From the NCBI RefSeq assembly GCF_025150245.1, contig NZ_CP102279.1, positions 310,001 through 374,000 on the forward strand: a stretch of DNA of 64,000 nt. Reading direction: 5' to 3'. Source of the DNA: Dorea formicigenerans (GTDB lineage: Bacteria; Bacillota; Clostridia; Lachnospirales; Lachnospiraceae). Both the position numbers and the translations under genes were made by a program. A model generated the notes under the pieces. That model made no database searches, was not told where the DNA came from, and saw nothing but the letters and a program-made list of their open reading frames with translations. This document shows, piece after piece, positions 1 through 64,000 of this stretch (its first letter is position 1; each line of letters begins with the position of its first letter).

Positions 1-123
1 TAAGGGTTCTATATAGCTCCAATACGACTAAGATAGATACATCTATGCCATATAGTGAAAATATGTCAAAGACAGAGGACTGGGGGCGGAATTTAATAGC
101 TGGGGCGTCGGGAGGTTCTGTAT

Positions 124-798
124 ATGGCTGGCAGTAAAGAGACTGTTTATATAAAGGCAGACCGGAATGTGGAAGTCACGGATCCGTGTGTAAAATTAGG
201 GGATATTCTGTCCATGGAATGTGCAAATCCAACAGTTCTGCCGAAGCTTAAGACAATCAAACTTCTGCGGTTTCATGGAGTTGATAAAAAGACACAAAAT
301 CGTGTCGCGGTTTCCATTTTGAAAGTTATCGAATGTATACATGCAGAATATCCGGAGATTGAAGTCCAGAATCTGGGTGAGCAGGACTTTATCATCACTT
401 ATGAGGAACAGCAAAGCGTGGGCGGTGTCTGGCACATTTTAAAAACAAGTCAAGTTGTACTGATTAGTTTTATGGGAGCGGCGTTTTCCATTATGGCATT
501 CAACAATGACGTCGGTGTGACAAAAATGTTCAGTCAGATTTATGAACTGGTAACAGGAACAAAAAGTGATGGATTTACAGTGCTGGAATTTACGTATAGT
601 ATCGGAATTGCCATTGGAATTCTGACATTTTTCAATCATTTTGGAAAGAGGAGATTTTCCGTAGATCCAACTCCGATAGAAGTGGAAATGCGTCTGTATG
701 AGAATGATCTTCAGACGACTTTGATTGAAAATATTTCCAGAAAGGAGCAGGAATTAGATGTGGGCACAAAATATACTACTGGCAGTCATCGGTCTTAG
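124..798 (+). CDS. spoVAA: Stage V sporulation protein AA
   Basis: SpoVA proteins form the inner-membrane channel that moves dipicolinic acid (DPA) into the developing spore and out at germination. The 224-residue product has the SpoVAA layout: a soluble N-terminal half (VYIKADRNVEV near residue 9, then a KLGDI segment) and two membrane segments near residues 110-125 and 158-172. A GGGAGG ribosome site lies about 8 bases before the ATG. The next gene, spoVAB, starts 41 bases inside the 3' end, so the two are translationally coupled. The family call rests on order (AA, AB, AC) and on recognisable sequence. Confidence 0.9.
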   Translation: MAGSKETVYIKADRNVEVTDPCVKLGDILSMECANPTVLPKLKTIKLLRFHGVDKKTQNRVAVSILKVIECIHAEYPEIEVQNLGEQDFIITYEEQQSVGGVWHILKTSQVVLISFMGAAFSIMAFNNDVGVTKMFSQIYELVTGTKSDGFTVLEFTYSIGIAIGILTFFNHFGKRRFSVDPTPIEVEMRLYENDLQTTLIENISRKEQELDVGTKYTTGSHRS

Positions 799-1180
799 TG
801 CAGGTGTGATCGTAGCCAGCGGACTTTTTTCATTTGTCATTGAATTAGGTGTTGTATCCGATTTTGCAGACCGCACCCACACAGGCGAACACATTTTGCT
901 CTACGAGGACAGTGTGGCGCTGGGCGGAATACTGGCGAATATTTTCTGGGTGTTCCACATATCCATACCCGGTGGGAATATATTGGCAGCAGTGTTCGGG
1001 ATTCTTGGTGGAATATTTGTGGGATGCTGGGCGATGGCACTTGCAGAAATGTTGAATGTATTTCCAATATTCATCCGGCGTATGAAGATTATAAAAAGCG
1101 TACCATATCTTATACTTGGAATCGCAGTCGGAAAGACTGTGGGTGCGCTTTTGTTTTTTGCAAATCACTGGGGACAGTAA
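758..1180 (+). CDS. spoVAB: Stage V sporulation protein AB
   Basis: Integral membrane component of the SpoVA DPA channel. The 140-residue protein is almost entirely hydrophobic, with about four membrane segments: an N-terminal segment from residue 4, glycine-rich segments in the middle, and a last one ending in LLFFANHWGQ. It starts inside spoVAA, with AAAGGAG about 10 bases upstream of the ATG. Length and position between spoVAA and spoVAC match the family. No enzymatic function is expected. Confidence 0.88.
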   Translation: MWAQNILLAVIGLSAGVIVASGLFSFVIELGVVSDFADRTHTGEHILLYEDSVALGGILANIFWVFHISIPGGNILAAVFGILGGIFVGCWAMALAEMLNVFPIFIRRMKIIKSVPYLILGIAVGKTVGALLFFANHWGQ

Positions 1181-1181
1181 T

Positions 1182-1206
1182 AATGCCGAGGCATTCTTGA
1201 AAGAAT
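1182..1206. repeat. Short hairpin, partial copy of dispersed repeat R
   Basis: The spoVAB-spoVAC gap holds the palindrome AATGCCGAGGCATT followed by CTTGAAAGAA. The same half-element ends the longer repeats at 30561-30640 and, inverted, begins the one at 60065-60144. Only the second hairpin of the repeat is present here. Confidence 0.5.
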
Positions 1207-1288
1207 ACTTTGCCGTTCAAAGGCAGGGACGAATCGAAAAAAGTGTTCATTGACAGGAAAGTCATGTGGAAAAAGAAAGGAGAGGAAC

Positions 1289-1747
1289 ATGGATAAACAA
1301 AAGCAACAGGAAGCATATAAGAATTACGTCAAGCAGAAGACGCCGGTACACAATCTGCCATTCAATATGCTCAAAGCATTTATTACAGGAGGCATTATCT
1401 GCACAATTGGACAGGGCATTTTGAATTATTGCAGGCACCTTGGAATAGAAAAAGACATCAGCGCAGGCTGGACTTCCATGATTCTGATTCTCTTAAGCGT
1501 CTTGCTCACTGGATTTAACATTTATCCGCAGATCGCAAAATGGGGCGGCGCAGGAGCGTTGGTTCCGATTACCGGATTTGCGAATTCCGTGGCGGCACCG
1601 GCAATTGAATATCAGAAAGAAGGACAGGTCATGGGAATCGGCTGCAAGATATTTACCATAGCAGGACCGGTGATATTATATGGAATCTTCTCAAGCTGGG
1701 TACTTGGAGTGGGGTATTGGATATTGAAGATTTTGAAAGTGGTGTGA
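1289..1747 (+). CDS. spoVAC: Stage V sporulation protein AC
   Basis: SpoVAC is the best studied SpoVA channel subunit and acts as a mechanosensitive pore in the spore inner membrane. The 152-residue product shows the family opening (NLPFNMLKAFITGGIICTIG) and conserved glycine/alanine-rich membrane segments (GGAGALVPITGFANSVA). I start it at ATG 1289, which has AAAGGAGAGG 4-8 bases upstream, not at the in-frame ATG at 1250, which has no such site. The usual next genes, spoVAD and spoVAE, are not here but about 10 kb downstream (11797-13211). Confidence 0.92.
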   Translation: MDKQKQQEAYKNYVKQKTPVHNLPFNMLKAFITGGIICTIGQGILNYCRHLGIEKDISAGWTSMILILLSVLLTGFNIYPQIAKWGGAGALVPITGFANSVAAPAIEYQKEGQVMGIGCKIFTIAGPVILYGIFSSWVLGVGYWILKILKVV

Positions 1748-1778
1748 AAAAATTTTTAGATAGCGGACAGCAAGTCTC

Positions 1779-1840
1779 CAAAAGGAGCCGATAAAGGAGC
1801 TAAAAAAGAGCCAAAAAGGAGCCAAAAAGGAGCCGATAAG
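1779..1840. repeat. Short tandem repeat, unit AAAAAGGAGCC
   Basis: About five consecutive copies of an 11-base unit, AAAAAGGAGCC, with small changes (CAAAAGGAGCC, AAAGGAGC, AAAAAAGAGCC, then two perfect copies). The array lies just after spoVAC and before its terminator. The unit resembles a ribosome-binding site, but no ORF follows any copy. Confidence 0.7.
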
Positions 1841-1864
1841 AGAAGTGTAAAAAGATGATAAGTT

Positions 1865-1895
1865 ATGGGGAGTAGAAATGCTCCTCATTTTTTTT
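1865..1895 (+). terminator. Intrinsic terminator after spoVAC
   Basis: An 8-base stem (ATGGGGAG with CTCCTCAT, one G-T pair), an 8-base loop and a run of eight T. It would end the spoVAA-AB-AC transcript. Confidence 0.75.
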
Positions 1896-1896
1896 A

Positions 1897-1953
1897 TTGA
1901 CACATATATCACGGTGCGATATACTAACTATATCGAAGTACGATGTATCGCAC
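1897..1953 (+). promoter_or_regulatory. padR promoter with overlapping dyad operator
   Basis: TTGACA at 1897-1902, a 17-base spacer and TATACT at 1920-1925 form a near-consensus sigma-A promoter. The inverted repeat GTGCGATA (1914-1921) / TATCGCAC (1946-1953) overlaps the -10 box and the start region. This placement is expected for autorepression by the PadR protein encoded just downstream. Confidence 0.7.
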
Positions 1954-1968
1954 TGAAAGGATTGAATT

Positions 1969-2283
1969 ATGGACGCACATATTAAAAAGGTTTATGTTCC
2001 GATGACGGAGACAGGGTTTTACATCTTGTTATGCCTGCGCTCTCCGAATCACGGGTATGGAGTTGTACAGAAGGTAAAAGAAATGACAGACAATGAAGTG
2101 GTACTCGGTCCGGGAACCATGTATGGAAGTTTGTCAAAGATGGAAAAGGACGGATTGATTGAATTCGTAAGAGAGGAAGATAAGCGCAAGATTTATCAGA
2201 TTACGGAGCTTGGAATGGAAGTACTGGAACTGGAGCTGAAACGGATTCAAAGATTGTATCGCAACGCACAGGAGGTATTGTAA
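1969..2283 (+). CDS. PadR family transcriptional regulator
   Basis: A 104-residue single-domain winged-helix regulator of the short PadR type. The N-terminal part has the family signature (ETGFYILLCLRSPNHGYGVVQ near residue 14, then LGPGTMYGSLSKMEKDGLI), and the C-terminal helix for dimerisation is short. PadR proteins are usually repressors released by small molecules. It is followed, with a 1-base stop/start overlap, by a DUF2812 membrane protein, a common pairing. A palindromic operator covers its own promoter, so autorepression is likely. The inducer is unknown. Confidence 0.9.
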   Translation: MDAHIKKVYVPMTETGFYILLCLRSPNHGYGVVQKVKEMTDNEVVLGPGTMYGSLSKMEKDGLIEFVREEDKRKIYQITELGMEVLELELKRIQRLYRNAQEVL

Positions 2284-2819
2284 TGAGTGAGACAAAAAAG
2301 GAACTTCGCTGGTTTTCAATTATGGATTATGAAAAAGAAGCCCGTTATCTGAGCAGAATGCATCAGAAAGGCTGGAAATTCAAAAGAGTAACAATGCCTG
2401 GAATCTATACATTTGAAAAATGCGAGCCTGAGAAAGTGATCTATCAGTTGGATTATAATCAGGAAGGCATGAAAAACCAGATGGAATATGTGAAAATGTT
2501 TGAAGACTGCGGCTGGGAGTATCTTCTGGAATTTGCAGGATACAGTTATTTCAGAAAACCGGAAGCACAGATGTCCAGTGAAGAAGAGATATTCTGCGAT
2601 GATGAATCGAGACTGGATATGATGAACCGGATCTTCCGGGGAAGAGTAATTCCGTTAATTGTGATTTTTTGTTGTCAGATTGTGAATGGGTACAATGCTA
2701 TGGCAGGACATAGAGAATATGTACTTGCAAGTGTGTTTAGCATATTAATGATTTTGTATATTGTTATCTTTTTACAATTCACATTAAAATACATTTCATT
2801 TCGGCGGAAGATAAAGTAG
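2283..2819 (+). CDS. DUF2812 domain-containing membrane protein
   Basis: The 178-residue product begins with the DUF2812 pattern (RWFSIMDYEKEARYLSRMHQ, then WKFKRVTMPGIYTFEKCEP), followed by two C-terminal membrane segments (about residues 122-138 and 150-168). Its ATG overlaps the padR stop, so it is co-transcribed with that regulator. DUF2812 proteins are regularly found beside PadR regulators and are thought to act in stress sensing or as accessory membrane proteins. The exact role is unknown. Confidence 0.8.
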   Translation: MSETKKELRWFSIMDYEKEARYLSRMHQKGWKFKRVTMPGIYTFEKCEPEKVIYQLDYNQEGMKNQMEYVKMFEDCGWEYLLEFAGYSYFRKPEAQMSSEEEIFCDDESRLDMMNRIFRGRVIPLIVIFCCQIVNGYNAMAGHREYVLASVFSILMILYIVIFLQFTLKYISFRRKIK

Positions 2820-2860
2820 TGAAGATGTTATAAAATTTTAAAAGAAGAATAAGATATGAT

Positions 2861-2917
2861 AATCTCTTTATTAATAAGAATGCTATAAGGCAATTGTTAA
2901 TAAGGAGATTTTTATTT
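2861..2917 (+). terminator. Intrinsic terminator after the DUF2812 gene
   Basis: AATCTCTTTATTAA (2861-2874) pairs with TTAATAAGGAGATT (2897-2910) with one G-T pair, followed by TTTTTATTT. The sequence from here to 3015 is extremely AT-rich, with tandem ATATATAAT-like stretches. Confidence 0.7.
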
Positions 2918-3032
2918 GTTATAGTTGAGAAGATATAAATAATATATATAATATATATAATATTGAAAAAATAATATATATAAGTTAAAATAAAAAATAA
3001 TTGATAACTATAGATTAGTGGGAGGATTTAGC

Positions 3033-4085
3033 TTGAAAAATAAAAAAGTGGAAATAATAAAAAGTAATGAATTTCAAAATTTATTTGATAAATCAAAGCA
3101 ATTAATTGACAGTGCCAGAAGTAATATGGGGCAAATGGCAAATGTAATTACGGTTCTTACTAACTTTTTGCTCGGAAGATATATTGTAGAGCAGGAACAG
3201 CAAGGCGCCGAACGAGCAAAATATGGAGCAAAAGTTTTAGATTCTTTGTCGTCTTATCTGACAGAAGAATACGGAAGAGGTTTTTCAAGAAGTAATGTTG
3301 CGGGAATGCGACAATTTTATATGGCTTACAAGGATAGAGAAAATGAAATAATCCAATCGGGAATTGGACAATTTGATCAGGCTTTTGGAATTGTCCAATC
3401 AGGAATTGGACAATTGGAGGCTACATATAAGAAAAATCCATTTAAACTAAGTTGGACACATTATCAGATACTTATGCGTATAGAGGATAGGGAAGAAAGA
3501 GACTTTTATGAAAAGGAAGCGATACGTTCTAATTGGAATGTAAGCACCTTAAAAAGACAAATTCATTCTAGCTTGTATGAAAGACTGGCATTGAGCAGAG
3601 ATAAAAATGATGTAATGAGACTGGCGAACGAAGGTGCCATTCCACAGAAACCGGAAGATATTTTACATACCCCGTATGTCTTGGAATTTGCAGGATTGGA
3701 GGATAAAGCAGCATATCATGAAAGTGATTTGGAGTCAGCAGTAATAGGAAAAATGCAGAAGTTCCTTTTAGAATTAGGAAAAGGTTTTCTTTTTGAACAG
3801 CGGCAGAAGAGATTTACATTTAATGACAAAAATTTTTATGTTGATTTGGTTTTATATAACAGACTGTTAAGGTGTTATGTTTTGATTGATTTTAAAATTG
3901 ATGAACTCACGCATCAGGATTTAGGGCAGATGCAGATGTATGTAAATTATTATGATCGTTATGAAAAAATAGAGGGAGAGAATCCGACAATTGGTATTTT
4001 ACTTTGTAAGCAAAGTGATGAGGCGTTTGTAGATTTAACACTTCCCTCTAATTTCATATGCATATATTCTGTACAAAAATACTGA
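3033..4085 (+). CDS. DUF1016 (YhcG-type) PDDEXK nuclease-like protein, C-terminus shortened
   Basis: The N-terminal region matches the DUF1016 N-terminal domain (GRYIVEQEQQG, GRGFSRSNVAGMRQFY, LSWTHYQILMRI). The C-terminal half has the PDDEXK-like core (FYVDLVLYNRLLRCYVLIDFK, then LGQMQMYVNYYDR, PTIGILLC). Family members normally continue some 15-30 residues past the final IYASKYQ-like motif. Here the protein stops at IYSVQKY, and the next gene runs in from the opposite strand over the last 51 bases. A TTG start at 3033, 7-8 bases after GGGAGGA, is preferred over GTG 3018. Residues around 112-130 hold two QSGIGQ copies. The family is often carried on mobile or defence-related loci. The function here is not established. 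Confidence 0.8.
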   Translation: MKNKKVEIIKSNEFQNLFDKSKQLIDSARSNMGQMANVITVLTNFLLGRYIVEQEQQGAERAKYGAKVLDSLSSYLTEEYGRGFSRSNVAGMRQFYMAYKDRENEIIQSGIGQFDQAFGIVQSGIGQLEATYKKNPFKLSWTHYQILMRIEDREERDFYEKEAIRSNWNVSTLKRQIHSSLYERLALSRDKNDVMRLANEGAIPQKPEDILHTPYVLEFAGLEDKAAYHESDLESAVIGKMQKFLLELGKGFLFEQRQKRFTFNDKNFYVDLVLYNRLLRCYVLIDFKIDELTHQDLGQMQMYVNYYDRYEKIEGENPTIGILLCKQSDEAFVDLTLPSNFICIYSVQKY

Positions 4086-4445
4086 AAGCAGCATTGCGCC
4101 GAATGGAATACAGTATGACGAATTCGTATACACCCAAAGGAAAAGATTTGTCATAATACTGCCTGTTACAAGTAATAAAAGCGCCGGTAAAGCAAGAAAA
4201 ATTAATTCCTCAATAATTTTGAAATTTTTCATATTGCATAGGAAAAGCATGAGCAGAAATGCAACCACATAGTAGATTGCATGCAGTCCATTTCCTAAAT
4301 ACATAATAATTGTTGCCTTCGGGGAATCAAAAAGTTCCCATAAGTGATTCTCATAGATTTTCAATTGTGATGTCGCAAAATAGTGAAGTACAAAGCTTAA
4401 TATCAATCCCAAATACAGTCCCCAAAATCGAAATCGATCTTTCAT
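4035..4445 (-). CDS. Small integral membrane protein of unknown function
   Basis: A 136-residue product with about four membrane segments (FWGLYLGLILSFVLHYF at the N-terminus, two in the middle, and a last one before AYEIRGKC). The start at 4445 follows AGGAGGAC by about 5 bases. A longer in-frame start at 4502 lacks a ribosome site. I recognise no domain. Its 3' end overlaps the 3' end of the DUF1016 gene on the other strand by 51 bases, which suggests a join created by recombination. Confidence 0.6.
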   Translation of the reverse strand: MKDRFRFWGLYLGLILSFVLHYFATSQLKIYENHLWELFDSPKATIIMYLGNGLHAIYYVVAFLLMLFLCNMKNFKIIEELIFLALPALLLLVTGSIMTNLFLWVYTNSSYCIPFGAMLLSVFLYRIYAYEIRGKC

Positions 4446-4623
4446 TGCATGTCCTCCTTGTATAATTTGTGCAAATGAATTGAAAATATTTCCCTGTGTC
4501 ATTTATTGAATTATCATTATCTTCAGAATACTATGAAAATAGAGAGATTGTCAATTTGATTATATCAATAGAATAGACTGACATATCAGTGCGGACTATG
4601 AGAAAAAAAGAATTAAAATATGT

Positions 4624-5148
4624 TTATTTCTGTTTTTTTAACCGCTCCTTTTCTTCCCGCAGCAGTGTGACATTCAGATCATTTTCGCTGGCGGTTTTAT
4701 CCACCCAGAGATTCAGGGAATCTACGGCGAGGGAAATTTCATCCAGCTTCTGGCTGATAAATGCGAAATCTTTAATCTCATCATCGGAGATTTTCCCGTC
4801 TCGGGCAATCTGGATCAGTCTGTTGGTGAGTGGATTGATTTCATTGAGACAGGCAATTGTCTCCAAGATAATATTGGAGAGTTCGCCGACTTCCACTTCC
4901 GGAACGTAGCGCTGCCCGATGGCACATTTATGGGAGCAGTAGTAATTGCAAAGATCCGGGCGTTTGTAGCAGTCCGCCATCTGCACGACGTCGTAAGGAG
5001 TCGGCTCCTGTGTTTCGTATTCAATTTTTTCAATCCGGGAGGAAGAAACTCCTGCCATCAGCTCACTTGCTTTCTCGCGGGTGAGTTCTTTTTCTTCCCG
5101 GCATAACTGATAGATTGTCTTATTTTCACGCGTTGATTGTTTTCCCAT
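4624..5148 (-). CDS. XRE family helix-turn-helix regulator
   Basis: The 174-residue protein has an N-terminal HTH_3-like domain (YQLCREEKELTREKASELM, then SSSRIEKIEYETQEPTPYDV, residues about 13-52). A cysteine cluster, CNYYCSHKC, follows at about residues 67-75. The C-terminal half is predicted helical with a coiled-coil look (DEIKDFAFISQKLDEISLAV and a charged tail). AAAGGATTT precedes the start. The cysteine cluster could bind a metal or iron-sulfur cluster, which is inference only. The target genes are unknown. Confidence 0.75.
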   Translation of the reverse strand: MGKQSTRENKTIYQLCREEKELTREKASELMAGVSSSRIEKIEYETQEPTPYDVVQMADCYKRPDLCNYYCSHKCAIGQRYVPEVEVGELSNIILETIACLNEINPLTNRLIQIARDGKISDDEIKDFAFISQKLDEISLAVDSLNLWVDKTASENDLNVTLLREEKERLKKQK

Positions 5149-5314
5149 AATTTATATAAATCCTTTATCAAAATTTGTGATGAGTCCATATTTCCCGAAA
5201 TCCGCGGAATATCAATATTTATTACTCTTTATTGAATATGTATTATCATGTCTTAAGTTATTATACTGGAATCATCGAAAGACAGCAAGAACAAGTAATT
5301 AAGGCGGTGTGTAA

Positions 5315-5449
5315 ATGAATGCAGAACACAGAATACGGCTGATACGGGTGATAGAAAAAATAGAGAAAAATCCAAAGTTCAGCAAAAAAATTGGTATCAA
5401 AGATAAGACAAAAGAAAAATTACAGGAAAGACGAGGAGTAAGAGTATGA
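5315..5449 (+). CDS. Small conserved-looking protein, 44 aa
   Basis: An ORF too short for most gene callers: MNAEHRIRLIRVIEKIEKN followed by a basic stretch ending RRGVRV. It has a GGCGG-type ribosome site about 7 bases upstream, and its TGA overlaps the ATG of the next gene (ATGA), which supports translation. The amphipathic, lysine-rich N-terminal helix resembles short unannotated proteins of Lachnospiraceae. No function can be given. Confidence 0.55.
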   Translation: MNAEHRIRLIRVIEKIEKNPKFSKKIGIKDKTKEKLQERRGVRV

Positions 5450-6018
5450 AGAAAAAAATTAAGATTGGATTTGTGGTGTTAGTTTTCATTGTGGTAAGCG
5501 TATGTGGGGTGTCTGTTTACAGGCATTTCACAGCGCCGAAAAAGGAAAGTGTTCCGCTTGAGACGGTGATTCAGAATTCATCGGATCTGACAACGCAGAA
5601 AATGGTGATTTCAGACGTGTTCGAGTGTACGAAAGGAAAGATTCCATTGCTCACAAAGAAAGATTTTCTGGTACAGTACAGAACAACTGTAACTGCCGGA
5701 TTTGATGTAAGCGAAGCAGAAGTGGAAGAGACAAAGGATAAGGTGACGATCACGATTCCGCATTGCACAGTCGATGAAGATTCGGTCAAGATTAAATCCG
5801 ACGACATCACACTATATGATACGAATTTTGCAATGTTAAATGTAGAACCGGAAGCTCTTCTGGAGGTGTTGGGCGAGGCAGAGACACGGGCAAAGAAGTT
5901 AGCAGAATCCGATGAATACGGATTTATCGCGGCAGCAGATGCGAATGCAGAAAATGTAGTACACAGCCTGTATGATAACATTGTAGATGGAAGAAAAATT
6001 GTGGTAGAGTTTAAGTAA
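5446..6018 (+). CDS. DUF4230 domain-containing membrane-anchored protein
   Basis: A 190-residue protein with one N-terminal membrane anchor (residues 7-24) and an extracytoplasmic DUF4230 domain: a beta-rich region (TVTAGFDVSEAEVEE, VTITIPHCTVDEDSVKI) followed by a helical region (ALLEVLGEAETRAKKLAES). DUF4230 proteins are widespread in Firmicutes and have no defined activity. It is co-transcribed with the 44-residue ORF in front of it. Confidence 0.8.
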   Translation: MKKKIKIGFVVLVFIVVSVCGVSVYRHFTAPKKESVPLETVIQNSSDLTTQKMVISDVFECTKGKIPLLTKKDFLVQYRTTVTAGFDVSEAEVEETKDKVTITIPHCTVDEDSVKIKSDDITLYDTNFAMLNVEPEALLEVLGEAETRAKKLAESDEYGFIAAADANAENVVHSLYDNIVDGRKIVVEFK

Positions 6019-6025
6019 AAAAAGA

Positions 6026-6138
6026 AAAAATCCCCTTGTTTTATGGTAAAATTACGATATATAATGTCAGCACGAAGCACAAAGTAATTTGCAGGCATTG
6101 TAATGTAAAATTGAGCTACAAAATAAAGGGATTTTTTT
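6026..6138. repeat. Possible MITE-like remnant or long-loop terminator
   Basis: ATCCCCTTGTTTT near the left end is complementary to AAAATAAAGGGAT near the right end (11 of 13 positions by eye), enclosing about 85 bases with no ORF. This could be a non-autonomous element with terminal inverted repeats, or simply a terminator for the DUF4230 gene, since a T-run follows the right arm. No target-site duplication was identified. Confidence 0.3.
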
Positions 6139-6212
6139 CGTGAATAAATTTTTCAATCATTACTGGATTATGGCTGCGGGATTAGAGATTGATGAAAAAA
6201 GGAGATTAAAAT

Positions 6213-6677
6213 ATGCCAAGAGTAAGAATTATTAAGAAAAATGATGAGTATTCTTCCGAGTACGACTTGGGAGATATTTTTGAAATCACAGGAACCTGGT
6301 ACGGCGGCGTACACATTGAGGGAAAATCCGGGGTTCCGGTTTCGTTGGACAAGGATGAATATATGGAACTGGACACAGAACCACAGGAGCAAAAAAATCC
6401 GGCAGTAGGAGAAGTGCCGGAGCGGGACATTCTTGTAGGAGATATTGTGCAACATTTTAAACGGGAGTGGGTGTCTTCTGAAACTTCGGAATACTTATAC
6501 AAGGTTCTGGCATTTGCGCAGCATACGGAGACGGGAGAGAAGCTGGTCGTTTATCAGGGGATGTATCCGCCGTTCAAGATATGTGCCAGACCGTATGATA
6601 TGTTTATGAGTGAGGTGGATCGGGAAAAATATCCAAAGATCCGGCAAAAATACCGATTTGAAAAAATAAAATTGTAG
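6213..6677 (+). CDS. DUF1653 domain-containing protein
   Basis: A 154-residue soluble protein. The C-terminal half (from about residue 77) fits DUF1653: GDIVQHFKREW, YLYKVLAFAQHTETGEKLVVY, a YPPFKICARPYDMFMSEVD stretch and the KYPKIRQKYRFE ending. The N-terminal half (YDLGDIFEITGTWYGGVHI) looks like a small beta barrel resembling SH3-like folds. AAAAGGAG lies upstream of the ATG. DUF1653 has no known biochemical role. Confidence 0.75.
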   Translation: MPRVRIIKKNDEYSSEYDLGDIFEITGTWYGGVHIEGKSGVPVSLDKDEYMELDTEPQEQKNPAVGEVPERDILVGDIVQHFKREWVSSETSEYLYKVLAFAQHTETGEKLVVYQGMYPPFKICARPYDMFMSEVDREKYPKIRQKYRFEKIKL

Positions 6678-6711
6678 GAGAGTAGCGCCAGAGAAGCGTG
6701 GATATGAGAGT

Positions 6712-9552
6712 ATGGAAAAGAAGAGGGAAAAACGAACATCCAGAAAAGGAGACAGAATTGTATCGGTATGTATGGTTCTTGTGTTCTTTGTGTACCTGTT
6801 TTTGGGAATACAGGTAAATGCAGATGCCGGGGAACAAAAAACGGTGAAGATTGGGTATTATGAAGCCCATGACTTTCAGGAAGGAGCAGATGATTCAGCA
6901 GCAAAAAGTGGATATAGTTACGAATATATTCAGAAGGTTGCTTCATATACAGGGTGGCGTTACCAATATGTATATGGGGAATGGAAAGATCTTTATGAAA
7001 AGTTGAAAACCGGAGAGATTGATTTGATGGCAGGTATTTCCTATGATGACGACCGTGTCAATAGTATGTTGTTTCCGGAATACGAAATGATCAACGAGAC
7101 ATTTTATATTTATAAAGATACAGATGATACAACAATTAAGTTCGGCAATATTGATTCTTATGCAGGAAAAAAGATTGGCGTAGTGAACAATGATAAGAGA
7201 ATGATGACTGCGCTGGAAGACTGGGCAAAGGAAAAGCAGGCAGACATTCAAATCCAATATTACGACAGTCTGGAATCCTGTGCGGCAGATTTTAATCAGA
7301 AGAATATTGATGCGTTTGTCAGTGCAGATAACGTGGCATCTTCTTATACAGGAATTTCACCGGTAGAAAAGATTGGAAAAGAAGCATATTATCTCTGTGT
7401 TGCGAAAGACAGAGAAGATTTGTTAGATGAACTGAATAGGGCGCTTTCTATTATTACAGAACAGGATACACTGGATGTAGATGAGTTGCATAAGAAATAT
7501 TCGGCAGAATCTTCCGTTACAATATTCCTGTCAGAAAAAGAGCAGGACTGGCTGGCAGAGCACGATACAGTTACGGTTGGATATAGCAATGATTACCTTC
7601 CATATTGTGATACAGATAAGGATGGCAAAGCGACAGGCCTGGTATCAGACCTGATTCCGGATATGTTTGATGCACTTCCGGACGATTATGAGCCGGACAT
7701 TATATATCGGGGGTATAACTCGCAAAATGAGATGGTGGAAGCTTTGAAAAATGGAGACGTGGATATGATCTTCCCGGTCAGCAGTGAAGCATGGTATGCG
7801 GAACAGGAGGGGTACCAGGAGAGTACGAATGTAGTCACATCTCCGATCGATCTGGCGTATCGAGAACCCTATACAGACAAGGTGACTACCAAAATTGCTG
7901 TTAATAAGAATAACCAGCTTCAATACTATTACACAGTGCAGAATTACCCGGATGCAGAAATCATTCAGTATGATTCAATTGAGGAATGTATCAAGGCTTT
8001 AAAATCGGGTGAAGTGGGGAGCACGATCCTCAGTGCCAGAAGAGCGAATTATCTGGTGGGGGCTGAGAAGAAGTTAAATGTGTTACCATTAGAAAATACA
8101 GAGGAACGGTGTATTGGAGTGGCGTTTGGCAATACGGCGTTACTGCAGATTATTAATCACGGATTGAGTATTCTGGGAGAAAATTACGGACTGAATCATA
8201 CTTATACATACATGGATGCGATGAGAAATTACACGGCCATGGATTTTATTCAGGATAATATCTGGATTTTTACTGGAATTCTGATTGTCATATTCTTATG
8301 TATTATCTGGTATTTTTGTCAGCGCGACCAGAATATGCAGAAGCAGGCGAAAAAAGAAGCAAAACAAAAACAGGAATTGGAAAATGCACTGACAATTGCA
8401 AGGCAGGCAAATCGGGCGCGGGGGGTGTTTCTTAGGAATATGTCTCATGATATCCGCACACCGTTAAATGCGATTATTGGATTTGCAAAGCTCGCCATGA
8501 AGTCAGAAGGTAATTTTGAACAAATCCAGGATTATCTGAGTAAGATCAGTGTGTCGGGAAATCACCTTCTGGCAATTGTGAATGATGTTCTTGAAGTCAG
8601 CCGGATTGAGAGCGGTCAGACAAAGCTGGAAGAGCTGCCGTGTAATATAAAGAATATTGTAGATGAAGTAGAAGTTATTATACAGGGGCAGGCCCAGGAA
8701 AAAACACAGACATTTATTGTAGATACTTCGAAAGTGAAGGATTATTACATTTACTGCGACCGACTAAGAGTCAAGGAAGTTCTCGTTAATCTTCTTGGAA
8801 ATGCAGTAAAATTTACTCCAAAAGGCGGAAAGATTGAACTTCGGATCATTCAGAATGAACCGGCACCGGAAGGATATGCGAATTATGAAGTTCATGTAAA
8901 AGATAATGGCTGCGGTATGAGTCCGGAATTTATGGGAAAAATGTTCCTGCCATTCGAGCGGGAGCGGACATCGACCGTCAGTGGTATTCAGGGAACCGGA
9001 CTGGGTCTTTCAATTGCAAAGCAGTTTGTAGATCTGATGGGTGGAACGATAGAAGTTACTTCTAAAGAAAAAGAGGGAACAGAAGTTATTGTCAGAATTT
9101 CACCTCGTCTGGCACAAACTGAAAAAGAGGAGCGGACGGAAAATACAGAATCAGAAGAAAAAGATTATGATTTCCGCGGAAAACGAATTCTTGTTGTAGA
9201 AGATAATGAACTGAATCGTGAAATCGTGAAAGCCGTGCTTGAAGAGACAGGTTTTGAAGTGGAAGAAGCAGAAAATGGAGCAGTTGCAGTTGATAAGATA
9301 AAGACAGCAGGTGCATTATATTATGATGTAGTTCTGATGGATATTCAGATGCCGGTCATGGATGGCTACATGGCAACGAAAAAGATCCGAAATCTGGAAG
9401 ATTCGGATCTTGCAAATATTCCAATTATTGCACTTTCTGCAAATGCATTTGAGGAAGACAGAAAAGCATCGGCCGATGCCGGAATGAATGGACATCTGGC
9501 AAAACCGGTCAATGTATCAGAATTATTGAAAATGCTTTGTAAGTTGTTTTAG
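6712..9552 (+). CDS. BvgS-like hybrid histidine kinase with two extracellular ligand-binding domains
   Basis: A 946-residue sensor. After an N-terminal signal/anchor (residues 15-37), two tandem periplasmic-binding-protein type 3 domains follow (about 42-265 and 275-500). Then come a membrane helix (about 518-538), a HisKA domain with the phospho-acceptor His579 in NMSHDIRTPLNAI, an HATPase domain (NLLGNAVKFTPKGG, DNGCGMS, GTGLGLSI) and a receiver domain with Asp877 in LMDIQMPVMDG and a late AKPV lysine. There is no DNA-binding output, so phosphate is presumably passed to a separate protein. The binding-protein domains suggest amino-acid-like ligands. No partner response regulator is adjacent. 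The 3' end overlaps the convergent next gene by 30 bases. Confidence 0.9.
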   Translation: MEKKREKRTSRKGDRIVSVCMVLVFFVYLFLGIQVNADAGEQKTVKIGYYEAHDFQEGADDSAAKSGYSYEYIQKVASYTGWRYQYVYGEWKDLYEKLKTGEIDLMAGISYDDDRVNSMLFPEYEMINETFYIYKDTDDTTIKFGNIDSYAGKKIGVVNNDKRMMTALEDWAKEKQADIQIQYYDSLESCAADFNQKNIDAFVSADNVASSYTGISPVEKIGKEAYYLCVAKDREDLLDELNRALSIITEQDTLDVDELHKKYSAESSVTIFLSEKEQDWLAEHDTVTVGYSNDYLPYCDTDKDGKATGLVSDLIPDMFDALPDDYEPDIIYRGYNSQNEMVEALKNGDVDMIFPVSSEAWYAEQEGYQESTNVVTSPIDLAYREPYTDKVTTKIAVNKNNQLQYYYTVQNYPDAEIIQYDSIEECIKALKSGEVGSTILSARRANYLVGAEKKLNVLPLENTEERCIGVAFGNTALLQIINHGLSILGENYGLNHTYTYMDAMRNYTAMDFIQDNIWIFTGILIVIFLCIIWYFCQRDQNMQKQAKKEAKQKQELENALTIARQANRARGVFLRNMSHDIRTPLNAIIGFAKLAMKSEGNFEQIQDYLSKISVSGNHLLAIVNDVLEVSRIESGQTKLEELPCNIKNIVDEVEVIIQGQAQEKTQTFIVDTSKVKDYYIYCDRLRVKEVLVNLLGNAVKFTPKGGKIELRIIQNEPAPEGYANYEVHVKDNGCGMSPEFMGKMFLPFERERTSTVSGIQGTGLGLSIAKQFVDLMGGTIEVTSKEKEGTEVIVRISPRLAQTEKEERTENTESEEKDYDFRGKRILVVEDNELNREIVKAVLEETGFEVEEAENGAVAVDKIKTAGALYYDVVLMDIQMPVMDGYMATKKIRNLEDSDLANIPIIALSANAFEEDRKASADAGMNGHLAKPVNVSELLKMLCKLF

Positions 9553-10314
9553 GAGAAATTTAATTTCTGCAAAATATTCCCGGAACATATTGTTCGGCAG
9601 ATATACTTTCGTGGAGCCGCAGGAAATACCGTAGGTGTTTGGTATCTTCTGCGCCCGCGCAATCTGCATAGCGCGGAACATATGAAAATCATTGGTCAAA
9701 ATTCCAACGGTATTCGTTGTGTTGCTATCCAGTGCGTGATTTATCGTATCTGCAGAAATCAGTTTCATGCTGTTAGTCAGATTCTGGGCAGTGGTGGTTG
9801 ATTTATCCTCCAGAATAATGCGCCCGGAATCAATTCCGCGTTTCACCAGATAATCTGCCATGCAGCTTGCCTCTGTAAAGGGTTCGTTAGATCCCTGGCC
9901 GCCGGTGACAATGCATCGGGTTTCCGGATTCGCAGACAGATATTCATAAGCCTTGTCCAGTCGAAATTTTAGGACCGGGCTTGGACCATTTTTATAGACT
10001 TGTGCACCTAACACGATAAGATAGTCCAGATTATCAGGACCCGCTACATGCATCTGGCTTATGATTAGTCCTTCAATAATAAGGAAAGATGCCAGACAAC
10101 CGGCAAATATAATGACAATTCCTTTTTTTAGAATATCAGGGAACATTTTCCATAGATTAAAATGAATTCCCAAAGCAACGCATATAAAAAAGACAGCCAA
10201 AACGAGCCAGACTGCGAAAAATGCTGTACCAGAGCCAATAGCGCGGACTGCAATGCCGTATGTGCCACATACTAAAGCAAGTATAATGCATAAAAGAAAT
10301 AAAAAAGTGTGCAT
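9523..10314 (-). CDS. YdcF/SanA-type DUF218 membrane protein
   Basis: A 263-residue protein with four N-terminal membrane helices (up to about residue 90), then a DUF218 domain: LDYLIVLGAQV, PSPVLKFRLDKAYEYL, CIVTGGQGSNEPFTEA, IILEDKSTTTAQNL. The DUF218 family (YdcF, SanA, ElyC) is linked to cell-envelope integrity, and YdcF binds S-adenosylmethionine. The four-helix N-terminus is typical of Gram-positive members. It is convergent with, and overlaps, the histidine-kinase gene. Confidence 0.82.
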   Translation of the reverse strand: MHTFLFLLCIILALVCGTYGIAVRAIGSGTAFFAVWLVLAVFFICVALGIHFNLWKMFPDILKKGIVIIFAGCLASFLIIEGLIISQMHVAGPDNLDYLIVLGAQVYKNGPSPVLKFRLDKAYEYLSANPETRCIVTGGQGSNEPFTEASCMADYLVKRGIDSGRIILEDKSTTTAQNLTNSMKLISADTINHALDSNTTNTVGILTNDFHMFRAMQIARAQKIPNTYGISCGSTKVYLPNNMFREYFAEIKFLLKQLTKHFQ

Positions 10315-10465
10315 GTAAATGATAAACCTTTCTACAATTTTATTTACATTCTATCATAGATTGGTAAGAAATCCTACCTTTTTACATTGTATCGAAAATA
10401 GGAAAGCTTTATAATGGAACGATAGAAATTTGAATGATAAATGTTGATAAAAAGAGGATAAGCAG

Positions 10466-11704
10466 ATGGATTATAACCGGATCGTGCAGGAAATATTAAA
10501 TATTGGAGAAGAGCTGTTGAAAAGCGGGGCAGAAATATTTCGTGTGGAGGACAGTCTGTATCGCATGTGCAGAAGTTATGGATTTGTGCGAAGTGATGTC
10601 TATGCTTCGCAGATCAATATTCAAATGACGGTGGAGACGCCCGAAGGAGAGATTATCACACAGATCCGTTATATTGAAATGACGAGTCCTCATTATGATA
10701 AACTGGATCAGCTTAATAACTTGTCCAGATATGTTTGTGCCAATACTCCGAAACAGGCAGAGATTCATGAACGTTATGAAAAAATTGCAAAAAGTAAAGT
10801 ACTTGCATTTCCACTTATGGTGCTGGCACAGATTGTAAGTGGAACTTCATTTGCAATTTTTTTCGGAGGAGGACGAAATGATGCGATTGTAGCCGTTTTT
10901 GCTTCAGCTGCAATGGCACTTACCGGATACTGGATTGGAAAACAGGAAAAGAATCCAATGATCTATAATCTAGTTCTCGCATTTGTAACAGAGATGGTGA
11001 TACTTTTAGCAGAAAAAATGGGAATTGCAATTCATTCAGATCGTATTATGATCGGGATTGTCATGGTGCTGATCAGTACTCTTGGCGTGATCAATGGACT
11101 GCGTGACGTTGTTCAGAGAAACTTTACTTCCGGAGCTCTGGAGATTATGAATTCTGTGCTTGGAGCCCTCGGAATTGCATTTGGAATTGCTTTAGCAATG
11201 AAAATGTTGCATGGCGGTGGAAATGCAGGAGGAGCAGTGCTAAACTCCAATATATTTGTGCAGGCGGTTTCGGTGTCAGTCGGAAGTATCGGACTGGCTG
11301 GAATTTATCAGATACGCGGCAAAAAAGTTATTTATTCAGGGATCGGAGCATTTCTGACATGGACAGTCTATCTGATCGTGAGACAATTCGGCGGCAGTTA
11401 TTTGTTCGGAATGCTTCTGGCAGCTGTATTTGTGGGAATGTACGCATTTGTAATGGCCAGGCTTAATAAAGCGCCGTCCACAATCTTTCTGACAGCATCC
11501 GTATTTCCGCTGATGCCGGGAGCCAATCTTTATTATATGATGTACGGCTGTGTGAAGCAGAACATGGCGCTTGCCATAGAACATATGATTCTCCTGGTGG
11601 AGACCTGTCTGATGATCGTATTTGGATTTTTACTTGTGGATATTGTATCGAGAATCGTGATGCGAATTTGGGGACAGGAATATCATATTGGAAAGAATCA
11701 ATAA
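10466..11704 (+). CDS. ThrE-type threonine/serine exporter family protein
   Basis: A 412-residue membrane protein fusing the two ThrE parts: the DUF1212 region (EILNIGEELLKSGAEIFRVE near residue 5, then the first five membrane segments) and the DUF3815-like C-terminal half (five more segments, with PSTIFLTASVFPLMPGANLY near residue 335). Corynebacterium ThrE exports threonine and serine. Substrates here are inferred from the family. Single-gene fusions are common in Firmicutes. It ends about 90 bases before spoVAD, so read-through into spoVAD is possible. Confidence 0.85.
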   Translation: MDYNRIVQEILNIGEELLKSGAEIFRVEDSLYRMCRSYGFVRSDVYASQINIQMTVETPEGEIITQIRYIEMTSPHYDKLDQLNNLSRYVCANTPKQAEIHERYEKIAKSKVLAFPLMVLAQIVSGTSFAIFFGGGRNDAIVAVFASAAMALTGYWIGKQEKNPMIYNLVLAFVTEMVILLAEKMGIAIHSDRIMIGIVMVLISTLGVINGLRDVVQRNFTSGALEIMNSVLGALGIAFGIALAMKMLHGGGNAGGAVLNSNIFVQAVSVSVGSIGLAGIYQIRGKKVIYSGIGAFLTWTVYLIVRQFGGSYLFGMLLAAVFVGMYAFVMARLNKAPSTIFLTASVFPLMPGANLYYMMYGCVKQNMALAIEHMILLVETCLMIVFGFLLVDIVSRIVMRIWGQEYHIGKNQ

Positions 11705-11796
11705 TGGAGCAAAAATAATCGGATCAGGGGAATATTTTGCCAGAAAAAGAAACATACTAATTTCATGTTGAAAATGAGTAAAGGGAGTTGGAATAC

Positions 11797-12810
11797 ATGA
11801 AATTAGTAAAAGGAGCGCAGAGTATAGCATATGACCGGGCGCCTTATCTTATCAGCAGTGCATCTGTTGTCGGGAAAAAAGAAGGGGAAGGGCCGATTGG
11901 AGAAATGTTTGACCTGGTCGGAGAAAGTGATTTGTTTGGAGAAAATACGTGGGAGGAAGCGGAGAGCACTATGCAAAGAGAGGCCTGTCTGCTTGCCATG
12001 GGAAAGGCGCATGTCAGCCAGAATCAGGTACGGTATCTGTTTGGCGGGGATCTTCTAAGACAGGGAATTGCAACGAGCATGGGAGTGGAAAAACTGCAGA
12101 TTCCAATGTTCGGGCTTTACGGGGCGTGTTCAACATCGGGGGAAGCATTGGCATTGGCATCTATGAGTGTGGCAGCAGGATATGGCGAATATATACTTGC
12201 AGTGACCTCCAGCCATTTTGGAAGTGCGGAAAAAGAATTTCGTTTTCCACTAAGTTATGCGAATCAAAGACCATTGTCTGCCCACTGGACTGTGACTGGA
12301 AGTGGAGCGTTTCTTGTGGGGCAAAAGGAGAGCCATGTGAGGATAAGTGGCCTGACAGTGGGAAAAATTGTGGATTACGGTCTGAAAGATTCGCAGAACA
12401 TGGGAGCGTGTATGGCGCCGGCGGCCTGTGATACGATCTGGCAGAATTTACAGGATTTTGGAAGATCGCCAGAAGATTATTCCCGGATTATTACAGGAGA
12501 TCTCGGATATGTGGGACAGAGCATTCTTTTTGATCTGCTGCTTGAAAAAGGTTATGATATCCGTGGAAAACACCTGGACTGTGGTATGACGATCTTTGAT
12601 CAGCAGACCCAGGACACCCATGCGGGAGGCAGCGGATGCGGGTGCGCGGCAACGGTACTTTCAGCATATATTCTTCCCAAAATCGAACGGGGAGAATGGG
12701 AACGTGTGTTGTTTGTGCCTACAGGAGCACTCATGTCTACGGTCAGCTACAACGAAGGTGCAAGTGTGCCGGGGATTGCCCACGCGATTGTGTTGGAGCA
12801 TGAAGCTTAG
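11797..12810 (+). CDS. spoVAD: Stage V sporulation protein AD
   Basis: SpoVAD is the soluble, membrane-associated SpoVA protein that binds dipicolinic acid. The 337-residue product has the thiolase-like fold of the family: PYLISSASVVGKKEGEGPIG at the N-terminus, FGLYGACSTSGEAL around the active-site-like Cys, and a GGSGCGCAATVLSAYILP segment near the C-terminus. I choose ATG 11797, 10 bases after AAAGGGAG, over TTG 11788. It is followed by spoVAE but is separated from spoVAC by about 10 kb. Confidence 0.92.
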   Translation: MKLVKGAQSIAYDRAPYLISSASVVGKKEGEGPIGEMFDLVGESDLFGENTWEEAESTMQREACLLAMGKAHVSQNQVRYLFGGDLLRQGIATSMGVEKLQIPMFGLYGACSTSGEALALASMSVAAGYGEYILAVTSSHFGSAEKEFRFPLSYANQRPLSAHWTVTGSGAFLVGQKESHVRISGLTVGKIVDYGLKDSQNMGACMAPAACDTIWQNLQDFGRSPEDYSRIITGDLGYVGQSILFDLLLEKGYDIRGKHLDCGMTIFDQQTQDTHAGGSGCGCAATVLSAYILPKIERGEWERVLFVPTGALMSTVSYNEGASVPGIAHAIVLEHEA

Positions 12811-12854
12811 AATATAAGTGGATCTTTGGTTTTCGAAATGGAGAGGAGACAGAT

Positions 12855-13211
12855 ATGGATTATATAAAAGCATTTATTATAGGTGGAATCATCTGTGCTC
12901 TGACGCAGATCCTGCTGGATAGGACAAAACTAATGCCAGGGCGTATCATGGTACTTCTAGTGTGCAGCGGGGCAGTTCTTGGAGCGATTGGAATCTATCA
13001 GCCATTCCAGGATTTTGCCGGAGCTGGTGCGAGCGTACCATTGTGTGGGTTTGGGAACCTTCTTTGGAAAGGGGTCCAAGATGCTGTAGATCAGGAAGGA
13101 TTCATCGGAGTGTTCCTGGGAGGATTCAAAGCCAGTGCAGTCGGTATAAGCGCAGCGTTAATATTCGGATATCTCGCATCATTGATATTCAGTCCTAAAA
13201 TGAAAAGATGA
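12855..13211 (+). CDS. spoVAE: Stage V sporulation protein AE
   Basis: A 118-residue integral membrane SpoVA subunit of the spore DPA channel, related to SpoVAC. It shows FIIGGIICALTQILLD at the N-terminus, the GAGASVPLCGFGNLL motif in the middle and a GGFKASAVGISAALIFGYL segment at the end. GAGAGGAG precedes the ATG. Its TGA stop lies within the first bases of the long palindromic element at 13210-13381. Confidence 0.9.
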   Translation: MDYIKAFIIGGIICALTQILLDRTKLMPGRIMVLLVCSGAVLGAIGIYQPFQDFAGAGASVPLCGFGNLLWKGVQDAVDQEGFIGVFLGGFKASAVGISAALIFGYLASLIFSPKMKR

Positions 13212-13381
13212 CTTTTTATATCGCTCAGATTAGACAGGATTTTCTATGCCTGCTGCGTCATATATTACAGTTTTCTCCGCAAACTCGCCAAAAGGCAGGC
13301 TCAGACAGTGCTCCGAAAACTGAATTATACTCGCAGGCATAACGAAAATCCTGTCATTAATCCTCGCGATGTAGAAAGTTC
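13210..13381. repeat. Long imperfect palindrome, family 1, copy A
   Basis: An approximately 172-base nested inverted repeat that begins in the spoVAE stop codon. Stem pairs include GACAGGATTTTC with GAAAATCCTGTC, ATGCC with GGCAT, CAGTTTTC with GAAAACTG, and GCC with GGC around the centre. Loop segments GCTGCGTC, AAACTCGC, GCTCAGACA, TGCTCCG and TATACTCGCA recur in the copies at 61999-62223 and 62338-62539. Confidence 0.75.
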
Positions 13382-13597
13382 AGGCGGAAGTTGTGTGCGG
13401 GGACTTGGTGTGCTCGTTCCTGCGAAAGCCTCACTATAGTCACCAAGAAACTGTATTTTATGAGGCAGAAAGTCTGTTTAATATTTTGAGAGAGTAAGTG
13501 AGTGTTAGCTTATAGAGGAGCATGTCACTGAGATAGGAGAGGGAGAAACAGTATAATATATCTTCCTGACAAATTAAACATGAAACATAAAAATTAA
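13382..13597. other. Gene-free stretch between palindrome A and terminator
   Basis: No ORF with a credible ribosome site was found. CTTGGTG and CACCAAG (about 13404-13447) can pair. The stretch is probably the 3' part of the spoVA transcript or an unrecognised small RNA that ends at the terminator that follows. Confidence 0.4.
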
Positions 13598-13637
13598 GAA
13601 ATACTTCATAATTTCTACCGGAAGTATTTCTTTTTTT
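13598..13637 (+). terminator. Intrinsic terminator downstream of spoVAE
   Basis: GAAATACTTC (13598-13607) pairs with GAAGTATTTC (13621-13630), followed by seven T. Confidence 0.8.
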
Positions 13638-13676
13638 ATGTTTTAATGAACATATGTAATATATAATTGAGAAAAT

Positions 13677-13780
13677 AGATTTTTCAATTCTTAAGACAAT
13701 TGGAAGATTTTTGCAACACCTGCAAATAGACGACGCAGCAGGTGTAAAAAATCTTTCATGTCTTCAAGAATGAAAAATCT
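13677..13780. repeat. Long palindrome, short family-1-like copy D
   Basis: AGATTTTTCA plus TTCTTAAGACA on the left pair with TGTCTTCAAGAA plus TGAAAAATCT on the right, and an inner ACACCTGC/GCAGGTGT stem closes the centre. The minus strand carries CTGCTGCGTCG, the first conserved loop segment of family 1. The inner part of the element is missing. It ends about 50 bases before the ABC ATPase start. Confidence 0.55.
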
Positions 13781-13830
13781 GTATAACAATGTATATAAAG
13801 GAATTAAACATAAACCAAGAGGGAGGGTAT

Positions 13831-14556
13831 ATGGAAAAAGTCATAGAGGTAAAGAATCTGTATAAACTCTACCGCGTGGGTGATGAAGTCGTGCGTGCCT
13901 TAGATGGCGTAGACTTTAATATTTATAAGGGCGAGTTCTGCGCGATTGTCGGAACATCAGGATCTGGTAAATCGACCCTTCTGAATATGCTGGCAGGGCT
14001 TGAAAAACCGACAAAAGGCGAGGTCATCATCAGCGGCGAGCATATCGAAAAGAAGAACGAAGAAGAGTTGGTAAAGTTCCGGCGGGACAATGTAGGATTT
14101 ATCTTTCAGTCTTTCCACCTGCTGGGGACTATGAATGCAGTGGAAAATGTAGCTCTGCCGTTGAGCTTTCGAGGAGTCCCGAAAGATGTAAGATTAAAAA
14201 AAGCGGATAAGATGCTGGATCTTGTAAATCTTGGAAAGCATAAGAAACATATGCCAAACCAGATGTCTGGCGGACAGCAGCAGCGAGTCGGTGTAGCGAG
14301 AGCGCTTGTGGTAGATCCGAAGATTATTTTTGCGGATGAACCAACGGGAAATCTGGATTCCCACACATCGGAAGAGGTCATGAAACTGATGCAGCAGGTA
14401 GTAAGGCAGCAGAAGAAAACATTAGTCATGGTAACTCACGATAATCATCTCGCGACCTATGCTGACAGAGTATTCCATATCAGTGACGGTAAGATCATAA
14501 AGATAGAAAATCACAGAAAGAATGAGGCTAATAAGGAGGAAAAGAAAAATGAGTAG
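13831..14556 (+). CDS. ABC transporter ATP-binding protein, MacB/LolD type
   Basis: A 241-residue ATPase with Walker [10 protein letters not shown] (about residue 41), the Q-loop in [10 protein letters not shown], the signature [15 protein letters not shown] (about 146), Walker [12 protein letters not shown] and the H-loop in VMVTHD. MacB/LolD-type ATPases power mechanotransmission (tripartite export or lipoprotein handling) and do not pump through the membrane domain itself. ATG 13831, with GGGAGGG upstream, is preferred over 13789. It overlaps the next gene by 8 bases, in an operon with a secreted protein and an FtsX-like permease. Confidence 0.9.
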
Positions 14557-16123
14557 ATCAAGGAGAATGATGGCGGTGGTCGTAGCGGCACTTTTGATTG
14601 CTGCGATGATATTACCGGGGCTGGCGGTGAAAGCAGAGGCGGCAGAAGAGCCGGCAGAAAAGCCGAAAGTTGAAATATCTTTAGTTGGGGATCATCAGCC
14701 GTTTGAAGCCGGGGAGACAAAAACACTTACATTACAAATAACTAATAATAGTGGGCAGAAATTGGAAAATGTAAAAGTGGCGCCGGATATGAGCAAGAAA
14801 AAAGCAGGTGACTGGCCATTTGAAAAAGACTGGAAACAGTACTCTAAGAAAATAGACGGTGTTGTTGCAAATGGTGAGTCTAAAAGTGTTTCCTTTGATT
14901 TTACAAGACGAGAGGGAGCAAAGAAAAATAGTTATACGATTCCATTTTCCGTGTATGTGCAAGGCATCGATGGTGCAATTGTAACAGATTCAATATTTGT
15001 TTACGCAAAAAATGAAACTGTAACGCCAGATCCGACACCGGGAGATAATTCTCAAAACCAAGGTGATGCAGGAAATGGCGGCGGTTCGGGAAGTGGTTCT
15101 GCTGATGGAGGTGCTATGACAGCTTCTGTTGGCAATGACGAGCCGGCAGTCTACAGTGGTGGCGGCAGTGGAAGCAGTGGAAGCAGTTCAGATGGATCTG
15201 TACCGAGAGTTATCGTAACAGGATTTGATACCAATCCGGCAGAGGTACATGCAGGAAGTGATTTTACACTGACGATTCATTTGAAAAATACATCGAAGAA
15301 AACAAAAGTCCAGAATATGTTGTTTGAGCTGCAAGCTCCGACGGAAGGTAGTGATGAGCAGACAAGTGCGCCGGCATTTCTGCCAACTTCCGGTTCGAAT
15401 TCTATTTATCTTGATGGAATTAAAGCTGACGGTACCGCAGATATTTCTATTACATTGAATGCGAAAGCAGATCTGCTGCAGAAGCCGTACAGCATCAATT
15501 TGAGCATGAAGTACGAAGATTCACAGGCAACTCAGATTGAGTCTTCCTCATCGATCTCTATTCCGGTAAAACAGGATGCAAGGTTCGAATTCAGCGAATT
15601 TGAAATCAGCCCTCAGACCATCGAGGTCGGTGGTGAGACAAATGTTATGTGCAGTCTTTATAATCTGGGAAGAATTAAACTGTATAATGCAAAAGCCAGA
15701 TTTGAAGGCAATGGAATCAAAAAACAGGAGATTTTCATCGGAAATGTGGAAGCAGGTGCAACCGGTTCTATTGATGCCATGTTGCAAGGTGAAAAAGTGA
15801 CGAATGGAAATTCTAAGATCACGATGACTCTTTCTTATGAAGATGAATCGGGAAATATATCTGAAACTACGAAGGATTTTGAACTGGAAGTCACTGAAGC
15901 AGTAGATGACTCTGATATGTATATGAATACAGACGGTGATGCAGAGGCAGGCAGTGGCGGATTTCCGGTTGTTCCGGTCGTAGTAGTGATCGTGATCATA
16001 GCCGGTGCAGTGGCAGCAGTAGTAATTGTAAAGAAAAAGAAGAAAAAGCAGATGTTAAATGAAGAGGAGGAGCTGCTGGATGAGTTGGATAGATCTTCTG
16101 AGGATGAGCGCGAGCAACCTTAA
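14549..16123 (+). CDS. Secreted, membrane-anchored CARDB/NEW3-like protein of the ABC system
   Basis: A 524-residue extracellular protein: signal peptide (residues 1-33, ending AEAAEE), an Ig-like domain with NEW3/CARDB character (VEISLVGDHQPFEAGETKTL), a Gly/Ser-rich linker about residues 170-220, two more Ig-like repeats (VIVTGFDTNPAEVHAGSDFT; FEISPQTIEVGGETN), then a C-terminal membrane helix and a KKKKKK stop-transfer tail. It sits where MacA-type adaptors are encoded in Gram-negatives, so an adaptor role is plausible but inferred. Start ATG 14549 has AAGGAGG upstream. It overlaps both neighbours. Confidence 0.75.
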   Translation: MSRSRRMMAVVVAALLIAAMILPGLAVKAEAAEEPAEKPKVEISLVGDHQPFEAGETKTLTLQITNNSGQKLENVKVAPDMSKKKAGDWPFEKDWKQYSKKIDGVVANGESKSVSFDFTRREGAKKNSYTIPFSVYVQGIDGAIVTDSIFVYAKNETVTPDPTPGDNSQNQGDAGNGGGSGSGSADGGAMTASVGNDEPAVYSGGGSGSSGSSSDGSVPRVIVTGFDTNPAEVHAGSDFTLTIHLKNTSKKTKVQNMLFELQAPTEGSDEQTSAPAFLPTSGSNSIYLDGIKADGTADISITLNAKADLLQKPYSINLSMKYEDSQATQIESSSSISIPVKQDARFEFSEFEISPQTIEVGGETNVMCSLYNLGRIKLYNAKARFEGNGIKKQEIFIGNVEAGATGSIDAMLQGEKVTNGNSKITMTLSYEDESGNISETTKDFELEVTEAVDDSDMYMNTDGDAEAGSGGFPVVPVVVVIVIIAGAVAAVVIVKKKKKKQMLNEEEELLDELDRSSEDEREQP

Positions 16124-17498
16124 GAGACGAAAGCTTCGTACATTTCTTACGGTGCTCGGAGTCGTCATCGGAACAGCATCTATCGTAGTTATGGTGTCTC
16201 TTGGACTTGGGCTTCAGAAATCAGTATATGATGAGATGGAGCAGTCAGGGGGGCTTACGACTATAAACGTAACGGGCAGCGGATCTGTCGGAGATGGGAT
16301 GATGCATTCATCGAACTCTGAGAATTCCGATGAGGCAAGCAAATATATTGATGACAATTGTGTGAAAAAATTCGGTGAGCTGGAACATGTAAAAGCAGCA
16401 GCACCAATCTATGAAACATCCGCAATTTGTCTGAAAGGGAAATATGAAGGATATATTTCCCTGTACGCAAGTACACCGGAAGGCTTGAGAATGAGAGATA
16501 TCAAGCTGGCAGATGGAGGAACTCTTCCAAAATCCGGGACTGGAAAGCTGGAGCTGGTTTATGGTAACAATGTTCTGACCAATTTCAGTGAGAGAGGAAA
16601 TAATTCATCAGGATATTGGGAGACAGGAGAACTTCCGGACATTGATCTGATGAAGGATTCTATGTTTATGATCCTGGATCAGGATGCTTATTACAACAGT
16701 CAGAGCTCCGGGGGATTTCAGGTTGATGCAGGAACTGACGGAAAGGGAACATCTAATGTTCCACAGTCAGCCAAGAAACATATCGTAACTGCCAGTGGCG
16801 TTGTGGCAGGAGGCGTTGACGATTATAATGTGAATTCCTATTATGTATTCTGTGATCTGGATACATTAAAACAGATTATGAAAAAGGAATTTAATGGAAG
16901 AGTGATTCCGGGTCAGCCATCTACAAAGTCTGGAAAAGCCTACAAAGAATTCTATTATTCTTCAGCGCAGGTCAAAGTAGATGATATGAGCAATGTCAAT
17001 GATGTGGCAAAACAGATTCGCGAGATGGGGTATAATGTAGAGACGAATGTTGAATATATGGACAGCATGAAAAAGCAGATGGCAGTGATCCAGGCAGTGC
17101 TTGGTGGAATCGGAGCGATTTCCCTGATTGTTGCAGCAATCGGAATTGCAAATACGATGATGATGTCCATATATGAGAGAACAAAAGAGATCGGAGTCAT
17201 CAAAGTACTTGGCTGCAGCCTGAAAAACATTAAGCAAATGTTTCTGATTGAAGCAGCATTTATCGGACTCCTCGGTGGAATAGTCGGAAATATGGTGAGC
17301 TTTGCAATGTCTGGTGCAATCAATATGGTAACAGCACAAAGCTCGGCACTGGGAGTAGAAGGAAATATTTCTTATATTCCGGTATGGCTGGTGCTTATTT
17401 CTCTTGGATTTGCGATGCTGGTCGGAATGGTGGCGGGATATTTCCCGGCGCTTCGGGCAATGAGACTGAGTCCGCTTGCGGCAATCCGCAGTGAATAA
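16080..17498 (+). CDS. MacB/FtsX-type ABC transporter permease
   Basis: A 472-residue permease: N-terminal membrane helix (LRTFLTVLGVVIGTASIVVM, about residues 20-40), a large extracytoplasmic MacB_PCD domain (about 50-335) and three C-terminal helices of the FtsX domain (GAISLIVAAIGIANTMMMSI; GLLGGIVGNMVSFAMS; LVLISLGFAMLVGMVAGYFP) ending in PLAAIRSE. ATG 16080 follows GAGGAGGAG by about 10 bases and lies inside the preceding gene, so translation is coupled. Together with the ATPase and the secreted protein it forms a type VII ABC system. The substrate is unknown. Confidence 0.88.
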   Translation: MSWIDLLRMSASNLKRRKLRTFLTVLGVVIGTASIVVMVSLGLGLQKSVYDEMEQSGGLTTINVTGSGSVGDGMMHSSNSENSDEASKYIDDNCVKKFGELEHVKAAAPIYETSAICLKGKYEGYISLYASTPEGLRMRDIKLADGGTLPKSGTGKLELVYGNNVLTNFSERGNNSSGYWETGELPDIDLMKDSMFMILDQDAYYNSQSSGGFQVDAGTDGKGTSNVPQSAKKHIVTASGVVAGGVDDYNVNSYYVFCDLDTLKQIMKKEFNGRVIPGQPSTKSGKAYKEFYYSSAQVKVDDMSNVNDVAKQIREMGYNVETNVEYMDSMKKQMAVIQAVLGGIGAISLIVAAIGIANTMMMSIYERTKEIGVIKVLGCSLKNIKQMFLIEAAFIGLLGGIVGNMVSFAMSGAINMVTAQSSALGVEGNISYIPVWLVLISLGFAMLVGMVAGYFPALRAMRLSPLAAIRSE

Positions 17499-17521
17499 AG
17501 TAAGCAAGAACAGGTGAAAAG

Positions 17522-17558
17522 GGGACAGGTGAAAAAATCACCTGTCCCAAAGTCTTTT
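17522..17558 (+). terminator. Terminator hairpin between the ABC operon and the convergent gene
   Basis: A perfect 11-base stem, GGGACAGGTGA with TCACCTGTCCC, then a T-rich stretch on the plus side. It may serve both strands. Confidence 0.7.
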
Positions 17559-17820
17559 ATTCTTCTATTATATGAATTTCCAGATAGTCAAATTCAATAG
17601 AATCTACGAAGTTATCCTGATGAAATCTTGTCTTTGCATGTCTTTTGAATTCATCAATATTGGAATCCAGCCAGATTGGATTGCTCAGATCAAATTCATG
17701 GCAGACTTCGTCAATCGCATGAAAAATTTTGTGTGTGCGGGTGTCATCGTTATCAACTTCTATGACAGTATCCCGCAACATTCTATTATCTTTAAATTCT
17801 TTTGCCCATAATCGGAACAT
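17557..17820 (-). CDS. Small conserved protein of unknown function, 87 aa
   Basis: An acidic 87-residue protein, MFRLWAKEFKDNRML at the start and ending EFDYLEIHIIEE. GGAGGATTTTCT gives a strong ribosome site before ATG 17820; the longer frame to 17892 has none. It resembles short hypothetical proteins common in Lachnospiraceae. No domain is recognised. Confidence 0.65.
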   Translation of the reverse strand: MFRLWAKEFKDNRMLRDTVIEVDNDDTRTHKIFHAIDEVCHEFDLSNPIWLDSNIDEFKRHAKTRFHQDNFVDSIEFDYLEIHIIEE

Positions 17821-17859
17821 AGAAAATCCTCCTTGTATAATTTTTAGCGGTTGATAATA

Positions 17860-18040
17860 ATGATGTAATCGGATTGCTCCATTGCTATGCAATTACCGCA
17901 ATCCTTGAACACCTCGAACTCCCATAAAATGGTGTATTCACACCATTTTATTTCGTCCTCGGTGTTCAGCGTGTCAAAAAGTATAAATTGCTTATTTGTG
18001 CGAGCACAAACACAATTTATACTTTTGACACTTACATCAT
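17860..18040. repeat. Multi-hairpin palindromic element G
   Basis: An outer pair, ATGATGTAA (17860-17868) with TTACATCAT (18032-18040), encloses three hairpins: GATTGC/GCAATC, GAACACC with GGTGTTC around a perfect ATAAAATGGTGT/ACACCATTTTAT stem, and GTGTCAAAAAGTATAAATTG with its full complement ending TTTTGACAC. The outer right arm is the end of the phosphodiesterase gene, including its stop codon. Confidence 0.6.
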
Positions 18041-18565
18041 ATCGATCACATTTCCGTCTAGATCTTTCCAGATGAATTCCTGGTCATAGATCATATATCC
18101 GTGTGCGGAATTCTCTTTTGGAATAGACACAGAACCTGGATTCATGTAAATGAAATCAGCCATATCCTGATTTGCAGGAATGTGTGTGTGTCCATTCAGG
18201 AGAATATCTCCTTTCTTTAACATTGGCGGATTTGCAGGATTATGGTGATGACCGTGAGTTGCAAAAATAGTATGACCGTCCAGCTCAATAAAACAGTAAT
18301 CGGCAAGAATTGGGAATTCCAGTACCATCTGGTCTACTTCGGTGTCGCAGTTGCCGCGGACACATAACAGATCCTCTTTCATAGCATTTAACATAGCAAT
18401 GACAGCCTTTGGGTTGTAGTCTTTTGGCAGATCATTTCTTGGCCCATGATAAAGAAGGTCACCTAATAATAATAGTTTGTCAGCTTTTTCCCTTTTGTAT
18501 GCTTCAATCATTTTCTCACAATAATATGCAGAACCATGTATATCAGATGCAATCATTAATTTCAT
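18032..18565 (-). CDS. yfcE: YfcE-type metallophosphoesterase
   Basis: A 177-residue calcineurin-like phosphoesterase with all metal-binding motifs: IASDIHG (residues 5-11), LLLGDLLYHGP, VRGNCDTE (GNCD in place of GNHD), ATHGHHHNP and LNGHTHIP. YfcE hydrolyses model phosphodiesters, and its natural substrate is uncertain. It is monocistronic with AGGAAATAAAA upstream. Length and motif order match the family. Confidence 0.88.
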   Translation of the reverse strand: MKLMIASDIHGSAYYCEKMIEAYKREKADKLLLLGDLLYHGPRNDLPKDYNPKAVIAMLNAMKEDLLCVRGNCDTEVDQMVLEFPILADYCFIELDGHTIFATHGHHHNPANPPMLKKGDILLNGHTHIPANQDMADFIYMNPGSVSIPKENSAHGYMIYDQEFIWKDLDGNVIDMM

Positions 18566-18700
18566 AAGTTTTATTTCCTCCAGAATTCGTAAATATATTT
18601 AGTTACAACTTTTCTACGACGGATTATAGCACAAAAGAAAGCAGACGTGTATAATTATGATAAATTCAAGTGGATTTTATACAAGAAAGGAAATACGATT

Positions 18701-19828
18701 ATGGAAGATGAAATTATTGAAATATATGAATATAATGATCAGACACTCGAGCTATCACTTGTGACAGAAGAGGAAATCCCGGAGGCACTTGAAGTTGTCA
18801 GAGATACATTTGAAAGGACAAAGAATAAAAAGTGCAAGGTCTTTCGCCTGGAATCTGATGAAAAAATGCGTTCTTATATGACAGACAAAGGCTTTGCAGT
18901 AAAAGCGATGCGTTATGGCGAGATGGTGGCAGTGTTTGTTGTCCAGACGGAAGGCGTGGACAAAATTCTTGCGGAAACCGGACTTGAACTTAGCGAGGAA
19001 GAAAGGAAAAGTGCTGCATTGATCTATTCCTGGTATCCTATGACTTATATAAGAAATGGGGAGGGGGTACCGGTACGATTGATTAATAAGATGATGCGTG
19101 CAGCAGAAAAAGTGATGTGGGACAGAGGTATCCATTATGCGGCAGGAATTATAGATTATGGAGTTACACGGGCAATGGGAACATTTGGGCGCAGCAGATA
19201 TGAGGAAAGAGGAGATTTTCAGAAAGAAAACGGAGAAATGCAGACGCTCTTCTGGAAGGATCTGAAGAAAGTAGAGAGTCATTTGATGAATGGCGATGAT
19301 GATTGTCCTTGGTTCCGTATTGAACAGGCCCAGGAGCAGGAAGGACCGGAAATTTATAATTTTATGCAGAGAATTTATGAGGGCATTCCGGATAAGAGCT
19401 GGTTCAGTATGGATAAAGAGGAGAAGATTCTTCGCTATGTGGCGACAGCAGGATTTGCAGTAAAAGCAGAGGCTCCGGTGGGAGGACATGAATACGAACT
19501 GGCAGGAATTTTTATAGCCCGGACATCAGAACTTGGGGAGGAGAATCTGGGAAAATATCTGAATTTAAACGAGGAAGAGCTTACCCGTGTCGCGCATATG
19601 GAAATTGCGATGGTAGATGAAGAATTCCGGGGAAGAGGTCTGCAAAAAGAACTGATGAAAACAGCGGAAGAACATTTGAAATTCTTAGGGTATCACTGGC
19701 TTATGGGGACTGCTCATCCAGAAAATGTGTACAGTGTGAATAATTTCCGAAAACTCGGGTATGAGATTGTGGCCAAGGACCTGAAATACGGCGGACTTCC
19801 GAGATATGTTTTCTGCAAGAAAATATAA
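18701..19828 (+). CDS. GNAT family acetyltransferase with two domains
   Basis: A 375-residue protein. The C-terminal GNAT domain is clear: VAHMEIAMVDEEFRGRGLQK (acetyl-CoA binding R-G-x-G) and TAHPENVYSVNNFRKLGYE. The N-terminal half (about residues 1-180) looks like a second, degenerate acetyltransferase fold. ATG 18701 follows GAAAGGAAA; the in-frame GTG at 18647 has no ribosome site. The substrate is unknown. Confidence 0.8.
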   Translation: MEDEIIEIYEYNDQTLELSLVTEEEIPEALEVVRDTFERTKNKKCKVFRLESDEKMRSYMTDKGFAVKAMRYGEMVAVFVVQTEGVDKILAETGLELSEEERKSAALIYSWYPMTYIRNGEGVPVRLINKMMRAAEKVMWDRGIHYAAGIIDYGVTRAMGTFGRSRYEERGDFQKENGEMQTLFWKDLKKVESHLMNGDDDCPWFRIEQAQEQEGPEIYNFMQRIYEGIPDKSWFSMDKEEKILRYVATAGFAVKAEAPVGGHEYELAGIFIARTSELGEENLGKYLNLNEEELTRVAHMEIAMVDEEFRGRGLQKELMKTAEEHLKFLGYHWLMGTAHPENVYSVNNFRKLGYEIVAKDLKYGGLPRYVFCKKI

Positions 19829-19847
19829 GGATGTCATGATAATAAAA

Positions 19848-19897
19848 GACTGCAGAAAATAAATGTTTTTAATCTACATCTATTTCTGCAGCCTTTT
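19848..19897. terminator. Bidirectional terminator between convergent genes
   Basis: CTGCAGAAA (19850-19858) pairs with TTTCTGCAG (19883-19891), with A-rich and T-rich flanks. It lies between the acetyltransferase and the convergent methyltransferase. Confidence 0.65.
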
Positions 19898-19968
19898 CAT
19901 GTAATTGTACACTTTTTTAATATATTTCCTGAATTGGTAATTCGGACAGCTTAAGTGTATTAAGATAA

Positions 19969-20832
19969 TTAATGATCTGCTTCCCAGCGTCCCGAAGCTC
20001 CACATGGAAGGATCAGTCCGGAGCTTGTGACCGGAAGACCGATTTCCTGAGAGTCTACATGTCCATGGAAGGATTTTAACTCTGTTCCGAGCATGTAAGT
20101 TAATACGGCAGGAGCAAGCCCTGTTGTATAGGAGTTGATCAGGAAGAAAAGTGGATCCTCAGAAAGAATCTGAGTACACAGCTTAATAAGTGGATGAATG
20201 GCATCCTCGATCTTCCAAATCTCACCTTTTGGTCCGCGGCCGTAAGACGGCGGATCCATAATGATAGCATCGTAATGATTGCCGCGGCGGATTTCTCGTT
20301 CTACAAATTTTACACAGTCATCTACAAGCCAGCGGATTGGTTTATCGGACAATCCGGATGATGCGGCATTCTCCTTCGCCCAGGCTACCATACCTTTGGA
20401 AGCGTCCACGTGAGTGACATGTGCGCCGGCAGCGGCTGCTGCAAGTGTAGCTCCGCCGGTGTAGGCAAACAGGTTCAGAACTTTGACCGAGCGTCCGGCA
20501 TTGCGGATCTTATCACCAAACCAGTCCCAGTTTGTTGCCTGCTCCGGAAAAAGTCCAGTGTGTTTGAAACTGAATGGTTTTAAATTGAATGTCAGCTCAC
20601 CATAGTGAATTTGCCACTGTTCTGGTAAATCAAAAAACTCCCATTCACCGCCGCCTTTTTTGCTGCGGTGGTAGTGACCGTTCATATGCTTCCAGCCTTT
20701 TTCTTTTTTTGGGGTATCCCAGATGACCTGCGGGTCCGGGCGTACCAGTGTGTAATCACCCCAGCGTTCCAGCTTCTCGCCGCCGCTGCAGTCGATGACT
20801 TCATAATCTTTCCATTTATCTGCAATCCACAT
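19969..20832 (-). CDS. RlmI-like SAM-dependent methyltransferase
   Basis: A 287-residue class I methyltransferase of the RlmI/RlmK group. The SAM site is LNLFAYTGGATLAAAAAGA with the acidic VDAS after it. The catalytic-type motif is IMDPPSYGRG, which in relatives supports N- or C5-methylation of rRNA bases. It lacks the N-terminal PUA domain of E. coli RlmI. Start ATG 20832 has AAAGGAG upstream. The RNA target is inferred from family only. Confidence 0.8.
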   Translation of the reverse strand: MWIADKWKDYEVIDCSGGEKLERWGDYTLVRPDPQVIWDTPKKEKGWKHMNGHYHRSKKGGGEWEFFDLPEQWQIHYGELTFNLKPFSFKHTGLFPEQATNWDWFGDKIRNAGRSVKVLNLFAYTGGATLAAAAAGAHVTHVDASKGMVAWAKENAASSGLSDKPIRWLVDDCVKFVEREIRRGNHYDAIIMDPPSYGRGPKGEIWKIEDAIHPLIKLCTQILSEDPLFFLINSYTTGLAPAVLTYMLGTELKSFHGHVDSQEIGLPVTSSGLILPCGASGRWEADH

Positions 20833-20850
20833 AATAAAACTCCTTTAAAA

Positions 20851-20988
20851 TTTATATAGAAAATCATTGGATATTTTACGGATTTTACCGTTCAGACTGA
20901 AGTACAGTGCTATTTTGCACAAAAACTCAGTATCATAAGTGTAGCATAGGCACAGCACATTTTCAATTATAGATATTTTCTATATAAA
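20851..20988. repeat. Long-range inverted repeat H
   Basis: A perfect 14-base pair, TTTATATAGAAAAT (20851-20864) with ATTTTCTATATAAA (20975-20988), encloses about 110 bases with a GTGC/GCAC hairpin in the centre and no ORF. It lies in the divergent promoter region of the methyltransferase and PHP genes. Confidence 0.5.
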
Positions 20989-21061
20989 CGAACAACTATT
21001 ATAAAAGTCAATTTGAAGATGTGCGAGAATATTCTTATAATATAAAGAGGAGGGAGAAATT

Positions 21062-21763
21062 ATGTTTATTGACACACACATGCACGAAATGACATATTCA
21101 CCAGACAGCTTCCTGAAGCTGGAAGAGATGGTTCGGATCGGTAAGGAGAAAGGGCTTGGAGCGCTTTGCATTACGGATCATGACAGTATGGGACTTAAGG
21201 ACTATGCAGCAGAATATACAGCGAGGACAGGCTTCCCGATTTTTGTTGGGATTGAGTTTTATTCTCTTCAGGGAGACATTGTCGCATTTGGAATTGAAGA
21301 TTACCCGAAAGAGCGAATCCCGGCACAGGATTTTATAGATCTTGTAAAAGCACAGGGAGGCGTTTGTTTTGCAGCGCATCCATTCCGCAATAATAACCGT
21401 GGCCTGGAGGAGAATCTGGCTTTGGTACACGGCCTGGACGGTGTGGAAGTACTCAATGGAAGTACATCTTTTGCAGCATGTATGAAAGCAGCGGCATATG
21501 CAAGGCAGTATGGATATTTTACACTTGGTTCCAGTGACTGTCATGTGCCGGAAAAAGTCGGTGTGTGTGCGACATATTTTCCAAATGAGGTCAGAACGAT
21601 GGATGAATTCCTGACAGAGTTCAAAAAGGGACAGATGAAGCCGGCATATTATGTTCAGGGTGGCTATCGTGTCCTGGAAGTCCAGAATAACGACAAAAAA
21701 GTCCAAAATAGTATAAAAATACCATTTACCTTTCCAGCTAGAAGTGATAGTATGTATCTATAG
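21062..21763 (+). CDS. PHP domain metal-dependent phosphoesterase
   Basis: A 233-residue protein with the PHP metal-binding motifs in order: DTHMHEMTYSPDS (residues 4-16), CITDHDSMGL, VGIEF, FAAHPFR and GSSDCHVPEKVG. PHP proteins of this size are stand-alone phosphoesterases (trpH/yciV-like, acting on nucleoside 3',5'-bisphosphates or short RNA). A GAGGAGGGAG site precedes the ATG. The C-terminal 25 residues are low-complexity and probably disordered. Confidence 0.82.
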   Translation: MFIDTHMHEMTYSPDSFLKLEEMVRIGKEKGLGALCITDHDSMGLKDYAAEYTARTGFPIFVGIEFYSLQGDIVAFGIEDYPKERIPAQDFIDLVKAQGGVCFAAHPFRNNNRGLEENLALVHGLDGVEVLNGSTSFAACMKAAAYARQYGYFTLGSSDCHVPEKVGVCATYFPNEVRTMDEFLTEFKKGQMKPAYYVQGGYRVLEVQNNDKKVQNSIKIPFTFPARSDSMYL

Positions 21764-21812
21764 TGTGCGTAAGAAATGGTATATTTAAATAAAAGAAAGG
21801 TGGAAATATACA

Positions 21813-22397
21813 ATGATTACAGTTAACGCAATGGGAGATAACTGCCCGATTCCGGTTATCAAGACAAAAAAAGCAATGGATGCACTTACAGGACCGGAGA
21901 CAATCGAAGTATTAGTTGATAACGAGATTGCCGTACAGAATGTGACAAAGATGGCTACAAGTGCCGGAGGAAAAGTTACATCTGAGCAGAAAGCTGAGAA
22001 AGAATATGTTGTTACGATCGAGATGGAAGGAGCACCAGCAGCAGAGGATGATGCAGAGGACGACAATACAGTTGTTGTAATAAGCTCTGACCGCATGGGT
22101 ACAGGTAACGATGAACTTGGTAAAGTCCTGATCAAAGGATTTATTTTTGCTGTAACTCAGCTTGATAAATTACCAAAGACTATGCTTTTCTATAATGGAG
22201 GAGCAACACTTACAACTGAAGGATCTGATTCATTAGAAGATCTGAAATCTCTGGAAGCACAGGGAGTAGAGATTATGACATGTGGAACATGTCTTGATTA
22301 CTATGGATTAAAAGACAAGCTTGCAGTAGGTTCTGTGACTAATATGTACAGCATTGTTGAGACACAGGCAAAAGCAACTAAGATCATTAAACCATAA
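21813..22397 (+). CDS. yedF: Sulfurtransferase-like selenium metabolism protein YedF
   Basis: The 194-residue protein fuses an N-terminal TusA/SirA-like domain (MGDNCPIPVIKTKKAMD with the conserved Cys-Pro) to a C-terminal DsrE/F-like domain with a second cysteine pair (MTCGTCLDYYGLKD). This fusion is the YedF form found next to selD in selenium-using bacteria, and it is thought to bind and deliver selenium or sulfur. It is first in the selenium gene group, with AGAAAGGTGG upstream. Confidence 0.9.
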   Translation: MITVNAMGDNCPIPVIKTKKAMDALTGPETIEVLVDNEIAVQNVTKMATSAGGKVTSEQKAEKEYVVTIEMEGAPAAEDDAEDDNTVVVISSDRMGTGNDELGKVLIKGFIFAVTQLDKLPKTMLFYNGGATLTTEGSDSLEDLKSLEAQGVEIMTCGTCLDYYGLKDKLAVGSVTNMYSIVETQAKATKIIKP

Positions 22398-22399
22398 GA

Positions 22400-22510
22400 T
22401 GAGCACGCGAAGGGCGTGCCAGATGCTGTCTTGGGGGACAGCTCTGGAATTACCGGATTGAGATGAAAAGAGGAGCCTTCTGTTGTGACTGAATGGAAAG
22501 CTCCTTTTAT
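22400..22510 (+). promoter_or_regulatory. yedF-selD intercistronic triple hairpin with terminator/attenuator
   Basis: Three hairpins occur in a row: GCACGC/GGCGTGC (22403-22419), GCTGTC/GACAGC (22425-22442) and AGGAGC/GCTCCT followed by TTTT (22470-22508). The last looks like a terminator or attenuator ahead of selD. Confidence 0.55.
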
Positions 22511-22554
22511 TCATATATAATTATTTATTCAACATTGAGGAGGAATTAAGAAAA

Positions 22555-23595
22555 ATGAAAACAAATGTCAAGTTGACTAGCTTAAGCAAGACTTCGGGGT
22601 GAGCGGCCAAAATAGGTCCGGAGACCCTTGCTCAGGTACTGAGTAAGCTGCCAAAATTTCAGGATGATAAGTTAATAGTAGGGATTGAGACATCCGATGA
22701 TGCAGCCATCTATAAAGTCACTGACGATATCGCGATGATTCAAACGGTAGATTTTTTCACTCCGATTGTTGATGATCCTTATATGTTCGGACAAATCGCC
22801 GCAGCCAATTCATTGAGTGATGTATGGGCTATGGGTGGGGAACCGGCGGTTGCACTGAATATTGTTGGATTCCCGAATTGTCTGGATCCGGCAATCCTTG
22901 GTGATATACTGGCTGGTGGTGCAGATAAAGTAAAAGAAGCAGGAGCAGTGCTGGTAGGCGGACATTCTGTACAGGACGATGAGCCGAAGTATGGATTGTG
23001 CGTGTCTGGTTTTGTACATCCTGACAAGATATTCAAGAACTATGGATGCAGACCGGGAGATATTCTTGTATTGACAAAACAGATCGGAAGCGGTGTGGTA
23101 AATACAGCGATCAAAGCTGATATGGCATCACCTTCCGCAATCCGTGAAGCGGAGACGGTCATGGCGTCATTGAATAAACTTGGAAAACAAGTAGTTGAGA
23201 AATTCGACGTATCTGCATGTACAGATATTACAGGATTTGGACTTTTAGGACACTGTGTAGAGATGGCATCTGCCAGTGAAGTAACCTTCGAGATCAATGT
23301 CCGTGATATCGAATATTTTGCAGACGCAATTGACTATGCGAAGATGGGACTTGTTCCGGCGGGGGCATACAAGAACCGCGGATATTCTATCGATCAGGTC
23401 GAGGTTGGACATGTGGAAGATTTCTATCTGGATCTTCTGTATGATCCACAGACATCAGGTGGATTGTTGATGAGTGTGGCACCGGAGAATCTTCAGGAGA
23501 TGCTTGCAGATTTTCGCGCGGCACATATGGATACTAAGATTTCTATTATTGGAAAAGTGGCAGAGAAGAGCGATAAGCTGATTCGTCTGTATTAG
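22555..23595 (+). CDS. selD: Selenide, water dikinase SelD, itself a selenoprotein
   Basis: SelD makes selenophosphate from selenide and ATP, the selenium donor for Sec-tRNA and selenouridine. Reading starts at ATG 22555 (GAGGAGGAAT upstream) and passes through an in-frame TGA at 22600-22602 (residue 16), in the motif TSG-U-AAKIGPE where SelD has its catalytic Cys or Sec. The rest includes DDAAIY, GGEPAVALNIVGFPN, AVLVGGHS and CTDITGFGLLGH. Total length is 346 residues, normal for SelD. Calling from the next ATG (22735) would lose the active site. Its own translation depends on SelA, SelB and tRNA-Sec encoded downstream. Confidence 0.95.
22603..22644 (+). promoter_or_regulatory. Candidate bacterial SECIS in selD
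   Basis: Directly after the UGA, GGTC (22615-22618) pairs with GACC (22623-22626) across a CGGA loop, and a CTCA/TGAG hairpin follows. Position and size fit a bacterial SECIS, but the structure was drawn by eye. Confidence 0.5.
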
Positions 23596-23634
23596 TTAGA
23601 CGAACAAAAGAATAAGAAGGGGAACAAAGAAGTT

Positions 23635-25053
23635 ATGAATAAGAATATGTTATACCGCAGCATTCCGAAAGTGGATGTATTGCTGGAAGACCCGGAGATT
23701 CAGGGGCTGATTGAAACATACAGCCGGGATACGGTAGTGGAATCGATTCATTTGGAGATGGATGCACTTAGAAAATATATCGGAACATGCGAGGATGAGG
23801 AAAAGGCAAAAGAACAGATTGGGAATCTGAATATGAATGTTCGAAGAACAGTAACTGCCATGCATACACCGAATATGCGTTCAGTCATCAATGGTACAGG
23901 AACGATTCTTCATACGAATCTTGGACGAGCACCGATCAGCCAGAAACACATGAATCGGATCGCTCAGATTGCAACGGGATATTCTAATCTGGAATACAAT
24001 CTGGAAGCCGGAAGACGCGGAGAGAGATATTCACATTTTGAAAAACTGCTCTGTAAGATTACAGGCGCAGAGGCTGCAATGGCGGTAAATAATAACGCGG
24101 CAGCTGTTATGCTTATTTTAAGTTCCCTTGCAAAAGGAGGCGAAGTCGTTGTATCCCGTGGTGAGCTTGTTGAAATCGGTGGAAAATTCCGGGTTCCGGA
24201 TGTTATGGAACAAAGTGGAGCAACACTGGTAGAAGTCGGAACGACTAACAAGACACATTATGATGATTATGAGAGCGCAATTACAGAAGAGACAAAGGCG
24301 CTTCTGAAAGTTCATACAAGTAATTATCGAATCGTAGGATTTACAGATACAGTAGGAATTGATGAATTGATTCCGATTGCGAAAGAACATGATATTCCGG
24401 TCATTGAAGATCTGGGAAGCGGTGTTCTGATCGATCTTAGCAAATATGGGATCACTTATGAACCTACTGTTCAGGATTCCATCAGAAAAGGAGCAGATGT
24501 GGTGTGCTTCAGCGGCGATAAGCTGCTTGGGGGTCCGCAGGCTGGAATTATTATCGGTAAGAAAAAATATATCGATATGATGAAAAAGAACCAGCTTACC
24601 CGTGCTCTTCGAATTGACAAATTTACAGCAACAGCATTGGAACTGGTACTTCAGGAATACCTGTCTGAGGAAAATGCGATCCAGAATATTCCGGTACTTA
24701 AGATGATTACAAAGTCTTATGACGAGACGGTTGCAGAAGCAAAGACATTTAAGCGTATGCTTCAGAGAGCAAAGCTGCCTGCAGCTTATGAAGTTGTGGA
24801 TTGTGAATCTCAGATTGGCGGAGGATCTCTTCCGCTGGAACGAATTCCAAGTGCTGCAGTTGCAATCCATCCGGAAAAGATCAGTGTTCCGGAGCTGGAA
24901 GAACGTATGAGACATTTGCCTGTTCCGATTATTCCAAGAACGGTAAATGATACGATTCTTTTGGATGTGAGAACATTGGATAAAGATGCAATGACACTTG
25001 CTGTAAAGCAGTTAAAAGAGATGGATATATTAGAAGAAACAAGTCTTTTATAG
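23635..25053 (+). CDS. selA: L-seryl-tRNA(Sec) selenium transferase
   Basis: SelA is the PLP enzyme that converts Ser-tRNA(Sec) to Sec-tRNA(Sec) using selenophosphate. The 472-residue product has the family landmarks: RSIPKVDVLL near the N-terminus, VINGTGTILHTNLGRAP (about residue 84), NNNAAAVML, the PLP-lysine motif CFSGDKLLGGPQAG (about 295) and the C-terminal VNDTILLDVRTL. It lies between selD and selB with short gaps, indicating one operon. Confidence 0.96.
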   Translation: MNKNMLYRSIPKVDVLLEDPEIQGLIETYSRDTVVESIHLEMDALRKYIGTCEDEEKAKEQIGNLNMNVRRTVTAMHTPNMRSVINGTGTILHTNLGRAPISQKHMNRIAQIATGYSNLEYNLEAGRRGERYSHFEKLLCKITGAEAAMAVNNNAAAVMLILSSLAKGGEVVVSRGELVEIGGKFRVPDVMEQSGATLVEVGTTNKTHYDDYESAITEETKALLKVHTSNYRIVGFTDTVGIDELIPIAKEHDIPVIEDLGSGVLIDLSKYGITYEPTVQDSIRKGADVVCFSGDKLLGGPQAGIIIGKKKYIDMMKKNQLTRALRIDKFTATALELVLQEYLSEENAIQNIPVLKMITKSYDETVAEAKTFKRMLQRAKLPAAYEVVDCESQIGGGSLPLERIPSAAVAIHPEKISVPELEERMRHLPVPIIPRTVNDTILLDVRTLDKDAMTLAVKQLKEMDILEETSLL

Positions 25054-25077
25054 AGACAATTAGGAGTATAGAGACAG

Positions 25078-26991
25078 ATGAAGAATATTATCATTGGTAC
25101 AGCCGGACATATCGATCATGGAAAGACAACTTTGATCAAAGCTCTTACAGGAAGAAATACAGACCGCTGGGAAGAAGAACAGAAGAGAGGAATCACCATA
25201 GATCTTGGATTTACATATTTTGATCTTCCAAGTGGAGACCGTGCGGGAATTATCGATGTTCCTGGACATGAGAGATTTATCAACAATATGGTGGCCGGAG
25301 TTGTAGGAATGGATCTGGTGCTTCTTGTTATTGCGGCGGATGAAGGAATTATGCCGCAGACAAGGGAACACATGGATATCTTACATCTTCTGGGAATTGA
25401 AAAGAGTATTATTGTCCTGAATAAATGCGATATCGTAGATGAAGAATGGCTGGAACTGGTGGAAGAGGAAGTGCGTGAAGAATTAAAAGGCACATTTCTG
25501 GAAAAAGCACCGGTATGTAAGGTGTCTGCTGCAACCGGTCAGGGACTGGAAGAACTGATTCAGGTGATCGAGCATATGACAAGTGATGAAGTTGTAGCTA
25601 AAGATGTGAATACAATTCCGAGACTTCCGATTGACCGCGCATTTACATTGTCTGGGTTTGGCACGATCATTACCGGAACCCTTGTGTCTGGTACGATTCG
25701 TAAAGAAGATACTCTGGAAATGTATCCGATTGGCAAAGAGTGCAAGATTCGCAGCATTCAGGTGCATGGTCAGGATAAAAAAGAGTGTTATGCGGGACAA
25801 CGTGTGGCAATTAATCTGTCTAATGTTAAGAAAAAAGAAATTCAGCGAGGTTGTGTGCTGGCACCGCCGGCAAGTATGAAAAATACAGATCTGCTGGATG
25901 TGAAGATGAATATACTGGACTCCTCTATGCGGGTATTGACGAATCATACGAGATTACATCTGTTTACAGGAACGAGTGAAATTTTATGCCGTGCAGTACT
26001 GCTTGATAAAGAAGAAATCGGACCAGGTGAGAGTGGATATGTTCAACTTCGCCTGGAAGATGAAATCGCAGTACGCAGAGGCGATAAGTTTGTAGTCCGT
26101 TTTTATTCTCCGATGGAGACGATTGGGGGAGGCGTGATTCTTGAGCCAAATCCGGGTGTGAAGAGACGTTTTCAACAAGATGTGATTGAAGAACTTAAGA
26201 GAAAAGAATCCGGTTCTTCAGCGGATGTAATTGAACTTCATATAAAAGAACATGGAGACACAATGATCACTTCTGCAGAACTTGCAAAGCTGACGGCATT
26301 GTCCATGGATGAGGTAAACCAGGATATAGAAGAATTAAAAGAGAATGGCCAGATTTATGTATTCCCGATGAAAAAAGATACATTTACATGGCATGCGGAT
26401 TCAAAACGTGGAGCAGTACAGGCGATTGTGAAGAGTCTGGAATCCTATGAAAAAGAGAATCCGTATCGTTATGGAATGAAGAAAGCGGAAGTGCAGATGA
26501 CACATTTTAAGGGAATGAAACCGAATGTGTTTGATAAAGTCATTGAGCTGTTGGAAACTGAGGGATATGTGAAACGTGTCGGAGAGTTTTTGTGCACACC
26601 TCAGTTTGAAATAAAGAAAGATGAGACGTATAACAAGATAGCAAAGACCGTGCTTGGTACATTTGAAAGTGCGAAATATGACTTTGCAAAATATTCAGAG
26701 ATTGACTTTGGAAAGACTCCAAGAGCAATGGCTGATGATATCCTGAATGTATTGCTGGTCGAGGGTAAAGTAGTAAAAATCGCAGAAGATATGTATACAC
26801 TGACGGAATATATGGAAGAAGCAAAGAATATCATTCGGGAGAAATTAGCGGAAGATCCGGTTATTACTATTGCTCAGGTACGAGATATATTTGCGACCAG
26901 CCGAAAGAGTGCGAAACCAATTTTGGAATATATGGACAGTATCAAAGTTACCAAGAAAGTCGGAGCGGAAAGTGAAAGGGTAGCATACTAA
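25078..26991 (+). CDS. selB: Selenocysteine-specific elongation factor SelB
   Basis: SelB is the EF-Tu-like GTPase that carries Sec-tRNA to UGA codons by binding the SECIS. The 637-residue product has the G domain (GTAGHIDHGKTTLIKAL, DVPGHERFI, NKCD), two beta-barrel domains, and winged-helix repeats in the C-terminal third (from about residue 370) that bind the SECIS. The ATG follows selA by 24 bases. Its stop overlaps the start of the LysR gene. Confidence 0.96.
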   Translation: MKNIIIGTAGHIDHGKTTLIKALTGRNTDRWEEEQKRGITIDLGFTYFDLPSGDRAGIIDVPGHERFINNMVAGVVGMDLVLLVIAADEGIMPQTREHMDILHLLGIEKSIIVLNKCDIVDEEWLELVEEEVREELKGTFLEKAPVCKVSAATGQGLEELIQVIEHMTSDEVVAKDVNTIPRLPIDRAFTLSGFGTIITGTLVSGTIRKEDTLEMYPIGKECKIRSIQVHGQDKKECYAGQRVAINLSNVKKKEIQRGCVLAPPASMKNTDLLDVKMNILDSSMRVLTNHTRLHLFTGTSEILCRAVLLDKEEIGPGESGYVQLRLEDEIAVRRGDKFVVRFYSPMETIGGGVILEPNPGVKRRFQQDVIEELKRKESGSSADVIELHIKEHGDTMITSAELAKLTALSMDEVNQDIEELKENGQIYVFPMKKDTFTWHADSKRGAVQAIVKSLESYEKENPYRYGMKKAEVQMTHFKGMKPNVFDKVIELLETEGYVKRVGEFLCTPQFEIKKDETYNKIAKTVLGTFESAKYDFAKYSEIDFGKTPRAMADDILNVLLVEGKVVKIAEDMYTLTEYMEEAKNIIREKLAEDPVITIAQVRDIFATSRKSAKPILEYMDSIKVTKKVGAESERVAY

Positions 26992-27890
26992 TGAACTTGA
27001 AACAATTAGAGGCTTTTGTACAGGTATCTGAAAGCGGCAGCTTTTCGAAGGCTGCCAAAGAACTTTTCCTGACACAGCCGACAATCAGTGCGCATATTTC
27101 CTCCCTGGAAAAGGAATTGAATGTACGGTTATTTATAAGAAATACAAAAGAAGTAAGTCTGTCAGATGACGGAAAAGATCTGTACCGTTATGCGAAGCAG
27201 ATCACAGATCTTGAAAAGGCGATAGAAGAACGGTTTTATATGGATAGTGATGATGGAAAACATTTTATCACAATTGCGGCATCAACAATACCTGCGCAGT
27301 ATCTTCTGCCGAAAGTATTGATGTGTTACAGAGAACGCTATCCAAAAGAGCAGATTAAGATTATGGAAACCGATAGTAGTGAAGTGGTTACACAGGTTGT
27401 AGATCACATGGTCGATGTCGGCTTTACAGGTACTGTACTTGAGAAAAAGCACTGCAAGTACATACCTTTCTATAAGGATGAACTGGCTGTGATCACTCCG
27501 GATACACCGGAATATAGAATACTGAAAGAACAGAATCGTGATGACATTGACTGGATCAAAAGGAAACCGCTGATTTTACGTGAAGAAGGATCAGGTACTA
27601 GAAAAGAAGCGGAAAAACAGTTGAAAAATGCTGGAATATCCATGGAGGATTTGGATATTGTGGCGAGCATTGCGAATCAGGAGACAATTAAAAAGTCTGT
27701 AAAACAAGGCATGGGGATTACGGTTCTTTCCAGACTGGCAGCTGAGGATGAAGATGGCCTGCTTATATTCCCGATTCCGGGCGCTGATGAAGGACGAGAT
27801 ATCAATCTGGTCTATAATAAAAATTATCAGATGACAAGATCGGCAGACCGTTTTATCCGGATCGTAAAGGAAGTATATGACATAGAATAG
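26991..27890 (+). CDS. Selenium metabolism-associated LysR family regulator
   Basis: A 299-residue LysR protein: N-terminal HTH (MNLKQLEAFVQVSESGSFSK, LTQPTISAHISSLEKELN) and a type 2 periplasmic-binding-like effector domain (about residues 90-295). The start overlaps the selB stop by one base, so it is part of the sel operon. Members in this context are annotated as selenium-associated. The ligand is unknown but could be a selenium or sulfur compound. A 19-base tandem repeat just downstream (27904-27957) is a candidate target. Confidence 0.88.
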   Translation: MNLKQLEAFVQVSESGSFSKAAKELFLTQPTISAHISSLEKELNVRLFIRNTKEVSLSDDGKDLYRYAKQITDLEKAIEERFYMDSDDGKHFITIAASTIPAQYLLPKVLMCYRERYPKEQIKIMETDSSEVVTQVVDHMVDVGFTGTVLEKKHCKYIPFYKDELAVITPDTPEYRILKEQNRDDIDWIKRKPLILREEGSGTRKEAEKQLKNAGISMEDLDIVASIANQETIKKSVKQGMGITVLSRLAAEDEDGLLIFPIPGADEGRDINLVYNKNYQMTRSADRFIRIVKEVYDIE

Positions 27891-27903
27891 TGGTTACGGA
27901 ACA

Positions 27904-27957
27904 TATAAGTGACTATGAAATATATAAATGACTATGAAATATATCAGTGACTTGTTT
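27904..27957. repeat. Three tandem 19-base repeats upstream of the class V PLP gene
   Basis: TATAAGTGACTATGAAATA, TATAAATGACTATGAAATA and TATCAGTGACTTG start at 27904, 27923 and 27942, exactly 19 bases apart. They lie between the LysR gene and the next enzyme and may be regulator sites. Confidence 0.65.
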
Positions 27958-28054
27958 AAAGAAAGAGAAAGAGATAGAATTAAGTTTGTACAATGATGTT
28001 GGGACCCTGGCATCGTACAATAAATATATAGAAGCGACGAAAGGGGATATTAGC

Positions 28055-29197
28055 GTGATATATATGGATAATGCGGCAACGACTATGCATAAACCGAAGA
28101 CGGTGATCGATGCGGTAGTCGCAGCTATGAGTTCTATGGGAAATGCCGGACGTGGTGCGAATGAGGCGTCTTTAAGTGCATCAAGAATTATTTATGATAC
28201 GAGAGAAAGGCTTGCAAAATTATTTGGGGCAGAAAATCCGAAGCAGATTGTGTTTACAATGAATTCGACGGAGAGTCTGAATATTGCGATTAAAGGATTG
28301 ATTGAACCGGGAGATCATGTGATCACAACCATGCTGGAGCATAACTCTGTGCTTCGACCACTCTATGAGATGGAAGAAAGAGGCGCGAAGCTTACGATTA
28401 TAAAAGCAGACAAGCAGGGGAATTTTTCCCTGGAAGATATGGAAGCTGCGATCACGCCAAAGACAAAAGCTATAGTATGTACCAATGGTTCCAATCTTAC
28501 AGGAAATTATGTGGATGTTGCAGCTGTCGGTGAGATGGCACATAGACACGGAGTTCTTTTGATCGTAGATGCATCTCAGACGGCGGGAGTATTTCCGATT
28601 GATGTTCAGAAAATGAATATTGACGTGCTTTGTTTTACTGGACACAAAGGTCTGCTTGCTCCGCAGGGGACCGGAGGTCTGTATGTCAGAGAAGGGCTTA
28701 CAGTGCAACCATTGTTGAGCGGTGGAAGCGGAGTTCAGACTTACAATAAAAAACATCCGGTGGAGATGCCGACAGCATTGGAGGCAGGAACACTCAATGG
28801 TCATGGTATTGCGGGAATGAATGCAGCTCTTGCATATCTGGAAGAGACTGGGATTGACACGATTAGGGAGCGCGAGCAGGAACTGATGTGGAAATTTTAT
28901 GAAGGTGTTAAAGATATTCCGAATGTTACGGTATATGGTGATTTCAGCACAAAGAACCGTTGTGCGATTGTCGCACTGAATATTGGAGATTATGATTCAG
29001 CAGAGGTCAGTGATGAATTGCTTACGGAATATGGTATTTCTACAAGACCGGGTGGTCATTGTGCTCCACTGGCACACGAAGCACTTGGAAATGTAGAACA
29101 AGGAGCAGTGAGATTTAGTTTTTCCCATTACAATACAGATGAGGAAATTGAAACTGCAATCCGTGCAATTGAAGAGCTTGCACAGGATGAAGAGTAA
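28055..29197 (+). CDS. Class V PLP-dependent aminotransferase/desulfurase-like enzyme of the selenium cluster
   Basis: A 380-residue enzyme of the cysteine desulfurase/selenocysteine lyase fold: YMDNAATTMHKP at the start, NSTESLNIAI, VDASQTAGVFPID, the PLP lysine in CFTGHKGLLAPQGTGG (about residue 195) and a C-terminal active-loop cysteine in RPGGHCAPLAH. GTG 28055 follows AAAGGGGAT and gives the expected N-terminus; the longer frame to 27947 is unlikely. Beside selD, selA and selB it probably mobilises selenium from selenocysteine, but simple cysteine desulfuration is also possible. Confidence 0.85.
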   Translation: MIYMDNAATTMHKPKTVIDAVVAAMSSMGNAGRGANEASLSASRIIYDTRERLAKLFGAENPKQIVFTMNSTESLNIAIKGLIEPGDHVITTMLEHNSVLRPLYEMEERGAKLTIIKADKQGNFSLEDMEAAITPKTKAIVCTNGSNLTGNYVDVAAVGEMAHRHGVLLIVDASQTAGVFPIDVQKMNIDVLCFTGHKGLLAPQGTGGLYVREGLTVQPLLSGGSGVQTYNKKHPVEMPTALEAGTLNGHGIAGMNAALAYLEETGIDTIREREQELMWKFYEGVKDIPNVTVYGDFSTKNRCAIVALNIGDYDSAEVSDELLTEYGISTRPGGHCAPLAHEALGNVEQGAVRFSFSHYNTDEEIETAIRAIEELAQDEE

Positions 29198-29239
29198 AAA
29201 AAGATAAAGCATAACTTGAGATAGAAAAGGAAGACACTG

Positions 29240-29476
29240 ATGAGAAAAAAAGAATTGAAACTGGTAGTTACTTTCCATACAACTGCAGATGCGATGGCTA
29301 TGGAAAAGGCATGTAAAGAGAATAATACACCGGGCAGAATCATCCCGGTTCCAAGAGCTATCTCAGCAGGATGTGGACTTTCCTGGTGCGCGGCACTTGA
29401 CGAGAGAGAAGAGATCGTTGCCATGATGGAGAAGGTCGGGATTGAACCAGAAGACCTGCATGAGTGTCTTGTATAA
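29240..29476 (+). CDS. DUF3343 putative Se/S carrier protein
   Basis: A 78-residue protein matching DUF3343: TFHTTADAMAMEKACKENN, then GRIIPVPRAISAGCGLSWCA with two conserved cysteines six residues apart. The family is annotated as a putative selenium/sulfur carrier and is found with class V enzymes and selD. It could accept selenium from the upstream PLP enzyme, which is inferred from context. AAAAGGAAG precedes the ATG. Confidence 0.82.
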   Translation: MRKKELKLVVTFHTTADAMAMEKACKENNTPGRIIPVPRAISAGCGLSWCAALDEREEIVAMMEKVGIEPEDLHECLV

Positions 29477-29493
29477 AAAAATGCAATAAATAC

Positions 29494-29522
29494 TTGTAAA
29501 ATATCGAAAAATATGATATTCT
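29494..29522 (+). promoter_or_regulatory. Promoter of the tRNA-Sec gene
   Basis: TTGTAA (29494-29499), a 17-base spacer and TATTCT (29517-29522), about 35 bases before the tRNA. Confidence 0.5.
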
Positions 29523-29557
29523 ATCATAGCGTGATTAAAACGTGCGTAATTTAATAC

Positions 29558-29655
29558 GGGGGTAGTTGGGTAACTGGTGTGCCTCCTAGTCTTCAAAACT
29601 AGTGTGGGGCGTTAAGAGCGTCCCGGGTGGGTTCGATTCCCACATGCCTCCGCCA
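29558..29655 (+). tRNA. selC: tRNA-Sec (anticodon UCA)
   Basis: A 98-base tRNA with the selenocysteine features: an 8-base acceptor region (GGGGGTAG with ATGCCTCC, last pair imperfect), a CTAGT/ACTAG anticodon stem with loop CTTCAAA carrying anticodon TCA (29593-29595), a long variable arm (GGGGCG...CGTCCC), a GTGGG/CCCAC T-stem and an encoded CCA end. It sits directly after the sel operon and DUF3343 gene, in agreement with the two in-frame UGA codons in selD and fdhF. Confidence 0.95.
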
Positions 29656-29667
29656 AAAGAGAGGTTT

Positions 29668-29699
29668 CAGATCCATTGCAAGAGCGATGGATCTTTTTT
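29668..29699 (+). terminator. Terminator of tRNA-Sec
   Basis: GATCCATTGC (29670-29679) pairs with GCGATGGATC (29684-29693), followed by six T. Confidence 0.85.
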
Positions 29700-29731
29700 G
29701 TATAATAGGAAATTGCATTTCCTATTATACA
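29699..29731. repeat. Perfect 15-base palindrome
   Basis: TGTATAATAGGAAAT and its exact complement ATTTCCTATTATACA are separated by TGC. It follows the tRNA-Sec terminator immediately and is flanked by AAAAA on the right. Confidence 0.8.
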
Positions 29732-29740
29732 AAAAGCCTC

Positions 29741-29826
29741 CGGCAGGATGCGCACTGCGGCGTATACTGAAGATGTCGCAAGCGACCACCGCAGGCGCTA
29801 GAATGTGCCAAGGCACATTCTTTGTT
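29741..29826. repeat. Diverged copy of dispersed two-hairpin repeat R
   Basis: A GC-rich hairpin region (GGATGCGCACTGCGGCG through CACCGCAGGCGC) is followed by the hairpin AGAATGTGCCAAGGCACATTCT. The order and the end motif parallel the better copies at 30561-30640 and 60065-60144. Confidence 0.4.
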
Positions 29827-30122
29827 CTAAAATAGGAAAAAATGTAAGAAAATGCATTTTTATATATAAAAACTCATTGAGAAAAACGAAAGAAATTGAA
29901 AATAGAATCTTTAAAATAATCAGGGAAGAAAAAAGAAAGACAATAAATTACAGGAAACTTCAAAAAAGAACGATAAGTTACAAAAATAATAGAAAAACAT
30001 TATGAAAAGCATTAATTATATAGAAGTACAATAATTAGAATGGGTAAATTGACTAAAAGAGTAGAGAATGAAAATGCTTATTTGTCATATCGTATAAAAA
30101 TACAAAAAACACTGGGATTCAA
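29827..30122. other. AT-rich gene-free stretch
   Basis: Strongly A-rich and carrying only short frames without ribosome sites (a lysine-rich 66-codon frame at 29805-30005 is judged spurious). Nothing else recognised. Confidence 0.5.
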
Positions 30123-30151
30123 TTGACGAAAGCGCTTACAAGTGGTATATT
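30123..30151 (+). promoter_or_regulatory. Strong promoter of a candidate non-coding RNA
   Basis: TTGACG (30123-30128), a 17-base spacer and TATATT (30146-30151). No ORF follows. Confidence 0.7.
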
Positions 30152-30156
30152 ATAAG

Positions 30157-30466
30157 CAACTTAAAGATGTTCAGACCAACGGCGGTTATCTTAATATGAT
30201 TCATATAGATGGCTGCTATTATATTTTGAGACATGTTTAAGTTAAATGACAACTTTGGTTGTGATTGCAGTTAAGCTGTTGCCGACTGTTTCCCCCAAGA
30301 ATAGTCTTGCGACGGTAAACTCCAATTAATATATATACTTCCTCTTCAGAGGAGCATTCCCCAGCTTTGTATATAATAACAAACTGCAATGCAACGAGGA
30401 AAACCTCTCAATGACATACCAAAAAGAAAGAGCACGACATGAGCAGATGTCGTGCTTTTTCTTTTG
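30157..30466 (+). ncRNA. Candidate structured non-coding RNA, about 310 nt, family not recognised
   Basis: Between a consensus promoter (30123-30151) and a strong terminator (30424-30466) lies a region without a credible ORF but with extensive pairing. AACTTAAA near the 5' end pairs with TTTAAGTT around 30234-30241 and encloses GGCGGTTATCT/AGATGGCTGCT. ATTGCAGTT pairs with AACTGCAAT over a long distance and encloses a GTTGC...GCGAC hairpin with a TTTCCCCC loop. It does not show the hallmarks I know for RNase P RNA, tmRNA, SRP RNA or T-boxes. A 6S-like RNA is possible but unproven. Confidence 0.5.
30424..30466 (+). terminator. Terminator of the candidate non-coding RNA
   Basis: GCACGACAT (30432-30440) pairs with ATGTCGTGC (30447-30455), then TTTTTCTTTT. 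Confidence 0.85.
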
Positions 30467-30560
30467 TCCGATAAAATAAATAGAATACAAAGTGTTTTTT
30501 AGAACGCTTACAGGAAAAAGGTTATTATTATATATCAGCTGAGAGATGACTCCCGCAGGA

Positions 30561-30640
30561 TTGCAGAGGTGCGCAGTAGAGGTATGCCATGCAATTGCAT
30601 GACGCGCACCTCGCAGCGAGAATGTCTCGGCATTCTTGAA
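30561..30640. repeat. Dispersed two-hairpin repeat R, copy 1
   Basis: GAGGTGCGC and GCGCACCTC form the first hairpin with ATGCAATTGCAT at its centre, and GAATGTCTCGGCATTC forms the second. The reverse complement is roughly 90 percent identical by eye to 60065-60144. Confidence 0.8.
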
Positions 30641-30726
30641 AGAAGAACCCCAAAATGTGCGCAAACCTTGAAAATACGTGGTTTTTAGATTGTACTGGAA
30701 AAAGTACAAAAAAATAAAAAAAAGAC

Positions 30727-30755
30727 TTGCATTATTGCCTTGGATTAGATATACT
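30727..30755 (+). promoter_or_regulatory. Promoter of the S10-spc ribosomal operon
   Basis: TTGCAT (30727-30732), a 17-base spacer and TATACT (30750-30755). Confidence 0.7.
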
Positions 30756-30761
30756 AAGAGA

Positions 30762-31001
30762 GCTGTGACATGATAGCAATGAAGCGCGAGGTTGCCGTCG
30801 AGAATGACGGGTTTTCCGTGGAGCGAATGTCAAGTTAGGAAACTGGCGACAAGTCACTGTACGAATCAAAAACTGATTACTGATTACCATTAGGTATAAG
30901 TATGAAACAACGTGTGAGTTTCTCACGACACACACGGGAGAGTGTACAGTCACCGCTTGTCGTACTGAAGTTAAAAGTACGAAAAGGAGGCGACTTTTTT
31001 T
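30762..31001 (+). promoter_or_regulatory. Structured 5' leader of the S10 operon
   Basis: About 240 untranslated bases. CGACAAG plus CTGTAC near 30847-30860 pair with GTACAG and CTTGTCG near 30945-30961, enclosing a GTGTGAGTTTCTCACGACACAC hairpin region. In Firmicutes the S10 operon leader may bind a ribosomal protein for feedback control. That role is inferred here from position and structure. Confidence 0.55.
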
Positions 31002-31319
31002 ATGGCAAGTCAAGTAATGAGAATCACATTAAAAGCGTATGATCATCAGTTAGTAGATGCATCCGCAAAAAAAATCATCGAAACTGTAAAGAAGAACGGA
31101 GCACAGGTGAGCGGACCGGTTCCACTTCCAACTAAGAAGGAAGTTGTAACAATCTTAAGAGCTGTTCACAAGTACAAAGACTCCAGAGAGCAGTTCGAGC
31201 AGAGAACTCATAAGAGACTGATCGATATCGTAACACCTACACAGAAGACTGTAGATGCGTTATCAAGATTAGAGATGCCAGCAGGTGTTTATATCGATAT
31301 CAAAATGAAAAACAAATAA
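31002..31319 (+). CDS. rpsJ: 30S ribosomal protein S10
   Basis: First gene of the S10-spc cluster. The 105-residue product has S10 landmarks: [30 protein letters not shown] and the HKRLIDI segment. S10 sits in the 30S head and also, as NusE, joins antitermination complexes. An AAAGGAGGCGA site precedes the ATG. Typical S10 length is 100-105 residues. Confidence 0.98.
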
Positions 31320-31391
31320 GACACAGTAATTCCTAAAATTTAGGATGAACGCCAAGTTGCGTTCCGCTGTAAATCACAGGAGGTAATTATA

Positions 31392-32072
31392 ATGAAGAAA
31401 GCTATCTTAGCTACAAAAGTCGGAATGACTCAGATCTTCAATGAAGACGGAACACTGACACCTGTAACTGTACTTCAGGCTGGTCCTTGTGTAGTAACAC
31501 AGATCAAGACTGTAGAGAATGACGGTTACGAAGCTGTACAGGTTGGATTCGTTGACAAGAAAGACAAAACTGTAAACAAAGACAAAAATGGTAAAAAGGA
31601 AATCGTTCATCGTCATGGTGTAACCAAGGCTGAGCAGGGACATTTCGCAAAAGCTGGAGTAACTGGAAAGAGATTCGTAAAAGAGTTCAAATTCGAGAAC
31701 GCAGCTGATTATGCACTTGCACAGGAGATCAAAGCTGACATTTTTGAAGCTGGCGACAAGATCGACGCTACTGCCATTTCTAAAGGAAAAGGATTCCAGG
31801 GTGCTATTAAGAGACACAACCAGCACAGAGGACCTATGGCTCACGGTTCTAAATTCCATCGTCATCAGGGATCTAACGGTGCTGCATCTGATCCGAGTAA
31901 AGTATTCAAAGGAAAGAAGATGCCAGGACACATGGGAAGCAAAAAGATTACAATTCAGAATCTTGAAGTTGTCCGTGTAGATGCAGAGAACAACCTTCTT
32001 TTAGTAAAAGGCTCTGTACCGGGACCTAAGAAATCCTTAGTAACAATTAGAGAAGCAGTAAAAGCTAACTAG
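31392..32072 (+). CDS. rplC: 50S ribosomal protein L3
   Basis: The 226-residue L3 binds 23S rRNA near the peptidyl-transferase centre. It opens with [19 protein letters not shown] and contains the long loop [20 protein letters not shown] with the conserved [20 protein letters not shown] stretch. CACAGGAGG precedes the start. It is slightly longer than the usual 205-215 residues because of a lysine-rich insertion near residue 60 ([14 protein letters not shown]). Confidence 0.97.
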
Positions 32073-32101
32073 GTTTTGACGAGGAAGGAGGAAGACTTAA
32101 A

Positions 32102-32722
32102 ATGGCAAACGTATCTGTTTATAATATCGAAGGTAAAGAAGTTGAGACAATCGAATTAAGCGATGCGGTATTTGGTGTTGAGGTTAACGAGCACCTTGTA
32201 CACATGGCAGTTGTTAATCAGCTTGCAAATAACCGTCAGGGAACACAGAAAGCTAAAACACGTTCTGAAGTTTCCGGTGGTGGAAGAAAACCATGGAGAC
32301 AGAAAGGAACTGGTCATGCAAGACAGGGTTCAACAAGAGCTCCACAGTGGACAGGCGGCGGAGTAGTATTCGCACCAGTACCGAGAGATTACTCATTCAA
32401 GATGAACAAGAAAGAGAAGAGAGCAGCTCTGAAATCCGCTCTTACTTCCAGAGTAGAAGAGAACAAGTTCATCGTAGTTGACTCACTTACATTTGATGAG
32501 ATCAAAACAAAGAATGTAGCAAACGCACTTAAGAACTTAAACGTATCTAAAGCATTAGTAGTATTAGAGGACGGAAATGTTAACGCAGAGCTTTCTGCAA
32601 AGAATATCGCTGGTGTTAAAACAGCTAAAACTAATACGATCAATGTGTATGATGTTATGAAATACAACACAGTAATCGCAACAAAGGCTGCTGTTAAAGC
32701 AATCGAGGAGGTGTACGCATAA
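32102..32722 (+). CDS. rplD: 50S ribosomal protein L4
   Basis: The 206-residue L4 lines the peptide exit tunnel through its loop (KTRSEVSGGGRKPWRQKGTG, then ARQGSTRAPQWTGGGVVF). In Proteobacteria L4 represses the S10 operon; that has not been shown in Firmicutes. Its stop overlaps the rplW start. Confidence 0.97.
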   Translation: MANVSVYNIEGKEVETIELSDAVFGVEVNEHLVHMAVVNQLANNRQGTQKAKTRSEVSGGGRKPWRQKGTGHARQGSTRAPQWTGGGVVFAPVPRDYSFKMNKKEKRAALKSALTSRVEENKFIVVDSLTFDEIKTKNVANALKNLNVSKALVVLEDGNVNAELSAKNIAGVKTAKTNTINVYDVMKYNTVIATKAAVKAIEEVYA

Positions 32723-33027
32723 TGGCAAACGTTCAGTATTATGATGTAATCCTTAAACCAGTTGTAACTGAGAAGACAATGGAGCTCATGGGAGATAAGA
32801 AATACACATTCCTTGTACACCCGGAAGCAACAAAATCTCAGATCAAAGAAGCCGTTGAGAAAATGTTCGACGGAACAAAGGTAGCGAAAGTTAACACAAT
32901 GAACTGCGAAGGAAAGAAGAAAAGAGTTCGCGGAACATTCAAATATGGTAAGACTGCTGCAACAAAGAAAGCAATCGTACAGTTAACTGAGGACAGCAAA
33001 GATATCGAGATCTTCCAGGGTCTCTAA
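32722..33027 (+). CDS. rplW: 50S ribosomal protein L23
   Basis: L23, 101 residues, sits at the exit of the peptide tunnel and docks trigger factor and SRP. Landmarks: YDVILKPVVTEKTMELM, KYTFLVHPEATKSQIKEAVE and the KRVRGTFKYGKT loop. It overlaps rplD by one base, with AGGAGGTG upstream. Confidence 0.97.
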   Translation: MANVQYYDVILKPVVTEKTMELMGDKKYTFLVHPEATKSQIKEAVEKMFDGTKVAKVNTMNCEGKKKRVRGTFKYGKTAATKKAIVQLTEDSKDIEIFQGL

Positions 33028-33115
33028 GATCTTTGGAGAGCACATGAGGAAACTCGCCGTGCTCAATGCATACGGAAAGCAACCGTGATAATAAACAATC
33101 GAAAGGAGAAACACC

Positions 33116-33958
33116 ATGGGAATTAAGACATATAACCCATATACGCCTTCCAGAAGACAGATGACTGGTTCTGATTTTTCAGAAATCACAAAAAAGACAC
33201 CAGAGAAATCTCTGTTAGCTCCAAAGAGCAGACAGGCAGGCCGTAACAACCAGGGAAAAATCACAGTTAGACACCGCGGAGGCGGAGCTAAGAAAAAATA
33301 TAGAATTATCGACTTCAAGAGAAGAAAAGATGGAATCGCTGCTACAGTAATCGGTATCGAGTACGATCCGAACAGAACAGCTAACATCGCTCTGATCTGC
33401 TACGAAGATGGTGAGAAAGCTTATATCCTTGCACCAGAAGGATTAAAAGACGGCATGAAAGTCATGAATGGACCAGAGGCTGAGGTTAGAGTAGGAAACT
33501 GCTTACCACTTTCTCAGATTCCAGTAGGTACACAGATCCACAACATCGAGCTTCACCCAGGAAAGGGCGGACAGATGGTTCGTTCTGCTGGTAACAGCGC
33601 TCAGTTAATGGCTAAAGAAGGAAAGTATGCAACACTGAGACTTCCTTCAGGAGAGATGAGAATGGTTCCGCTTGAGTGCAGAGCTTCTATCGGAGTAGTA
33701 GGAAATGGTGACCACAACCTGATCAACATTGGTAAAGCAGGTCGTACACGTCACATGGGTATCAGACCGACAGTTCGTGGTTCTGTTATGAACCCGAATG
33801 ACCATCCGCATGGTGGTGGTGAAGGTAAGACTGGAATCGGACGTCCGGGTCCATGTACACCTTGGGGTAAACCAGCACTTGGTCTTAAGACAAGAAAGAA
33901 AAATAAAGCTTCTAACAAGATGATCGTAAGAAGAAGAGATGGTAAATCTATTAAATAG
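33116..33958 (+). CDS. rplB: 50S ribosomal protein L2
   Basis: L2, 280 residues, is a primary 23S rRNA binder needed for subunit joining and peptidyl transfer. It carries [37 protein letters not shown] and the conserved C-terminal [14 protein letters not shown] with the functionally important histidine. The 88-base gap before it holds a GAGCAC/GTGCTC hairpin and the AAAGGAGAA ribosome site. Confidence 0.98.
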
Positions 33959-33981
33959 TTTTCGTAAGGAGGTTAGAACCT

Positions 33982-34263
33982 ATGGCACGTTCAGTTAAAA
34001 AAGGCCCATTCGCAGATGCAAGCCTGCTTAAGAAGGTTGACGCAATGAACGCAGCAGGAGACAAGTCTGTAATCAAGACATGGTCCCGCCGTTCTACAAT
34101 CTTCCCAAGCATGGTTGGACATACAATCGCCGTTCACGACGGAAGAAAACATGTACCTGTATATGTAACAGAAGATATGGTTGGACACAAACTCGGAGAG
34201 TTCGTAGCAACCAGAACATACAGAGGACATGGAAAAGACGAGAAGAAATCAAAAGTTAGATAA
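33982..34263 (+). CDS. rpsS: 30S ribosomal protein S19
   Basis: S19, 93 residues, binds 16S rRNA in the 30S head with S13. Landmarks: [38 protein letters not shown] and the [15 protein letters not shown] tail. The TAAGGAGG site is strong. Confidence 0.97.
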
Positions 34264-34289
34264 TTATATTGTGAAAGGAGGGTTCATCC

Positions 34290-34679
34290 ATGGCTAAAGG
34301 ACAACACAGATCCCAGATTAAGAGAGAAAGAAATGCTAACAAAGATACGAGACCTTCTGCTAAGTTATCTTATGCAAGAGTTTCCGTACAGAAAGCATGC
34401 TTCGTATTGGATGCCATCAGAGGTAAGGATGTACAGACAGCACTTGGTATTTTAACTTATAATCCAAGATATGCTTCTAGTTTAATAAAGAAATTATTAG
34501 AGTCAGCAATCGCAAATGCTGAGAACAATAACGGTATGAATGCTGAGAACCTTTATATTGCAGAGGCTTATGCAAACAAAGGACCAACAATGAAGAGAAT
34601 CAGACCTAGAGCACAGGGTAGAGCTTACAGAATCGAGAAGAGAATGAGCCACATTACACTCGTGCTTGATGAAAGATAA
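34290..34679 (+). CDS. rplV: 50S ribosomal protein L22
   Basis: L22, 129 residues, whose beta hairpin reaches the exit tunnel (macrolide resistance changes occur there). Landmarks: [40 protein letters not shown] and the [18 protein letters not shown] loop. AAAGGAGGG upstream. Confidence 0.97.
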
Positions 34680-34690
34680 GGAGGACAATC

Positions 34691-35344
34691 ATGGGACAGA
34701 AAGTTAATCCTCATGGCTTAAGAGTCGGTGTTATCAAAGACTGGGACTCTAAGTGGTATGCAGAAAAGGATTTTGCAGACTACCTGGTAGAAGACCATGA
34801 AATCAGAACGTATCTTAAGAAGAGATTATACAGCGCTGGTGTTTCCAAGATCGAGATCGAAAGAGCATCTGATCGCGTTAAGATTACAATTTATACAGCT
34901 AAACCGGGTGTTGTTATCGGTAAAGGCGGAGCTGAGATCGAGAAAGTAAAAGGTGAGCTTGCACAGTTTACTGACAAGAAATTAGTTGTTGATATCAAAG
35001 AGATCAAGAGACCGGATAAAGACGCTCAGTTAGTAGCAGAGAATATCGCATTACAGCTTGAGAACCGTATTTCATTCAGACGTGCTATGAAATCATGCAT
35101 GTCCAGAACAATGAAGTCTGGAGCACTCGGAGTTAAAACTTCCGTATCCGGACGTCTTGGTGGAGCTGATATGGCTCGTACAGAGTTCTACAGCGAGGGA
35201 ACAATTCCACTTCAGACACTGAGAGCAGACATTGACTACGGATTCGCTGAGGCAAACACAACTTATGGTAAAGTTGGAGTTAAAGTTTGGATTTACAAAG
35301 GCGAGGTTCTTCCGGAGAGAGCACATAAGGAAGGAGATAGATAA
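34691..35344 (+). CDS. rpsC: 30S ribosomal protein S3
   Basis: S3, 217 residues, lies at the mRNA entry site with helicase activity. Landmarks: [19 protein letters not shown], the KH motif [19 protein letters not shown] and the C-terminal [15 protein letters not shown]. Confidence 0.97.
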
Positions 35345-35346
35345 TC

Positions 35347-35784
35347 ATGTTAATGCCAAAAAGAGTAAAACGTCGTAAACAATTCCGTGGTTCCATGAAG
35401 GGTAAAGCTCTTCGCGGAAACAAGATTACTAATGGTGAATATGGTATCGTTGCAATGGAGCCATGCTGGATCCGTTCCAACCAGATCGAGGCTGCCCGTG
35501 TTGCTATGACTCGTTATATCAAACGTGGTGGTAAAGTTTGGATCAAAATATTCCCTGATAAACCTGTAACTACGAAACCAGCTGAGACACGTATGGGTTC
35601 TGGAAAAGGAACCTTAGAGTACTGGGTAGCAGTTGTTAAACCGGGTCGCGTAATGTTCGAGATTTCCGGAGTAGCTGAGGAAGTAGCTAAAGAAGCTCTT
35701 CGTCTTGCAACACACAAGCTGCCATGTAAATGTAAAGTAGTTTCTCGCGCAGACTTAGAAGGCGGTGATAACAGTGAAAATTAA
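35347..35784 (+). CDS. rplP: 50S ribosomal protein L16
   Basis: L16, 145 residues, helps form the aminoacyl-tRNA site. Landmarks: [28 protein letters not shown]-like [11 protein letters not shown] and [19 protein letters not shown]. The gene overlaps the start of rpmC. Confidence 0.97.
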
Positions 35785-35980
35785 TGCATTTGTAGAAGAT
35801 TTAAAGACAAAATCAGCTGCAGAGCTGAATGAAGAATTAGTAGCTGCTAAAAAGGAACTCTTCAACTTAAGATTCCAGAACGCAACAAATCAGTTAGACA
35901 ACACAAGCAGAATCAAAGAAGTTAGAAGAAATATTGCCAGAATTCAGACAGTAATTACTGAAAAGGCAGCTCAGAATTAA
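35774..35980 (+). CDS. rpmC: 50S ribosomal protein L29
   Basis: L29, 68 residues, lies near the exit tunnel and helps bind trigger factor. It starts at GTG 35774 with AAGGCGGTGAT 7 bases upstream, inside the end of rplP; the upstream GTG at 35765 falls within that ribosome site. Landmarks: [20 protein letters not shown] and [12 protein letters not shown]. Confidence 0.95.
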
Positions 35981-36018
35981 GAGTAGACTCATAAACCCCA
36001 GGAAAGGAGTTACAGACT

Positions 36019-36273
36019 GTGGAAAGAAATCTTAGAAAAACCAGAGTTGGTAAGGTTATCAGTAATAAAATGGATAAAACCATCGTTGTTGCAATCGAAG
36101 ATCATGTAAAACATCCGCTTTACAAAAAGATTGTAAAGAAGACATATAAGCTGAAAGCTCATGATGAGAACAATGAATGCAACATCGGAGACAAAGTAAA
36201 AGTTATGGAAACAAGACCTCTGTCAAAAGACAAGAGATGGAGACTTGTTGAAGTTATGGAAAAAGTGAAATAG
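36019..36273 (+). CDS. rpsQ: 30S ribosomal protein S17
   Basis: S17, 84 residues, is a primary 16S rRNA binder. GTG start at 36019, preceded by GGAAAGGAG. Landmarks: [39 protein letters not shown] and [17 protein letters not shown]. Confidence 0.97.
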
Positions 36274-36292
36274 TATAAGGAGGGAAACCTGC

Positions 36293-36661
36293 ATGATACA
36301 GCAAGAAAGCAGACTTAAAGTAGCAGACAACACAGGTGCTAAAGAGTTACTGTGTATCCGCGTACTTGGCGGTTCAACAAGAAGATATGCAAGTATCGGA
36401 GACGTTATTGTTGCGACTGTTAAAGATGCAACACCAGGCGGCGTTGTTAAAAAAGGCGATGTAGTTAAAGCTGTAGTTGTTCGTACTGTAAACAGTACTC
36501 GCCGTAAAGATGGATCTTACATCCGTTTCGACGAAAACGCTGCTGTAATTATAAAAGACGATAAGACACCAAGAGGAACCCGTATCTTTGGGCCAGTAGC
36601 AAGAGAGCTTCGTGACAAACACTTCATGAGAATTGTTTCCTTAGCTCCGGAAGTACTGTAG
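36293..36661 (+). CDS. rplN: 50S ribosomal protein L14
   Basis: L14, 122 residues, forms an intersubunit bridge. Landmarks: [36 protein letters not shown]-like stretch and [23 protein letters not shown] upstream. Confidence 0.98.
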
Positions 36662-36675
36662 GGAGGTGCAAAGGA

Positions 36676-36987
36676 ATGGCAATGTTAAAAATTAAAAAAG
36701 GTGATACAGTTAAAGTTATCGCTGGTAAAGATAAAGACAAAGAAGGCAAAGTTATCGCTGTAGATCACAAGAACGGAAGAGTTACTGTAGAAGGCGTTAA
36801 CATGCTTACAAAGCATACAAAACCTAGCATGACAAACCAGAATGGTGGAATCGTTCACCAGGAAGGATCTATCGACATTTCCAACGTTATGTACTTACAC
36901 AAAGGTAAAGCTACAAGAGTTGGAATCAAAATGGATGGAGACAAGAAGGTTCGTTTTGCAAAATCTACTGGTGAAGTGATCGATTAA
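36676..36987 (+). CDS. rplX: 50S ribosomal protein L24
   Basis: L24, 103 residues, starts 50S assembly. The KOW motif [20 protein letters not shown] is at the N-terminus, followed by [14 protein letters not shown] and [26 protein letters not shown] upstream. Confidence 0.97.
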
Positions 36988-37009
36988 TTGAGGAAGGAGG
37001 GCTTAAGCT

Positions 37010-37549
37010 TTGAGTAGACTGAAAGAACAGTACCAGAACGAAATCGTTGATGCATTAACGAAAAAGTTCGGTTATAAGAATATTATGGAAGTGCCAAAAC
37101 TTGATAAAGTTGTAATCAACATGGGTGTTGGCGAGGCAAAAGACAATGCAAAACTGTTAGATTCCGCAATTGCTGATCTTGAGAAGATCACAGGACAGAA
37201 AGCAGTTGTTTGTAGAGCTAGAAAGTCCGTTGCTAACTTCAAACTGAGAGAAGGAATGGCAATCGGTTGTAAAGTTACTTTAAGAGGAGAGAAGATGTAT
37301 GAGTTCGTTGACCGTCTGGTTAACCTTGCACTCCCTCGTGTACGTGACTTCAGAGGTGTAAATCCTAACGCATTTGACGGAAGAGGAAATTACGCTCTTG
37401 GTATCAAAGAACAGCTTATCTTCCCTGAGATCGAGTATGATAAGGTTGACAAGGTAAGAGGTATGGATATCATCTTCGTTACAACAGCGAATACAGATGA
37501 AGAGGCTCGTGAGCTGCTTACACAGTTCAATATGCCTTTTACAAAATAG
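37010..37549 (+). CDS. rplE: 50S ribosomal protein L5
   Basis: L5, 179 residues, binds 5S rRNA and contacts the P-site tRNA. It begins at TTG 37010, 8 bases after AAGGAGGG. Landmarks: [40 protein letters not shown] and [19 protein letters not shown]. Confidence 0.97.
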
Positions 37550-37560
37550 GGAGGTAAATT

Positions 37561-37746
37561 ATGGCTAAGACAGCAATGAAAGTAAAACAGCAGCGTCAGC
37601 AGAAATTCTCTACAAGAGAATATAATCGTTGCAGAATTTGTGGACGTCCTCATGCATATTTAAGAAAATATGGTATCTGCCGTGTTTGCTTCCGTGAACT
37701 GGCATACAAAGGACAGATTCCAGGCGTTAAGAAAGCAAGCTGGTAG
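37561..37746 (+). CDS. rpsZ: 30S ribosomal protein S14 type Z (zinc-binding)
   Basis: The 61-residue S14 is the short zinc-binding form with two CXXC pairs ([20 protein letters not shown]). Zinc-independent S14 paralogs usually exist elsewhere for zinc shortage. The end shares a 16-base sequence (TGGTAGGCACTGAACA) with the end of rpsH. Confidence 0.97.
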
Positions 37747-37889
37747 GCACTGAACACTTGGCGAGGTCAAGCGCCCAGCGCCGGCCGAGTTTAGTGAGAA
37801 GGCCGTTCTCTGAGTCTGGCGAGGTATTCCACGAGCCCGGCGAAGAGAACTACATTAAACAATCCATCAGAAGAGGAGGAAAACAATTC

Positions 37890-38291
37890 ATGACTATGAG
37901 CGATCCAATTGCAGATATGCTTACAAGAATCCGTAATGCAAATACTGCTAAACATGATACAGTAGATGTACCTTCATCCAAGATGAAGCTTGCAATCGCA
38001 AATATCTTATTAGATGAAGGATATATCGAGAAATATGACATCGTAGAAGATGGAGTATTCAAAACAATCCATATTACATTAAAATATGGTGCAGACAAGA
38101 ATGAGAAAGTTATCACAGGACTTAGAAGAATCTCTAAACCAGGTCTTCGTGTATACGCTAACAGCGCAGATCTTCCGAGAGTACTTGGAGGACTGGGAAC
38201 AGCAATCATTTCTACAAACCATGGTGTAATCACTGACAAAGAAGCTAGAAAGCTTGGCGTTGGTGGAGAAGTTCTCTGCTACATTTGGTAG
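37890..38291 (+). CDS. rpsH: 30S ribosomal protein S8
   Basis: S8, 133 residues, binds 16S rRNA helix 21 and in E. coli represses the spc operon. I start it at ATG 37890, 9 bases after AGAGGAGGA, giving [20 protein letters not shown]. The frame is open back to 37758, but that stretch is GC-rich and unlike S8. The C-terminus, [20 protein letters not shown], is complete. Confidence 0.95.
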
Positions 38292-38366
38292 GCACTGAAC
38301 AATTGAAACTGAAAACAGAGTGAGCAAAGACTCATTCCGAGAATCTAAGTTAAGGAGGATTTAGAT

Positions 38367-38909
38367 ATGTCACGTATCGGAAGACATCCAATCGCAATCC
38401 CGGCAGGAGTTACTGTTGAGATTAAAGAAAACAATGTAGTGACTGTAAAAGGTCCAAAAGGAACACTTGAGAAAGCACTTCCTACAGAGATGGAAATCAA
38501 GCAGGAAGGTGATGAAGTTGTTGTAACAAGACCAAACGATTTAAAGAAAATGAAATCTTTACATGGTCTTACAAGAACACTGATCAATAACATGGTTATT
38601 GGTGTAACAAACGGATACGAGAAAGTCCTGGAAGTTAACGGTGTTGGATACAGAGCAGCAAAATCAGGAAACAAATTAACACTGAACCTTGGTTATTCTC
38701 ATCCAGTTGAGATGACAGATCCTGAAGGCGTTGAGACAGTAGTTGAAGGTCAGAACAAGATCATCGTTAAAGGAATCAGTAAAGAAAAAGTTGGCCAGTT
38801 TGCGGCTGAGATCAGAGACAAGAGAAGACCGGAGCCTTACAAAGGTAAAGGTATTAAGTATGCTGATGAAGTTATCAGACGTAAAGTTGGTAAGACTGGT
38901 AAAAAATAA
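38367..38909 (+). CDS. rplF: 50S ribosomal protein L6
   Basis: L6, 180 residues, two similar alpha/beta domains near the factor-binding site. Landmarks: [35 protein letters not shown]-like stretch and [18 protein letters not shown]. Confidence 0.97.
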
Positions 38910-38926
38910 GTAAGGAGAGTGTGAAA

Positions 38927-39295
38927 ATGGTTAGCAAGAAATCAAGAAGTGAAGTTCGTGTAAACAAGCACAGAAAATTACGTAACCGTTTAGCTGGAAC
39001 AACAGAGTGTCCACGCTTAGCTGTGTTTAGAAGTAATAATCATATGTATGCTCAAATTATTGACGATACAGTTGGAAATACACTGGTTTCCGCTTCCACT
39101 CTTCAGAAAGATGTGAAAGCAAACCTGGAGAAAACTAACAACGTTGATGCAGCAGCATATTTAGGAAAAGTCATTGCCGAGAAGGCACTTGAGAAAGGTA
39201 TTAAAGACGTTGTCTTCGATAGAGGCGGATTTATTTACCAGGGTAAAATTCAGGCATTAGCAGACGCAGCTAGAGAAGCTGGGTTGAATTTCTAG
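38927..39295 (+). CDS. rplR: 50S ribosomal protein L18
   Basis: L18, 122 residues, binds 5S rRNA with L5. ATG 38927 is preferred over GTG 38921 because of spacing from AAGGAGAG. Landmarks: [37 protein letters not shown] and [20 protein letters not shown]. Confidence 0.96.
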
Positions 39296-39309
39296 AAGGA
39301 GGAGCACAC

Positions 39310-39819
39310 ATGAGACAGGAACGTATTGATGCTAGTCAGTTAGAGCTAGAAGAAAAAGTAGTGTCAATTAAACGTGTAACGAAAGTTGTTAAGGGTGGCC
39401 GTAATATGAGATTCACAGCTTTAGTAGTTGTTGGTGACAAGAACGGTCATGTTGGCGCTGGTTTAGGAAAAGCTACTGAGATTCCGGAAGCAATCCGCAA
39501 AGGTAAAGAGGATGCTGCAAAGAACCTCATCAAAGTAGCATTAGATGAGAACGATAGTATTACACATGATTTTATCGGAAAATTCGGAGGAGCTTCCGTG
39601 CTTCTTAAGAAGGCTCCGGAAGGAACTGGAGTTATCGCCGGTGGTCCGGCACGTGCCGTAATCGAGATGGCAGGAATCAAGAACATTCGTACAAAATCTC
39701 TTGGTTCAAACAATAAGCAGAACGTTGTTCTTGCAACTGTTGAGGGATTACGTCAGGTAAAAACTCCGGAAGCAGTAGCTAAACTTCGCGGTAAATCAGT
39801 AGAAGAAATCTTAGGCTAA
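39310..39819 (+). CDS. rpsE: 30S ribosomal protein S5
   Basis: S5, 169 residues, takes part in decoding accuracy and mRNA entry. Landmarks: [39 protein letters not shown] and the C-terminal [25 protein letters not shown] upstream. Confidence 0.97.
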
Positions 39820-39833
39820 GGAGGAAGAGTGAA

Positions 39834-40013
39834 ATGGCAGATTTAAAAGTAACATTAGTAAAATCTACAATTGGAGCTGTTCCGAAGCATAAGAAAACTG
39901 TTGAAGCTTTAGGTTTAAAGAAGCTTAATAAGACAGTAGTTCTGCCGGATAACGCAGCTACAAGAGGAATGATCAAACAGGTTCAGCACCTGGTAAAAGT
40001 AGAAGAAGCATAG
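39834..40013 (+). CDS. rpmD: 50S ribosomal protein L30
   Basis: A 59-residue protein, [20 protein letters not shown] at the start, then [18 protein letters not shown] and [15 protein letters not shown]. It matches bacterial L30 in length and sequence. AAGGAGGAAGAG lies before the ATG. The gene is easily missed because it is short. Confidence 0.96.
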
Positions 40014-40041
40014 ATTAAAATTCAGATAAGGAGGTGTCACA

Positions 40042-40482
40042 ATGGATTTATCAAACTTAAGACCTGCTGATGGAGCAAAACAGAGTGATAATTTCAGAAG
40101 AGGACGTGGACACGGTTCTGGAAATGGTAAGACAGCTGGTAAGGGACACAAAGGTCAGAAAGCTCGTTCTGGAGCACCAAGACCAGGTTTCGAAGGTGGT
40201 CAGATGCCATTATATAGAAGAATACCTAAGAGAGGATTTACAAACAGAAATTCTAAGACTATCGTTGGAATTAACGTAAGTGCTCTTGAAGTATTTGACA
40301 ATGATGCAGTTGTTTCCGTAGAAACACTGATCGAGCAGGGAATCGTTAAGAATCCAAGAGATGGTGTTAAGATTCTTGGTAACGGTGAGCTCACAAAGAA
40401 GCTTACTGTTCAGGCAAATGCATTTAGTGCTGGTGCAGTAGCTAAGATTGAGACGTTAGGTGGAAAAGCAGAGGTGATCTAA
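40042..40482 (+). CDS. rplO: 50S ribosomal protein L15
   Basis: L15, 146 residues, a late assembly protein with a long basic N-terminal extension. Landmarks: [39 protein letters not shown] and [13 protein letters not shown]. Its last base overlaps the secY start. Confidence 0.97.
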
Positions 40483-41798
40483 TGTTAGAGACATTTCGAA
40501 GGGCATTTCAAACAAAGGATATTCGTAGAAAACTTGGATATACTTTTTTGATGTTGATCGTAATCAGACTGGGATCACAGTTGCCTACACCAGGAGTAGA
40601 TCCGACTTATATTAAAGAGTTTTTTGCTCAGAATTCCGGGGAGGCGTTCAACTTGTTTAACGCTTTCACCGGAGGCTCTTTTGAGCAGATGTCAATTCTG
40701 GCATTGAGCATTACTCCATACATTACATCTTCCATTATTGTTCAGCTTCTTACAATCGCAATTCCTAAACTTGAGGAGATGCAGAAAGATGGAGAAGATG
40801 GAAGAAAGAAGATTGTAGCAATCACACGTTATCTGACAGTTGGACTTGCGCTTATGGAGTCAACAGCCATGGCCGTTGGTTTCGGAAGACAGGGACTTTT
40901 GAAAGAATTTAATTTTGTGAATGCTGCAATCGTAGTTCTTACACTGACCGCAGGCTCTACATTTCTGATGTGGATTGGTGAGCGGATTACTGAAAAAGGT
41001 GTAGGAAATGGAATTTCAATTGTGTTGGTAATTAATATTATCTCACGTATTCCAAGCGATATGACAACGCTCTTTACGAAATTCGTAAAAGGAAAAAGTC
41101 TCGCATCAGGTGGACTTGCTGTTGTTATTATAGTTGCTATTATCCTCGTACTTGTTGTATTCGTAGTAGTACTTCAGGACGGCGAGAGAAGAATTGCAGT
41201 ACAGTATTCACAGAAGGTGATGGGAAGAAGAACTTACGGTGGACAGTCCACGAACATTCCGCTGAAAGTCAATACTGCAGGTGTTATCCCGATTATCTTT
41301 GCATCTTCATTGATGCAGTTCCCGATTGTGATTGCAACATTTGCCGGCAAGGGAAATGGAACAGGAATCGGAAGCGAGATTTTAAGAGGTCTTAATCAGG
41401 GTAACTGGTGTAATCCTCAGATGCCGAAATATAGCTGGGGACTGGCAGTATACATCATTTTGACAGTATTTTTTGCTTATTTCTATACATCAATTACATT
41501 TAATCCGTTAGAGATTGCAAATAACATGAAGAAAAATGGTGGATTTATCCCGGGTATCCGTCCAGGAAAACCGACTGTTGAGTATTTGACAAAGATTCTG
41601 AATTACATTATCTTTGTTGGCGCATGTGGTCTTGTATTGATTCAGCTTGTACCGATCATTTTTAATGGATGGTTAGGAGCAAGCGTGTCCTTTGGTGGTA
41701 CATCACTGATCATCATTGTCAGTGTAATCTTAGAGACACTTAAGCAGATCGAGTCACAGATGCTTGTACGAAATTACAAAGGTTTTTTGAATAAATAA
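40482..41798 (+). CDS. secY: Preprotein translocase subunit SecY
   Basis: SecY, 438 residues, forms the protein-conducting channel with SecE and SecG. Ten membrane helices are visible. Landmarks: GSQLPTPGVDPTYIKEFF, the plug region near SFEQMSILALSITPYITSSI, GERITEKGVGNGISIVLV and the cytoplasmic loop GERRIAVQYSQKVMGRRTYG. It overlaps rplO by one base, as is usual in spc operons. A stem (ATAACTCGCG with CGCGGGTTAT, 41804-41836) follows it. Confidence 0.97.
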   Translation: MLETFRRAFQTKDIRRKLGYTFLMLIVIRLGSQLPTPGVDPTYIKEFFAQNSGEAFNLFNAFTGGSFEQMSILALSITPYITSSIIVQLLTIAIPKLEEMQKDGEDGRKKIVAITRYLTVGLALMESTAMAVGFGRQGLLKEFNFVNAAIVVLTLTAGSTFLMWIGERITEKGVGNGISIVLVINIISRIPSDMTTLFTKFVKGKSLASGGLAVVIIVAIILVLVVFVVVLQDGERRIAVQYSQKVMGRRTYGGQSTNIPLKVNTAGVIPIIFASSLMQFPIVIATFAGKGNGTGIGSEILRGLNQGNWCNPQMPKYSWGLAVYIILTVFFAYFYTSITFNPLEIANNMKKNGGFIPGIRPGKPTVEYLTKILNYIIFVGACGLVLIQLVPIIFNGWLGASVSFGGTSLIIIVSVILETLKQIESQMLVRNYKGFLNK

Positions 41799-41856
41799 GC
41801 AGGATAACTCGCGGAAGATTCTTTCGCGGGTTATTATGCTATAAAGGAGAGTAATT

Positions 41857-42501
41857 ATGAAGATTATTATGTTAGGTGCGCCAGGAGCTGGAAAAGGCAC
41901 ACAGGCTAAGAAAATTGCAGCTAAGTACGAAATCCCACACATTTCTACTGGAGATATCTTCAGAGCTAATATCAAAGAGGGAACAGAGCTTGGTAAAAAA
42001 GCAAAAACATATATGGATCAGGGACTTCTTGTACCGGATGAACTGGTAGTTGATCTCGTTGTTGACCGTGTGAATCAGGAAGACTGCAAGAATGGATATG
42101 TTCTGGATGGATTTCCGAGAACCATTCCTCAGGCAGAAGCACTTGATAAAGCACTTGCAGAGCTTGGACAGAAGATGGATTATGCAATTGATGTAGATGT
42201 ACCGGATGAGAATATCATTCACCGTATGGGTGGACGTCGTGCCTGTGTTGGCTGTGGAGCTACATACCATCTGGAATATGCTCCTACAAAAGTTGAAGGA
42301 ATCTGTGATGCATGTGGTAAAGAACTCATTCTTCGTGATGATGATAAACCGGAGACAGTAAAGAAACGTCTTGATGTATATCACGAGCAGACACAGCCAT
42401 TGATTGATTACTACACAAATGCAGGAATCTTAAAGACAGTTGACGGAACAGTTGACATTGATGTTGTGTTCCAGAATATTGTGGAGATTTTAGGAGCGTA
42501 A
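41857..42501 (+). CDS. adk: Adenylate kinase
   Basis: Adenylate kinase, 214 residues, interconverts ATP, AMP and ADP. P-loop [10 protein letters not shown] (residues 7-16), the AMP-binding STGDIFRAN and [11 protein letters not shown], and a zinc-binding LID with CVGC and CDAC pairs typical of Gram-positive enzymes. AAAGGAGAG precedes the ATG. Confidence 0.97.
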
Positions 42502-42505
42502 CAGC

Positions 42506-43270
42506 ATGCCGGTCACGATAAAATCAGCAAGAGAAATTGAACTAATGGCAGAAGCCGGAAGAATTCTTGAGATTGTACATAATGAACTACGTGACGCGCT
42601 CCATGCGGGGATGAGTACGCTGGATATCGACAGATTAGGAGAAGAGATTATACGCAGTTATGATTGTATTCCTTCCTTCCTGAATTATAACGGATATCCG
42701 GCATCCATCTGCGTATCTCTGAATCAGGAAGTTGTTCATGGAATACCGGACAAACACCGACTGATTCAGGACGGAGATATTGTAAGTCTGGATGCAGGAG
42801 TCATCTACAAGGGGTATCATTCAGATGCGGCCAGAACTTATGGAGTAGGTGAAATCAGTAAAGAAGCAAAAAATCTGATGCAGATAACAAAAGAATGTTT
42901 CTTTGAAGGTATAAAATATGCCAGAGAAGGTAATCATTTATTTGATATATCCGGTGCGATCGGAGATTACGCCGAAGAACATGGATATGGTGTGGTTCGT
43001 GATCTGTGTGGACACGGAATAGGAACACATCTGCATGAGGCACCTGAAATTCCGAATTTCAGGATGAACCGGAAGGGAATGCTTCTGAAAGCAGGTATGA
43101 CATTAGCGATTGAACCAATGATCACGGCAGGTGGTCATGAAGTTGACTGGCTGGATGATGACTGGACAGTTGTCACCAGAGATGGTTCACTGGCAGCACA
43201 TTATGAAAATACAGTGCTGATTACAGAGGGAGAACCAAAACTTCTCTCGCTTAGTGAGAAGGTATTATAA
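42506..43270 (+). CDS. map: Methionine aminopeptidase, type I
   Basis: Removes the N-terminal methionine from new proteins. The 254-residue product has the five metal ligands in order: SLDAG, HSDAARTYG, GHGIGTHLHEAPEIPN, IEPMI and YENTVLIT. It follows adk by four bases, the classic secY-adk-map order. Confidence 0.96.
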   Translation: MPVTIKSAREIELMAEAGRILEIVHNELRDALHAGMSTLDIDRLGEEIIRSYDCIPSFLNYNGYPASICVSLNQEVVHGIPDKHRLIQDGDIVSLDAGVIYKGYHSDAARTYGVGEISKEAKNLMQITKECFFEGIKYAREGNHLFDISGAIGDYAEEHGYGVVRDLCGHGIGTHLHEAPEIPNFRMNRKGMLLKAGMTLAIEPMITAGGHEVDWLDDDWTVVTRDGSLAAHYENTVLITEGEPKLLSLSEKVL

Positions 43271-43348
43271 TAGAAGAAAACGATCTGACAGTCAGATTCG
43301 AATTCAATATTATGATTCGAGAGAAACTCAAATATAGGAGAGATCGCT

Positions 43349-43603
43349 ATGGAACAGTTTGAAACAGGAATGATGGCCCGGTCCAAAAGTGGACATGATG
43401 CCGGAAATGTGTATGTAATCACAAAGGTTGAAGAGACATACGTATATTTAGTGGATGGAAAAGTAAGAACACTGGATAAGCCGAAAAAGAAAAAGAAGAA
43501 GCATGTCCAGTTGATCAAAGAAAGCTTTGATATTCAGGGCGCCACAGATGTGGACATAAAAAGATGGATCAAAATTTGGAATAAGGAAGATAATCAGAAT
43601 TAG
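43349..43603 (+). CDS. KOW-domain RNA-binding protein, L14e-like
   Basis: An 84-residue protein with a KOW-like N-terminus (FETGMMARSKSGHDAGNVYV) and a lysine run (KKKKKK) followed by HVQLIKESFDIQG. It lies between map and infA, the fixed place of this small family in Clostridia. It resembles archaeal/eukaryotic L14e and probably binds rRNA or ribosomes. The function is not shown. Confidence 0.85.
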   Translation: MEQFETGMMARSKSGHDAGNVYVITKVEETYVYLVDGKVRTLDKPKKKKKKHVQLIKESFDIQGATDVDIKRWIKIWNKEDNQN

Positions 43604-43615
43604 GAGGAAGCGTAT

Positions 43616-43834
43616 ATGTCAAAAGCTGACGTAATAGAAATTGAAGGAACAGTAGTAGAAAAATTACCAAACGCAATGTTTCAGGTTGAACTTGAGAATG
43701 GACATCAGGTTCTGGCACACATCAGCGGAAAACTTAGAATGAACTTTATCAAGATCTTACCAGGAGATAAAGTAACACTTGAGTTATCCCCATATGATCT
43801 TTCAAAAGGAAGAATTATCTGGAGAGATAAATAG
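43616..43834 (+). CDS. infA: Translation initiation factor IF-1
   Basis: IF-1, 72 residues, S1/OB-fold protein that blocks the ribosomal A site during initiation. Landmarks: [39 protein letters not shown] and [27 protein letters not shown] upstream. Confidence 0.98.
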
Positions 43835-43964
43835 GAAGAGATTTAAAATAATCTTGAAAAGGATATAGAAATATATCTGAAAATTCGAAAATAGACATTA
43901 AAATAAGCTAAAAAAAATATTCGAAAAAATACTTGAAAAAATTAAAAAAACTCAAGAAAAAGTA

Positions 43965-44022
43965 TTGACTTTATTTGAGATATAATGCTACAATATATAA
44001 GCGCGTTTCTGGGCGCTTATAT
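43965..44022 (+). promoter_or_regulatory. Promoter and 5' hairpin ahead of rpmJ
   Basis: TTGACT (43965-43970) with TACAAT (43989-43994) at 18 bases gives a promoter; a TATAAT at 43981 is an alternative -10. A perfect stem ATATAAGCGC / GCGCTTATAT (43995-44004, 44013-44022) lies at or just after the start of the transcript. The preceding 43835-43960 is A-rich and shows nothing else. Confidence 0.6.
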
Positions 44023-44153
44023 TTGCGTTATCATATATTTGAAGAACAGTCGGTGATACAGTCTTCAGATATTTTCATGAGTTGCAAAATGATATGATAA
44101 AAGAAACCGTGCGAAACAAAAGGCAGAGCAATGGATGAAAGGAGGATCCCCTA

Positions 44154-44267
44154 ATGAAGGTTAGATCATCAGTAAAACCAATTTGCGAAAAATGCAAAGT
44201 AATCAAAAGAAAAGGAAGCGTTCGCATTATCTGCGAAAACCCGAAACACAAACAGAGACAGGGTTAA
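44154..44267 (+). CDS. rpmJ: 50S ribosomal protein L36
   Basis: L36, 37 residues, [20 protein letters not shown] then [17 protein letters not shown]. The CXXC...C...H zinc ribbon (C11, C14, C27, H32 by count) marks the zinc-binding form. GAAAGGAGGA precedes ATG 44154. It is too short for standard ORF listing. Confidence 0.97.
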
Positions 44268-44513
44268 TTAATTAGGCGGCTGATAGTCAGGACACGCCAG
44301 GCGGTGTGTAGAGACTATTTTAAATATACAAGGAACACCTTTAGCCGGTGATGATTCCTCGTATATTGCTTCTAATGCCGGTCCGTCATTACCGCGCAGC
44401 TTCCATAAAAGATGCGGTGACCGGAAAGGGCATGATACCGAACATGCCTGGGACATGGAGATGTGTCCCCTATTAAAGACGATAACAAACAAAGAAAGTG
44501 GAGGAACAGTCAC
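44268..44513 (+). promoter_or_regulatory. Structured rpmJ-rpsM intercistronic region
   Basis: An unusual 246-base gap inside the alpha operon. Hairpins: ATATAC plus AGGAA with TTCCT plus GTATAT (about 44324-44366), CCGGTCCGTCATT with a GCGGTGACCGG partner (about 44380-44426), and GGGACA with TGTCCC (about 44450-44470). It probably controls rpsM translation, as the alpha-operon pseudoknot does in E. coli. That is inferred from position. Confidence 0.5.
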
Positions 44514-44882
44514 ATGGCACGTATTGCAGGTGTAGATTTACCAAGAGACAAACGAGTTGAGATCGGATTAACTTATATCTACGGAATCGGTAGAACAAGC
44601 GCAACCCGTATCTTAGCACAGGCAGGAGTTAATCCTGATATTCGTTGTAGAGATCTTACAGACGACGATGTAAAGAAAATCAGTGCAGTAATCGACGAGA
44701 CTCAGACTGTAGAAGGAGATCTTAGAAGAGAGATCGCTCTGAACATCAAGAGATTACAGGAGATCGGATGCTATAGAGGAATCCGTCACAGAAAAGGACT
44801 TCCGGTTCGTGGTCAGAAGACTAAGACAAATGCAAGAACAAGAAAAGGTCCTAAGAGAACAGTAGCAAACAAGAAGAAATAA
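44514..44882 (+). CDS. rpsM: 30S ribosomal protein S13
   Basis: S13, 122 residues, contacts tRNA and L5 in the 30S head. ATG 44514 follows GTGGAGGAACAG; the frame upstream to 44463 is not S13-like. Landmarks: [33 protein letters not shown] and [20 protein letters not shown]-like tail. Confidence 0.96.
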
Positions 44883-44931
44883 GTAACAAATAACAAATAA
44901 CACAAAAAGGAAAGCGTAGGTTAGTTTTATT

Positions 44932-45327
44932 ATGGCAAAGAAAGTTACAAAGAAAGTGACAAAGAAACGTGTCAAGAAAAACGTTGAACATGGACAGGCT
45001 CACATTCAGTCATCTTTTAATAACACAATCGTTACATTAACAGATGCTCAGGGAAATGCTCTTTCATGGGCAAGTGCGGGCGGTCTTGGATTTAGAGGTT
45101 CAAGAAAATCTACCCCTTATGCAGCTCAGATGGCAGCTGAAACAGCAGCTAAAGCAGCATTAGTACATGGTTTAAAATCAGTTGACGTAATGGTTAAAGG
45201 ACCAGGTTCAGGTAGAGAAGCAGCAATCCGTGCACTTCAGGCATGCGGAATCGATGTAACAAGCATCAGAGACGTAACACCGGTACCACACAATGGTTGC
45301 CGTCCGCCGAAGCGCAGAAGAGTCTAG
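44932..45327 (+). CDS. rpsK: 30S ribosomal protein S11
   Basis: S11, 131 residues, on the 30S platform near the Shine-Dalgarno site. Landmarks: [40 protein letters not shown] and [17 protein letters not shown] at the end. Confidence 0.97.
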
Positions 45328-45387
45328 TTACAATAATTACGTTAATGGATTGTAGTATCCGAATATTTATAGGAGGAAAATTAAAAC

Positions 45388-45981
45388 ATGGCAGTAAATA
45401 GAGTTCCGGTTCTTAAAAGATGTAGATCCCTCGGTATGGATCCAGTATATTTAGGAATTGATAAAAAGTCCAACAGACAGTTAAAGAGATCCAATAGAAA
45501 GATGAGCGAGTATGGTCTTCAGTTACGTGAGAAACAGAAAGCTAAATTCATCTATGGTGTATTAGAGAAACCTTTCAGAAACTACTTCGAGAAAGCTCAG
45601 CGTATGAACGGAATGACAGGTGATAACCTGATGATCCTTCTTGAGTCCAGACTTGACAACGTAGTATTCCGTATGGGATTTGCTAGAACAAGACGTGAAG
45701 CTAGACAGATCGTTGATCATAAGCATGTACTTGTAAATGGTAAGCAGGTAAATATTCCATCTTACCTGATCAAAGCTGGTGATACAGTAGAGATCAAAGA
45801 GGCTAAAAAGAGCTCTCCAAGATACAAAGAGATCGTAGAGGTCACAGGTGGACGTATGGTTCCAGACTGGTTAGAAGTAGATCAGGAGAACCTGAAAGGA
45901 ACAGTTAAAGAGCTTCCTGCACGTGAAGCAATCGATGTTCCAGTTGACGAGATGTTAATCGTCGAGTTATATTCTAAATAA
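45388..45981 (+). CDS. rpsD: 30S ribosomal protein S4
   Basis: S4, 197 residues, a primary 16S binder. Landmarks: [40 protein letters not shown] and the S4 domain [21 protein letters not shown]-terminal cysteines typical of zinc forms are mostly absent (one Cys remains). ATAGGAGGA upstream. Confidence 0.96.
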
Positions 45982-46011
45982 TAACCAGTAACCCCACAGG
46001 AGGTGGACTTA

Positions 46012-46971
46012 GTGTTTGATTTTAATAAACCCAATATAGAAATAACAGAGATTTCAGAAGATAAGAAGTATGGAAGATTTGTTGTAGAGCCTTTGGAAAG
46101 AGGTTATGGAACAACATTAGGTAATTCTCTTCGCAGAATTATGCTTTCATCATTACCAGGATCTGCTATCAGCCAGGTAAAGATTGATGGCGTTCTGCAT
46201 GAGTTCAGCTCCATCCCAGGAGTGAAAGAAGACGTTACCGAAATCATCATGAACCTGAAGTCACTGGCTATCAAGAATACATCTGAGACAGATGAGCCGA
46301 AGACTGCATATATCGAGTTCGAGGGTGAAGGTGTTGTCACAGCTGCAGATATACAGGTAGATCAGGATATTGAGATCATGAATCCAGAGACTGTTATCGC
46401 TACATTGAATGGTGGAGCAGACAGCAAATTATATATGGAGCTGACCATTACAAAGGGCAGAGGATATGTAAGTGCTGAGAAGAATAAGAACGATGAGTTA
46501 CCAATTGCAGTAATCCCAATCGATTCTATTTACACCCCAGTGGAGCGCGTGAATCTCACAGTTGAGAACACACGTGTCGGACAGATTACAGATTTTGATA
46601 AACTGACATTAGATGTATATACAAATGGTACATTACTTCCAGATGAGGCAGTCAGCCTTGCTGCAAAGGTATTGAGCGAGCATCTGAAACTCTTTATTGA
46701 TCTGTCAGAAGTAGCACAGGCTGCTGAAGTCATGATTGAGAAAGAAGATGACGAGAAAGAGAAAGTGCTTGAGATGAGCATTGATGAACTTGAGTTATCT
46801 GTTCGTTCATACAACTGTCTGAAGAGAGCTGGAATCAACACAGTTGAAGAGCTCACAAACAGAACATCTGAGGATATGATGAAAGTTCGTAACCTTGGAC
46901 GTAAGTCACTGGAAGAAGTTCTTGCTAAGCTTGATGAATTAGGATTAAGCTTAAGCAAAGGAGAAGAGTAA
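46012..46971 (+). CDS. rpoA: DNA-directed RNA polymerase alpha subunit
   Basis: RpoA, 319 residues, starts RNA polymerase assembly and contacts regulators. GTG 46012 lies 7 bases after AGGAGGT, while the GTG at 46003 is inside the site. N-terminal domain: [21 protein letters not shown]-terminal domain: [20 protein letters not shown] and [19 protein letters not shown]. The gap to rplQ (46972-47132) carries short hairpins only. Confidence 0.97.
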
Positions 46972-47132
46972 ACACTGAATACTTATAGGAATGTGAGCCG
47001 TAAGGTGATACATTCGTTAAGCATTAAGTGAAATAGATGTTATCTGCTGGTAAGACCGTAAGAGCACAGCAGAGCATTTGGCTAGTAAGCCCGAAGAGTA
47101 TAACCAAGTGTTAAATATGGAGGAAATTTAAA

Positions 47133-47669
47133 ATGGCAAAGTATAGAAAACTCGGCAGAACATCAAGCCAGAGAAAAGCTTTATTAAGAAACCAGGTAAC
47201 AGCACTTCTGAACAACGGAAAAATCGTTACAACAGAAGCTAAGGCTAAAGAGATCCGCAAGATTGCTGAAGGTCTTATTGCTATGGCTGTAAAAGAGAAA
47301 GATAACTTCGAAGAAGTTACTGTAAAAGCTAAAGTTGCTCGTAAAGACGAGAATGGCAAGAGAGTAAAAGAAGTTGTAGACGGAAAGAAGAAAACAGTTT
47401 ACGACGAAGTTGACAAGACAATCAAGAAAGATATGCCTAGCAGACTTCACGCTCGCCGCCAGATGCTGAAAGTTCTTTACCCTGTAACAGAGGTTCCTAC
47501 AGCACAGGCTGGAAGAAAGAAAAACACAAAAGAAGTTGATCTTGTTGCTAAATTATTCGACGAGATCGCACCAAAATACGCAGATCGTAAAGGTGGATAC
47601 ACAAGAATCGTTAAGATTGGTCAGCGTAAAGGTGATGCAGCTATGGAAGTTCTTATCGAGCTTGTATAA
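47133..47669 (+). CDS. rplQ: 50S ribosomal protein L17
   Basis: L17, 178 residues, longer than the usual 115-130 because of an insertion near residues 66-105 (KVARKDENGKRVKEVVDGKK and beyond) common in Lachnospiraceae. Landmarks: AKYRKLGRTSSQRKALLRNQ, TTEAKAKEIRKIAEGLI and the C-terminal GGYTRIVKIGQRKGDAAMEV. It is the last gene of the ribosomal block. Confidence 0.96.
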   Translation: MAKYRKLGRTSSQRKALLRNQVTALLNNGKIVTTEAKAKEIRKIAEGLIAMAVKEKDNFEEVTVKAKVARKDENGKRVKEVVDGKKKTVYDEVDKTIKKDMPSRLHARRQMLKVLYPVTEVPTAQAGRKKNTKEVDLVAKLFDEIAPKYADRKGGYTRIVKIGQRKGDAAMEVLIELV

Positions 47670-47705
47670 TTGCAAATACTTTGATAATCTGAATAAGATA
47701 ATTTT

Positions 47706-47739
47706 AAAGCTGTCATGTGAAAACATGGCAGCTTTTTTG
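47706..47739 (+). terminator. Terminator of the alpha operon
   Basis: AAGCTGTCATGT pairs with ACATGGCAGCTT with one G-T pair, and six T follow. Confidence 0.88.
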
Positions 47740-47765
47740 TAATTTGTATGAAAATAAAATGTTTG

Positions 47766-47987
47766 ATAATTTGCAAATAAGATATGTTGTCTTGTAGTTT
47801 ACGATAGAAGGAGCTCCATCGCTTATACTTACACTCCAAGCACTGGACGTTTCCATGAGCCGTAGAACAAGCAATCATGTTCAGTAAGAACTTCCATGAT
47901 TGCTAACGTCTCATTTCAACAGTGCTTAAGTCGTGCGCATATAAGAGATGGAGAGCCTTCTTAGCGTAAGTCTACGAGGCAAATTAT
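47766..47987. repeat. Long imperfect palindrome, family 2, copy E
   Basis: Nested pairing across about 222 bases: ATAATTTGC/GCAAATTAT at the ends, then AGAAGG/CCTTCT, CTCCATC/GATGGAG, CTTATA/TATAAG, AAGCACTG/CAGTGCTT and a central AGCAATCATG/CATGATTGCT. No ORF. Its minus strand aligns with copy F. Confidence 0.75.
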
Positions 47988-48009
47988 TGCAGGGTAAATA
48001 AAAACTTCA

Positions 48010-48206
48010 ACAGCCAGTCAATAAACAGGAATACAAAGCAAAATACATGCCTATGTGCGACTTGAGTACAATGGAGATGAGATAATGTCAATCGTGTAAG
48101 CCATTGCTGTACACGATTGACACGCTTATTAGCTCATCGAAATGTTCTGTACTCGGAGCGCAAAGGCATGTATTTGCTTATAAGTATTCCGTCTTATTTA
48201 CGCTGT
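48010..48206. repeat. Long imperfect palindrome, family 2, copy F
   Basis: Nested pairing: ACAGC/GCTGT, AATAA/TTATT, GGAATAC/GTATTCC, AAATACATGCC/GGCATGTATTT, GAGTACA/TGTACTC, GATGAG/CTCATC and central TGTCAATCGTGT/ACACGATTGACA. The right arm runs over the fdhF stop codon (48198-48200) and about 6-8 bases of coding sequence. Confidence 0.75.
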
Positions 48207-50909
48207 AATCTTCTCAACTTTAACCGTACATACTTTGTACTCTGGTGTACTTGAGATGGAATCCAGTGCATCGCTTGTCAGCCAGTTTGCACCACCTTCG
48301 ATATAGTGGAAAGGCATCCAGCATTCACCAGGATTTGTCTTGTAGGATACGGTAGCTTTTGCCTGAATCGTTCCACGTCTGGAAGAAATGGAAACCATCT
48401 CTCCGTCTTCAACGCCAAGCTTTTGTGCATCTTCTGTGTTTAACTCGATAAAGGACTCGCCGGCAATCTGATTGATCCCTTCTGTCTTATCAGTCATAGC
48501 ACATGCATTGTAATGATAGAGAATACGTCCTGTCATCATGATCAGAGGATATTCCTCATCTGGAAGCTCCATAGAAGGTGTGTATGCAGCTGGTCTGAAA
48601 TATCCAAGACCTCTTGCAAATTTTCCTACGTGCATAATTGGTGTTCCAGGGTGATCTTTTGATGTACATGGCCACTGAAGTCCCTGTCCGTTTACTTCTT
48701 CGCTGTCCAGCCTCTCATGGCTGATACCGGCAAATGAAGGAGTTACAGATGCAATTTCATCCATAATCTGTGCAGGTGTCAGATGAGGCTGTGGATAGCC
48801 CATACGACGCATGATCTCAGTGAAGATCCAAGTATCAGGCTTCGTATCACCTTCAATCTCTACGGCCTTTCTGACGCGCTGTACACGTCTCTCAGTATTA
48901 GAGAAAGTTCCTTCTTTTTCAGCATAAGAACGTCCTGGAAGAATAACATCAGCAAGTTTTGCAGTCTCAGTCATGAACAGCTCATCAATTGCGAAGAAGT
49001 CCAGTGACTCAAGAGATTTGATTACGTGATGTGTGTTCGGATCTGTTCTGACCGGATCCTCTCCGAAGATAAACAATCCTTTAATATCTCCACTGATCAT
49101 CTTAGGGAAGCAGTCCGTAGCTTTTGTACCAATATTCGGATTCAGCTTTGTATCCCATGCTTTTTCAAATTTTTCAAGAACTCCCGGTTTGTCGATGTTC
49201 TGATATCCGCTGAACTGGTTCGGAGAAGCACCCATATCGCAGGCTCCCTGTACATTGTTCTGACCACGGATTGGGTTAACACCACATCCAGGTTTTCCAA
49301 GTTTACCAACCATCATAGCCATGTTAGACAGGGACATAACACCTTCTGTACCAGTATGATGCTCTGTAACACCAAGACAGTACATAATTGGTGCACGATC
49401 AGCTTTTGCGTAAATACGTGCAGCTTCTCTCAACATATCTGCATCGATCTGACAGATTTCTGCTACTTTTTCAGGTGTATAATCTTTGACCATTTCTTTC
49501 ATAGCTTCGAAGTTCTCTGTACGGTCTTCGATGAATTTGTGGTCGATTAAGTCTTCTTCAATGAAGATATGCATCATACCATTTGCAAACGCTACGTTTG
49601 TACCTGGTTTTAATTTCAAATGGATATCAGCATCTTTACACAGGTCGATATCACGTGGGTCAACTACGATGAGTTTAGCACCGCGCTGTACGGCCTGACG
49701 AACCTGCATTCCGATAACCGGATGTGCATGTTCCGGGTTAGATCCTACAAGGAGGATAGCATCAGATTCATGAGTAATATCATAAATGGTATTTGTCATA
49801 GCTCCTGAGCCAAGTGTGGTTGCCAATCCGGCAACAGTAGGAGCATGTCAAACGCGCGCGCAGTTATCGGTATTGTTGCTCTTAAACGCTGTTCTTACCA
49901 TTTTCTGAAGCATGTAAATGTCTTCGTTGGTAGAACGAGAGCAGGCAAATCCGGCCAGCGCCTCACCTCCATATTGATTTCTGATCTCTGAGAATTTAGA
50001 AGCCACGAGATTTAATGCCTCATCCCATGTAGCACGCTCAAATTCACCAGTTTCTTTATTCTTAATTAATGGATAACGGATTCTTGCATCACAGTCTACG
50101 AAGTCGAAAGAACCACTACGTCCTTTGACACAGAGCAGATTGTGATTAGAAGGACCGTCTGCACCCTGCACGTCTACGATTTTGCCGTCTTTTACGTACA
50201 GATCCATCTGACAGCCTGTAGCACAGTGTGGACAGGTTGTGCGGACTTTCTTAACTTCCCATTCACGATAATCTTTTCTTCTCTTGATCGTAAGAGCACC
50301 TGTTGGACATGCCTGAGCACAGTTCCCACAAGACTCGCATAAGGAATTCTCCCAGCCTTCGCCGAACGGTACTTTTACATATACACGTGCACCGTTTCTC
50401 TCAAGAGAAAGGGCATGTCTTCCTGTAGCTTTTGCACAAGTACTGATACAACGCTGGCACTGGATACAAAGACCCGGGTCATAGGAGAGGAATGGATGAG
50501 CGTCAAATGGCTCATGCTGTACATCTCCGTGTGATGATTTAAAGTTTGGCACATCAATACCATATTCGCGTGCCATAGCCTGAAGCTCACAGGCACCATT
50601 TTTAATACATTTGAAACAGTTTGTTTTATGCTCAGCCATCAAGAGATGGAGAGTGTTCTTTCTGGATTCGATAACAGCTGGGCTGTCTGTTGTAATGTTC
50701 ATGCCCTCTTTTACTTTTGTGTTGCAGGCAGTTACAAGTTTATTCATGCCTTCTACTTCTACGACACAGATACGACAGGAACCAATTTCATTAATTTTTT
50801 CCAGGAAGCAAAGTGTAGGAATATGGATTCCATGCTCCCTTGCAGCGCTTAAGATTGACTGACCTTCTTTTGCTTCAATCTGTACGCCATCGATTGTCAG
50901 ATTAATCAT
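48198..50909 (-). CDS. fdhF: Formate dehydrogenase catalytic subunit, selenocysteine-containing
   Basis: A molybdopterin formate dehydrogenase of 903 residues, read through an in-frame TGA at 49850-49848 as Sec354 in NCARV-U-HAPTVAGL, the active-site position of FdhF. The N-terminus has a NuoG/HydA-like iron-sulfur array: 2Fe-2S (HIPTLCFLEKINEIGSCRIC), a His-Cys 4Fe-4S site and a 2x4Fe-4S ferredoxin region (CIQCQRCISTCAK, CESCGNCAQACPTGAL). The molybdopterin domains start at CPHCATGCQMDLYV (about residue 225), and the C-terminus has the cofactor-binding cap. It is the last gene of the mobAB-moeA-focA-flavoprotein-fdhF operon. Its ATG overlaps the stop of the flavoprotein gene. Confidence 0.96.
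49801..49847 (-). promoter_or_regulatory. Candidate bacterial SECIS in fdhF
   Basis: On the minus strand, immediately after the UGA, AGGAGC/GCTCCT-type outer pairing (49839-49844 with 49801-49806) encloses a GTTGCC/GGCAAC stem with a 5-base GGATT loop. The size and spacing fit the hairpin recognised by SelB. Confidence 0.7.
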
Positions 50910-52741
50910 AAGTCTCTACCTCCTACCATAGCTCCACATCCGAAGTGGTCACAACGCAGACAGCGGCATGCTTCCTGCATAGCTTCTTCATGTGTTAAGA
51001 GCTCTTCTACATGTTCGAAATCTTTCTTGCGGATATTTGCCGGGCGCTCACCAATCTCTGTACGTCCCATAAGATCACGCATATTTTCTTTTGGTTCCGG
51101 TACAACAGCTTCACAAGTGAGTGTGTGGTGGTAACCAAGATATTCATCAATATTGTGTGCAGCTACTTTTCCGGCAGCGATTGCACGAATTACAGTAGAT
51201 GGACCAGTTGCACAGTCTCCACCGGTGAATACACCAGGGATTTCTTTTACTTCTGTGTCAAGTCCGGCCTGAAGGATATTCCATTTTGCAGGGATACCAA
51301 ACTCTTCAAATGGAGCGGATACAATATCCTGTCCAACTGCGATCATAATAACATCTGCTTTGAATTCCTGTTTTTCTTTTGCAGCATCCTTTGGTGCCGG
51401 TCTGGATCCGCGGTAAGCACTAATCATCTGTGGTTGTGTGATCAGAGATTTACAGTTACCATTTTCATCTTTTGTAATCTCGACCGGAGCCTGCAGTGTT
51501 ACAAGTGCGATTCCTTCCATAACTGCGGATTCGATCTCAGATTCCAGGGCAGTCATGTCTTTCTGACGGCGACGGTAAATGATGGATACTTCTTCTGCGT
51601 TGCATCTGACAGCACTTCTTGCACAGTCCATAGCAACGTTACCACCACCGATAACGACAACACTTTTGCCAGTGTAATCAGGAAGATTTCCATTTCCAAT
51701 CTGATCCAGAATATCTACAGCAGATACAACATTTCCGGCGTCAGCACCTTCAATACGAAGTGTCTTACCTGTCTGAGCACCAATTCCAACAAAAATTGCA
51801 TCATGTTTCTCGTAAATATCTTTGACAGGAATATCTTTTCCGATTGTTGTGTTGTATGTAACATGGATATCACCGCTATTTAAAATCGCACGGATATCTT
51901 CATCCAGACGATCTTTCGGAAAACGGTAATTCGGAATTCCATAACGGAGCATTCCGCCAAGTTTGTCATGTGTTTCATATACTTCAATCTTATGTCCCAT
52001 AAGAGCTAAGAAGTATGCTGCAGTTAGTCCTGCAGGACCACCACCAATGACACCGATGGATTTTCCTGTAGAAGGATTCGGTTTTGGTGTAGCAACTTTG
52101 TCGACTGGCATCATATCAACTGCATATTTTTTCAGTGCACGGATGTTGATCGGTGACTCCAGCATCTTTCTTCTGCAGCGCTCCTCACAAGGATGCTCAC
52201 AGACCATAGCACAGGCTGTCGGGAACGGATTGTCTTTACGGATCAGATTAATTGCTCCGGCGTAATCCTCTTCACCAACTAATGCGATATATCCCGGAAT
52301 ATTTACATGTGCAGGACATAAGGAGATACAAGGTACCTTCTGTCCGATGGATTCCAGACATTTTTTGTTTTCAATGTGGCTCTGATATTCGTCTGCAAAC
52401 AGGTCTAATCCTTTTAAGACCTCATCAGCGGCATTCCAACCGATGGCACAGTCAGCAGATGAACGGATCATCGTAGCCATCATACGGATGTTATCCAAAG
52501 TTTTTTCTGTTGCACGGCCATCTAACACTTTCTGCATCAGACGTGCTACAAGTGGAAGACCGTCGCGGCACGGAACACATTTTCCACAAGTCTGGTTTGC
52601 AGCCGTACGCAACATAGAGATCTGCATAGTGATCGGGCAGCTTCCAGGAGGATAAACCTCAACTTTATGAGAAAAATGTCGTGCGATTTCATTCATTTTC
52701 ACGTCATAACCTGACGGATCAGCAAGATATAATTTGCTCAT
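50906..52741 (-). CDS. NuoF C-terminal/GltD fusion flavoprotein, partner of formate dehydrogenase
   Basis: A 611-residue protein. Residues 1-115 match the C-terminal 4Fe-4S domain of NuoF (CPITMQISMLRTAANQTCGKC, with CGKCVPCR near 52), without the FMN-binding part. From about 130 it is GltD-like: CPAHVNIPGYIALV and CEHPCEERCRR for two 4Fe-4S clusters, FAD site IGGGPAGLTAAYF (about 228), nucleotide site VVIGGGNVAMDCARSA (about 365) and FTGGDCATGPSTVI. It should shuttle electrons between NAD(P)H and the iron-sulfur chain of FdhF. It is paralogous to the gene at 56343. Confidence 0.88.
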   Translation of the reverse strand: MSKLYLADPSGYDVKMNEIARHFSHKVEVYPPGSCPITMQISMLRTAANQTCGKCVPCRDGLPLVARLMQKVLDGRATEKTLDNIRMMATMIRSSADCAIGWNAADEVLKGLDLFADEYQSHIENKKCLESIGQKVPCISLCPAHVNIPGYIALVGEEDYAGAINLIRKDNPFPTACAMVCEHPCEERCRRKMLESPINIRALKKYAVDMMPVDKVATPKPNPSTGKSIGVIGGGPAGLTAAYFLALMGHKIEVYETHDKLGGMLRYGIPNYRFPKDRLDEDIRAILNSGDIHVTYNTTIGKDIPVKDIYEKHDAIFVGIGAQTGKTLRIEGADAGNVVSAVDILDQIGNGNLPDYTGKSVVVIGGGNVAMDCARSAVRCNAEEVSIIYRRRQKDMTALESEIESAVMEGIALVTLQAPVEITKDENGNCKSLITQPQMISAYRGSRPAPKDAAKEKQEFKADVIMIAVGQDIVSAPFEEFGIPAKWNILQAGLDTEVKEIPGVFTGGDCATGPSTVIRAIAAGKVAAHNIDEYLGYHHTLTCEAVVPEPKENMRDLMGRTEIGERPANIRKKDFEHVEELLTHEEAMQEACRCLRCDHFGCGAMVGGRDL

Positions 52742-52774
52742 AATTTTCCCTTTCTAAATTCAATAAAGATTTTT

Positions 52775-53587
52775 TTAGTCGTCTTTTAAGTAAACGAACC
52801 AGTAGGCAAGACCTACCAAAACTGCTCCGCCGATAATGTTCCCCAACGTTACCGGAAGAAGATTTTTGGTGAACATAGCTCCCCATGTAAGGCCAGATAC
52901 GTCAGCGCCGGCAGCAGTTGCAGCTTCAAGATAGGCTGCATTTCCCTTAGCAAAAATACCGGCAGCAATATAGTACATATTGGCTACGCTATGCTCGAAT
53001 CCACATAAAACGAACATCATGATTGGAAAGAACAATCCGATGATCTTGGAAGACACCTGCTTGGCAGCAAATGAAATCCATACAGCGATACATACAAGGA
53101 AATTACATGCAATTCCGCGAAGAAATGCATCGCCAAAGGAGAGTGATACCTTACCGGCAGCAGTGCTGATCATAGAAGCAGCAAGACCGTTGTTAAAAAG
53201 ACCAGCCTGATGGCTGAATACACAGATTGCAGCAACACCAATTCCACCGACCATATTGCCAAGGTATACAACTACCCAGTTCTTCAGCATTCCGCCAAGA
53301 GTGATCTCTTTTTTGCAGAGCGGAATAACCAGAAGACAATTACCTGTGAACAGTTCACTTCCAGCGAGGAGTACCATAGTCAGTCCTCCTGGGAAGATGC
53401 ATGCTCCAAGAAACTTGCCTACAGATGCCAGCGGAATAGATACAGCGGCTGCAGTAGAAGCAACGCCTCCAAATGCGATAAAGATTCCGGCCAGTATTCC
53501 AAGAACGAACATCTTGGCGACCGGAGTGTTTACCTTCCCCTTTCCGATAGCAATATAATTGTTAGCAATTTCTTTTGGTGAATTCAT
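52775..53587 (-). CDS. focA: Formate/nitrite transporter family protein (FocA)
   Basis: A 270-residue pentameric-channel subunit with six membrane helices. Landmarks of the FNT family: GILAGIFIAFGGVAS, LAGSELFTGNCLLV (the Omega-loop type region), GNMVGGIGVAA, GIACNFLVCIAVWIS and CGFEHSVANMYYI with the central-pore histidine. Beside fdhF it most likely carries formate. AAGGGAGGAATT precedes the ATG. Confidence 0.92.
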   Translation of the reverse strand: MNSPKEIANNYIAIGKGKVNTPVAKMFVLGILAGIFIAFGGVASTAAAVSIPLASVGKFLGACIFPGGLTMVLLAGSELFTGNCLLVIPLCKKEITLGGMLKNWVVVYLGNMVGGIGVAAICVFSHQAGLFNNGLAASMISTAAGKVSLSFGDAFLRGIACNFLVCIAVWISFAAKQVSSKIIGLFFPIMMFVLCGFEHSVANMYYIAAGIFAKGNAAYLEAATAAGADVSGLTWGAMFTKNLLPVTLGNIIGGAVLVGLAYWFVYLKDD

Positions 53588-53674
53588 AACAAATTCCTCC
53601 CTTCCCCTAAAATTTTATTTCTAATATATATGATGCCGGCAAAAAGTTACGTAAAAACATCGTTTGCCCTGATA

Positions 53675-54889
53675 TCATAATATATAGACTTCAAGCTTGT
53701 CGCCTGCCGCAAGAGGTTTACTTCCGGCAGGAATGACGGCCAGCAGATCACAATCGCTCATGGAAGAAACAGAACCATTGTGCTGGTTGCTAAGTGGGGT
53801 GAAATATAACATACCATTTTTGAAATCTGAATGACCTTTTAAAATTCTAGTCACAGGACTTGATTTTTTAAAATCAACCCCAAGATAAGCAGTTGCCTGT
53901 GAAAACGTGATGTCAGATCTTCCCGAGAGTTTTCTCATAAATGGAAAGCCGACACACAACAGACCTGTTGCGGCAGCACCCGGATTACCGGATAAGCCCA
54001 GAATGACTTTTCCGTCTTTAAATGCACCAAGCATTGCACCGCCCGGTTTGAATTTTAACCGGTGGAAGAGAAGGTCGCCCCCAATGCGACGTATCACTTC
54101 CGGCATATAGTCGAAATCACCGGCAGATACACCGCCTGTCGTGATTACGATATCATTGGTCTTGAGGGCGTCGAGTACGGCCCGACACAGGGAATCCAGA
54201 TCATCACTGACCGTGTTAAGGTAGTTGGCAGTCATATGATGTTTTTGAATGTAACCGCCTAAAAGATATGGATTCGTATTATAAATCTTACCGTATTCTA
54301 AAGGAGAACCTGTATTCAAAAGTTCGCTTCCGGTACTGATAAGCCCGATGGAGAGCTTTTTATAGACCCCAATTTCAGCAATCCCCTGTCCGGCAATCAG
54401 TGCCAGGTCAGAAGCGGTAAGTATTTTGCCTTTTGGAACAAGCAAAGTTCCGGCTGCAACATCTTCCCCAGGTGGAATGATGTTTGCGGAGGTAACGGGC
54501 GCCGTTAATGTAACCGTATTCTCAGTAAAGGAAGTGCGCTCATGCATGATAATGGCATCGGCACCTTCCGGAACTGGTGCGCCGGTCATGATCCGTGCAG
54601 CTTTTCCTTCTGTGATTGGATAGGTTGGAACACTTCCGGCAGGAATTACCCCGGTAACGTCTAAAGTCACAGGATGTTCCGGTGAAGCAGCGGCTGTGTC
54701 AGCCTGACGAAGTGCATATCCATCATATGCGCTTTTGGCAAAAGAAGGCACCGGAATTTTAGCTGTAATATCTTCTGCAAGAATTCGTTCAAAAGCATCT
54801 TGTAGTAAAATGTGTTCTATCGTCTGAGTTTCTGGTTTTGCCAGATTCAGGAGACAGTCAGATGCTTCTTTTAAAGTCTGAATGTTCAT
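53675..54889 (-). CDS. moeA: Molybdopterin molybdenumtransferase MoeA
   Basis: MoeA inserts molybdate into adenylated molybdopterin. The 404-residue product has PVPSFAKSAYDGYAL (near 45), GKAARIMTGAPVPEGADAI, STGSELLNTGSPLEYGKIYN, TTGGVSAGDFDYMPEV, LSGNPGAAATG and a C-terminal domain IV. It lies between the mobA-mobB fusion and focA in the fdh operon, consistent with service to FdhF. Confidence 0.95.
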   Translation of the reverse strand: MNIQTLKEASDCLLNLAKPETQTIEHILLQDAFERILAEDITAKIPVPSFAKSAYDGYALRQADTAAASPEHPVTLDVTGVIPAGSVPTYPITEGKAARIMTGAPVPEGADAIIMHERTSFTENTVTLTAPVTSANIIPPGEDVAAGTLLVPKGKILTASDLALIAGQGIAEIGVYKKLSIGLISTGSELLNTGSPLEYGKIYNTNPYLLGGYIQKHHMTANYLNTVSDDLDSLCRAVLDALKTNDIVITTGGVSAGDFDYMPEVIRRIGGDLLFHRLKFKPGGAMLGAFKDGKVILGLSGNPGAAATGLLCVGFPFMRKLSGRSDITFSQATAYLGVDFKKSSPVTRILKGHSDFKNGMLYFTPLSNQHNGSVSSMSDCDLLAVIPAGSKPLAAGDKLEVYIL

Positions 54890-54933
54890 ATGTATGTTTT
54901 CCTTATTTTTCCTTATATAAATGTATCGATTAT

Positions 54934-56007
54934 TTATAAATGTTTTAAATCTCCGTTATGATAATGTTGTAATATACAGTCAGCGATAGCTTCGATATTA
55001 TCCCGACAATAAACGGGTGTATCTTGTATCAACTGTTCGGTTGAAAAATCAGCAGTGATATAGGAGATACAATTAGAAGCAGAAGCGAGTAAGCTGTTAT
55101 TTTGTTCATCACTTCCAGTCAATAATATAAGCTTTGGATAATCGCTCCATTTGAAGCCTTCTAAAAGAACAAGATCAGCATCACCGACAAGCCCCGCAAT
55201 TGCAGATTCCTGTAAAGGTTCCCGTTTTACAACGGAATATTTGTCGTTATCATAGACGATGGAAGCACTCACGCCTGCCTGCCAGAACCGATAACTGTCT
55301 GTTCCGGGAGAATCAGGTTCGAAAGAATGTCCGTCATGTTTGACTGTGGCGACCTTAAGTCCCCGGTGGATCAGCTCTGGGATTAATCGTTCCATTAAAG
55401 TGGTTTTTCCGGAGTTTTTAAATCCAGAAATGGCCAGGCAGCTTTTTGCAGTCAGTTTTTGGTATTCCTCTGGTGTATTGATATTCTGTAGCTGCCAGGA
55501 ATCTTCTTCTACGTGATAAAAATGAACCTTTAAGTTGTTCAAAGCATCCATGATCCGAAGATTTCCATTATCCAAGCACCTCTTTAGTACAGGGGTGCAG
55601 CTTTTGCGATAAATACCACACAGGGGGTGGATCCGATCATCCGCCGTGACACAGATAAGTGCATCAGTATCAGAATGTTTCATGACTTCCTGAAGGTGAT
55701 GAGCCAGTGTTCCGGAAAAAAGAGGAACGTCACAGGGAAGAACGAGCAGCGCATCCGACTCGCAGACAGATAAGGCACTGTAAAGTCCGCTCATAGGACC
55801 GCAATCTGAATATCGGTCATCAATCATTGAATAAGGGATTTCCGGATGCCGGGCGGCATCATCGACTGAAACCAGAATCTCAGGAAAATCGCGTAGTTCA
55901 AAAATCAGTTTGTCGAGAAATGTTGTTCCATTAAGTCTCAGAGAGGATTTCCGATATCCCATCCGACGGCTTTTTCCTCCTGCCAGTATCAGGCAGCCTG
56001 TGTTCAT
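54934..56007 (-). CDS. mobAB: MobA-MobB fusion for molybdopterin guanine dinucleotide synthesis
   Basis: A 357-residue fusion. Residues 1-185 are MobA, the guanylyltransferase (CLILAGGKSRRMGYRKSSL, VLPCDVPLFSG). Residues from about 190 are MobB, a P-loop GTP-binding helper (AISGFKNSGKTTLMERLIPE, VATVKHDGHSFEPDSPGTDS). I use ATG 56007, because the GTG at 56016 lies in the AGGTGAT ribosome site. It is the first gene of the fdh operon and supplies the bis-MGD form of cofactor required by FdhF. Confidence 0.9.
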   Translation of the reverse strand: MNTGCLILAGGKSRRMGYRKSSLRLNGTTFLDKLIFELRDFPEILVSVDDAARHPEIPYSMIDDRYSDCGPMSGLYSALSVCESDALLVLPCDVPLFSGTLAHHLQEVMKHSDTDALICVTADDRIHPLCGIYRKSCTPVLKRCLDNGNLRIMDALNNLKVHFYHVEEDSWQLQNINTPEEYQKLTAKSCLAISGFKNSGKTTLMERLIPELIHRGLKVATVKHDGHSFEPDSPGTDSYRFWQAGVSASIVYDNDKYSVVKREPLQESAIAGLVGDADLVLLEGFKWSDYPKLILLTGSDEQNNSLLASASNCISYITADFSTEQLIQDTPVYCRDNIEAIADCILQHYHNGDLKHL

Positions 56008-56099
56008 CTGTATCACCTCGTGTTGTATTTATCTATAAACAAGCGCGCTTATAGGCGTTTCTTTCGGTTAATTATAGCATTTGAAATTTAAAACCACAA
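56008..56099 (-). promoter_or_regulatory. Promoter and leader of the formate dehydrogenase operon
   Basis: Minus strand: TTGTGG (56099-56094), a 17-base spacer and TATAAT (56076-56071). The leader holds a CTATAA/TTATAG stem around the palindrome AAGCGCGCTT (56041-56050). No recognisable riboswitch. Confidence 0.6.
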
Positions 56100-56246
56100 G
56101 GAAAGATATATGTTTCACAGGATTGATAAAATTGGGACGGGTTTTAAATGAAACTAACTAAATTATATTTAGAAAATATAAGGACGTTTATAAAAAGAAA
56201 CTATAGAAAAGACGTTGCTATTGATAAAAAAATAGCATTGTGACTA

Positions 56247-56290
56247 ATTTAGATAAAAGTATTTACAAAATTTTATCTAAATGTTACAAT
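56247..56290 (+). promoter_or_regulatory. Hydrogenase operon promoter inside a 12-base palindromic operator
   Basis: TTTACA (56262-56267), a 17-base spacer and TACAAT (56285-56290). The perfect inverted repeat ATTTAGATAAAA (56247-56258) / TTTTATCTAAAT (56271-56282) flanks the -35 box and fills the spacer, a repressor-type layout. Confidence 0.75.
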
Positions 56291-56342
56291 ATGACCGTTA
56301 CTTATTCTAAAAACAATCGGTAGAGAGGGAAGGAATAAAAAA

Positions 56343-58175
56343 ATGAGTAGATTAACGATCGATACTCCTAGCAGGGCAGACCTTGTTATGGAGCAGCTCT
56401 ACAAGGATCTTGAGCGCAGAATCGAATCAAGCCCACCGGGATTATGTCCAGTAGACTTGTCTCGCGCATTTTTGGAGTTATGCCATGCTCAGACTTGTGG
56501 AAAATGTGTACCTTGCCGTGTCGGTCTTGGTCAGTTGAATCACCTGATCAGAAAGGTACTGAACGGCAACGCAACAATGGAGACACTTGATACTATGGAG
56601 CAGACAGCAAAGTCTATTATGGAGTCTGCCGACTGTGCGATTGGATATGAGGCAGCGCATATGGTATATAAGGGACTGATCGGATATCGCGATGATTATA
56701 TCGAGCATATCAAGAACGGACGCTGTACCTGTACATATAATCAGCCGGTACCATGTGTATCCTTATGTCCTGCACATGTTGATATTCCGGGATATGTAGC
56801 GTTAGTTGGGGAAGGACGCTATGCAGATGCAATCCGTCTGATCCGTAAGGATAATCCATTCCCGACAACATGTGGATTTATCTGTGAGCATCCATGTGAG
56901 GCAAGATGCCGTCGTAACATGATTGATGATTCTATTAATATCCGTGGCCTGAAACGAGTGGCAGCAGACTTTGCAGGGGAAGTAGAGCCGCCAAAATGTG
57001 CACCAGGCACAGGTAAGAAAATTGCTGTATTAGGAGGAGGCCCGGGAGGACTCAGTGCAGCTTATTATCTGCAGCTTATGGGACATCAGACAACGGTATA
57101 TGAGATGCTTCCAAAGCTTGGAGGTATGCTCCGCTATGGTATTCCGAACTACAGACTTCCGAAAGACCGTCTGGACGAGGATATCAATGCAATCTTAAAG
57201 ACAGGAGTAGAAGTAAAATACGGTCTTAAGATCGGTGAAGATATTACAATCCAACAGCTTCGCAGTGAGTACGATGCTGTTCTGATTACAATTGGAGCAA
57301 GTACAGATAAGAAACTTGGACTGGAAGGCGAAGATGCAGACGGAGTCATCTCAGCAGTACAGTTCTTAAGAGATGTAGGAAAAGACGAAGCACTTGACCT
57401 GACTGGAAAAGAAGTCGCAGTTGTCGGTGGTGGTAATGTATCTATGGATGCAGTCCGTACAGCCAAAAGACTGGGTGCTAAGAAAGTCAGCATTGTATAT
57501 AGAAGAAGAGTTGCAGATATGACAGCTCTTCCGGCAGAGATTGAAGGAGCAATTGCAGAGGGAATTGAAGTACAGACTCTGAAGGCCCCGGCATCTCTGG
57601 ATATTGATGAAAATCATCACATTAAAGGAATGTATGTTACACCGCAGATGATCAGTGAGATCAAAGGCGGACGTGCAAGCGTAAAAGCAACAGGAGAGCC
57701 AGATCAGTATATTCCATGTGATATCCTTGTTGTGGCAATTGGTCAGAATATTGAGACAGATCATTTCGCAGAAGCAGGAATTCCGGTAGAGCGTGGTAAG
57801 ATCGTGACAACTGCAGGAGGAGATTTCCTGGATATGCCAGGTGTATTTGCAGGAGGAGACTGTGCAAGTGGTCCGGCTACTGTGATCAAAGCGATTGCAG
57901 CAGCAAAAGTTGTAGCTGCCAACATTGATGAATATCTTGGATATCATCATGAGATTTCCTGTGATGTAGAGATTCCGAAAGCAAGCCTTCATGACAGAGT
58001 ACCTTGCGGACGTGCAGAACTTACAGAGCGCGAGGCATGTGAGAGAGTCTGTGATTTTGAAGGAGTGGAGAACTGCATGACCGAAAAAGAAGCAAAACAG
58101 GAAGCTTGCCGCTGTCTGCGCTGCGATCATTTCGGATATGGAATATTTAAAGGAGGCAGAGAAAAATTATGGTAA
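56343..58175 (+). CDS. NuoF C-terminal/GltD fusion flavoprotein, partner of [FeFe] hydrogenase
   Basis: A 610-residue paralog of the protein at 50906-52741. Residues 1-120 have the NuoF-tail 4Fe-4S motif CGKCVPCRVG. Then the GltD part: CPAHVDIPGYVALV, CEHPCEARCRR, FAD site LGGGPGGLSAAYY, second Rossmann VVGGGNVSMDAVRTA, and FAGGDCASGPATVI. The C-terminal CRCLRCDHFG is shared with the paralog. Its stop overlaps the hydA start. HydDB group A2 [FeFe] hydrogenases are known to be associated with glutamate-synthase-like partners. Electron transfer between NAD(P)H and the hydrogenase is the likely role. Confidence 0.88.
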   Translation: MSRLTIDTPSRADLVMEQLYKDLERRIESSPPGLCPVDLSRAFLELCHAQTCGKCVPCRVGLGQLNHLIRKVLNGNATMETLDTMEQTAKSIMESADCAIGYEAAHMVYKGLIGYRDDYIEHIKNGRCTCTYNQPVPCVSLCPAHVDIPGYVALVGEGRYADAIRLIRKDNPFPTTCGFICEHPCEARCRRNMIDDSINIRGLKRVAADFAGEVEPPKCAPGTGKKIAVLGGGPGGLSAAYYLQLMGHQTTVYEMLPKLGGMLRYGIPNYRLPKDRLDEDINAILKTGVEVKYGLKIGEDITIQQLRSEYDAVLITIGASTDKKLGLEGEDADGVISAVQFLRDVGKDEALDLTGKEVAVVGGGNVSMDAVRTAKRLGAKKVSIVYRRRVADMTALPAEIEGAIAEGIEVQTLKAPASLDIDENHHIKGMYVTPQMISEIKGGRASVKATGEPDQYIPCDILVVAIGQNIETDHFAEAGIPVERGKIVTTAGGDFLDMPGVFAGGDCASGPATVIKAIAAAKVVAANIDEYLGYHHEISCDVEIPKASLHDRVPCGRAELTEREACERVCDFEGVENCMTEKEAKQEACRCLRCDHFGYGIFKGGREKLW

Positions 58176-59902
58176 ATCTTACAATAGATGGAAGACAGAT
58201 TTCAGTAGAAGAGAATACCACAATTATGGAAGCTGCCAGATCCGTTGGTATTCAGATTCCGAGTCTTTGTTATCTCAAAGGCATCAATGAAATAGGCGCC
58301 TGTCGCGTGTGTGTGGTAGAGCTGGAAGGAAAGGACAGACTGATCACCGCCTGCAATAATATTTGCGAGGAAGGTATGGTCATTTATACAAATAGTCCGA
58401 AAGTCAGAAAGGACAGACGTACAACAGTAGAACTGATTCTTTCTGAGCACGACTGTCAGTGTGTAACTTGTATGAGAAGCGGCAACTGCAGTCTTCAGAA
58501 AATTGCAAATGATCTGGATATTTTAGAACTTCCATTTCATCAGTATCTGGAACACCAGCCATGGGATAAAACATTTCCACTGATTCGTGATTCTGCAAAA
58601 TGTATCAAATGTATGCGTTGCGTGCAGGTGTGTGACAAGGTTCAGGGGCTTGGTGTCTGGGATGTAGAAGGAACCGGTTATCACACAACAGTTAATGTGT
58701 CAGGTCATAATTCTATCCGAGAGGCAGATTGTGCACTTTGTGGTCAGTGCATTACACATTGTCCTGTCGGAGCACTTCGCGAGAGAAGTGATACGAATGA
58801 AGTATGGAAAGCAATTGAAGATCCGGATAAGATCGTGGTTGCTCAGGTAGCACCTGCTGTCCGCGCAGCATGGGGAGAGGAACTCGGACTGGCACCGGAA
58901 GATGCAACAGTTGGAAAAATCATAGATGCCCTCAAGAGAATGGGAATAAACTATGTATTTGATACAACATTTTCTGCGGATCTTACGATTATGGAAGAGG
59001 GAAATGAATTCGTAAAGAGATTTACAAGTGGTGAATTAAAAGACCGCCCGATGTTCACTTCCTGCTGTCCGGGATGGGTGCGCTTTATTAAGAGTCAGTT
59101 CCCACATCTGGTAAAATATCTGTCTTCCGCAAAATCACCACAGCAGATGTTCGGTGCAGTTATGAAGACATATTTTGCAGAGAAGCTGGGCGTAAGTCCG
59201 GAGAAGATCTATACTGTATCTGTTATGCCATGTGTGGCTAAGAAGGCAGAGCGTGAGATGGATCTTTATTATGAAGAATATGCAGGACATGATATTGATG
59301 CAGTTATCACCACACGTGAGCTGATCCGAATGATCCGTTCTGCACATATCAGCCCACAGACACTGGTAGATGTTGAGAGTGACCGCCCGATGCATGAGGG
59401 AACCGGAGCCGGAGTCATCTTCGGTGCAACCGGTGGAGTTATGGAGGCGGCACTTCGGTCGGCTTACTATATCATCAAAGGTGAGAATCCGCCGGCAGAG
59501 GCATTTACAGCAGTCAGAAGCCAGGGATTCAATGAAAATGACGGCGTTCAGGAAGCAAATTTCCAGATTAATGATATTACAGTGAGAACTGCAGTAGTCA
59601 GCGGACTTGGAAATACAAGAGAATTGATTCGCAAGATCGAATCCGGTGAAGTGCACTATGACTTTGTAGAAGTTATGGCGTGTCCGGGAGGATGCGTCGG
59701 TGGTGGCGGACAGCCGATCCACGACGGCGAAGAGCGCGCATTTGAACGTGGAAAGAACCTGTATTATCTGGATCGCAATGCGAACCTTAGATTCTCTCAT
59801 GAGAATCCAGATGTCATTCAGATGTACAAAGAGTACTTTGAGGCACCGATGTCTCACAAAGCTCACATGCTTCTACATACTGAGCATAAGAAAAATATGT
59901 AG
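58169..59902 (+). CDS. hydA: [FeFe] hydrogenase, modular, GltD-linked type
   Basis: A 577-residue hydrogenase that makes or uses H2. N-terminal 2Fe-2S (IPSLCYLKGINEIGACRVC), a His-ligated 4Fe-4S site (HDCQCVTCMRSGNC) and two 4Fe-4S ferredoxin motifs (CIKCMRCVQVC; CALCGQCITHCPVGAL). The H-cluster motifs are TSCCPGWV (about 297), MPCVAKKAE (about 353) and MACPGGCVGGGGQP (about 498), followed by the small-subunit-like tail. Maturases HydE, F and G are not in the window. The iron-sulfur layout parallels the N-terminus of FdhF. Translation is coupled to the flavoprotein gene. Confidence 0.95.
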   Translation: MVNLTIDGRQISVEENTTIMEAARSVGIQIPSLCYLKGINEIGACRVCVVELEGKDRLITACNNICEEGMVIYTNSPKVRKDRRTTVELILSEHDCQCVTCMRSGNCSLQKIANDLDILELPFHQYLEHQPWDKTFPLIRDSAKCIKCMRCVQVCDKVQGLGVWDVEGTGYHTTVNVSGHNSIREADCALCGQCITHCPVGALRERSDTNEVWKAIEDPDKIVVAQVAPAVRAAWGEELGLAPEDATVGKIIDALKRMGINYVFDTTFSADLTIMEEGNEFVKRFTSGELKDRPMFTSCCPGWVRFIKSQFPHLVKYLSSAKSPQQMFGAVMKTYFAEKLGVSPEKIYTVSVMPCVAKKAEREMDLYYEEYAGHDIDAVITTRELIRMIRSAHISPQTLVDVESDRPMHEGTGAGVIFGATGGVMEAALRSAYYIIKGENPPAEAFTAVRSQGFNENDGVQEANFQINDITVRTAVVSGLGNTRELIRKIESGEVHYDFVEVMACPGGCVGGGGQPIHDGEERAFERGKNLYYLDRNANLRFSHENPDVIQMYKEYFEAPMSHKAHMLLHTEHKKNM

Positions 59903-60005
59903 AAAAATGCGTAAGAAAAATGCATAAGAAAGATAGGCAGTCTGTGTGTATCATAGTTGGGGGCTTTTGCACCCGACATCATAAAGAAAATGATGGATAA
60001 GAGAA

Positions 60006-60046
60006 GGGGCGTGTGAAAAACGGAAGTTTTTTCATGCGCCCTTTTT
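60006..60046 (+). terminator. Terminator of the hydrogenase operon
   Basis: GGGCGTGTGAAAA pairs with TTTTCATGCGCCC with two G-T pairs, then TTTTT. Confidence 0.8.
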
Positions 60047-60064
60047 GCATAATGTAGAATTGTA

Positions 60065-60144
60065 TTCAAGAATGCCTCGGCATTCTTGCTGCGAGGTGCG
60101 CGTAATGCAATTGCATGACATACTTCTACTGCGCACCTCCGCAA
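60065..60144. repeat. Dispersed two-hairpin repeat R, copy 2 (inverted)
   Basis: GAATGCCTCGGCATTC hairpin, then GAGGTGCGC/GCGCACCTC enclosing ATGCAATTGCAT. Inverse orientation to 30561-30640, with about eight differences in 80 bases by eye. Confidence 0.8.
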
Positions 60145-60222
60145 GTCTACAAATGAGAACAGGTTGTTTTTACATAAGCTTAGAATTATAATAAAGAGGT
60201 AGTTAGAAAACTTGAAATACTC

Positions 60223-60299
60223 TTGACATTATGCGTCCTTTGAGTATAATCAGAATTAAGAGATTTCATAATATGAAAATAGGTTTCGCATAATGAAAC
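60223..60299 (+). promoter_or_regulatory. kdgA-kdgK promoter with two tandem palindromic operators
   Basis: TTGACA (60223-60228), a 16-base spacer and TATAAT (60245-60250). Downstream are TTTCATAATATGAAA (60264-60278) and TTTCGCATAATGAAA (60284-60298), with centres 20 bases apart. The TTTCAT...ATGAAA form resembles IclR/KdgR-type sites. Confidence 0.7.
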
Positions 60300-60325
60300 T
60301 GAAAAAGAAGAAGGAGAAGAAGATC

Positions 60326-60964
60326 ATGAATGAAGTATTAGAGAAGATTCAGAAAATTGGTATTGTACCAGTCGTTGTATTAAATGATGCAAAGGACGCA
60401 GAGCCACTTGCAAAAGCTCTTTGCAATGGAGGACTTCCATGTGCAGAGGTTACTTTCCGTACAGATGCAGCAGAGGAGTCAATCCGTATCATGTCTGAGA
60501 AATATCCAGAGATGCTTATTGGAGCCGGAACAGTTCTGACAACAGAGCAGGTGGATCGTGCTGTAGCAGCAGGAGCAAAATTTATCGTAAGCCCAGGACT
60601 GAATCCTAAGATTGTAAAATACTGTGTAGAGAAGAATATTCCGATTACACCAGGAATCTGCACTCCAAGCGAGGCTGAGCAGGCAATCGAGAATGGTCTT
60701 GAAGTTGTAAAATTCTTCCCGGCAGAGCCAGCAGGCGGACTGAAGATGATCAAAGCTATGGCAGCTCCATACACAGGACTGAAATTCATGCCTACAGGTG
60801 GAATCAATGCGACAAATGTAAAAGAATATCTTGCATATGACAAGATTCTTGCATGTGGCGGAAGCTGGATGGTAAAAGGAAGTCTTGTAGAGGCTGGAGA
60901 GTTCGACAAGATTGAGGCAATGACAAAAGAAGCTGTAGAGATTGTAAAAGAAGTAAGAGGCTAG
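60326..60964 (+). CDS. kdgA: 2-dehydro-3-deoxy-phosphogluconate (KDPG) aldolase
   Basis: A 212-residue class I aldolase that splits KDPG into pyruvate and glyceraldehyde 3-phosphate, in Entner-Doudoroff and hexuronate breakdown. Landmarks: CAEVTFRTDAAEES (catalytic Glu and Arg), LIGAGTVLTTEQ, FIVSPGLNPK, ITPGICTPSEAE and the Schiff-base lysine in VVKFFPAEPAGG. ATG 60326 follows AAGGAGAAGAAG; the upstream in-frame ATG 60293 lies inside the second operator and would add only lysines. Confidence 0.95.
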   Translation: MNEVLEKIQKIGIVPVVVLNDAKDAEPLAKALCNGGLPCAEVTFRTDAAEESIRIMSEKYPEMLIGAGTVLTTEQVDRAVAAGAKFIVSPGLNPKIVKYCVEKNIPITPGICTPSEAEQAIENGLEVVKFFPAEPAGGLKMIKAMAAPYTGLKFMPTGGINATNVKEYLAYDKILACGGSWMVKGSLVEAGEFDKIEAMTKEAVEIVKEVRG

Positions 60965-60968
60965 TCTT

Positions 60969-61994
60969 ATGAAGAAAAAAGCATTTGATCTGCTGACATT
61001 AGGAGAGATTCTGCTTCGTCTGTCCCCACCGGACAATGAGCGTATCGTACGTGGAGAGACATTTCAGAAGCAGGTTGGCGGCGCAGAACTTAACGTAGCT
61101 TCCGGCGTATCTCTTCTTGGTCTGAGATCCGGTATCATATCAAGAATTCCAGACAGTAGTATCGGTATGTTCGCAAAGAATAAGATCCGATTCTGTGGAG
61201 TCAGTGATGATTATCTGGTATACGATACAGGAAAAGATGCAAGATTGGGCGTGTATTACTACGAGAACGGAGCATACCCGAGAAAACCGGGCGTGGTCTA
61301 TGACAGACAGCATTCGTCCATGACCAGAATTGACATCGATGAATTTGATGACAGTATATATGAATCGACCAGATGCTTTCATACCTCCGGAATTACTCTG
61401 GCGCTCAGTGAAGAGTGTCGGAAGACCGGAGTAGAGATGATTAAGAGATTTAAGGAAAAAGGCGCACTCATTTCATTTGACGTGAACTTCCGCCTGAATC
61501 TCTGGTCAGGAGAAGAAGCAAGAAAATGTATTGAAGGAATCCTTCCTTATGTAGACATTTTCTTTTGCTCCGAAGACACTGCAAGACTGACATTTGGAAA
61601 AGAAGGCAATGTAAAAGAGATCATGGAAAGCTTTGCAGCTGAATATCCAATCTCCATCATCGCATCCACCCAGCGTACTGTATTAAGTCCAAAGATACAT
61701 AACTTTACTTCTGTAATTTACGACGCAAAAGCGAAGAAATTCTATGAAGAGAAACCATACGAGAATATCGAAGTTGTAGATCGTATCGGAAGCGGAGATG
61801 CTTATTGTTCCGGAGTGCTGTATGGACTTTTGAGAGAAGACGGAGGGTGTGCAAGTGCTCTTCGCTATGGAAATGCCAGCAGTGCAGCCAAGAATACTAT
61901 CCCAGGTGATATGCCATCATTGGATCGTGAGGAGATAGAGAATATTATCCATGATCACGAGACAGTCGGATATCATAGTGAGATGAATTGGTAA
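60969..61994 (+). CDS. kdgK: 2-keto-3-deoxygluconate kinase (PfkB family)
   Basis: A 341-residue sugar kinase that makes KDPG for the preceding aldolase. PfkB signatures: FDLLTLGEILLRLSPP and GGAELNVASGVSLLGLRSG at the N-terminus, and the catalytic-base motif VDRIGSGDAYCSGVLYGLL (about 272) where Asp acts as base. It lies four bases after kdgA, forming a two-gene operon for ketodeoxygluconate use. Confidence 0.92.
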   Translation: MKKKAFDLLTLGEILLRLSPPDNERIVRGETFQKQVGGAELNVASGVSLLGLRSGIISRIPDSSIGMFAKNKIRFCGVSDDYLVYDTGKDARLGVYYYENGAYPRKPGVVYDRQHSSMTRIDIDEFDDSIYESTRCFHTSGITLALSEECRKTGVEMIKRFKEKGALISFDVNFRLNLWSGEEARKCIEGILPYVDIFFCSEDTARLTFGKEGNVKEIMESFAAEYPISIIASTQRTVLSPKIHNFTSVIYDAKAKKFYEEKPYENIEVVDRIGSGDAYCSGVLYGLLREDGGCASALRYGNASSAAKNTIPGDMPSLDREEIENIIHDHETVGYHSEMNW

Positions 61995-61998
61995 ATTG

Positions 61999-62223
61999 AA
62001 TATATTGTGAAGTAAATATATGAACCCCGCCTGAGGTTTCAGAGCAGGTGAGATATTTTCTATAGTTGCTGCGTCGCTGATATCTTACTCTCGACGGAAA
62101 CTCGCTTAAAGAACAAGCTCAAACAATCCGTCGAGAGCAAGGCTATACTCGCAACTATGACGAAAATATCCCAATCCTGGCCTGGAAATCCTCAGGCGTT
62201 TTTGGTTTACTTTACAATATATT
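61999..62223. repeat. Long imperfect palindrome, family 1, copy B
   Basis: Nested arms across 225 bases, starting five bases after the kdgK stop: AATATATTGTGAAGTAAA with its near-perfect complement at 62206-62223, GCCTGAGG/CCTCAGGC, GATATTTTC/GAAAATATC, AGTTGC/GCAACT, CTCTCGACGG/CCGTCGAGAG and GCTT/AAGC at the centre. Loop segments GCTGCGTCGC, AAACTCGC, GCTCAAACA and CTATACTCGCA match copy A. Confidence 0.8.
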
Positions 62224-62337
62224 GAAGAAGAGGAAGTAAAGGATCTCCATGTTACAGTTTTCTACTTAGCCTAAATGATAACCTTCCAGCGTAAGCCGTC
62301 CTGCTTCCAAGAAGTTTATTTTTTACATACTGAGTGG
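62224..62337. other. Short gene-free stretch between two palindromes
   Basis: No ORF, promoter or repeat was recognised. Confidence 0.4.
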
Positions 62338-62539
62338 GAGAAATAGAACTGAAAAACAGGCGGTGCGCATAGAAACATTGAATTATTTTGTAGTTGATGC
62401 GAGCATAGCTTGAACTTTCGGAGCATTGTCTGAGCCTGTTCATCAGGCGAGTTTGCGTAGAAAGTTCAAAATAAGCGACGCAGCATCAACAAAAAATATT
62501 CAGTTTCTGTGCGCACTGCCTGTTTCAATTCTATTTATC
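62338..62539. repeat. Long imperfect palindrome, family 1, copy C (inverted)
   Basis: Ends AATAGAA/TTCTATT, then CAGGC/GCCTG, GTGCGCA/TGCGCAC, AGAAAC/GTTTCT, GTTGATGC/GCATCAAC, TTGAACTTTC/GAAAGTTCAA and a GCCTG/CAGGC centre. Read on the minus strand, its loops are GCTGCGTCGC, AAACTCGC, GCTCAGACA, TGCTCCG and CTATGCTCGCA. Confidence 0.8.
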
Positions 62540-62591
62540 ACAGAATATGATAAAAAATAAACAATAATGTTAAAAAAATATCATTTATATA

Positions 62592-62620
62592 TTGACAAAT
62601 AATTAACGATATTTTATACT
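62592..62620 (+). promoter_or_regulatory. adhE promoter overlapping a Rex-like site
   Basis: TTGACA (62592-62597), a 17-base spacer and TATACT (62615-62620). TTGACAAATAATTAACGA (62592-62609) fits the clostridial Rex pattern TTGTTAAnnnnTTAACAA at 11 of 14 fixed positions. Confidence 0.65.
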
Positions 62621-62696
62621 ACCAAATGTAAAGAATAAAAGACGTCTAATCAAGTAAACTATAATCCATACTTTTTATTTACAGGAGGGAATCCAG

Positions 62697-64000
62697 ATGG
62701 CTAAGAAGAAAGATGTTGTACCGGTATTTGTTGACAATGTGGAAGCGTTGGAAGCGAAGATGCAGGCGATGCGCGAGGCGCAGAAAATCTTTGCCACCTA
62801 TACACAGGAGCAGGTTGATAAGATTTTTTATGCGGCAGCAGTTGCAGCGAACAAAATGCGTATTCCACTTGCAAAGCAGGCAGTTGAGGAAACCGGACGT
62901 GGTATTGTTGAGGATAAAGTAATCAAAAATCACTATGCAGCAGAGTATATTTACAATGCATACAAAGACACAAAGACTTGTGGTGTGATTGAGGAAGATA
63001 AAGCATTCGGAATTAAGAAAATCGCAGAGCCAATCGGTCTTGTGGCAGCAGTTATTCCGACAACGAACCCGACTTCAACAGCAATCTTTAAGACATTGAT
63101 CTGTCTGAAGACGAGAAATGCAATTATCATCAGTCCGCATCCGGCAGCAAAAGCTTCTACAATTGCAGCGGCAAAAGTTGTTCTGGACGCAGCAGTGAAA
63201 GTTGGAGCACCGGAAGGAATTATCGGCTGGATCGATGCACCGTCACTGGAACTGACCAATATGGTCATGAAAGAATCTGACATCATCCTTGCAACGGGTG
63301 GTCCGGGAATGGTAAAGGCAGCTTATTCTTCCGGAAAACCGGCACTTGGAGTTGGAGCCGGAAATACACCGGTTATTATTGATGACACAGCAGATATTAA
63401 ACTTGCAGTTAACTCCATCATTCATTCCAAAACATTTGACAACGGTATGATCTGTGCATCTGAGCAGTCCGTAACGGTTCTGGACAGTATTTACGATGAA
63501 GTAAAGAAAGAATTTGCATACAGAGGCTGCTACTTCCTGAAAAAAGGAGAAGAGCTTGATAAGGTTCGTAAGACGATTATTATAAATGGAGCATTGAATA
63601 ACAAGATTCCTGGAAAATCTGCATATGAGATTGCAAAACTTGCAGGTGTGGAAGTTCCGGAAAATACAAAGATTCTGATCGGTGAAGTAGAATCCGTAGA
63701 CATTTCTGAAGAATTTGCACACGAAAAATTATCACCGGTACTTGGAATGTATCGTGCGAAGACATTTGACGAAGCCCTTGAAAAAGCGGAGCGCCTTGTA
63801 GCAGATGGAGGATATGGACACACAGCTTCTCTTTATGTACATCCTGCTGAGACAGAGAAAATTGCAAAACATGCTGAAGCTATGAAGACATGTCGAATCC
63901 TGATCAACACACCGTCTTCTCACGGAGGAATCGGAGATCTCTACAACTTTAAACTGGCACCGTCACTGACACTTGGCTGCGGTTCCTGGGGAGGAAACTC
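62697..64000 (+). CDS. adhE: Bifunctional acetaldehyde/alcohol dehydrogenase, N-terminal part (runs off the window)
   Basis: The first 434 residues of AdhE, which reduces acetyl-CoA to acetaldehyde and then ethanol with NADH. The visible part is the aldehyde dehydrogenase domain: AEPIGLVAAVIPTTNPTSTA, ILATGGPGMVKAAYSSGKPA, GVGAGNTPVIID, the catalytic cysteine in SKTFDNGMICASEQS, and NTPSSHGGIGD. No stop occurs before the edge. The iron-dependent alcohol dehydrogenase half is presumed beyond it. AGGAGGGAATCC precedes the ATG. A lone CoA-acylating aldehyde dehydrogenase cannot be excluded. Confidence 0.9.
   Translation, partial: MAKKKDVVPVFVDNVEALEAKMQAMREAQKIFATYTQEQVDKIFYAAAVAANKMRIPLAKQAVEETGRGIVEDKVIKNHYAAEYIYNAYKDTKTCGVIEEDKAFGIKKIAEPIGLVAAVIPTTNPTSTAIFKTLICLKTRNAIIISPHPAAKASTIAAAKVVLDAAVKVGAPEGIIGWIDAPSLELTNMVMKESDIILATGGPGMVKAAYSSGKPALGVGAGNTPVIIDDTADIKLAVNSIIHSKTFDNGMICASEQSVTVLDSIYDEVKKEFAYRGCYFLKKGEELDKVRKTIIINGALNNKIPGKSAYEIAKLAGVEVPENTKILIGEVESVDISEEFAHEKLSPVLGMYRAKTFDEALEKAERLVADGGYGHTASLYVHPAETEKIAKHAEAMKTCRILINTPSSHGGIGDLYNFKLAPSLTLGCGSWGGN

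Follow-up and report, generated by a model that had tools for sequence, protein, structure and literature searches.

A widespread family of bacterial hairpin elements, probably mobile, whose stems may be kept matched by copying between DNA arms

Introduction

The REPs are palindromes of 20-50 nt with a conserved tetranucleotide in front of them (PMC8266576). Template switching between the arms of inverted repeats has been proposed as an origin of the compensatory changes found in RNA stems (PMC8794818), and has also been linked to the homogenisation of such arms in yeast (PMC8604942).

The family of palindromes described here was found in a window of 64,000 nucleotides, which covers positions 310001-374000 of a single-contig genome of 3.19 Mb from the Lachnospiraceae. 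As in the REP/BIME (REPIN) systems, the palindromes are mostly intergenic, with a bulged stem, and two copies often lie in inverse orientation, but they measure 170-350 bp, are not accompanied by a fixed tetranucleotide (the adjacent positions are variable), and do not co-occur with RAYT genes. Quasipalindrome correction, that is, homogenisation by template switching, provides a parallel for the rewriting of one arm from the other and for multi-base compensatory change (PMC8794818, PMC8604942), although the reported cases are short inverted repeats or single hairpins, whereas the present family has many long copies, is apparently mobile, and retains fixed mismatches.

The MITEs and foldback elements are similarly non-coding, multi-copy, and patchily distributed, with inverted ends, a palindromic structure over almost the whole length, and target duplications, which were seen here in a relative, genome G257. 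Unlike these elements, the family is conserved between genomes on the inside and not at its ends, its structured tip recurs across phyla, and its arms appear to be rewritten copy by copy. A parent transposon was also not found, as the end patterns sought in genomes G257 and G424 recovered non-coding copies only, although collapsed repeats at the ends of contigs could hide one. The conserved loops and covarying stems are reminiscent of the structured RNA families of Rfam. The initial annotation of this DNA had recognized no family of this type with these loops and, in agreement with this, a search of Rfam 15 at gathering and relaxed thresholds returned no family match, and only two below-threshold matches to microRNA hairpins. 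No description of the family was found in the open-access literature, and it is apparently undescribed.

Location and anatomy of the elements

The copies found in the window are as follows:

13210..13384, plus strand: copy A, hairpin element whose model core spans 13238-13352 and whose conserved tip lies at 13281-13307
13704..13753, minus strand: copy D, remnant that has lost the inner hairpin through internal deletion and is convergent with A (scoring 23.3 bits, with E 0.0017 in a search of the window)
61997..62225, plus strand: copy B, hairpin element whose model core spans 62054-62170 and whose conserved tip lies at 62098-62125
62321..62553, minus strand: copy C, hairpin element, convergent partner of B (model core 62381-62498; conserved tip 62427-62454)

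Copy A lies right behind the stop codon of a gene that ends at 13211, and copy B right behind a stop codon at 61994. The hairpins of copies A, B, and C, which are approximately 170-235 nt in length, fold far beyond the level of shuffled sequence (z = -7.9, -12.6, and -9.5 for A, C, and B, respectively), with none of the 200 shuffles reaching an equal value. The initial annotation had placed these three palindromes correctly, had quoted stems that are indeed present in the sequence, and had treated them as a single family in which the loops are conserved and the stems covary, which the present analysis supports, although the limits it gave were too narrow, with the hairpins extending over approximately 61997-62225 (B) and 62321-62553 (C). 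Its description of the unpaired segments as nearly constant holds for a conserved core, but not for the motif TGCTCCG, which is found in A and C and is absent from B, nor for copy A, which carries GCTGCGTCAT where GCTGCGTCGC had been claimed. Copy D, which was missing from that annotation, was found by the covariance model. As D faces A in the same way that C faces B, every copy in the window belongs to a convergent pair.

The element is a DNA palindrome of 170-350 bp, which forms a long hairpin in which stems specific to each copy surround a conserved core. The conserved tip has the form AAACTCGC-n-GCTCARACA, within which a short stem closes a variable loop. The next part outward from the tip is an inner stem of approximately 14 bp, which differs in every copy, and beyond this lies an asymmetric internal loop, whose left side has TGCG(C/T)CGC-TTAT and whose right side has TATGCTCGC, and which also contains pairs that covary. 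The region of this internal loop is conserved in the Lachnospiraceae, in addition to the tip. Outside the internal loop there are approximately 8 bp, followed by a 2-nt bulge in the right arm (usually AC), and then by an outer stem that no two copies share. In Diplocloster agilis, the arms are mostly 110-190 nt long, with a weaker conserved strip of approximately 35 nt on the right. The left outer arms of the D. agilis copies (L045-L104) are strongly purine- and G-rich, despite differing otherwise, and short segments recur among different copies.

Distribution of the family

A pattern based on the loops alone, AACTCGC-n-GCTCARACA, was found at 11 places in the genome, in comparison with none for the reversed control, and a covariance model derived from the 11 copies returned 16 matches in the genome, including A, B, C, and D, with the genome-wide copy counts resting on the output of the searches. 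Among the Lachnospiraceae, 62 of the 396 genomes carry the family (threshold E 1e-4, no more than nine candidates being scored per genome). In the Bacillota as a whole, the family was found in 24 of 398 genomes (reversed control: 0), while model searches of the sister species D. agilis ASD5720 and D. modestus ASD4241 recovered 86 and at least 73 copies, respectively.

A stricter pattern of approximately 24 bases matched 107 stretches in the species collection, in genomes that include some labelled as Cyanobacteria, Nitrospira, Burkholderiales, Bacteroidia, Desulfobacteraceae, and candidate phyla, although individual taxon assignments may be wrong, given that some of these genomes are metagenome bins. 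Most of the matches inspected are long hairpins that are conserved at the tip only. The distribution of the family is thus patchy and widespread.

Carriage by phages or plasmids was rejected, since a Diplocloster copy used as the query found no match in the phage and plasmid collections, and 2.9 million viral contigs yielded only one and six matches (none in a reversed-type control). The sole match to the strict pattern in the viral collection is a near-copy of copy A in an IMG/VR contig of 11202 bp (L357), located at the extreme end of the contig, as though the palindrome had broken the assembly, and this contig is probably bacterial sequence from a related strain.

Other features of the window

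The Rfam search of the window identified four further RNA features:

17861-18039, minus strand: Clostridiales-1 RNA
29558-29651: selenocysteine tRNA
30771-30852: S10 leader
44424-44477: S4 leader

A second repeat of approximately 80 bp, containing AATGCCTCGGCATT, is found at positions 60065-60144, 30561-30640, and 1175-1205 of the window, with 90% complementarity between the first two places, and 27-31 nt shared with the third. It is possibly another interspersed repeat family. A long inverted similarity of 70-74%, rising to 90% in islands, also links positions 50913-52342 and 56742-58162, which suggests two related genes in opposite orientation, with that on the plus strand being the 610-aa gene at 56343-58175.

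Covariation and mirrored changes

In a hand-made structure of 11 copies, 32 of the 37 pairs were changed on both sides. The covariation score of these copies was 0.654, in comparison with 0.199 in shuffled and no more than 0.143 in slid alignments, while a 46-row alignment scored 0.863, against 0.202 when shuffled, so that covariation lies above the controls in both cases. These paired changes occur nearly without one-sided (G-U) intermediates.

In a stem selected as RNA, transitions that produce a G-U pair should be tolerated more readily than those that produce A-C. Across 109 copies of the two Diplocloster species, the outer stems contain 50 G-U and 48 A-C mismatches, together with 6386 Watson-Crick pairs. 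Among the core pairs in the alignment of 46 rows, there are 30 G-U versus 37 A-C mismatches, and neither count departs from equality. Given the scarcity of G-U intermediates and the equal frequency of the two mismatches, paired change is no safe proof of RNA selection.

The comparison of D. agilis with D. modestus provides a view of how the stems change, as loci with matching flanks contain the same element with different stems. At one of these loci (L046/L157), the left arm has gained approximately 35 bp, which recur as the reverse complement at the mirrored site in the right arm, while a second (L059/L123) has a mirrored insertion of approximately 13-16 bp in both arms. When the four arms were aligned in 11 orthologous pairs confirmed by their flanks, 140 mirrored substitutions were counted versus 74 in a single arm, with only about nine mirrored substitutions being expected if the arms were independent. 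The indel columns of the same pair alignments were even more strongly mirrored (117 versus 15 single).

As both Diplocloster assemblies are drafts, in which the assembler could make the arms look falsely alike, the closed genomes G000, G417, and G295 were also checked, and the overall trend was the same. The copies in G000 have 936 mirrored and 951 single changes, with the mirrored count lying far beyond the approximately 184 expected by the same formula, while G417 has 11 mirrored versus two single changes, and the less clear case is G295, in which the single changes are slightly ahead (eight mirrored versus 12 single). In another genus, the mirrored pattern was visible in one hairpin of a pair, and was not dominant.

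Mirrored changes, which include multi-base insertions, indicate that one DNA arm templates the other. Mismatches common to both Diplocloster species remain, however, in 78 columns over all 14 pairs compared, so that the copying between the arms does not erase everything, and this suggests that selection acts on the shared mismatches, or “bumps”. The conserved loops, the bulges, and the fixed mismatches still require selection, which could act on either the DNA or the RNA. The initial annotation had taken the paired changes to indicate selection on structure, a conclusion that is undercut by the parity of the G-U and A-C mismatches and by the mirrored changes of the arms. Covariation by itself does not show RNA selection.

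Evidence of mobility

Two elements of genome G257 that lie at unrelated loci (L192 and L193) share 99.6% identity over 239 nt. The elements of this genome are 246 bp long, with terminal inverted repeats and ends of the form CA(G/C)GACAAACGCATGAAT, and two of them are flanked by direct repeats of 9 and 10 bp (target duplications). The same genome contains mini-elements of 59-111 bp (L210-L229), which have the terminal repeats of the 246-bp element without its conserved tip. In genome G424, composites of approximately 700 bp are bounded by another pair of inverted ends, which enclose two hairpins in convergent orientation, and the terminal repeats vary from genome to genome.

There is no excess of direct repeats beside the copies of G000 or Diplocloster, and a search for clean empty sites between the Diplocloster sister species, in the one region tried, recovered rearranged junctions only. 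Mobility is thus shown directly in one relative (G257) only and, for the window, is inferred from the patchy distribution. The arrangement of neighboring copies was counted by hand from the match lists of the genome, Diplocloster, the Lachnospiraceae, the Bacillota, and the species collection, and 23 of the 25 pairs less than 2 kb apart are convergent (p ~2e-12 against one quarter), which indicates that the pair is probably a mobile unit, either now or formerly. The initial annotation had proposed either a new structured RNA or a mobile palindrome, and the second of these guesses proved the better one, given the mobility seen in G257 and the unsafe inference of RNA selection.

No recurrent family of protein genes was found near the copies that might travel with the element, and no transposase or recombinase was linked to them. 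Long palindromes are expected to be cut in genomes with SbcD, and this protein is present in G000, in D. agilis and D. modestus, and in most of the carriers. The loss of the hairpin nuclease SbcCD was thus rejected as an explanation of the tolerance of these long palindromes.

Origin of the elements and alternative explanations

On balance, we favor the interpretation of the family as widespread mobile hairpin DNA elements, with stems that are matched by copying from arm to arm, of which copies A-D would be old, non-autonomous members (MITE-like or foldback-like). The conserved parts are probably a recognition site for a recombinase or transposase acting on the extruded hairpin DNA. When one arm mutates, either the opposite arm would be overwritten from it, or the mutation would be erased, through template switching during replication or repair inside the extruded hairpin. 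The repair of mismatches or loops within the hairpin would leave the same pattern as template switching. The mirrored changes point directly to such copying, under which the sequence of the stem would be free to change and each copy would end with a private stem that still pairs, resembling compensatory RNA evolution. A bolder and rather doubtful extension is that the tip marks an unknown recombination system of many phyla, which would read the loop and bulges of the hairpin alone, and rebuild the arms by copying during or after movement, leaving the sequence of the stem unconnected with its function.

An unlikely, though coherent, alternative is a SINE-like mobile element with a functional hairpin RNA, in which the copying of the DNA arms maintains the stem, while the tip and the internal loop would function once transcribed, perhaps as a protein-binding site or as a substrate for reverse transcription. 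The mismatches and loops that outlast the arm copying imply that something selects them, and all the evidence of mobility applies equally to this reading, but the target duplications and inverted ends in G257 fit an ordinary cut-and-paste DNA transposition.

It is slightly harder to accept that the copies belong to a new structured non-coding RNA family, as RNA genes or 3' UTR elements whose pairing is kept by selection. The strand-specific conservation of the loops and bulges and the very strong covariation would be expected of such a family, nine of the 11 copies in G000 follow a gene in the same orientation, and the outer stems of G000 alone have 12 G-U versus three A-C mismatches, a small sample that leaves an RNA role open for that genome. 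These points are countered by the parity of the two mismatches in the large samples, by the mirrored multi-base insertions, and by outer stems of at least 60 pairs, 98% of them paired, in which single pairs could hardly be selected. The orientation of the Diplocloster copies to the genes is also mixed, which led to the rejection of a role as terminators after genes.

An outsized REP/BIME system moved by the REP-associated tyrosine (Y1) transposase is very improbable: the convergent pairing, the mostly intergenic position, the bulged hairpins, a GTAG/GCAG-like tag that adjoins a D. agilis hairpin on the opposite strand, and the Y1 genes of G000 (two) and of each Diplocloster species (one), all below the curated family cut-off, are outweighed by the much smaller size of REPs and their conserved tetranucleotide, by the chance level of co-occurrence of the RAYT gene and the element (both in 13 of the 396 family genomes, 11.6 expected, Fisher p 0.60), and by the lack of a Y1 protein in the element-bearing genomes G295 and G122, and this transposase was rejected as a general mobilizer.

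Implications

The mobile hairpin interpretation would make the family a natural counter-example to the equation of covariation with RNA selection, given that its high-scoring helices are apparently built mostly by the copying of DNA arms. Searches for structured RNAs could check the balance of G-U and A-C mismatches and the presence of mirrored indels. The family also offers numerous palindromes of 200-350 bp as replicates, in genomes with an SbcD gene, so that both the tolerance of such sequences and the homogenisation of their arms become measurable. A structured tip that is conserved from phylum to phylum, and for which no enzyme is known, points towards a mobilizing system that has yet to be identified.
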